Of a DNA stretch of 36,087 nucleotides, positions 1-36,087 are shown piece by piece. The translations under genes and the position numbers were made by a program. Every line of letters begins with the position of its first letter. Position 1 is the first letter of the stretch. This DNA is from Acidobacteriota bacterium (GTDB taxonomy: Bacteria; Acidobacteriota; Vicinamibacteria; Vicinamibacterales; CAVVIG01): contig JAHFUL010000002.1 of NCBI GenBank assembly GCA_023265155.1, positions 1 through 36,087 of the forward strand. The letters are read 5' to 3'. The notes below the pieces were generated by a model. That model did no database searches and was not told the origin of the DNA. It worked only from the letters and a program-made list of their open reading frames with translations.

Positions 1-240
1 GAATCGCAGGCCGAGCTTCAGCTCGGGCGTCAATCGGAACCGGGCAATCCGTCTCCACAGAGTCGTAGGCCCGAGCTCCAGCTCGGACGTCAATCGGAAC
101 CGGGCAATCCGTCTCCACAGAGTCGTAGGCCCGAGTTTCAGCTCGGACGTCAATCGGAACCGGGCAATCCGTCTCCACAGAATCGCAGGCCTGAGCTTCA
201 GCTCGGGCGTCAATCGGAGCCGGGCAATCCGGGCGCAGTG
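1..240. repeat. 60-bp tandem repeat, four copies visible and possibly continuing past the left edge; each carries a GCCCGAGCTTCAGCTCGGGC-type hairpin plus CGTCAATCGGAACCGGGCAATCCG
   Basis: Direct reading: units at 1-60, 61-120, 121-180 and 181-240 align at exact 60-bp period with few substitutions; the last unit diverges at its right end where it enters the M14 CDS. Confidence 0.95.
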
Positions 241-3002
241 GCGAGATAAATCGCGTTGAACAGCATCGGAAACGTCGCATGCGTCTGCGCGCGATGCTGC
301 GGGCGAAGACCGAAGAGAACGACGCGGCCGGGATTCATCTCGATTGAAACCACCGCCGCGCGGCCGACCATCAGCTCTTCACCTTTCAGCCACCCCGACG
401 CCACCACATCCTGATTGGGGTAGCGTGCCACGACCGTTGTCTTCTGTGACGCGAATCCCTCGACCAGCGAGAAGAACGGACTGTTATTGTAGAAGCCGTA
501 AGTGTCGGCGGCCGTGCCGTAGCCCACGGGATGAGTGGTATCGACCTGGATGCGGAGGATGGCGCCCGGGGCGAAGTGCTCGTCGCGGCGCAAATTGCGC
601 TTGATGTCGCGCACGGGGATCGGCAGCCGGTCGATGGCGAGATCCGACGCCGCCCCGAGCGTGATCAGCGTGCCGCCGGCGGCAACGAACTGCTGAAGGT
701 TCTCGACCCCGACATCGCCGATGCCGCCCCGGTACTCCGGCCTGATCGTCGCCGCGCTGAAGCCTTCAAGGATGTCGCGCGGATTCTGATCGGGAAGCAC
801 CATCGCATCGAAGCGATCTCGCAGACCGGGAGCTCGAAGGTCGGCGTTGTGCACGGTGGTGACGCCGAACTCGTACTGCTCGAGGACCCACCTGGTCCAG
901 CCCTCATCCATGCTGCCGCCGGTCCAAGGTGAATACAGCGCGATGCGCGGCGTTCGAATCGCCAGCAGCTTCGACGCCGCGGAAGGGTTGGAGCCGATCC
1001 CGGCAGACGCGGCGGCGGTCGCGGAAAGCCCGAAATCCTTCGCGAGGCCGTCCATTCTGTCATGGCTGACGTTGGTCACATGAACCTGCGAGGCGCCGTC
1101 CAGCGCGATGCGGGCGCCGTCCTTCAGCAGCCGATTGATGACGATCGCGGTGTCGGGCCCTTTGTACGGAAAGGTGAATCCAGTTCCGTTGCCCGCGACT
1201 CGGCCGACGATCTTCGGCAGGCCTTCGATGCGTGCAAGGCGCAGCGAGCCGGGAAGGGGCGCGCGGATGAAGTCGACATGAACGCCGAACTGCATGCCGA
1301 GCGACCACGCCGTGACGTCATACGGCGGTTCGATGGCCGCATTGGGGCCGCGCCGCACTTCAGGATACGTCTGCTTCTCGAGCAGGTCCTTTGCGTACCG
1401 CGCGAACACCTGGCTCATCGGAATGACGAACGCGCCGGCCCCGTAATGCCGGCCTCCCGCGTCGAACGCCGATTCCGCACGGTGCACTTCGACCCCCGCC
1501 ATATCGAGCCGGTCGACGAGATGTGCTGACTCCCGGGGATCCTGCTGGTTGTCGATCGGTACGACGATCGCTGAGATCTCCCCTGTCCGGCCCTCTTCGA
1601 CCGTCTGGCGATTCACCTCGTAGATCTGCCTGAGAAGCGCTTCTCGGCGATCCGCGCTCGTCTCGAGCAGTCCCATCGTCGTAATGAGCTCGTAGTCGAC
1701 GATGTCGCGCAGCGTCCAGCGTCCGCCGAGCCACGGACGCGGATACTCGGTGCGCGGCGTGATGTCGGATGGCGGCGGCAGGACGCCAATCTCCGAGTAG
1801 TTGGGGAGGGGGCTGCTTTCCAGGGTAGAGAGCAAGGAAGGATTGCTGCTGCCCGGATTCTGCGTGTTCGCGCCGGCAGCGGCACTTGTCGCACCCGGGG
1901 GTGCGCCTCGCCCGAGGGTCGGGATGCCGCCGGCGCCGCGCGTGAGCGCGGGCGGCGTGATCGACTGACCTGGCGGGAGGGGACGCTGCTGATCGGTCGG
2001 GGCGGCAATGCGCACGCTGGCCACTTCGGTGAGCAGGCCGATCTGGTTGTGCCACCAGCCGGTCCAGGCCATCGCGCCCTGCCAGAAGTTCGTGAACGTC
2101 GAATTGTAGATAATCCCGTCTTTGCCGGCCGCCTCGAGCGCCGCGGCCTGCGACTGCCCGAGGATCGTGTTCCAGCGGTAGATCAGCGGATGCACGTTCG
2201 GGTTGATCGGATCGGTCGCGGGCATCACGAAGATGCGCGGGCCGGTTTGTCCCATCTGGTGCTCATCGAGCCAGATGCTGGGAAACCAGTCGTGCCACGC
2301 GAGTTGGGCCGTGTACTGACTTTCCTTCTGGGTGAAGGCGTACAGGTCGCGGTTGTTGTCGTGCCCCGCGTACGGATGATACAGATAGGGCAGCGGGCTC
2401 GATTCGTACGGGGTCCCAAGATTGCGGTTGAACCAGTCGGTCACGAGAATCTGCCCGTCCGGGTTCGCACTGGGGACGAGCACCACGATGACGTTGTCGA
2501 GGATCTTCCTGACGAGCGGCGAATCCTCGGTGGCCAGGCGGTGCACCAGCTCCAGCGACATCTGAGAGGGCCCGATCTCGGTCGCATGGACGCTGCACGT
2601 GATGAAGACCACGGCCTTGCCCAGACGGAAAATCTCGTCGCGCTCGCGGGCGTTTGGCGCACCGCCCTGGAAGTACAGCTTCCGCTCCAGGTCCTTGTAG
2701 CGATCCAGGTTTTTCAGCGTATCTGCGGAGCTGATCTCGAGAACGATGAAGGGGTTGCCGCTGGTACTCGGTCCAAGCTCCCGATAACGGACCCGGTCCG
2801 ACGCTGCGGCCGCCAGCTTCATGTACTCGACAATCTTGTCCCAGCGCACCAGCTTGTTGTCGGCGCCGACCTTGAACCCGATAAACTGTTCCGGCGACTG
2901 AAGTGACCCGGCGGCCCTGACGCCCCCCGGGTGGGCAAACGACAGCGCGACCAGCACCCCCGCGAGGATGCCCGTCAGCGAGAAGGCGCGACGAGGATTC
3001 AC
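210..3002 (-). CDS. Secreted M14-family zinc carboxypeptidase-like protein
   Basis: SVHATEIGPSQMS (HxxE zinc motif), GHDNNRDLYAFTQKE, WLDEHQMG and LLTEVASVR motifs. Start placed at GTG 3002 (VNPRRAFSLTGILAGVLVALSFAHPGGVRA, signal-peptide-like) because upstream ORF codons read through a minisatellite. Confidence 0.85.
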   Translation of the reverse strand: MNPRRAFSLTGILAGVLVALSFAHPGGVRAAGSLQSPEQFIGFKVGADNKLVRWDKIVEYMKLAAAASDRVRYRELGPSTSGNPFIVLEISSADTLKNLDRYKDLERKLYFQGGAPNARERDEIFRLGKAVVFITCSVHATEIGPSQMSLELVHRLATEDSPLVRKILDNVIVVLVPSANPDGQILVTDWFNRNLGTPYESSPLPYLYHPYAGHDNNRDLYAFTQKESQYTAQLAWHDWFPSIWLDEHQMGQTGPRIFVMPATDPINPNVHPLIYRWNTILGQSQAAALEAAGKDGIIYNSTFTNFWQGAMAWTGWWHNQIGLLTEVASVRIAAPTDQQRPLPPGQSITPPALTRGAGGIPTLGRGAPPGATSAAAGANTQNPGSSNPSLLSTLESSPLPNYSEIGVLPPPSDITPRTEYPRPWLGGRWTLRDIVDYELITTMGLLETSADRREALLRQIYEVNRQTVEEGRTGEISAIVVPIDNQQDPRESAHLVDRLDMAGVEVHRAESAFDAGGRHYGAGAFVIPMSQVFARYAKDLLEKQTYPEVRRGPNAAIEPPYDVTAWSLGMQFGVHVDFIRAPLPGSLRLARIEGLPKIVGRVAGNGTGFTFPYKGPDTAIVINRLLKDGARIALDGASQVHVTNVSHDRMDGLAKDFGLSATAAASAGIGSNPSAASKLLAIRTPRIALYSPWTGGSMDEGWTRWVLEQYEFGVTTVHNADLRAPGLRDRFDAMVLPDQNPRDILEGFSAATIRPEYRGGIGDVGVENLQQFVAAGGTLITLGAASDLAIDRLPIPVRDIKRNLRRDEHFAPGAILRIQVDTTHPVGYGTAADTYGFYNNSPFFSLVEGFASQKTTVVARYPNQDVVASGWLKGEELMVGRAAVVSIEMNPGRVVLFGLRPQHRAQTHATFPMLFNAIYLATAPGLPGSD

Positions 3003-3021
3003 GGGAGAAGAATAGCAGATG

Positions 3022-3110
3022 GGTTCACAAGGTTCACAGGGTTCACAAGGTTCACGGGGTTCACAAGGTTCACAGGGTTCACAAGGTTCACGGGGTTCAA
3101 GGTTCACCGG
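3022..3110. repeat. 9-bp minisatellite GGTTCACNN with a 36-bp higher-order period
   Basis: Units read GGTTCAC+AA,AG,AA,GG,AA,AG,AA,GG and then degenerate copies. Confidence 0.95.
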
Positions 3111-3195
3111 GTGAAGGGGTGGTTGGGTGACGGAGAGGGGCGAGCAGACTCTGGAAAATACGAGAAGCCTGGGGGGCACTGGGCGAGCCACGCGG

Positions 3196-4341
3196 ATGGA
3201 CCGGATCCAGGCGCCGATCATTCCCGTCATCGGCGGGCTCATTCGTGAGACCCCGGGCACGATTTCTCTGGGTCAGGGAGTCGTGCATTACGGACCGCCT
3301 GCCGAGGCCATCGAAGCGGTGCGCCAGGCGCTCGCCCGCCCGTCCACCCACGAATACCAGGATGGCGCCGGGCTGCCGTCTCTCGTCTCGAGGATTGCCC
3401 GCAAACTGGCGCGGGAGAACGGCATCGACGTCGACCGCGGTAGCCGCATCATGGTGACGGCGGGCGCGAACATGGCGTTCATGCACGCCGTGCTCGCGAT
3501 CACGGCTCCCGGCGATGAGGTGATTCTTCCGGTACCCTTCTATTTCAACCACGAGATGGCGATCGAGATGGCGGGCTGCCGCGTGGTGCGCGTCCCTACC
3601 GACGAGCACTACCAGCTTCGACTGGACGCCATCAGCGGGGCGCTGACCAGCCGGACGCGCGCGATTGTGACGATCACCCCCAACAATCCGAGCGGCGCCG
3701 TCCTCGGCGAGTCGTCGCTTCGCGACGTCAACACGATCTGCCGCGAGCGCGGCCTCTATCACATCGCCGACGAGCCGTATGAGTACTTCACGTACGGATC
3801 GGCGCGTCACGTATCGCCGGGATCGTTTGACGACGCCACCGGACACACCATCTCGATGTATTCGCTCTCGAAGGCGTACGGCTTTGCGGGTTGGCGCATC
3901 GGCTACATGGTGTATCCCGAGCGTCTGGCGTCGGCGATGATCAAGAGCCAGGACACCATTCTGATCTGCCCGACGATTGCGTCGCAGGAAGGCGCCGCCG
4001 CGGCGCTGGACGTCGGCCGCGCCTACTGCGAGCCGCACGTGCGGGAGCTCGCCGCGATCCGCGCGATCGTGGTCTCGAAGCTCTCCGCGCTCGGTCCCAT
4101 CGCCACCGTGCCGGCGGCCGACGGCGCGTTTTACTGCCTGATGAAGGTCAATACCGGCATGCATCCGCTCGCCCTCGCGGAGCGTCTGATTCGCGAGCAC
4201 AAGGTTGCGGTCATTCCCGGCACGGCGTTCGGGATGGAAGACGGCTGCTACTTCCGCGTGGCGTACGGCGCGCTGCAGAAGGACACCGTGGCGGAGGGCA
4301 TCGGCCGGCTCGTGGAAGGGCTGCGCGCGATCTGCGGCTAG
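3196..4341 (+). CDS. Class I/II PLP-dependent aminotransferase
   Basis: SLGQGVVHYGPP, ITPNNPSG, ADEPYEYF and SLSKAYGFAGWRIGY (PLP lysine) motifs. Start chosen at internal ATG 3196 (MDRIQAP). Confidence 0.9.
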   Translation: MDRIQAPIIPVIGGLIRETPGTISLGQGVVHYGPPAEAIEAVRQALARPSTHEYQDGAGLPSLVSRIARKLARENGIDVDRGSRIMVTAGANMAFMHAVLAITAPGDEVILPVPFYFNHEMAIEMAGCRVVRVPTDEHYQLRLDAISGALTSRTRAIVTITPNNPSGAVLGESSLRDVNTICRERGLYHIADEPYEYFTYGSARHVSPGSFDDATGHTISMYSLSKAYGFAGWRIGYMVYPERLASAMIKSQDTILICPTIASQEGAAAALDVGRAYCEPHVRELAAIRAIVVSKLSALGPIATVPAADGAFYCLMKVNTGMHPLALAERLIREHKVAVIPGTAFGMEDGCYFRVAYGALQKDTVAEGIGRLVEGLRAICG

Positions 4342-4362
4342 CCGGACCAATCGCGCGGGCCG

Positions 4363-4441
4363 GAAAGTGCCACGTTGATACACGGCTCACATTCCGTGCA
4401 GCTCATGCTTGCACTTTCGCGACGACGATGGCATCGTCGTC
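4363..4441. promoter_or_regulatory. Inverted repeats upstream of the Uma2 gene: GAAAGTGC...GCACTTTC (4363-4418) enclosing CACGG...CCGTG (4381-4398), then a perfect 21-bp palindrome GACGACGATGgCATCGTCGTC (4421-4441)
   Basis: Direct reading of the intergenic region; palindrome ends 20 bp before ATG 4461. Function is inferred. Confidence 0.5.
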
Positions 4442-4460
4442 CCAAAGAGGCTCATCGAAC

Positions 4461-5039
4461 ATGGTGAGGAGGGCCGCTGCCGTGGCTGCGCCAAAGCTGA
4501 TGACGGTGGACGAGTATTTCAGCACACCGGAGACTGTGCTGCCGATGGAGCTTGTCTTCGGCACGCTTCGCGCGGCCGATGCGCCGACGCCGCAGCATCA
4601 ATCGGCGGTGCTCGCGCTGTGCCTGGCGCTCGATCGGCATGTGCGCGAGCGGCGGCTGGGCCGCATCTGGATTGCGCCGCTGGATGTCGTGCTCGACAGG
4701 AGGAAGTCACTCATCGTGCAGCCGGATCTCATGTTCATTTCGAACGAGCGGGAATCAGTTGTCACCGATAGGGTCTGGGGCGCACCCGATCTGGTGATCG
4801 AGGTGCTCTCGCCGAACCCGCGCATCGGCCAGACCGACGAGCGCGTCCGCTGGTTTGCCGAGTACAACGTGAGGGAGTGCTGGCTGGTCCACCAGAACCG
4901 CCGTGAGATCACCGTCGTCGAGTTCGCAGATTCCCGCGTGAGCGGGCGGCGCGTGTTCCGAGCCCGTGATCCAATTCAATCAGGCGTGCTGCCGGAATTC
5001 CACGAGACGCTCGGCGACCTGCTCGACCGGGCCCGCTAG
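4461..5039 (+). CDS. Uma2-family (DUF820) putative PD-(D/E)xK nuclease-fold protein
   Basis: MTVDEYFSTPE..MELVFGTLR, QPDLMFIS, APDLVIEVLSPNPRIGQTDERVRWFAEYNVRECWLVH. Lies inside the longer ORF 3891..5039; start ATG 4461. Confidence 0.85.
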   Translation: MVRRAAAVAAPKLMTVDEYFSTPETVLPMELVFGTLRAADAPTPQHQSAVLALCLALDRHVRERRLGRIWIAPLDVVLDRRKSLIVQPDLMFISNERESVVTDRVWGAPDLVIEVLSPNPRIGQTDERVRWFAEYNVRECWLVHQNRREITVVEFADSRVSGRRVFRARDPIQSGVLPEFHETLGDLLDRAR

Positions 5040-5174
5040 CAGCCCGTGGTGAAAGTCATATCGGGCTGTTACAGTCCGAGGCGCATGCAGAAAAAGGGGT
5101 CTGACCCCTGTGTTTTCGCGTGTCGCAAGGGGGTCTGACCCCTTTTTCGAGCGGCACTCACTTGCGCCACGGAC
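5040..5174 (+). repeat. Dispersed ~135-bp palindromic element, copy A (MITE/REP-like)
   Basis: CAGCCCG(15 nt)CGGGCTG hairpin, then GTCCGAGGCGCA (5074-5085) and TGCGCCACGGAC (5163-5174) as an 11/12 inverted repeat around two GGGGTCTGACCCC palindromes (5095-5109, 5130-5142). Inverted homologous copy at 31597-31728. Confidence 0.9.
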
Positions 5175-5176
5175 GG

Positions 5177-7102
5177 CTAGACGTCGAGCTCTTCGGCTTC
5201 CTCGGCGCGCTCCATGATGAATCGGAAGCGGGCCGACGCGTCCTTCCCCATCAGCTCGTTCATGATGCGATCCGTGACGAGCTGATCGGCGATCTCGACG
5301 CGCAGCAGCCGCCGCGTGCGCGGGTTCAGCGTCGTTTCCCACAGCACCTTCGGCATCATCTCTCCGAGGCCCTTGAACCGTGTGACGTCCGGCGTCGCGC
5401 GGGTGCCGTTCTTCATGTGCTGCTTCAGAATCGCCTCCTTCTGCGCATCGTCGAGAGCCCAGAACGTCTCCTTGCCGATGTCGATGCGGTAGAGCGGAGG
5501 CTGAGCGAGATAGATGTGGCCGCTCGTCATGAGCTGCGGCAAGTGACGGTAGATGAACGTCAGGAGCAGAGTCGCGATATGGTTGCCGTCGGAATCGGCG
5601 TCGGCCAGGATGATCACCTTTCCGTAGCGGAGCTTCGCGAGCTCGAAGTTGTTGCCCAGCCCGCACCCAAGCGCGGTCACGAGATCCGAGAGCTCCTTGT
5701 TCTCCAGGACCTTCGCGAGCGACGCGCTCTCGGTGTTGAGGACCTTGCCGCGCAGCGGGAGAATCGCCTGGCGCGCCCGATCCCGCCCCTGCTTGGCCGA
5801 GCCGCCTGCTGAATCACCCTCGACGATGAAGATCTCGCTGCCTTCGCTCGTGGAATTGGTGCAGTCGCTCAACTTGCCCGGCAGGTTGAGCCGGTACGAT
5901 GTCGCGCTCTTGCGCGACACTTCGGCCTGGGCCGCGCGGCTCGCCTCGCGGGCGCGCGCCGCGAGAATGATGCGAGCGAGGATGGCCTCGGCCACGCTGA
6001 TGTTGTGATTGAGCCAGTGCTCCAGCGCCGGCCGGGCGATGCCGTCCACGGCCGAGAGCATCTCGGGGTTGTTCAGCCGGTCTTTGGTCTGTCCCTGAAA
6101 CTGCGGCTCGGCGATGAACAGGCTCAGGACCCCCGTCATCCCTTCGCGAATGTCCTCGGCCGTCAGCGTGACGCCCTTGGGCGTCAGGTTGTGCGTCTCG
6201 ATGAAGTTGCGCACCGCCTTGCCGATGCCGGCGCGAAGGCCTTGCTCGTGCGTGCCGCCCGAACCGGTTGGAATGCCGTTGACGTACGACCTCAGATGCT
6301 CATCGGTCGCTTCGGTCCATTGAAGAACGAGATCCAAACGGAGCCCATCGTCTTTGCTCAGGATGAAGGCAGCCTCGTGTACCGGCTTCGCGCCACGTGC
6401 GCTCACGATCTGCTTCAGGTATTCGACGATGCCGTCGCTGTGCTCGAAGACCGCCCTGGTTTTTGTCGTCTCGTCCTCGAAGATGACCTTCAGGCCCTTG
6501 TGGAGATAGCTCGCGACTTCGAGCCTGGCCTTGATGACGTCCGGGTCGAACTCGATTTTCGGAAAGATGGCGGCGTCTGGATGGAAGTAGACGGTCGTGC
6601 CGCTGCCCCGCGCCGGGCCCAGCTTCTTGAGGGGACCAACCGGCTTGCCTTGCTTGAAGCGCATCTCCCACTGCGCCCCGTCTCGTTTCACGGTCGCAAT
6701 GAGCTCTTTCGACAACGCGTTGACGACGCTGGCGCCGACGCCGTGAAGGCCGCCCGCGGTCTTGTAGCTGCCGTGCTCGAACTTTCCGCCGGCGTGGAGC
6801 ACGGTGAAAATCACCTCGATCGCGCTCTTCTTCGTCGCCGCGTGCTTGTCCACGGGAATGCCGCGGCCATCGTCTTCGATGGTGATCGAGGAGCCGTCGC
6901 CGTGGAGCGTGACCCTGACGTTCGAGGCGTAGCCGTTCATCGCCTCGTCAATGGCGTTGTCGAGGATTTCCCACACGAGGTGGTGAAGCCCGGCCGATCC
7001 GACGCCGCCGATGTACATGCCGGGGCGCTTGCGGACGGGGTCCAGACCCTCGAGAACCGTGATGTCTTTCGCCGTGTAGGTCGCGGACGTCCCGGGAGTC
7101 AT
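5177..7102 (-). CDS. parE: DNA topoisomerase IV subunit B (ParE-type)
   Basis: VLEGLDPVRKRPGMYIG, EILDNAIDEAMNG, EGDSAGGSAKQGRDRARQAILPLRGKVLNTE, ILADADSDGNHIATLL, RFKGLGEMMPKVLWETTLNP; DADSDG(x)HIATLL and SAGGSAKQ favour ParE over GyrB. Confidence 0.9.
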   Translation of the reverse strand: MTPGTSATYTAKDITVLEGLDPVRKRPGMYIGGVGSAGLHHLVWEILDNAIDEAMNGYASNVRVTLHGDGSSITIEDDGRGIPVDKHAATKKSAIEVIFTVLHAGGKFEHGSYKTAGGLHGVGASVVNALSKELIATVKRDGAQWEMRFKQGKPVGPLKKLGPARGSGTTVYFHPDAAIFPKIEFDPDVIKARLEVASYLHKGLKVIFEDETTKTRAVFEHSDGIVEYLKQIVSARGAKPVHEAAFILSKDDGLRLDLVLQWTEATDEHLRSYVNGIPTGSGGTHEQGLRAGIGKAVRNFIETHNLTPKGVTLTAEDIREGMTGVLSLFIAEPQFQGQTKDRLNNPEMLSAVDGIARPALEHWLNHNISVAEAILARIILAARAREASRAAQAEVSRKSATSYRLNLPGKLSDCTNSTSEGSEIFIVEGDSAGGSAKQGRDRARQAILPLRGKVLNTESASLAKVLENKELSDLVTALGCGLGNNFELAKLRYGKVIILADADSDGNHIATLLLTFIYRHLPQLMTSGHIYLAQPPLYRIDIGKETFWALDDAQKEAILKQHMKNGTRATPDVTRFKGLGEMMPKVLWETTLNPRTRRLLRVEIADQLVTDRIMNELMGKDASARFRFIMERAEEAEELDV

Positions 7103-7163
7103 ACTGCGAAAGATTGTACAGCTTCGCTCCGTTTCCCATCGACGGGCAGCCGGATGCCGCAGG

Positions 7164-7169
7164 TATAAT
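7164..7169 (+). promoter_or_regulatory. Possible -10 box TATAAT upstream of the VWFA gene block
   Basis: Perfect TATAAT about 46 bp before ATG 7216 in the divergent parE intergenic region; no convincing -35 at 16-18 bp spacing. Confidence 0.35.
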
Positions 7170-7215
7170 TGCGGTCCCTGATAGAAGAACGAGAATGCTT
7201 CGTTAAAAAAAGGTA

Positions 7216-10200
7216 ATGCTCCGGGTCATCTTCGGCGTCACGCTCGTGGTGGCATTCGGAGCGCAGGCTCTGGCGGCCGGTCCCGTCTCCGAGGACATTC
7301 CCGTCCCTGGCGGAACGATGGCTTTGGCGCGGGCCATCGGCCTGGAAACGCCGCCCGAACCGTCTCGCTTTCTCGCCGAAGTCGCGCGGTTGACCTACGG
7401 TTTGCCCGACCGCCGTAGAGACAGCAGCTCGTCGACGCTCGGCCGATTGACGGAATATCTCGACGCCGTGGCGCGCTTTCGCGGCGCCCTTGACGCCCTG
7501 CCGAACGGTTCGCTGACTCTCGCACTCGCCTCCCAGGAGAAAGATGGCCGCGATCGACTGCACGCCCTTCTCGAGATCGTCAACCTGCGTTTGAAAGAGA
7601 ACCGGGGGATCTATTCGGTAGAGGCGGCCAACGACCCGGCGGCGGCGGCGCGCGTCCAGCTGCTCAGCGCGCTCGGCGTGGACCTCGAGCGTCTCGGGTC
7701 TCGACTGAATGGCGGAGAGACTGTTCAACTGAGACTTCCGACCGAGCTGGTTCCCGTTCCTCTGACAGCGGCGCTATGGAGCGAGGCGGTGTTTCACCGC
7801 CCGGTCCCCGCGCGGGATCTGTTCGCGGCGATTTTCTCCGGTTCAGGCACGGCCCTGCTGTGTCATGGCTTGGCGGCGCTCAACGACGAGATGCTTGCGT
7901 ACCTGGGGGAACATCGCGCGCTGCTGGCGCGACTGTCTGGCCAGGACGCACCGGTGTTCGCGACCTTTGCCAGCAACCTTCACGTCCACGACGGGCGCGT
8001 GATGACGCCTGGCGGTCTCGCCGCGGTGCCTCTCTGGGAATCGGTTGTCGGTGAAAAGGTCGGCGAACCCGAGCCGTTCATTCGCGCCCTGCTCTCGCGG
8101 GACAGCGGACATCTCGCGTATCTGTACGATCTGATCGCTGAGCTGGACGCGCCGCGTGGCGCGTTCGCGCTCGGGCTGTGGGTCCAGGACGATCGGGTCC
8201 GGATCGATCGGTTCAGGTCGCTCGTGTCGACTGTGCACTCCACGCTGACAGAGTGGCAAGTGCGCGAGACGCCGTTCAACCGGCCGCTGGACGACATCGC
8301 GTGGATGCTGCTCAACGTGCCAGTCGAACCCGGCGGCGCACCGCGTGGACCGGTGGCGCGTGCCCTGTGGTCGCGCGTCTTCGAGGGCCTCGACCTACCG
8401 GAGGCAGCGGCCGCGCGAAAGGCTGTTGCACACCCGGAGAAGGACGGCGCATTCGACGCGGCGTGGCTGGCGGACGCCATCCTGACCGGTGACCCGCACC
8501 AGCGCGCGCAGCGCTTGCAGCAGCTCGCCTTCGGCCTCCGTGCGTTCGGCGCGGCGCGTCCCGACGCGTTTGGCGATGTCCTGACCGCTGTCAGAGCCTT
8601 GCCCGTGTACACCGCCCTGATGCTCACGCTCGAGCGGATGGGGATGAAGGAGCCATCGGTGTATGCCGCGGCGGCCCGAGCGGCCGAGCGGCTCTCCGAT
8701 CTCGACGGCGGCGCGGCCTTCATTGCGCTGAGCCAGTTTCAGGGAGCGCTGGCGCTCGTCGCCCGCATGTCGGCGGCCGGCAGCCTCGAGCGCGAGCGCG
8801 CCGCCTACCTCGTCACCAAGCTCGCAGCCATCCCGCTGAAGGACGGTCGTTACGGCGCGCTGGTTGCCGCGTGGCTTCGAGGCGAGCTCCTGCCCGCGTT
8901 TGTGCCGCGCAGCGATGCGGAGGAGACGGTGCTGGCTGCTCTGGCGGGCAAGACCACCAAGCCGGAGGGTGACACCTTACGCGTGACCTGGGAAGGAGAG
9001 CAGTATCGCCTGGATCTTCCGGCAGCCGAGGAGCGCCGACTACGGGCTGTGCGGCAGCAGCAGCATGCGTACTCCGTCGACACGGCGCTGACACTCGAGC
9101 AGGTCGCCCGCTCCCTGGGTCAGATTGATCTTCCCGGCATTCAGCGCGCGATCGGGACGTTGCGAGCCTTGCTGCCGGTGCTCCCGACATCCGCGACGGC
9201 CTCCAGGGCCGTGAGGCCCGAAGGCGTCGACGATCTTCCCGATGCGGCAGCGATTGTGGACCGCGCGTTGAAGGATCTCTCGAAGATCACGAAACCGGGC
9301 GACGCGAAAAAAGCGAAGGCGTGCGCCGGGCCGCTGAGCGAGCTGTCGGGAGTGATTCTCGGTGAGGCCTTGAGCTCGATTGCGTACGCTCTCAATTTCG
9401 GCGATGAATCGGAGGGCGCGCTTCTCGGCGGCGACCTGTCGCGCCGGCACGATTTCGGTCTGGCGCTCAAGGACACGGCATTCAAGCGGCGGGAGGCGTG
9501 GGCCATCCCGCGGCAGATGGTCGTGCCCGGTATGCCGAGACGCGTGAGCGGGTCGCTGCTGGGGCTCGACGTGGCGTTTGCGCGGTCGATGCTGCGCCGC
9601 GTTGTCCTGGCGGATGCCGAGTACACGCCCGTTCTGCTCTCGAATGATCGCGAGACGTTCACGCAATCAGTCGCGCTCCTCGACCCGTATTCAATGCGCG
9701 ACGCCGATCGCGACGCCATCGCCGCGGCAGTGTCTCGAGGCCGGACGCGGATCGAGGCCGTCGTGGTCACCGGGGCGGGCTCCGCTCAGCGCGATACACT
9801 CGGCATGATCGCGGGGGAAATCAAGCTGGATGGATGGCGGCGGCAAGCGGCGCAATGGGACATCGCGCACGAGCCCAGCCGCCTGCTCTCGCTCTTTTCG
9901 CTGACCGAGCTGCTGGTCCTCGGTGCGGGCCAAACGGAGCGCTTCGACGGCTGGGGCATGGCCGGCACGCCGGTGTCCGGCTGCCTCTGTACGCGCTTCG
10001 CCGCCCCCAACCAATGGCGCATTGTCGGTGGCCGCCCGCAGATCGGTTCCCTGAGCACGGCGGTGCCCGACCTCAATCTGCATGTTGCGTCGATGTTGTC
10101 CACGCTTCGGCTCCCGGCGCCGCTCGCCAGGATGATCCTCGGCGCGGCGATGCAGGAGTTCGTGGATCGTGTCAAGCCCAACGACACAAACGATTGGCTG

Positions 10201-10317
10201 ACACTGGTGCGTGGCGCATCGCTCGCATCGCGTGAGCGCATCGAAGACTACGTGTCGGCGGCGACGGCTGACGGTCCGCTTCTCCCCGAAAAAAGCTATC
10301 AGGGGCAGCAACCGTGA
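7216..10317 (+). CDS. Large secreted protein of unknown function (1033 aa)
   Basis: Long ORF with signal-peptide-like N-terminus MLRVIFGVTLVVAFGAQALAAG; 3' end overlaps the next gene (GTGA at 10314-10317). No family recognised by eye. Confidence 0.8.
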   Translation: MLRVIFGVTLVVAFGAQALAAGPVSEDIPVPGGTMALARAIGLETPPEPSRFLAEVARLTYGLPDRRRDSSSSTLGRLTEYLDAVARFRGALDALPNGSLTLALASQEKDGRDRLHALLEIVNLRLKENRGIYSVEAANDPAAAARVQLLSALGVDLERLGSRLNGGETVQLRLPTELVPVPLTAALWSEAVFHRPVPARDLFAAIFSGSGTALLCHGLAALNDEMLAYLGEHRALLARLSGQDAPVFATFASNLHVHDGRVMTPGGLAAVPLWESVVGEKVGEPEPFIRALLSRDSGHLAYLYDLIAELDAPRGAFALGLWVQDDRVRIDRFRSLVSTVHSTLTEWQVRETPFNRPLDDIAWMLLNVPVEPGGAPRGPVARALWSRVFEGLDLPEAAAARKAVAHPEKDGAFDAAWLADAILTGDPHQRAQRLQQLAFGLRAFGAARPDAFGDVLTAVRALPVYTALMLTLERMGMKEPSVYAAAARAAERLSDLDGGAAFIALSQFQGALALVARMSAAGSLERERAAYLVTKLAAIPLKDGRYGALVAAWLRGELLPAFVPRSDAEETVLAALAGKTTKPEGDTLRVTWEGEQYRLDLPAAEERRLRAVRQQQHAYSVDTALTLEQVARSLGQIDLPGIQRAIGTLRALLPVLPTSATASRAVRPEGVDDLPDAAAIVDRALKDLSKITKPGDAKKAKACAGPLSELSGVILGEALSSIAYALNFGDESEGALLGGDLSRRHDFGLALKDTAFKRREAWAIPRQMVVPGMPRRVSGSLLGLDVAFARSMLRRVVLADAEYTPVLLSNDRETFTQSVALLDPYSMRDADRDAIAAAVSRGRTRIEAVVVTGAGSAQRDTLGMIAGEIKLDGWRRQAAQWDIAHEPSRLLSLFSLTELLVLGAGQTERFDGWGMAGTPVSGCLCTRFAAPNQWRIVGGRPQIGSLSTAVPDLNLHVASMLSTLRLPAPLARMILGAAMQEFVDRVKPNDTNDWLTLVRGASLASRERIEDYVSAATADGPLLPEKSYQGQQP

Positions 10318-11489
10318 CCGCCCGGATCTTTCACGTCGCGATGCTGGCAGTGACGGCCCTCGGTGCGGCGGTCGCGGGGGCGCAGGCGCCGACGCCTGCC
10401 CAACCGGCGCCCGCGGACGTGCGCGTGGTGATCACATCCCCCGACGCCGAGGCCTATCTGATCGGACCGACGCGGCTGGCTGCCGAGATTTCGCCGTCGG
10501 CAGCCGTTGCCTCCGCCAGCTTTTTCGTTGGCGGCAGCGAGGTGTGCGTCAGGAGTGCCGCCCCGTTTGTCTGCAACTGGGACGCGGGCAGGGAAGTCAA
10601 GGAACGTCAGATTCGACTGGTCGTCACTCTGAAGGACGGTCGCCGGTTACCGGCCCAGACCCTCCGGACCAAGGGACTGGCGTTCGCCGACACGTCAGAG
10701 GTCGAGGCGGTTCAAGTCACGGTCACCGTCACCAATGACGGCAAGTTCGTCCAGGGACTGCCCCGTGAAGCGTTCCGGATCTGGGAGGATGGGCGTCCGC
10801 AGACCATCAGCAGCTTCGTTTCCGAAGATGTGCCGCTGGAGCTCATTGTTGCGGTCGACGTCAGTAGCAGCATGACCGAAGCCATGCCCAAGCTCAGGGT
10901 GGCGGTGAAGGACTTTCTGCGGGCTGTGCCGCTGTCGAATCTGGTGACGGTACTCGGGTTCAACGATTCGGTGATCACCGTGGCGCGCAAGACAACGGAC
11001 CTCGCCGACCGCCTGCGCGCCGTCGATCGCCTGTCGGCGTTGGGCGCGACCGCTCTCTACGACGTGATCGCGAAGGGGATCGAGACGCTCGGGCAGCAGA
11101 CCGGCCGCAAGGCGATGGTGGTCTTCACCGACGGAGAAGATCAAGGAAGCCATCTGACGATTGGCGAAGCCGAGCAGCGGCTGCAGGCCAGCGACGCGAC
11201 GCTGTACATGATTGGACAAGGCCGCGGCCTCTCCTATGAGCCGCTGAAACGAGTCATGCAGCGGCTGGCAGATCCGACGGGCGGCCGTGCGCTGTTCACA
11301 GACAGCATCGACAAGCTGCACGGGGCGTTCGAAGAACTGCTCCAGGAGCTGTCGCACCAGTATCTGATCGGCTATCAGTCGACCAACGCCGTCAAGGACG
11401 GCACGTTGCGCGAGCTCAGGGTCGAGGTTGACGCCGCAGGGCGCGTTCGCGCGCGGAAAAGCTATCGCTCCGGGCTGGAGAAGAAATAA
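10314..11489 (+). CDS. Secreted VWFA-domain protein (VWFA-related, TIGR03436-like)
   Basis: LIVAVDVSSSMTEAM (DxSxS MIDAS), GATALYDVI, MVVFTDGEDQGS, HQYLIGYQ; GTG start overlapping the upstream stop. Confidence 0.85.
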   Translation: MTARIFHVAMLAVTALGAAVAGAQAPTPAQPAPADVRVVITSPDAEAYLIGPTRLAAEISPSAAVASASFFVGGSEVCVRSAAPFVCNWDAGREVKERQIRLVVTLKDGRRLPAQTLRTKGLAFADTSEVEAVQVTVTVTNDGKFVQGLPREAFRIWEDGRPQTISSFVSEDVPLELIVAVDVSSSMTEAMPKLRVAVKDFLRAVPLSNLVTVLGFNDSVITVARKTTDLADRLRAVDRLSALGATALYDVIAKGIETLGQQTGRKAMVVFTDGEDQGSHLTIGEAEQRLQASDATLYMIGQGRGLSYEPLKRVMQRLADPTGGRALFTDSIDKLHGAFEELLQELSHQYLIGYQSTNAVKDGTLRELRVEVDAAGRVRARKSYRSGLEKK

Positions 11490-11509
11490 CGCCGAGGAAG
11501 GGACACACC

Positions 11510-13981
11510 ATGCGGCTGGCAATCACCCTGTTCGTCGCCGCCCTCGTCGGCGCCGAGCGGCCGGAGGCGTCGCAAGCGCCGCAGATCCCGGGTCCCCAGG
11601 CCCCGATCTTCAGGTCGTCGGTCGAGGTGACGACGCTCGACGTGACGGTGATTGACATCGACGGACGCCCGGTGGTGGATCTGCGGCCTGCCGAGCTCAC
11701 GGTTCGCATCGACGGGAAGCCCCGCCGGGTTGTGCGCGTAGAGTGGATTCCGCTCGCGCGACCCTCCAGCAGTCCCCCGGCTCCGCCGCCACCCGACGGC
11801 TATTCCACGAACGAGAGCTCCACGGGTGGACGATTGATTGTCATCGCGATCGATCAACCCAACATCCGCTCAGACGGCACGATGGGCCTCCGCGCGACGG
11901 TCAACGCGTTCCTCGATCACCTCGAACCGTCGGATCGCGTGGCGGCGATCGCTCTTGGCTTCGGCGTGTCGACCCCGTTCACCACCAATCGCGCGACGGT
12001 CAAGGAGGCGATCTCGCGGATGACCGGCGACATGCGGCTCATTTCCGAGCTCGGCGTCTACAGCCTCTCCGCCTCAGAGGCCCTCGAGATTACCGACGGC
12101 AATCAGGCGACTCTTCAGACGGCCGTGACGCGAGAATGCTTCACGAGCTCAGTACGGGCGGATCCGGCGTGCCCATTTCAGATTGTTGGAGACGCCCAGG
12201 TGATCGCGGCGTCGCTCCAGCAGGAGACAGAGCGCACGCTCAGCGCCCTTTACGGGCTGCTCGACACTCTGAAGAAGATCGAGGCTCCGAAGACGCTTGT
12301 GCTGGTGTCGGAGGGATTCACGATGACCTCCCCGTCCGGTGTGACCGCCCTGGGATCGATCGCCGCCGCCTCGCGCACGAGCGTCTACGCGCTGAAGCTG
12401 GACGATCGCATCTTCGACGCCGCCACCCGGCGGCCGCCTCCACCGGGCGTTGGCGATCGCCAGCTCCGATTCGCGGGGCTCGAGACCCTGGCCTCTGCTT
12501 CCAAGGGCGGGGTCTTCGAGGTCATTGGCGCGGGCAGCGCCGCCTTCGAGCGTCTCGAGCGTGAGATTTCCGGCTATTACTTGATCGGCGTGGAATCGAT
12601 GCCGGCAGATACAGACGGCAAGGCGCATCCGATCAATGTTCAGGTTGGGCGCAAGGGGACGGTTGTTCGTGCGCGACGTGAGCTGGCGGACGTCGCGGTG
12701 GCTCGCGCGAATGCGACGAATCCGCTCGAAGTGGTCGCCGCCGCGCTGAGCTCTCCATTGATCACCCCGGCCTTGCCGCTGCATGTCGCGACGTTCTCGC
12801 TGCGCGATCGGGATCCGTCCAAGATCCAGGTGCTGATCCACGCCGACATCGGCAGCGACTACACGTCGGCGACGTCAGTCACACTGGGCTACGTCATCAG
12901 TGACAGCAGCGGGACCATCGTCGAGCACCAGGTCGGCGACGGCCGCCTCGCTCCGCCGGGAAACTTTCCGGCCCCGCTGCCCTACACCGTCAGCGCGAGC
13001 CTCGAGCCGGGGGAGTACACACTGAAGATCGCCGTGACCGAAGGCGGCCGGGTGGGCTCGGTGGAACATCCCGTTCACGCCGGCCTGATCGATGCCGGAT
13101 CGCTGAAACTGAGCGAGCTGATGATTGGTGGCCCCGTGGATGCCAAAGAGTTATTGCGGCCGACGATCAGCTACGACATCAACTTCGGCGGCGTGCAGGG
13201 ATACATGGAGGCGTACGGGACCGCGGGCAGCCTGCTGATGCGCTACGAGGTCGCGCCGACTGCCGACGCACCGGCGGTGCTGAGCGCCGTCGTGCCTGGC
13301 CGTCCTGCGGAGGAGGGGCGAACGGTCTTTTCGTACATCGTGCCGGTGCGAGAACTTCCGGCGGGTCAGTACGTCTTGCGCGCCACGCTTTCGTCCGGGT
13401 CTTCGTACGGGACGCCGTTGAAGAAAGTGGCGCGCGCCTTCAGAGTGCTGGACGCCCGTCCTGGAGCCACGGCCGTGAACGGGGCACGGGTGACCCCGGC
13501 TCCACCGTCGACGGCGCCGGCTGTCACCGTGATGCCGGCCCGCCCGTTCCGCCGTGACGACGTGGTTCGGGGAGGGACACTGCAGCAGTTTCGCGACATT
13601 GTGGCGCCAGCGGCCAGACAGGACTTCGACGCCGGCGTGACGTTCCTGACGGCCGGCGATTTCGTGAAGGCCGAACAGAGCTTCAAGAGCGCGCAGCGGG
13701 CGACGCCCGTGGCCGACAACGGCACCGCGCCGCTGACCTATCTCGCCGCGACGTACGCCGCGTCGGGCCACGATCTCGAAGCGACGAGCGTCTGGCAGAC
13801 CGCGCTCATCGATGGCTACGAGTACGCGCAGATCTACGAGTGGCTCGCCGACGCGTTCATCCGCATTCGCAACTTCGATCAGGCGCGCAGCCTCCTGAAG
13901 GAAGCGACGGAGAAGTGGCCGAACGACTCGCGGTTCTCCATCGGGCTCACCGCTCTTCCGCCTCCACCAGTTGGCCGCTGA
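11510..13981 (+). CDS. VWFA-like/TPR-like secreted protein, paralog 1
   Basis: FRSSVEVTTLDVTVIDIDGRPVVDLRPAELTVRIDGK...VIAIDQPNIRSDG...KTLVLVSEGFTM...SGYYLIGVES; C-terminal helical repeats (FLTAGDFVKAEQSFKSAQ...). Confidence 0.85.
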   Translation: MRLAITLFVAALVGAERPEASQAPQIPGPQAPIFRSSVEVTTLDVTVIDIDGRPVVDLRPAELTVRIDGKPRRVVRVEWIPLARPSSSPPAPPPPDGYSTNESSTGGRLIVIAIDQPNIRSDGTMGLRATVNAFLDHLEPSDRVAAIALGFGVSTPFTTNRATVKEAISRMTGDMRLISELGVYSLSASEALEITDGNQATLQTAVTRECFTSSVRADPACPFQIVGDAQVIAASLQQETERTLSALYGLLDTLKKIEAPKTLVLVSEGFTMTSPSGVTALGSIAAASRTSVYALKLDDRIFDAATRRPPPPGVGDRQLRFAGLETLASASKGGVFEVIGAGSAAFERLEREISGYYLIGVESMPADTDGKAHPINVQVGRKGTVVRARRELADVAVARANATNPLEVVAAALSSPLITPALPLHVATFSLRDRDPSKIQVLIHADIGSDYTSATSVTLGYVISDSSGTIVEHQVGDGRLAPPGNFPAPLPYTVSASLEPGEYTLKIAVTEGGRVGSVEHPVHAGLIDAGSLKLSELMIGGPVDAKELLRPTISYDINFGGVQGYMEAYGTAGSLLMRYEVAPTADAPAVLSAVVPGRPAEEGRTVFSYIVPVRELPAGQYVLRATLSSGSSYGTPLKKVARAFRVLDARPGATAVNGARVTPAPPSTAPAVTVMPARPFRRDDVVRGGTLQQFRDIVAPAARQDFDAGVTFLTAGDFVKAEQSFKSAQRATPVADNGTAPLTYLAATYAASGHDLEATSVWQTALIDGYEYAQIYEWLADAFIRIRNFDQARSLLKEATEKWPNDSRFSIGLTALPPPPVGR

Positions 13982-14044
13982 GACTGGCGACGGATAAGTC
14001 GTGTTGAAAGGCCACCGAGACTCCGCCAGAGGCCTGCGGCGTCA

Positions 14045-14100
14045 GGTCGGGGTCGAGGTTGACGGCTCAGGGCGGGTTTCGCGCGCGGAAGAAGTGACGC
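14045..14100 (+). pseudogene. Fossil copy of the 3' end of the upstream VWFA gene in the paralog 1-paralog 2 spacer
   Basis: GGGTCGAGGTTGACGgCtCAGGGCGsGTTtCGCGCGCGGAA...aCGCCGrGrAaG matches 11418-11500 (GGGTCGAGGTTGACGCCGCAGGGCGCGTTCGCGCGCGGAAAAG...TAACGCCGAGGAAGG) with an internal deletion. Confidence 0.75.
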
Positions 14101-14125
14101 CGGGAAGGCTCGAAGGGAAGGAAAC

Positions 14126-16618
14126 ATGATGCGGCTGGCCAGGACGCTGTTCGTCGCCGCCCTCGCCGGCGCCCTCGTTGGCGCCGAGCGGCCCGAGGCG
14201 TCGCAGACCGCGCAGGTCCCGAGCTCCCAGGGCCCGACCTTCAGGTCGTCGGTCGAGCTGACGACTCTCGACGTGACGGTCGTCGACAGCAACGGGCTGC
14301 CGCTGACGGACTTGCGGCCTGCCGACTTCACGGTTCGCATTGATGGGAAGACGCGTCGAGTCGTCCGGGCCGAGTGGGTGCCCCTCACCAGACCCGCAAC
14401 GTCGCCATTGCCCCCTCCCCCGCCTGCCGGCTACTCGTCAAACGAGGGCGCCACCCCGGGACGGCTGATTGTCATTGCGATCGATCAACCCAACATTCGC
14501 GTCGATGGAGCCTCGAGCGTCAGATTCGCCGTGAATGCCTTCATCGATCGGCTCGAGCCATCCGATCAGGTCGCCGCGGTCGCGCTTGGCGGCGGCATCT
14601 CGACTCCGTTCACGACCGACCGCGAGAGCGTGAAGCAAGCGCTTGCGCGGATGAGCGGCGACATGAGGGTATCGTCGGATACGAGCTTCGCCAACATCAC
14701 CGCATCAGAGGCCATCGAGATCGTCGAAGGACGCCAGACGACGATCCAGCTTGTGGTGACTCGCGAGTGCGGGCGACCCCAGGCGACGAATCCGAACTGT
14801 CCGGCGCAGATCGCCGCCGACGCGCAAACGATCGCCATGTCGCTCAGACAGGAGACAGACCGGACGATCCTGTCCCTGCAAGGTCTGTTCGAGAGCTTGC
14901 GGCAGATCGATGCGCCGAAAACGCTCGTCCTGGTGTCCGAGGGATTCGCGATGGGATCCCAGCTTGGCGGCGTCCTGAATCTCGGTTCGCTGGCCGCGGC
15001 CGCGCGCACCACCGTGTACGCCTTGAGACTGGACGATCGCGTTTTCGACGCTTCGAGCAGACGGCCGTCGGGGCCGTTGGACCGCCAGCTCCGCTTCGCC
15101 GGGCTCGACTTACTCACGTCCATTTCGAAGGGCTGGGTGTTCGAGGTGGTGGGTATGGGCAGCTCCGCTTTTGAGCGTCTCGAGCGGGAAATCTCCGGCT
15201 ATTACGTGGTGGGCGTCGAATCGACAGCCGGGGATCTGGACGGCAAGGCGCATCCAATCTCCGTACAGGTTGGACGCCGCGGAGCGCTGGTGCGAGCGCG
15301 CCGTGAGCTGGGACACGGGGCGAGGACAAAGCCGCGCGCGCCAAGCCCGCTCGAATCGGTCGCGGCTGCACTGAGCACGCCGCTCGTCTCGCCCGGCTTG
15401 CCCTTGCGTGTGGCGACGTTCTCGCTGCGCGATCAGGATCCCTTGAAGATTCAGGTGCTCATCCATGCCGACATCGGGAGCGCTTACACATCCGCCGTGG
15501 CCGTGGCGATTGGCTATGTCATCAGCGACACCAATGGGGCCATCGTGACGCGGCAAGTGGGAAACGGCCGCCTCGCTCCCCCCGGAAACCTTCCGGCCTC
15601 GTTGCCCTATACCGCCACCATGAGCCTGGCTCCCGGGGAGTACGTGTTGAAACTGGCCGTGGCGGAAGGCGGTCACGTTGGATCGGTGGAACATCCCATT
15701 CACGCGGGTTTGATCGATGCCGGCTCGCTGAAACTGAGCGAGCTGATGATTGGCGACCCCGCCGATGCCAGAGAACTGGGGCCGACGGTCAGCTTTGACA
15801 TCAACTCTGGCGAATTGCAGGGATATATCGAGACCTACGGAGGGTCGGACGACCTGCTGATGCGGTACGAGATCGCGCCGACTCTCGACGCGCCGTCGGT
15901 GGTGAGCGCTGTCGTCACCGGTCGATCATCTGGCGACGGGCGGATGGTGTTTTCCTACATCATGCCGGTCAGCGACTTGCCGCCAGGCTCGTACGTCCTG
16001 AGAGCCACGCTCTCGTCGGAATCGTCAACCCTGACCTCGTTGAAGAAAGTCGCGCGCGCCTTCAGAGTGGTCCCCACGGCTCCTGCGGCGACAGGCCTGA
16101 GACCGGATTCAGCGGCCCCGCCAGCTGCTTCTTCCGCCCCGGGCGCCGCGCGGGGAGCGCCGGCGGTGGTGGCGCGCCCGTTCCGACGGGAGGAATTGAT
16201 CCGGGCCGAGACACTTCAGCCGTTCCGCGAGATTGTGGCAGCTGCCGCCAGGACCGCCTTTGAGGCGGGCGTCGCGGCGCTGACGGCCGGTGATTTCGTG
16301 AAGGCGGAGCTGAGCTTCAAGAGTGCACAACGGGAAACGCCCGTGACAGACAACAGTGCGGCGCCGCTCACATACCTGGCTGCCACTTACGCCGCGTTCG
16401 GCCACGATCTCGAAGCGTCAATCGTCTGGCAGACCGCGCTCATCGACGGCGAGGAGTATCCCCAGATCTTTGAGTGGCTTGCCGACGCGCTCATCCGCAT
16501 CCGCAGCTTCGATCAGGCGCGCAGCATCCTGAATGAAGCGACGGAGAAGTGGCCGGGCGACACGCGCTTCACCGAGCGGCTCGCCGCGCTCCCGCCTCCA
16601 CGAGATGGTGGACGCTGA
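14126..16618 (+). CDS. VWFA-like/TPR-like secreted protein, paralog 2
   Basis: Colinear with paralog 1 along its length (VIAIDQPNIRVDG, KTLVLVSEGFAMGS, SGYYVVGVES, AGLIDAGSLKLSELMIGDP). Confidence 0.85.
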   Translation: MMRLARTLFVAALAGALVGAERPEASQTAQVPSSQGPTFRSSVELTTLDVTVVDSNGLPLTDLRPADFTVRIDGKTRRVVRAEWVPLTRPATSPLPPPPPAGYSSNEGATPGRLIVIAIDQPNIRVDGASSVRFAVNAFIDRLEPSDQVAAVALGGGISTPFTTDRESVKQALARMSGDMRVSSDTSFANITASEAIEIVEGRQTTIQLVVTRECGRPQATNPNCPAQIAADAQTIAMSLRQETDRTILSLQGLFESLRQIDAPKTLVLVSEGFAMGSQLGGVLNLGSLAAAARTTVYALRLDDRVFDASSRRPSGPLDRQLRFAGLDLLTSISKGWVFEVVGMGSSAFERLEREISGYYVVGVESTAGDLDGKAHPISVQVGRRGALVRARRELGHGARTKPRAPSPLESVAAALSTPLVSPGLPLRVATFSLRDQDPLKIQVLIHADIGSAYTSAVAVAIGYVISDTNGAIVTRQVGNGRLAPPGNLPASLPYTATMSLAPGEYVLKLAVAEGGHVGSVEHPIHAGLIDAGSLKLSELMIGDPADARELGPTVSFDINSGELQGYIETYGGSDDLLMRYEIAPTLDAPSVVSAVVTGRSSGDGRMVFSYIMPVSDLPPGSYVLRATLSSESSTLTSLKKVARAFRVVPTAPAATGLRPDSAAPPAASSAPGAARGAPAVVARPFRREELIRAETLQPFREIVAAAARTAFEAGVAALTAGDFVKAELSFKSAQRETPVTDNSAAPLTYLAATYAAFGHDLEASIVWQTALIDGEEYPQIFEWLADALIRIRSFDQARSILNEATEKWPGDTRFTERLAALPPPRDGGR

Positions 16619-16672
16619 GACTCGCGACGGTCGGGGGTTTTCCGAGCTGCAGCCACCACAAGGCGGTGCCCG

Positions 16673-19477
16673 ATGAGATTGGCCGGGGTCCTTAGTACGG
16701 TGCTGGTGGTCGCCGCGGTCGTAGCCGCTCACGGTCAGCAGCCCCAGACACCAGTGTTCCGATCGGGCGTTGACGTGACGCCGATCGACGTGACCGTCGT
16801 GGACGGCGACGGTCGGCCGATTGACGATCTCAAGTCGGGCGATTTTCGCATCGCCATTGACGGCAAGGCGCGCCGCGTCGTCAGCGCCGAATGGGTGCCG
16901 CTCGCAAGGCCGCAAACGAGTGCCCCACCACCGCCGGCCCCCGCGGGCTATTCCAGCAACGAGAACACGACGAGCGGACGGCTCATTCTCATTGCGGTCG
17001 ATCAGCCGAACATCCGTTTCGATGGAATCATGGGCCTCCGGTCGGCGGTCAACGCCTTCATCGATCGGATACAGCCATCGGATCCCGTCGCCGCCGTGGG
17101 GCTTGGTCATGGCTCCGCCTCTACGCCGTTTACCACCGACCGTGATTCTGTGAAAAAGGCGCTCTCCCTCATGAGCGGTCAAAGCGAGCGCGGACGGGCC
17201 CTGAAAGCGATGCGGGAGATCGAGTACTGGCACGACCTCGCTATTTCCCCCGTCGAGGCGGTGAATATTTATCGTGGCCAGATGTCGACGCTCGACGTGG
17301 TATCGGTCCGTGAGTGCAAGATGTGGCCCGAGGCGTTCGCGGACGCCTCTCGCCGCAATTTGGTCACCACCGTCGCGTCCAGCCCTCTCCCGAATCCCGT
17401 CCCCTTGACGACCGATGCCGACCTCGGAACCTGCCGCGAAAGAATCAGTTCGGACGCTCAGGTGATCGGGTCGGCGGAAGTCGCCGACAGGGAGCAGACC
17501 CTGATGTCGCTCCGATCGCTTCTGAAAGCACTCACGGCCATCGACGCTCCCAAGACCCTCGTGCTCGTTTCCGAGGGCTTCAGCCTCACGGATGATCCGC
17601 AAAGCGTGATCGAGATCGGTTCACTATCGGCTGCGGCCCGAACGAGCATTTACGTTTTGAAGCTCGACGATCAACCCTTCGACGTATCCCAATCCGGCCC
17701 CACATTCTCGGGGGTTGGGGACCGCCAGGAGCTGGCGGCCGGGCTCGATGTGATCGCGTCGGCGTCGCGCGGGGCGTTGTTCAATGTGATGGGAAATGGA
17801 TCCGCGGCGATCGCGCGCCTCGAGCGGGAGCTTTCCGGCTACTACCTGGTCGGTGTCGAGTCTGTTCCGACCGACACGGACGGCAAGGCCCATCCCATCA
17901 ACGTGCAGGTCTCACGCCGTGGCGCCGTCGTTCGAGCGCGACGGGAGTTGGCGCACGCCGCGGCCCCGAGGGCCGGCACGCCCAGTGCGCTCGAAACGGT
18001 CGCCGCCGCGCTCGGCACGCCGCTCGTGCTTCCAAGCCTTCCGCTGCGCATCGCGACCTTCTCGCTGCGCGATCCAAAGGAGTCGAAGATCCAGGTTGTG
18101 ATTCACGCGGATGTCGGCACGAGCTACACGTCGGCTCAGGGCGTCACCCTCGGCTATGTCATCACCGACAGCAAGGGCGCCATCATCCTCAATCAGACGG
18201 GAACTGGCCGGCTGCCGCCCGCCATCAGTGGAGCGCCGTCGCCGTTAGTGTTCTCGGGGAGCGCCTCGCTCGATCCTGGGGAGTACATGTTGAAGTTTGC
18301 CATCGCGGAAGGCGATCGCGTGGGGTCAGTCGAACATCCTGTCCACGCGAACCTGATTGACGCCGGCGCGTTCAAGCTGAGCGAGCTGATGATTGGCGGA
18401 CCGCTGGACGCTCGGCAGCTGTTGATGCCGACCGTCGGATACGAGGTCCGGTTCGGAAGCGTCCAGGGATACATCGAGGCGTACGGTGCGACCGCCAGCA
18501 CGTTGTTGATGCGATATGAAGTCGCGCCAGGCCCTGACGCCCCGGCGCTGTTCAGCGCTGTCGTGCCTGGCCGCTCGGCGGGCGACGATCGCAATGTCTT
18601 TTCGTACGCGATGCCTGTCCGCGAACTGGCTCCCGGGCAGTACTACCTGCGCGCGGCGTTGTCCTCAGCCGACAGCCCGGGAGCGAGCGTCCGGACGATC
18701 GCCCGTGCGTTCAGGGTGGCGCCCCCACCGGCGACCACCGCCAGCGCTGCTGTTGCGCAGCGCGTCGTCGCGCTCGACGTTCGCGACGAGTTGCTGGCCA
18801 GGCGATTTCGCCGCGAAACCGTGTCGCGACGCGACACGCTCCCGCAATTGCGAGACACGCTGCCGGCGGGCGCGGCGCGCGCGTTCGATGAAGGAACCGC
18901 CGCTCTCGTCCTGGGCGACGATGCGAAGGCCGAACAGAGTTTCAGGAGCGCGCTGGAGACCGGACTGTCCGGCGCCGACAGCACGGCGGCGCTCGCCTAT
19001 CTGGGCGCGACGTACGCAGCGTCGGCCCGCGATCTCGAAGCGATCAGCATCTGGCAGGTTGCGCTCGTCGACGGTGCAGGCTTCCCGCAGATCTACGAGT
19101 GGCTCGGCGATGCGTTCATGCGGCTCCGCAATGTGGACGAGGCGCGCCTGATTCTCGAGGAAGCGATCGGCAAATGGCCGGCCGAGACCCGTTTCGCGAA
19201 ACCCCTTGCCATCGTCTACGCAAAGATCGGCCGGGGCCGCGAAGCCGTGGCGATGCTGGAGCGCTTCCTTGCGGACCGTCAGGACGATACCGAAGCGCTG
19301 TATCTCGGCGTCGAGTGGATGTCTCAGTTACACACCGCCGGCGCGGTTGTGAGCTCGAGGGGGGAAGACGCGAAGGCAGCGCGGAAGTGGGCCGATGCCT
19401 ACACGCTCGCGGGCGGCCCGCTGACCGACACCGTCAAGCAGTGGATGCTGTCGCTCGAAACGGCACCCGACAAGTAG
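16673..19477 (+). CDS. VWFA-like/TPR-like secreted protein, paralog 3, longer C-terminus
   Basis: Colinear with paralogs 1-2 (IAVDQPNIRFDG, KTLVLVSEGFSLT, SGYYLVGVES) with additional TPR-like C-terminal residues (KPLAIVYAKIGRGREAVAMLERFLADRQDDTEALYLG). Confidence 0.85.
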   Translation: MRLAGVLSTVLVVAAVVAAHGQQPQTPVFRSGVDVTPIDVTVVDGDGRPIDDLKSGDFRIAIDGKARRVVSAEWVPLARPQTSAPPPPAPAGYSSNENTTSGRLILIAVDQPNIRFDGIMGLRSAVNAFIDRIQPSDPVAAVGLGHGSASTPFTTDRDSVKKALSLMSGQSERGRALKAMREIEYWHDLAISPVEAVNIYRGQMSTLDVVSVRECKMWPEAFADASRRNLVTTVASSPLPNPVPLTTDADLGTCRERISSDAQVIGSAEVADREQTLMSLRSLLKALTAIDAPKTLVLVSEGFSLTDDPQSVIEIGSLSAAARTSIYVLKLDDQPFDVSQSGPTFSGVGDRQELAAGLDVIASASRGALFNVMGNGSAAIARLERELSGYYLVGVESVPTDTDGKAHPINVQVSRRGAVVRARRELAHAAAPRAGTPSALETVAAALGTPLVLPSLPLRIATFSLRDPKESKIQVVIHADVGTSYTSAQGVTLGYVITDSKGAIILNQTGTGRLPPAISGAPSPLVFSGSASLDPGEYMLKFAIAEGDRVGSVEHPVHANLIDAGAFKLSELMIGGPLDARQLLMPTVGYEVRFGSVQGYIEAYGATASTLLMRYEVAPGPDAPALFSAVVPGRSAGDDRNVFSYAMPVRELAPGQYYLRAALSSADSPGASVRTIARAFRVAPPPATTASAAVAQRVVALDVRDELLARRFRRETVSRRDTLPQLRDTLPAGAARAFDEGTAALVLGDDAKAEQSFRSALETGLSGADSTAALAYLGATYAASARDLEAISIWQVALVDGAGFPQIYEWLGDAFMRLRNVDEARLILEEAIGKWPAETRFAKPLAIVYAKIGRGREAVAMLERFLADRQDDTEALYLGVEWMSQLHTAGAVVSSRGEDAKAARKWADAYTLAGGPLTDTVKQWMLSLETAPDK

Positions 19478-19486
19478 GGCGGCCTT

Positions 19487-19533
19487 TCAGGCCCGTCAAC
19501 CTCGCGGGCCTGACTCGCGGACCTCAAAGGTCC
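19487..19533. terminator. Two hairpins between convergent genes: TCAGGCCCG-CGGGCCTGA (19487-19513) and GGACCTcaaAGGTCC (19519-19533)
   Basis: Perfect stems in the short gap between convergent stops; no U-tract, so terminator activity is inferred. Confidence 0.5.
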
Positions 19534-19563
19534 CGCGCTACGAATCGTCCTACAAGGCCCGCG

Positions 19564-21105
19564 CTACTCCTCTTTCGGCCGGCGCGGACGGCTCGTCCGG
19601 CGGACGGGGGCGGCAGTTGCTTTCTTCGTCACGCGGCGCGGCGCGGCGGCAGCCGCGGCCGATCGGGCCCGCGGCCGTCTTGCCTTGGCCCGGCCCAGCA
19701 ACTCCGCGGTGGTGTCCACGACCGTCGTGGGTTCCCTGTCTGCGATGTCGGTCATGTCGATGACGTTGCGGACGTCGATGACGTTCCCGACGTTGTCCGC
19801 ATCGGCATCCTCCAGGGCGGACTCCCTCGATGCCGGGAAGTCGGCTGCCGCCGCAGACATTGATTCAACGGGCTGCGTGTCCGTGTGCGCGGCCGCCTGG
19901 GCCCTCGGGACGCCAACGGCTCCGAGCGCCGCTCCCTGAAAGATCCGCATCCCCCTGCGTCGATCGCGCTCCACCTGCATGAGTCCCTCGCGCTGGCAGG
20001 CGCGCAGCAAATCCATCAGGCCGCCGAACCCGTAGCTGCGCTCGTCGAAGCTCGCCGCTCGCAGCAGCTGCTTGACGTTGCGGAGATACATCGGCCAGCG
20101 GGCGCTCGTGGCCGCGCGAAGAATGCCGCCAACGACAAGGACGCCTTCTGCATTGTCGCCAAGGACTTCCGCAGGCGGCCGCTGATCGCCTCCGACGGGA
20201 GGTCGCGGGTCGCCTCCGACCAGATACGGAGCAGGTGTCGGTCCTTGTGACGCGCTCGCCCCGCCATTGGTCGCGGCCCTGACGTCTGACGGTTGGCCTT
20301 CCTCAGCGGCGCGGATCTTCACGTCGGTTGATGGCGCATCGGTGTCTTCGAAGCCGCCGTTCAGCTCCACCATCACGCTTCGGCCGGAGTGCTTCAGCTG
20401 CACCAGGCCCGACTGAGCCAGCTTTTCCGCGAAGTCGAGGAATGAAGAGGCGCCGTAGTTGCGCTCGGAGAATGTCGAATCGAGCTGCAGCAGCGTGCTC
20501 TTGAGCAAGCCGGTCTGCGGCGTCACTTCGCGGTCCGCCAGGATCTTCAGGGCGCGGCGCACGAGCGGGAACGCCTGCGCGAGCGAGGCCGAGGCAGTCG
20601 AGGCGGCGGGACGGCCGCCTCGCGCCGCCGGCTTGCGGATCAGATTCTCGTACGCGATGAACTCGTGACAGTTGCGCTGCAGGATGGTGCTCGTGAAGGA
20701 TCGCCCGCCCACCACGAAGACCTTCTTGTCGTACTGCTTGAGCTTTTCGACGAGCGACAGGAAATCGCTGTCGCCCCCGACGATGACGTAGGCGTTGATG
20801 TGCGGGTGGGTGAACGCCATCTCGAGCGCGTCGAGCGCGAGGTTGATGTCGGCGCCGTTCTTGTCGCCGCCAGGCGTCAGATTGCGCTGGACGAGACGGA
20901 TGGCGTGCTGCGTGAGCGCCCGGCTGTATTCCCCGGCGCGCGTCCAGTCGGCATACGCGATCTTGGTCACCACCTCGCCGCGCTCCTTGAGCGCTTCGAG
21001 AATGATGCCGATGTCGAAATGTTCGCCGAGGGTGTTCTTGACGCCGATTTCGATGTTGTCGAAATCGATGAAGACTGCAATGTTGACGCGTTCTTGTTGA
21101 GGCAA
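19564..21105 (-). CDS. NYN-domain (LabA/DUF88, PIN-like) protein with two probable LOTUS/OST-HTH domains and a basic tail
   Basis: NIAVFIDFDNIEIG, NGADINLALDALEMAF, AYVIVGGDSDFLSLVEKLKQYDKKVFVVG; two winged-helix-like stretches (LLKSTLLQLDSTFSERNYGASSFLDFAEKLAQSGLVQL and YLRNVKQLLRAASFDERSYGFGGLMDLLRACQREGLMQV). Confidence 0.85.
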   Translation of the reverse strand: MPQQERVNIAVFIDFDNIEIGVKNTLGEHFDIGIILEALKERGEVVTKIAYADWTRAGEYSRALTQHAIRLVQRNLTPGGDKNGADINLALDALEMAFTHPHINAYVIVGGDSDFLSLVEKLKQYDKKVFVVGGRSFTSTILQRNCHEFIAYENLIRKPAARGGRPAASTASASLAQAFPLVRRALKILADREVTPQTGLLKSTLLQLDSTFSERNYGASSFLDFAEKLAQSGLVQLKHSGRSVMVELNGGFEDTDAPSTDVKIRAAEEGQPSDVRAATNGGASASQGPTPAPYLVGGDPRPPVGGDQRPPAEVLGDNAEGVLVVGGILRAATSARWPMYLRNVKQLLRAASFDERSYGFGGLMDLLRACQREGLMQVERDRRRGMRIFQGAALGAVGVPRAQAAAHTDTQPVESMSAAAADFPASRESALEDADADNVGNVIDVRNVIDMTDIADREPTTVVDTTAELLGRAKARRPRARSAAAAAAPRRVTKKATAAPVRRTSRPRRPKEE

Positions 21106-21173
21106 AGCCGATGGGCCTTTCAGGCTGAGGGTTGGCGTTGTTTCTTCAGCGCCCGAGCTCGAACCCGGGTCTA

Positions 21174-21198
21174 CGTGTACGCGGTGTCCGCGTGCACG
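21174..21198. promoter_or_regulatory. Hairpin CGTGTACGCGG-tgt-CCGCGTGCACG between parC and the NYN gene
   Basis: 11-bp stem with one mismatch (G-U capable) and 3-nt loop; role inferred. Confidence 0.45.
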
Positions 21199-21292
21199 GA
21201 TAAGCCGCAGCCCCGATCCTTCGGCGTCACTCAGGGTCGTCCCGAGTCAATCGAAGGCCGACCTTCCGATCGGGCGCGACGGCAACTGCGGC

Positions 21293-23704
21293 TCATTGTA
21301 CCGCACCCGGCAGGATCGGTGCAGAAGGATCGGGCCAGACAATGCGCGTGAACTGACCGCGCTGCAGCAGCTCGCGCCCCTTGCCACCTCGTCCGGTCAG
21401 TTCGTATTTCCCCGTGCTGATCGTCTGCTCGGCGCCACGGCTGGTTTCCACCGTCAGCAGATCCCGGTCGCCCTCGGAGGCGATGAATCCCAGAACCCGA
21501 TCCGTGTTCGACGACAGTTTGATCAGGATCACGCCTTTGCCGGGGCCCGACAGGTAGTTCACTTCGTCGGCACGGCAGAGCAGGCCACGTGCCTCTGCGG
21601 TTGCAGTGATGAGCGTTTCGCGTCCCGTGATTCTCGCAACGCCCGTCACCTCCGCCTCCGCAGCCGGACGGGCGAACCGCCGGCCGGCGCGGGTGCTGGG
21701 CTCGACGAACGCTTCGAGGCCGAAGCGGAGCGCAAAGCCGTCGCTCGTGACCGACACGGCGTGTACCGGCGCGGCCTCGCCGTCCTTCTTCGGCGTGATA
21801 TTTCCCGCCACGCGCGAATCGAGGCTGAGCGCCGCAACGACCTTTTCTCCATCTTTCAGCTTGAACAGCCGCTGGATGGGTTCCCCGTAGCCGGTGGAGG
21901 CCGGCACGTCGATCACGCGGCTGGTGTATGCCACGCCGAAGTTGCTGAAGAAGACGCACGTGGCCCGGGTGCTGCCCGCGAAGGCCGCCAGCACGGCATC
22001 GCCCTCGCGCAGTCTCGTGGTCGACAGATCTTTCACTTCCTTCTGCCGCTTCACCCAGCCGTCGCGCGAGACAATCACGACGTTGTCCTCTTCGACGATG
22101 AAATCGTCGGCGGAGTATTCCGACTCGGCGGTGTCGCCCGCGATGAGCGTTGTGCGCTTGTCGCCGTATTTCTGCTGGATTTCTTCGAGCCCGGTCCGCA
22201 CCAGCTTCCAGCGGCTCGCCTCGTCCTTGAGCAGGCCGCCAATCTGGCGGGCGCGCTTCCGCTTCTCGTCGAGCTCGTTGCGGATGATCAGGATTTCGAG
22301 CCGGGCGAGGCGGTAGATCTTGAGCTCGAGGACGGCGTCGGTCTGATCCGGATCGAGATCGAACCGCTGCATGATCGTGTCGGCGGCGTCTGCCTTGCCG
22401 TCGGACTTCCGGATGATGCGGATGATCTCGTCGAGGGCGTCGAACACCTTCTCGAAGCCGTCGAGGATGTGGATCCGCTTCTTGAGGGCACCGAGCTCGT
22501 GCTCGAGCCGCCGCGTGACGACCTCGAGCCGGAAGTGCAGGAAATGCCAGAGGATCTGCTTGAGATCGAGCCGTTCCGGGCGGCCGACTTGCGGCTCCTC
22601 GGTCGGGATGAGGCACGTCAGGTTGACGGCGAAGTTGATCTGCAGCGGGGTGTGCTTGAAGAGGTAGGCCATGACCATCTTCTCGTCGGCGTCCTTCTTC
22701 AGTTCGATCGCGATCCGCACGTCCTCGGTCGACAGATCCTTCACGTCGAGGAGCGGAGGCAGCTTGCGGCTGATCACGACGTCCGCGATGCGCTCAACGA
22801 GCTGCGCCTTGTTCACGGTGTACGGAATGCTCTCGATGTAGATCGTTTTGGTGGAACGCGTCTCCGGGCCGATGTCCCAGGTGCCGCGCAGGCGGACCGT
22901 GCCCGAGCCGGTCTTGTAAATCTCTTTCAGCTCGTCGTGGGAATTGAGAATCTGGCCGCCGGTCGGGAAGTCGGGCCCTTTGACGTACTTGCACAGCTGC
23001 GCGACGCCGATGTCCTCGTTGTCGAGAAGTTTGATGAGCGCCGTGCACACCTCGCCCAGGTTGTGCGGCGGAATGTTCGTGGCCATGCCGACGGCAATGC
23101 CGGTGGCGCCGTTGACCAGCAGATTCGGCAGGCGTGCCGGCAGGACCACCGGCTCGGTTTTCGTCCCGTCGTAGTTGGGCCGGAAGTGCACCGTCGCCTG
23201 CTCGATCTCGCTGAGCATCTCGTCGCTGATGCGCGCGAGGCGGCACTCCGTGTAGCGCATGGCGGCAGCGCTGTCGCCGTCGAGCGATCCGAAGTTGCCC
23301 GACCCGTCCACGAGCGGATAACGCAACGAGAACGACTGCGCCATGCGGACGAGCGTCTCGTACAGCGCCGCGTCACCGTGCGGATGGAAGCTGCCCATGA
23401 CGTCGCCGACGACCTTGGCGCACTTCCGGTGTTTGACGTCGGCGGTCAGGTTCTGCTCCCACATCGTGTACAGGATGCGGCGCTGGACCGGCTTGAGGCC
23501 ATCACGCACGTCCGGGAGGGCCCGGGCGGTGATGACGGAGAGGGCGTAGTTCAGGTACCGCGCCTGCGCCGCCTCGTGAAGGGCGACGTTGGCCGTCCCG
23601 CCCGCGCCGTTGCCTCCAGTGCCGGCGCTGCCGGTGCGCGTGTCCTCGGGTACGTCGATGCGGTCGAACAGGGATTGGTCGGAAGGTTTTCTGCGCTTGG
23701 CCAA
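21293..23704 (-). CDS. parC: DNA topoisomerase IV subunit A (ParC-type)
   Basis: [97 protein letters not shown]-terminal end resembles ParC. Confidence 0.88.
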
Positions 23705-23734
23705 TGCGTGCGTATCTTACTGAAAACGAGAAGC

Positions 23735-23849
23735 TCTCGGCTGTCGGCTCTCAGCTTTCAGGTGTCGGCTCTCAGCTTTCAGCACTGCCGTGAGCTGAAC
23801 GCTGACAGCTGACCGCTGAAAGCCGAACGCCGGACCTGAAAGGTCCGGC
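23735..23849. repeat. Composite repeat patch: GTCGGCTCTCAGCTTTCAG direct repeat (23743-23761, 23764-23782), GCTTTCAGC/GCTGAAAGC inverted segments, and hairpin GCCGGACCTgaaAGGTCCGGC (23829-23849)
   Basis: Direct reading of the parC-Nudix spacer. Confidence 0.85.
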
Positions 23850-23889
23850 CTACTTGGTGAACAGCACTCGCGAATGTAGAACATGCACG

Positions 23890-24537
23890 CTACGCCGATC
23901 GGCAAGTGTATGGGCCCGGCCAGCCGAGCAACGTGAGAAACTCCGCCAGGGCCATGGCCGTCGCGCCCCAGATTTCAACGCCCCCGACGAGGAACGCTGG
24001 CACGTCGATCGCGCGCCCATCGCGGACGAGCGTCCGCTGGCCGAACGAGGCCGGATCCAGAAACGCCTCAACGGGGAGCTCCAGAATGCGCGCGACCTCA
24101 CCGTCGGCGGGATGAAGTGGTGGACGGCTGTCGATCGACGCGACGACAGGGTGAAGCCGGAATCCGCTGACCGGAATGTCCAGCGGTGCCAGCCGCCCGA
24201 GTGTCCTCACGCCCTCAGGGTCGAGCGCGACTTCCTCGTGCGCCTCCCGCAACGCTGCCTGTTCGATGCTTTCGCCCGGCTCGATCACGCCGCCCGGCAG
24301 CGACACCTGGCCGCCGTGACGTCCGAGCGAGTCCCCGCGCACCGTGAGGACGAGGTGCGCGTGATCGTCGATAGGGAAGAGCAGCAGGAGTCCGGCCGCA
24401 TGACGGAGGGCGGACGGCGTGAAATCCTTCGGCCACTCGCGGCGCGGCCGCGGGGCCAGCATGGCGTGCGCGGCGGCGCCCGAAGGGGGCGCTTTCAAGG
24501 CTGCCTGGACTGTGTCGACAACGGAACGGTAGTTCAC
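23890..24537 (-). CDS. Nudix hydrolase, CoA pyrophosphatase-like
   Basis: Nudix box GGVIEPGESIEQAALREAHEEV preceded by LTVRGDSLGRHGGQVSLP. GTG 24537 start (VNYRSVVDTVQAALKAP) preferred over the longer ORF. Confidence 0.85.
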   Translation of the reverse strand: MNYRSVVDTVQAALKAPPSGAAAHAMLAPRPRREWPKDFTPSALRHAAGLLLLFPIDDHAHLVLTVRGDSLGRHGGQVSLPGGVIEPGESIEQAALREAHEEVALDPEGVRTLGRLAPLDIPVSGFRLHPVVASIDSRPPLHPADGEVARILELPVEAFLDPASFGQRTLVRDGRAIDVPAFLVGGVEIWGATAMALAEFLTLLGWPGPYTCRSA

Positions 24538-24849
24538 AGAATCAGAAGATCTTAAGGCCCGTTGAAGAATTATCCCCGACGAATGCTCGATCCCGCTGGA
24601 GGCGGCTCGGTCGGTTCGGTGGGATTGCCCCGTCCCCGAGACCGGGCTGCTTGCACGATTCCGAGGCAAAAGCAGGCCGACATCAGCGGAATTGCGAAGC
24701 TGATCCGTAATTTTGGAGGGATTCTGGACTCCTCCGAAAAGGTGCAACGAGAATGCCTGATATGTTGTACGACTTGACTAGAATGGCACCTCTTGGCCCC
24801 GCGCAGTTGGACCCAGCTTGTCTAGCATACTGAAACTCGGAGCGCAGGA

Positions 24850-27765
24850 ATGACGTTGCTCGATCGGTTCCGCACGGCCCCTCGTCACAAGCATCCGGAC
24901 CCCGCGGTCCGCCTCGCCTTCGTGTCGGAGATCCCCTTGGACGACCGCGACAGCATCGCGGCCATCGCCTGCGAGGACGAGGATCCGCGCGTGCGTCGCG
25001 CGGCCGTGGCGAAGTTGATGGACCCCGCCGTCCTTGGTCGCATCGCCCGCGACGAACCGGATGAGGCGGTCCGCGGGCAGGCCGCAGCCATGCTTCGCGA
25101 TATCGCGCTGGAGTTGTTCGAGGGTCTCGGAGAGGCGGAGGGCCTCGACGCGGTGGACGCGCTCGGCGATCCCCGAGCGCTGACGCACATCGCCAAGAGC
25201 GCCGCGCGCGAGATCGTCGCATTGCGCGCGCTGTCGCGCACGACCGATCCTCACGCGTGGGGATCGATCGCGCGCCATAGCGTCTCCGAGGCGGCGCGCC
25301 GCGGCGCGCTGGAGTTGCTGCGCGAGCGCGGCGAGCAGGCCGAGATTCTGGCCGTCGCCATGAACAGCGAGTACAAGGACACGGCGCTCTCGTGCGTGGA
25401 GCTCGTGACGGACCCGGAGCAGCTCGAGCAGATCGCCGCGCGCGGCAAGAACAAGAGCGCGGCAAAGCGCGCGCGCGGCATCATCAGGGAGGCCGAGGAC
25501 CGCGCTGCTCTTGGCAGGACAGCCGAGGCCGGGAGAGCAGGCGAGGAAATGGTCGGTCGGACGGGGGCCCGGCATGGGGCGGGTGAGGAAGGCCGGGCGG
25601 GCGAGGCCGGTGGGACGGGTGAGGCAGGCGCGGCAGGCGGGACGAACACGAGTAGTATCCACCTTCAGCCGGACCCTGGCCCCGCGGCAATGGAAGAGGC
25701 GAACAGCCACGAACAGGCAGCAGCTGCCGAACGCGCGCGCGCCCAAGCCGCCGAACGTGAGGCCCAGGATGACATCGCGCGAGACGCCCAGGCCGCACAG
25801 CAAGTGCGGGAGGCTCAGGAGCGCGTGGCGCGCGAATCTGAGCGGCGCCATGCGCGGCTGTCCGAGCTGGCCGACCAGGCAGCGTCGGCGGCAGACCAAC
25901 CCGATCTCGCGTCCGCGCGCAGACTGTTCGGCATGTCCCGTCGCGAATGGGTCGATCTGTCCGCAGGCGACTCGGTTGATGCGATCGTGGCGGCCCGCTA
26001 CGCCGAGGCCGAAGCCAAACTGAGCGCCCGCGAGACGGAGATGCGAGAGGCCGACGCGCGCGCGCGCCGCGAAGCGCTTTCCCGGCTGCAGCATCTGCTC
26101 AGTCGCGTCGAGCCGCTTTCAGCCAGGCCCGATCTCTCCTTGAAGGCGGCGGAGCGCGCGCTCCGGGATGTGCGGACCGCGCTCGCGAACCTGCCGCCGC
26201 TCCCCGCCAAACAGGATGCCGAGGACGTGAGCCGGCGGTTGAAGGCGGCTCAGGCCGTGCTGACGCCGAAACTGCAGGAGCTGCGCGACGCGGACGACTG
26301 GCAGCGCTGGGCCAACGCCGGCGTGCAGGAGCAGCTCTGCGCGAAGATGGAAGCGCTGCACGCACTCGACGACCCCGAGGCAATCGCGCGCGACGTGCGC
26401 GACCTGCAGGATCAGTGGCGTAAGGCGGCGGACGTACCGCGCGCGCAGGCCGACGCCCTTTGGCGTCGCTTCAAAGCGGCCCACGATGCCGTCTGGCCAC
26501 GCTGCGAAGCGCACTTTGCCGCCGAGGCGCAGGCGCGCGCCGAGAACCTCGCGAAGAAGATCGCACTCTGCGAAAAAGCCGAGTCGCTCTCCGAGTCGAC
26601 CCGTTGGATTCAGACGGCGGAAGAGGTCAAGCGGCTCCAGGCCGAATGGAAAACCGTCGGCGCGGTGCCGCGCGGACGCGAAAAGGCGATCTGGGAGCGC
26701 TTCCGCGCTGCGTGCGATCGCTTCTTCACCCGTCGCCACGAGGATTTGGCCGAGCGGAAGATCGTGTGGGCCGAGAATCTCGCGAGGAAGACGGCGCTCT
26801 GCGAAAAAGCCGAGGCGCTCGCACAGTCGATCGAGTGGGATCAGGCCGCCGCCGCGCTCAAGAATCTTCAGACCGAGTGGAAAACCATCGGTCCGGTCAA
26901 GAAGACGCGATCCGAAGCGATCTGGCAGCGGTTCCGCACCGCCTGCGACGGGTTCTTCACCCGGTACGCGCAGCGTCACGATCTCGCGCGTGAGGATCGC
27001 GTTGCCGCCCGCGAGGCCATTTGCGCCGAGCTTGCCGCCTTCGCGCCGGCGCCAACACACCGTGCTTCGGCGCCCAGGGCCCCAGTCGTACCGGAAGTTG
27101 CAGATGGTCCTTCGGCGGACAATGCCCTCGAGGTCGCTCTGCCGCCAGAGGCGCTGGTTGATGATTCGCCAGACGTCGAGCCGCCCCCCGATCTGCTGGC
27201 GAAGGTGCGCGCGTTGCGCGCTCGATGGCAGCAGGAGATCGCAGCACGTGGCGTCGATCCCGATCGCGCGCGCGCGCTCGACGGACGTTTCGCGGCCGCC
27301 CACGCACGGGTGCTCGCCCGCTGGCCGGCGGTGTTCGCCGGAACCGATCTCGACCCGGACGCCAACCGCAAGCGAATGGAGGCGCTCGTGAGCCGCATGG
27401 AGGCGCTCGCGAAATCCGTGGCGGGGCCGACCGCCGAGAATGCTGACGCCCTGCTCTCGCCAACCGTCCGCCTCGCGGCGATGCTCAAGGAAGCGCTCGC
27501 GGCCAACACGATCGGCGGCAAAGTGGAGGACGACAGCCGCTGGCGCGCGGCCGCCGAGGAAGTGCGTCAGGCCCAGGCGAGCTGGTCGCGCCTCGGGCCG
27601 GTCGCGGACGACATCCGCCGGCCGCTCGTTGATCGGTTCCAGCGCGCGACCCGTCGGATCCTCGAGAGGGCGGGTGAAGCAGCGAAGTCAGGTGGCGCGG
27701 CCGCAGGTGGGGTTGCTCGGCCCGGTGGACAAAGTGGGGCCGGCAGGACAGGCGGCGGCAGGTAG
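24850..27765 (+). CDS. DUF349 repeat protein with HEAT-like N-terminus
   Basis: Repeated W-K-x-(I/V)-G-x-V-x(R/K)...(I)W-x-R-F-R-x-A-C-D-x-F-F motifs; a 231-bp period between GCCGAGAACCTCGCGAAGAAG (26539) and GCCGAGAATCTCGCGAGGAAG (26770). Confidence 0.8.
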   Translation: MTLLDRFRTAPRHKHPDPAVRLAFVSEIPLDDRDSIAAIACEDEDPRVRRAAVAKLMDPAVLGRIARDEPDEAVRGQAAAMLRDIALELFEGLGEAEGLDAVDALGDPRALTHIAKSAAREIVALRALSRTTDPHAWGSIARHSVSEAARRGALELLRERGEQAEILAVAMNSEYKDTALSCVELVTDPEQLEQIAARGKNKSAAKRARGIIREAEDRAALGRTAEAGRAGEEMVGRTGARHGAGEEGRAGEAGGTGEAGAAGGTNTSSIHLQPDPGPAAMEEANSHEQAAAAERARAQAAEREAQDDIARDAQAAQQVREAQERVARESERRHARLSELADQAASAADQPDLASARRLFGMSRREWVDLSAGDSVDAIVAARYAEAEAKLSARETEMREADARARREALSRLQHLLSRVEPLSARPDLSLKAAERALRDVRTALANLPPLPAKQDAEDVSRRLKAAQAVLTPKLQELRDADDWQRWANAGVQEQLCAKMEALHALDDPEAIARDVRDLQDQWRKAADVPRAQADALWRRFKAAHDAVWPRCEAHFAAEAQARAENLAKKIALCEKAESLSESTRWIQTAEEVKRLQAEWKTVGAVPRGREKAIWERFRAACDRFFTRRHEDLAERKIVWAENLARKTALCEKAEALAQSIEWDQAAAALKNLQTEWKTIGPVKKTRSEAIWQRFRTACDGFFTRYAQRHDLAREDRVAAREAICAELAAFAPAPTHRASAPRAPVVPEVADGPSADNALEVALPPEALVDDSPDVEPPPDLLAKVRALRARWQQEIAARGVDPDRARALDGRFAAAHARVLARWPAVFAGTDLDPDANRKRMEALVSRMEALAKSVAGPTAENADALLSPTVRLAAMLKEALAANTIGGKVEDDSRWRAAAEEVRQAQASWSRLGPVADDIRRPLVDRFQRATRRILERAGEAAKSGGAAAGGVARPGGQSGAGRTGGGR

Positions 27766-27783
27766 GCGCGCAGTACTCGTAGT

Positions 27784-27895
27784 GCGGACCTTCAGGTCCG
27801 CCGTGTTAGTTAGGCAGGACTGAAAGTCCTGCGCCAGGCAGGACTGAAAGTCCTGCGCTACGAGTACCACTGAGCGCCCGAGCTGAAGCTCGGGC
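27784..27895. repeat. Cluster of four hairpins between convergent genes (27784-27801, 27814-27832, 27838-27856, 27876-27895)
   Basis: GCGGACCttcaGGTCCGC; GCAGGACTgaaAGTCCTGC twice at 24-bp spacing; GCCCGAGCtgaaGCTCGGGC followed by CTACG. Confidence 0.92.
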
Positions 27896-27931
27896 CTACG
27901 ACGGACGCTCTGCTGAAGGTCGGGCCGGCGG

Positions 27932-28732
27932 TCAATTGATCTTGATCAGCTCCACGTCGAAGACCAGCATGCCCTTCGGATCGCTCTGCCCTTTGTAGGC
28001 CAGCGCCTCAGGGATCCAGAAGCGCGTCTTCTCGCCTTCGACCATGAGCTGCAGCCCCTCGGTCCATCCCGCGATGACGCCGTTCAGCGCGAACGTCAGC
28101 GGTGCGCCGCGAGTCACCGAGCTGTCGAAGAGCTTTCCATCGGTCGTCCATCCCGAATAGTGCACGGTGACCTGGTCCGTCGCCCGGGGATGCCTCGTGC
28201 CCTTCCCTGGCGCGAGCACCTGATACGCCAGGCCGGTGGCGGTCCGCTTTGCGGACGAGGGGGCGCCTTTGACGTCGGCGGGCGCCTTGGTCGGCGACGG
28301 CACGAACGAGATCAGATCGACGTCGAACACGAGCATGCCGCGCGGATCGCGACGGCCGCCATAGGCGAGGGGCTCGGGAATCCAGAAGCGGCGCGTTTCA
28401 CCCGCGACCATCAGTTGCAGTCCTTCGGTCCATCCGGGAATGACACGGTCCAACGGAAACGTGACGGGGGCTCCGCCGACCGAGCTATCGAACATCTTGC
28501 CGTCGGTCGTCCAGCCGCTGTATTGCACCGTCACGAGGTCGTCGCTCTTCGGATGTTCCTTGCCGGACCCGGCCTTGAGCACTTTCGACGCCAGTCCCGA
28601 TTTGGTCTTCGCGGCATCGGTGGGAGGCGCTTTCACGTCGGCCGGCGCGGGAATGGATTTCATGGTGGTTTGAGCAGACAGCGCGGCGGCGGTCACCGCC
28701 AGCGAGCACACGATAGTCGACATCCGTCGCAT
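27932..28732 (-). CDS. Secreted FKBP-type peptidyl-prolyl isomerase with two tandem FKBP domains
   Basis: Two copies of V(T)V(Q/H)YSGWTTDGK(M/L)FDSSV...F.L..VI.GWTEGLQLMV.GE..RFWIPE.LAY; signal-peptide-like start at ATG 28732 (MRRMSTIVCSLAVTAAALSAQ). Confidence 0.9.
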   Translation of the reverse strand: MRRMSTIVCSLAVTAAALSAQTTMKSIPAPADVKAPPTDAAKTKSGLASKVLKAGSGKEHPKSDDLVTVQYSGWTTDGKMFDSSVGGAPVTFPLDRVIPGWTEGLQLMVAGETRRFWIPEPLAYGGRRDPRGMLVFDVDLISFVPSPTKAPADVKGAPSSAKRTATGLAYQVLAPGKGTRHPRATDQVTVHYSGWTTDGKLFDSSVTRGAPLTFALNGVIAGWTEGLQLMVEGEKTRFWIPEALAYKGQSDPKGMLVFDVELIKIN

Positions 28733-28745
28733 CTGAAGAATCCTT

Positions 28746-31571
28746 TCAGGGCCGCTGCCCGACGAGTTGCTCCAACTTGCTCTTGAGTGCCTCGAGCTTC
28801 TGACCGGCTTCGCCGAGTTTACCTTCAGACGTGAGGCGCTGATAGTCCTCCAGGTCGCGCGCCGCGCCGGCAATCAAGGCGTCGGTCGTGACGACCGGCG
28901 CTCCGACCCCCCCGGGAGGTGCCGGTAGCGCGCTGCCCGCCGGCGCGTGGACGGCGGCGGTCGGCAGCGTGGACACGGAACCGCCGAACAGGCTCGACAT
29001 CGCCGCCTCGAACGTCGGACCGTACGCCAGACGATCTTGAAGCGCCAGCACCACGAGACGCAACTCCGGCATCGGGCTCCGCTCCGCCTGCAGATAGATC
29101 GGCTCGGCGTAGAGGAGGGCCGTTCCGATGGGAATCACGATGAGCGCCCCCCGCCGCACATGCGATCCCTGCTGATTCCAGAGCGACAGCTGACCCGAGA
29201 GCTGGGGATTCTGATCGATTCGCGCCTCGACCTGCAAGGGACCGTCAACGAGTCGGGTCTTCGGGAAGTTGTACACGATCGCTCTGCCGTAGTGGGGATC
29301 GTCGCTACGCCCGGCAATCCATCCGATCATGTTGTTCCGGTTCGCCGGGGTGAACGGCAGGATCTCGATGAACTCCGTTGCCGTTTCCCCGGGCAGCTTC
29401 ATCAACACGAAGTTCGCTTCCATCGTCTGCGACGCCGTCTCGCGCCGCTCGTTCGTGCTGACCTCGCTCGCCACGGTCCACAGATCCTCACGGTTGTAGA
29501 ACACGTCTGGGTTGGTCATGTGGTAAAGCCCGTACACGGCGGCTTGAAGATCCAGGAGCAGTTCCGGGTAGCGCACGTGCTTGCGCAGCGCAGCCGGCAT
29601 GGCCGACCCGTCCTTGAAGAGCGACGGGAAAATGGTGCGGTACCTCTCGAGGATTGGGTCCTCGGCATCGAATACATAGAAGGTCACCGCGCCGTCGTAC
29701 GCGTTGATGACCGCCTTCACGCTGTTGCGCGCGTAGTTGACGAGGCGATTGCCGAGGCGGGTGTGGCTCGCGTAGGGATAGGTGTCGGACGTCGTGAAGG
29801 CATCCATCATCCAGAACAGCCGTCCCCCGTCCCCGACGACGATGTAGGGATCGGGGTCGAACGTGAGGAAGTCGGCGAGCGCAACGACCCGATCCCGGAT
29901 GTTGCGTCGCATCAGCAGCCGGCTGTCGGGCGTAATCGCGTCGCTGAAGGGAAGCTTCGTGAGATCCCCGCGGTCCAGGGCGATGAGCAGCTTTCGAAAA
30001 AAGCCCCCGAGCACGATGCCGCTGGTGCCTTCGTACGACGTCGTGCTGTTCGACTCCCCCTGCGGAAAATTGAACTCCTTCTGGGTCGTCCGCACGTAGA
30101 CGTCGCCATTGGTGAGCTCGCCATAGTAGATCTCAGGCCGGCTGATCGTCAGCGCCGGCAGGGTGCTTTGCACCGGCATGTCCTTCACGAGAAGGGTCGG
30201 CATGCCTTCTGGTGTGAAGCCGTTCACCGGGTTCATCGTGATCCCGTAACCGTGCGTGTAAATCAGCTTCTCGTTGATCCAGCCGCGGCTGCTCTCCGGC
30301 AGCCGATCCGCGTTCAGTTCGCGCACGGCCAACATCATCTGGCGTATCGAGCCGTCGATGTCATACCGGTCGATGTCGATGTCCGGAAAATCGTAGTACG
30401 TGCGGATCTCCTGAATCTGCCGCAGCGTGTCCTGGAGGGCTCGCCAGTCCCACAGCCGGATGTTCTGCAGCGTCTCCTGGTTGCGGGCGCCGTCCACGGC
30501 TTCGATGCCGCTCTCGGCGGGGAACGGCTTCTGCTCGATGAGATCGAGCTGGTAGGCCTTTCGCGTCAGCTCGATGTTGTGGGTGATGAAGGGGCGCTCC
30601 CTCACCAGTTCATTGGGTTTGACGACGAAGTTGCTGACGTACCAACCAACGATGCTGACGGCGATGTAGCAGACGATGGTGGGCGCGACGGACGCGGCGA
30701 GCCATATGGCCTTCGGTCCGGTAAAGGCCGTGACTCCGGCGATGAGGGCGCCGAGCACCAGCGCTGATGCGACCACGAGCGAGCCGGTGAGCGTGACGTG
30801 CGCCTGGGTGTAGTTGATGCCGTCGAAGATTCTGCCGTCGACGAAGATGCGAGCGAACCGGCCAATATAGGTCTGCCAGGCCACCATGAGGAGGACGGCG
30901 GCCAAACCGGCAGAGACAGCGCGAAGCGAGGGCGCGCGCCCGATGCCGGATCGTCCGGTGAGCACGCGCGTACCGCCCGTGACGAGCGCCACGAGAACCG
31001 TGGCAATGAAGACAAGCACGGCGATCGTCGTCAGCCAGCCGGCCAGCAGCTGCCACGCGGGCAACGTGAACAGATAGAACGTGACGGGCCGGCCGAAGAT
31101 CGGATCGAGGAGGGCATCAGCCGGACCGGCCGGGCCGCCGTACCAATACAGCGCGAGCGTCTGCCACTCGGCCATCATCCCGAAACCGGTGACGACCGAC
31201 ACGAATAACGCGATGACCCCCACCAGGATCCGGAGGACCGGACCAACCGGGAGCCGGACTGGTTGGCCGTTGATCATGATGGTGCCGCCGGTGATTTCTC
31301 CCAGCTTGTCCGGTCTGAGAGCGAGCAGGGAACCGTAGAGGAGGAAGAAGGTGACGGCCGTGAAGGCGGCAAACACCGTCCCCTGCATGTTCAAGGTCGT
31401 CCAGAAGACGCTGCCGAAGCCGAGCGAGTTGAACCAGAGCGCCTCGACGTAGTACGACAGTACCGTTCCGCCGCCGAGGACGAGCATGGCGAGAACGGCG
31501 AGGAGGAACACGCCGCCGCGATTTCGCGGCCTTCGTGGCGGTCGCGACGGCTGCCAGTCGATCGTCTTCAT
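28746..31571 (-). CDS. UPF0182 (COG1615-like) membrane protein
   Basis: Multiple N-terminal TM helices followed by a large domain (YDFPDIDIDRYDIDG, LIYTHGYGITMNPVN, NFPQGE, VVGDGGRLFWMMDAFTTSDTYPYA); start ATG 31571 (MKTIDWQPSRPP). Confidence 0.88.
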   Translation of the reverse strand: MKTIDWQPSRPPRRPRNRGGVFLLAVLAMLVLGGGTVLSYYVEALWFNSLGFGSVFWTTLNMQGTVFAAFTAVTFFLLYGSLLALRPDKLGEITGGTIMINGQPVRLPVGPVLRILVGVIALFVSVVTGFGMMAEWQTLALYWYGGPAGPADALLDPIFGRPVTFYLFTLPAWQLLAGWLTTIAVLVFIATVLVALVTGGTRVLTGRSGIGRAPSLRAVSAGLAAVLLMVAWQTYIGRFARIFVDGRIFDGINYTQAHVTLTGSLVVASALVLGALIAGVTAFTGPKAIWLAASVAPTIVCYIAVSIVGWYVSNFVVKPNELVRERPFITHNIELTRKAYQLDLIEQKPFPAESGIEAVDGARNQETLQNIRLWDWRALQDTLRQIQEIRTYYDFPDIDIDRYDIDGSIRQMMLAVRELNADRLPESSRGWINEKLIYTHGYGITMNPVNGFTPEGMPTLLVKDMPVQSTLPALTISRPEIYYGELTNGDVYVRTTQKEFNFPQGESNSTTSYEGTSGIVLGGFFRKLLIALDRGDLTKLPFSDAITPDSRLLMRRNIRDRVVALADFLTFDPDPYIVVGDGGRLFWMMDAFTTSDTYPYASHTRLGNRLVNYARNSVKAVINAYDGAVTFYVFDAEDPILERYRTIFPSLFKDGSAMPAALRKHVRYPELLLDLQAAVYGLYHMTNPDVFYNREDLWTVASEVSTNERRETASQTMEANFVLMKLPGETATEFIEILPFTPANRNNMIGWIAGRSDDPHYGRAIVYNFPKTRLVDGPLQVEARIDQNPQLSGQLSLWNQQGSHVRRGALIVIPIGTALLYAEPIYLQAERSPMPELRLVVLALQDRLAYGPTFEAAMSSLFGGSVSTLPTAAVHAPAGSALPAPPGGVGAPVVTTDALIAGAARDLEDYQRLTSEGKLGEAGQKLEALKSKLEQLVGQRP

Positions 31572-31596
31572 CGCGGGACGCCCTCCTCCCATTGCA

Positions 31597-31728
31597 GTCC
31601 GTGGCGCAAGTGCGGTGGCGCTCGAAAAAGGGTCAGACCCCTTTCCGCAGGTGCAAAGAAGGGGTCTGACCCCTTTCCAGCGTGCGCCTCGGACTGCAAC
31701 AGCCCGACATGACTTTCACCACGGGCTG
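31597..31728 (-). repeat. Dispersed palindromic element, copy B (reverse orientation to copy A)
   Basis: Reverse complement matches 5040-5174 end to end, including CAGCCCGTGGTGAAAGTCATRTCGGGCTGTTRCAGTCCGAGGCGCA, two GGGGTC(A/T)GACCC(C) palindromes, TTTTTCGAGCG and CTTGCGCCACGGAC. Confidence 0.9.
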
Positions 31729-31764
31729 CCTGCACGTGGCCGTCTGATTCGACCCGGTTCGATC

Positions 31765-32394
31765 CTATTCGACGGGGACTGCCGGCGCCACGCCATAGTC
31801 CTTCCCGCCGTACGCCTGCTCGACGGCGCCCGGCCGGGTGATCGAAGGCGTCGCGTCTGGGTCTGGGATCTGATGCCGGACAGCCGGCAGGTGGCGCAGA
31901 TAGACGACGACGGCGTGGCGATCTTCCTCGGTCCAGTTCGACAAATCCGCCCAGGGCATGACGGTATACGGCACGACGTGACCGTCGGGAAAAACGCCGC
32001 TGCGCAGAACGCGCTTCAATTCATCGTCGGTCCGCTTGGCGAGACCGGTGTCGTTGTCAGGGGTCAGATTGCGGCTGACGAAGGTGCCCTTCGGCGTCTG
32101 GAACTTCAGTCCGCCCCCTGCGAGGTATTTGGTCAGGTCCGGCCCCTGGGAGCCGTTGGTCGCATGACAGCCGATGCACCCGTTTCGCATCACGATGTAG
32201 CGCCCGCGGTCGGCGATGGCCCGTTCGGCAGGATCGGCGATGCCCGACAGGCCCGGTGGGGCCGTCATCATCGGGCCCGAGAACGTCTCGGGCGCCGCGG
32301 TGAGGAACGGCGGAATGAAATAGAGAAAAGACAGGAAGCCCGCGACGGCGAGCACGAGCACGATGCCGGCGGTCCACTTCAGGAATGTCTTCAT
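31765..32394 (-). CDS. Membrane-anchored or secreted monoheme cytochrome c
   Basis: N-terminal hydrophobic helix and one CIGCH; ATGA overlap with the upstream cytochrome gene. Confidence 0.85.
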   Translation of the reverse strand: MKTFLKWTAGIVLVLAVAGFLSFLYFIPPFLTAAPETFSGPMMTAPPGLSGIADPAERAIADRGRYIVMRNGCIGCHATNGSQGPDLTKYLAGGGLKFQTPKGTFVSRNLTPDNDTGLAKRTDDELKRVLRSGVFPDGHVVPYTVMPWADLSNWTEEDRHAVVVYLRHLPAVRHQIPDPDATPSITRPGAVEQAYGGKDYGVAPAVPVE

Positions 32395-33737
32395 GGTTCA
32401 AGGGGCTGACGTCCCGCACCGGCGCTTCCCACGTTGCCGGGATAGAAGATCATCGGTGGATCGCTGCCGAGGACGAGGAGCTTGAACTTGCCCCACAGGA
32501 ACAATGGCAGGAACGTGCGTGAGGGCGGCGGCACTTTGTTCGAAACCGGCGGCAGCGAACGGAGGTACGCCACGATCGCATTCAGATCATCCGCCTTCAG
32601 CGTCGAGAACGACGGCCAGTCCATCGGGTAGGGCAGCAGCCTCGTGCCGTCCTTCAGAATGCCTCGAGTGAGGACTCTCTTGATTTCATCGTCGGTCCAG
32701 TTTCCGAGCCCCGTCGCCTTGTCGGAGGTGAGATTGCCGGTCGGATAGTCGCCGAACGGCTCGACGTGAATGCGGAAGCCACCCGCCATCTTCAGCCCGG
32801 GGATCAGCCGCTTGTGCTCGTCGACCGGGGAGTGACACAGAGCGCAGCCGATCGTGTCGACGAGATACTGGCCGCGCTTCACGGGATTGGCTCGGGCCTC
32901 GGCGTCTTCGCGCGCGTAGAAATCTGCCACTTCCCGGGCGTTCATCCGCCACAGCGGCTTGCGCGCAAGCGACACGACGTAGTTCGCGAGATCCCACATG
33001 GCGTTCTCGCTCGCGGAGTCCTTGAACGAGGGCATCGGCGTGCCGGACATCCCGCCGCTGAAGCGCATGTAGAGATCCTGCGCGCCGGGACCGCCGTGAA
33101 ACGTCCAGGGCTCGGTGAGATCGGCGGCGCGGAGCGGCTGCCGCCAGTCGTCCTCGAACGTCGTCGCCGTGGCGCCCGTGCCGCGCCCGTCGCTCCCGTG
33201 ACATTTGCCGCACTGCAGCGTTTGGTAGACGCCGTATCCCCGTCTCACGCTTTGGGGGGAGCTCACGGGCTGCGGCCCGGCCGCAATTTCCTTCGGCGTC
33301 TCGGATGCAAAGCGCGGCGACAGTGTCTTGACGAACGCGACGACGTCAGAGATGTCATTGTCGGAGATGAGGGTTTCCCATCCCGGCATCGCCGAACCGT
33401 AGAGGCCTTTGCGCACGGAGCGCACGAGGTCGGCGTCGGTGGGGATGCTGCCGGTTTCGGTCGAGCGAATCTTGTAGCGCCCCAGCGTGAAGTCGCGCGG
33501 CCGGGGCGTCAGCAGGTGCGCGGCGGGACCGTCCCCCTGGCCCGCCGTTCCGTGGCACTCCACGCAGCGCCGGTCGTAGACGGCTTTTCCGCGCGTTGCA
33601 TCGCTGGCGGATACCGTTGAGGATGGTGATGCGGCTGGAGGCTGTGCAGCATGCGAGACCGGCTGAAGGGCGAATGCGGTCGCCCCGATTACGACCGCGA
33701 TCGCCGAAGAGATCGCAACGTTTGCGGAGCGAGTCAT
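32391..33737 (-). CDS. Secreted triheme cytochrome c
   Basis: Three CXXCH motifs: CVECH, CGKCH, CALCH. Confidence 0.88.
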   Translation of the reverse strand: MTRSANVAISSAIAVVIGATAFALQPVSHAAQPPAASPSSTVSASDATRGKAVYDRRCVECHGTAGQGDGPAAHLLTPRPRDFTLGRYKIRSTETGSIPTDADLVRSVRKGLYGSAMPGWETLISDNDISDVVAFVKTLSPRFASETPKEIAAGPQPVSSPQSVRRGYGVYQTLQCGKCHGSDGRGTGATATTFEDDWRQPLRAADLTEPWTFHGGPGAQDLYMRFSGGMSGTPMPSFKDSASENAMWDLANYVVSLARKPLWRMNAREVADFYAREDAEARANPVKRGQYLVDTIGCALCHSPVDEHKRLIPGLKMAGGFRIHVEPFGDYPTGNLTSDKATGLGNWTDDEIKRVLTRGILKDGTRLLPYPMDWPSFSTLKADDLNAIVAYLRSLPPVSNKVPPPSRTFLPLFLWGKFKLLVLGSDPPMIFYPGNVGSAGAGRQPLEP

Positions 33738-33758
33738 GCGTTTGATGTCGCCGTGCCT

Positions 33759-34736
33759 CTACGGTACGAGCACGATTTTGCCGAACGACCCTGGCTGAAG
33801 AACGGCCTCATGCGCTTTGGACGCATCAGCAAGCGGAAACTCCCGGCCGACGACGGGATTGAGTGTGCCGTTGGCGAGGCCCGCGACGAGCGCCGAATGG
33901 ATGGACACGAGCTCTGAGGGACCTGCGTTGAAGAGCGTCATCCCCACGATCGCGGCGTCCTTCCCCATCGTGCCTCGCGGATCGATCTCGATGCGCCCGC
34001 GATTGCCGATGACGACGACGCGGCCGCCGAACGCCAGGACGGTGAGATCCTTGTCCAGGTTGAGGTGCGCAGCCATCTCCAAGACGATGTTCACGCCGCG
34101 ACCCCCGGTGGCGGGCATCACCCCGTCCAGGTAATTCGGTTCGCGATGGTTCAGCACGACGTCGGCGCCGTGCTCACGCACGACAGCAAGTCCCTTCTCC
34201 GTTCCCCCGGTGCCGATCACGGTCATGCCGTGCGACTTCGCGATCTCGACGGCGCCGATTCCCACGCCGCCGGTCGCACCATGAACGAGCACGGTTTCCC
34301 CCGCCTTCGCATTCGCGCGGACCAAGAGCGCGCGGTACGCGGTCGCATAGGGAACGCCGAGCGCCGCGCCCTGGGCGAACGAGACGCGATCGGGAAGGCG
34401 GTGAACCTGAGCGGGCGTGCAGAGCGCCTTCTCCGCGTACGTGCCGGCGCCCGCGACGGACACGTTGTCGCCGGCGATGTACACGCGGTCGCCCGGTTTC
34501 CAGGTCGTGATCTCCGTGCCGACCGCCTCGACTTCGCCCGCGCCGTCGGTGCCGGGCACCCAGGGCAGATTCGGCTTGCGGGCGTAGACGCCGGCGCGAA
34601 TGTACGTCTCGACAGGATTCACGCCGGCGGCGCGAATGCGGACCAGGATCTGCGAGGGTCCCGGTTTCGGATCCGGAACCTCTTCGGCACGCATGACATC
34701 GGGGGCGCCGAACTCGCGGACAAGAATGGTGCGCAT
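33759..34736 (-). CDS. NADPH:quinone reductase-like MDR/zinc-alcohol-dehydrogenase family oxidoreductase
   Basis: [57 protein letters not shown]. Start ATG 34736; the longer ORF upstream is antisense to ispG. Confidence 0.88.
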
Positions 34737-34763
34737 GGGGCACGATGCTATCATGAGAAATTG

Positions 34764-35999
34764 ATGTCGGTCGTAAGACTCCATAAGACTGTGGGCGTGA
34801 AAGTCGGCGCCGGAAAAGGCGTCCAGGTCGGCGGAGGCGCGCCGGTCGTCGTGCAATCGATGACGATGACCGACACAGCCGATCGGGTGGCCACCGCCGC
34901 GCAGTGCATCGAGCTGGCGGAAGCGGGATCCGAAATGGTCCGCGTCACGGTGAATGTGCCCGAAGCGGCCGCCGCGGTACCCGAGATCAAGCAGCGGATG
35001 CTCGACGCCGGCTGTATGGTGCCGCTGATTGGCGACTTCCACTACAACGGGCACATCCTGCTGACGAAGTTTCCTGCCTGCGCGGCCGCGCTGGACAAGT
35101 ATCGGATCAATCCAGGGAATGTCGGCACCGGAATGCGCCGCGACGAACAGTTCGCCACCATCTGCAAGGTCGCGGTGGACAACGCCAGGCCGGTGCGCAT
35201 CGGCGTCAACGGCGGATCGCTCAATCAGGATCTCGTCGTGGCGAAGATGCAGGAGAACACGGATCGGAATCTCGGCAGGACATCGGAAGAGATCATCAAC
35301 GAATGCATGGTGCTCTCGGCAGTCGATTCGACCGCGCGGGCCCTCGAGAGCGGCTTGCGAACAGATCAGGTCATCATTTCCTGCAAGACCTCGCGTCCGC
35401 GGGACTTGATCGCGGTCTATCGCGCACTGGCTCGAGAAACCGATCAACCACTGCATCTCGGCCTCACCGAGGCTGGCATGGGCATGAAGGGGCTGGTCTG
35501 GTCGGCATCCGCCATGGGCGTGCTGCTCAACGAGGGCATCGGCGACACGATTCGCGTCTCGCTCACGCCGAAACCGAACGGCGATCGGCGCGAAGAGGTG
35601 TACGCCGCGTGCGAGCTGCTGCAAGCGCTCGGGTTACGGTCGTTCTCTCCCAGTGTCACGGCGTGCCCGGGCTGCGGCCGGACGACGAGCACGACGTTTC
35701 AGGAGCTGGCGGAACGGACGCAGGACTACATCCGCGAGAAGATGCCCGAGTGGAAGAGCCAGTACGAGGGCGTCGAGGCGATGACCCTCGCCGTGATGGG
35801 ATGCGTCGTGAACGGCCCCGGCGAGTCGAAGGCGGCGAACATCGGCATCAGCCTGCCGGGCACGGGCGAGGCGCCCAACTGTCCCATCTACATTGATGGC
35901 GAGCACGTGAAGACGCTGCGCGGGACCTACGCGGAGCTCGCCGCCGCGTTTCAGCGGCTCGTGGATGATTACGTCGAGCACAAGTACGCCCGACGCTGA
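34764..35999 (+). CDS. ispG: 4-hydroxy-3-methylbut-2-enyl diphosphate synthase
   Basis: [48 protein letters not shown] and [11 protein letters not shown] (three cluster cysteines). Start ATG 34764. Confidence 0.95.
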
Positions 36000-36087
36000 T
36001 CGCCTCCTGCGGGATGTTCTCCATCGCATCTGGGGCTTCTCCGATTTCCGTCCCCTGCAGCGGGAGGCGATGCACGCCATCCTCGAG
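35965..36087 (+). CDS. recQ: 5' end of a RecQ-like ATP-dependent DNA helicase (truncated by the window)
   Basis: Frame from ATG 35965 reads [41 protein letters not shown], matching the RecQ F-G/S-x-x-FRPxQ-x-x(A/I) N-terminal pattern; overlaps the ispG 3' end. Not in the supplied ORF track. Confidence 0.6.

Follow-up and report, generated by a model that had tools for sequence, protein, structure and literature searches.

In Escherichia coli, BIMEs consist of alternating inverted REPs (Y and Z) organized as tandem units, and the partners within them are unlike each other. REPs marked by a GTAG tag form a superfamily with stems of 5–13 bp and 2–3 nt loops in many of its families, complementary stem variants, inverted dimers and clusters that are mostly intergenic; in the survey passages drawn on here, heterodimers are preferred in most families and are described in Enterobacteriaceae, and the only role given to Acidobacteria is that of carrying transposases with flanking TIRs (Di Nocera et al. 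2013, PMC3733652). In REPIN/RAYT systems, inverted REPs are joined by a short spacer with their tags outermost, several classes share one genome and the RAYT gene lies next to copies of these repeats (Bertels and Rainey 2011, PMC3116915). The transposases of group 3 or subclass 2.5 (TnpAREP) occur with short REPs, mostly in Xanthomonads and Pseudomonads (PMC6006769, PMC8266576), and assays of group-3 TnpAREP found that GTAG is needed for cleavage, that one loop base is essential, that a stem mismatch is harmful and that replacing the stem sequence has a modest effect (PMC8266576). Earlier work has described genomes with multiple classes, stem variants that differ by compensatory changes, REPs that lack their RAYT (PMC3686654) and heterodimers; what is new in the present case is the host phylum for the short-REP type, the particular classes, and a near-absolute heterodimer rule with a natural exception.

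The window analyzed here is the whole 36,087-nt stretch at positions 1–36,087 of contig JAHFUL010000002.1 (assembly GCA_023265155.1) from a soil Acidobacteriota bacterium of the order Vicinamibacterales. A preliminary description, made from the sequence alone, had noticed a family of hairpins with a constant apex and tail but exchanged, pairing stems, and the hairpins that it named are present in the window sequence where it placed them. Well-preserved copies follow a shared plan of an unpaired GTAG, 0–2 nt, a perfect stem of 8–9 bp and a short loop (TC, TTC, TTT or TTA), in which the top two stem pairs are C-G and T-A and the sum of tag-to-stem distance and stem length is approximately constant (GTAG+1+8 or GTAG+0+9). 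The constant element, an unpaired GTAG before the hairpin on one strand, is a CTAC behind the hairpin on the other, and the "TGAA centre" and "CTACG tail" reported at the outset correspond to the apex and the GTAG tag on the opposite strand; GTAG lies on the plus strand at 27779–27782 for the hairpin at 27784, and on the minus strand for those at 27838, 27876 and 23829. The window contains the following elements:

27779..27801, plus strand: REP, GTAG t GCGGACCT tc AGGTCCGC; left half of a heads-out pair.
27814..27832, minus strand: internal REP, GCAGGACT/AGTCCTGC, whose tag has decayed; a tandem duplicate (24 bp) of the REP at 27838..27861.
27838..27861, minus strand: REP, read on the minus strand as GTAG c GCAGGACT ttc AGTCCTGC; right half of the pair.
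27779..27861, no strand assigned: heads-outward heterodimer, a REPIN-like unit with one REP tandem-duplicated inside (24 bp).
27876..27899, minus strand: REP of another class, GTAG GCCCGAGCT tc AGCTCGGGC.
23829..23853, minus strand: REP, GTAG GCCGGACCT ttc AGGTCCGGC, flanked by NUDIX and gyrase A/ParC genes.
19517..19541, minus strand: REP with an imperfect stem, GC GGACCT caa AGGTCC c GC g CTAC, as read from the sequence.
19474..19498, plus strand: decayed REP, GTAGGGCGGCCTTTCAGGCCCG..., heads-out partner of the REP at 19517..19541.
4..231, plus strand: 60-bp tandem array of one REP (GTAG/GCAG, GCCCGAGCT/AGCTCGG), 3.8 copies, at the 3' end of an M14 peptidase gene.

The central unit (27779..27861) sits between a DUF349 gene (ending at 27765, plus strand) and a convergent FKBP gene (from 27932, minus strand), and its internal hairpin at 27814 has lost a clean tag, with ccag in place of the expected ctac. 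The hairpin at 19519 carries a one-base bulge below GGACCT/AGGTCC, and of the four tags in the array at 1–240, two read GTAG and two GCAG. A TPR-like gene ending at 19477 takes its TAG stop codon from the GTAG tag (19474–19477) of the decayed REP, and this decayed pair adjoins a gene for a NYN nuclease with a partial OST-HTH/LOTUS match (19564–21105). Repeats of other kinds also occur in the window: low-complexity AGCTGA/GCTGAA/TCAGCTTTCAGG repeats at 23742–23830 directly adjoin the REP at 23829 (a REP unit at locus L211 of a relative, G037, has similar, GTCATGGCTCA-like stretches next to it), a 9/18-bp tandem repeat, (GGTTCACAA)n, lies at 3021–3112 near the 5' end of the M14 peptidase frame, and a 231-bp imperfect tandem repeat at 26539–26963 falls within the DUF349 gene, which encodes several DUF349 domains.

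The hairpins exceed chance expectation in both the window and its genome. The window holds 13 perfect hairpins of at least 8 bp against 5.8 +/- 2.1 in simulated sequence, and the window's assembly (2.53 Mb, 66.5% complete) holds 298 GTAG-N7-CTTNAG sites against 11 for the reversed pattern, the corresponding counts for the 3-nt-loop form being 59 and 24. In 426 kb there are 55 perfect GTAG hairpins with this apex, whereas six control tetranucleotides, mostly commoner than GTAG, give none. The exchange of stems preserves pairing: among 37 distinct listed sites, picked by tag and apex only with the 3' arm left free, standard pairs fill 90.9% of pair cells against 68.6% when the 3' letters are shuffled, six of the eight stem pairs change on both sides, and the covariation score is 0.537 against 0.174 for shuffled arms (0 of 500 shuffles reach it) and at most 0.119 for a slid partner. 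Because REP sites are related and hence non-independent, the shuffle counts should not be read as probabilities; the slid control, in which this relatedness is preserved, agrees, and a further covariation analysis had the same outcome. Both the excess over controls and the covariation thus bear out the family first noticed in the window. The copies are mostly extragenic (1 of 49 placeable copies lies within a called gene in the 426-kb sample, using our own simple gene caller), and about 300 tag-and-apex sites in 2.53 Mb fall in the range of tens to hundreds of copies that characterizes GTAG REPs.

At least 15 stem sequences have only the tag and apex in common, and at least four stem classes coexist in the window's genome. 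The commonest, GCCCGA[C/G/A]CT, has 145 perfect copies of its C and G forms; GCAG[GA/AC/GC/GG]CT has 57 perfect copies of the GA form (GCAGGACT), and further classes are GTCCG[G/C]CT and GCG[GC/AC/GG]CCT-like. The commonest class is patchily distributed: a search of 26 further genomes of the family recovered no copy, it is rare in seven other genomes of the order, and it is commoner only in the genome G161 (34 copies). Two inverted REPs with outermost tags recur as a unit in the window's genome, as in REPINs and BIMEs, and the spacers of its sampled pairs are mostly 8–36 nt, one of 75 nt.

On the tag, apex, pairing, covariation, copy number, mostly intergenic position and inverted pairing observed here, these hairpins are, with high confidence, GTAG-tagged REP elements, many of which form inverted pairs (REPIN/BIME units). 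These short DNA repeats are non-autonomous, and in single-stranded form they are probably acted on by a RAYT/TnpAREP HuH transposase of group 3 (subclass 2.5-like). The view that they matched no named family was mistaken, since the GTAG REP superfamily has been described (PMC3733652), with the same unpaired GTAG, stem, loop, complementary subfamilies, inverted dimers and clusters, and hairpins of the same design flank RAYTs in relatives. The Rfam search at gathering score gave no family match in the window. Our REPs differ from that superfamily, so far as the passages cited cover it, in that short GTAG REPs flank Acidobacteriota RAYTs, in the presence of at least four classes in one genome and in heterodimers that are almost without exception. 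They share with REPIN/RAYT systems the inverted REPs with short spacer and outermost tags, the several classes per genome and, in relatives, a RAYT gene adjoined by such repeats; unlike REPIN/RAYT, the partners carry different stems and the RAYT is unseen in the window's draft genome. E. coli REPs, by comparison, are longer and have the bulge that their TnpAREP needs, whereas the stems here are perfect.

Searches of the window's 66.5%-complete genome with a Pfam model and a family-derived alignment detected neither a RAYT nor any other Y1 transposase, but 18 of the 27 genomes of the family have a Y1 transposase. Two tested MPDHVHLL-type proteins of the family pass the NCBIfam REP_Tyr_transpos cut-off (NF047646), and a profile of nine such proteins has TnpArep (4er8) as its best PDB match. 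The relatives' enzymes carry the motifs DH[VLA]H, WQ and YI[LV][EA]NP (with one YV variant), and resemble those of group 3 or subclass 2.5 in HuH type (DH[x]H), WQ motif, YI..NP and length of about 160 aa, just as the hairpins resemble subclass 2.5 REPs in being short and perfect, with GTAG 0–2 nt off and shorter stems compensating. The tyrosine motif, however, is YI[VI]ANP in subclass 2.5 (alongside DH[LF]H and WQ), which leaves the subclass uncertain, and the hosts here are Acidobacteriota and many other deep phyla. The RAYT of one family member (G009) is identical to that in a gp6 record, which places the host in Acidobacteriota subdivision 6 (Vicinamibacteria).

Hairpins of the GCAGACCT class lie on both sides of a frame-broken RAYT (L034, in G018), and GTCCGGCT/GTCCGCCT hairpins flank five others (L035, L037, L041, L155 and L161; genomes G002, G008, G015 and G016); both flanking classes occur in the window's genome. 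Other RAYTs in relatives adjoin hairpins of the same plan with other stems, and none of the RAYT loci examined is flanked by the commonest class, GCCCGA[C/G]CT. At L034 (contig C861), where the RAYT is split over two frames between its GCAGACCT REPs, tandem REPs fall within open frames and are read as peptide repeats (RADLQVCVRPGR, RPEGLHYVRAA). Across 80 RAYT loci from public genomes (Acidobacteriota, Chloroflexota, Planctomycetota, Zixiibacteriota and others), GTAG hairpins are nearby at 54, and their density is 1.57/kb within 600 bp of the RAYT against 0.116/kb beyond 1.2 kb, a 13-fold difference. Stem classes follow the enzymes on a maximum-likelihood tree of 52 RAYTs, though not as single clades, with 20 changes against 36 when shuffled (0 of 200 shuffles are as low). 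This association of design and enzyme, together with clustering of stem classes on the RAYT tree and presence or absence at three loci, is observed directly. At those loci G037 has a REPIN unit between conserved genes and its congener G038 has none; the empty sites in G038 also differ by intergenic drift, with no exact junction or target readable, and the comparison supports movement or loss of the unit.

We infer that a RAYT moves these REPs, that single-stranded DNA is its substrate and that the window's genome has, or had, such an enzyme. A single-stranded GTAG tag with a perfect hairpin and a TC/TTC apex would be the substrate; the enzyme would read the tag and apex and require a paired stem, and the stems would consequently drift through compensatory changes, each lineage amplifying its own stem classes. 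The biochemistry of group-3 TnpAREP explains this combination of constant tag and apex with exchangeable stems (PMC8266576), and what is known of REPs and group-3 TnpAREP/RAYT agrees well with the preliminary suggestion that structure is under selection or that the spread is stem-agnostic. What weighs against the mechanism is that no RAYT was found in the window's incomplete genome, in the 97%-complete genome G001, which also has such REPs, or next to hairpins of the commonest class.

A variant of the transposase reading is that the population is a relic, in which the RAYT is already lost from the lineage and the REPs only decay and duplicate in tandem. We consider this possible, though we doubt it. 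It draws on the lack of any RAYT found in the window's genome or in G001 (97% complete, with no RAYT match), on the decayed copies at 19474 and 27814, on the tandem arrays at 1–240 and elsewhere, and on the precedent of pseudomonads with abundant REPs and a missing cognate RAYT, which was ascribed to RAYT loss (PMC3686654); yet the assembly is without a third of the genome, and the 145 GCCCGA[C/G]CT and 57 GCAGGACT copies, perfect in both arms and tag, are so many that they argue for recent spread. G001 itself has 92 perfect GCAGGACT REPs whose dimers are always GA+GT, and these are either orphan REPs or the RAYT was lost at an assembly break.

Two further explanations dispense with the transposase altogether. 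The hairpins might be RNA elements, either transcription terminators or stabilizers of mRNA 3' ends, with their structure kept for that purpose. REPs elsewhere do stabilize mRNA 3' ends, many of the hairpins lie downstream of genes (in the window, between the convergent genes at 27765/27932 and at 19477/19564) and there is a weak terminator-like match at 27784. However, an intrinsic terminator calls for a T run directly behind the hairpin, which most copies lack, having a CG-rich sequence (CGTCG, CTTCG or GCG) instead; convergent gaps are no richer in REPs than expected (6 convergent, 38 codirectional and 4 divergent contexts in the 426-kb sample); and an RNA role leaves the unpaired GTAG, the inverted dimers and the RAYT association unexplained, so that we regard it as improbable. 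Protein-binding sites can likewise be short, abundant and dispersed palindromes, but a view of the hairpins as uptake signals, protein-binding sites or chance palindromes without any transposase link seems to us barely credible: uptake signals have one fixed sequence, whereas here there are at least 15 stems sharing only tag and apex, the hairpins are strongly enriched beside RAYT genes, and control tags yield no matches.

The most distinctive property of these REPs is how they pair. Neighbors with the same stem account for 0 of 48 heads-out pairs and 2 of 33 tails-out pairs, against 59 of 74 tandem pairs; with each stem combination counted once, inverted pairs are 2 same and 43 different, against 20 and 10 for tandem pairs (Fisher p = 6e-9). 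The inverted pairs of the GCCCGA class in the window's genome are all heterodimers (10 of 10). When, to avoid bias, heads-out GCAG-class pairs were sought in 162 genomes without fixing either mid-stem pair, all 62 of the pairs listed from 12 genomes were heterodimers, the main combinations being CC+GC, CC+GG, GA+GT, AC+GA, AC+GC and GC+GG. Units are copied whole, so pairs within a genome are not independent, and the independent count amounts to a handful of combinations and lineages. Counted from the apex, it is pairs 3 and 4 that differ between the stems, mostly by G-C to C-G flips; GGCGGGTCC/GCCGGGTCC, which had seemed to be homodimers, match only in a 7-bp core, and their full stems differ. 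Of the genomes sampled from the order, G161 alone has homodimers (8 of 12 among the GCAG-class units listed; 50 in all; for example, C1:20479-20554). Its RAYT (L182) carries MPNHLHV, not MPDHVHL. As a pattern, the heterodimer rule is solid.

The rule might arise from a requirement of the transposase for short hairpins, from removal of long palindromes (a suggestion made in PMC3733652) or from founder effects. By folding of the cross-phylum and GCAG-class sets, different stems weaken the long inter-REP hairpin by 9–13 kcal/mol. The further idea that they make two short hairpins the stabler form is only partly true, holding in 14 of 25 cross-phylum heads-out units, folded with the apex pair opened, but in only 1 of 66 GCAG-class units of the order. 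We tentatively hypothesize, as a speculation we would not favor over its alternatives, that this RAYT clade requires different stems in the inverted unit, by way of paired mid-stem substitutions, and that a unit with identical stems would collapse into one long hairpin, unusable by the transposase or destroyed by the cell; on this view, selection for an anti-palindrome code, instead of drift, would account for the stem exchange.

The literature available under open license yielded no dedicated report on REPs in Acidobacteria. The present analysis firmly identifies a set of hairpins that had no name and widens the range of short-stem REP/RAYT systems to include Acidobacteriota, with several stem classes in one genome; predicted proteins of this phylum may contain odd repeats contributed by such REPs. 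With 12 genomes, six main combinations and one exceptional genome, the heterodimer rule makes the earlier remark on palindrome clearance (PMC3733652) directly testable and, if different stems are indeed required, G161, with mostly homodimers, would be the natural exception to that requirement.
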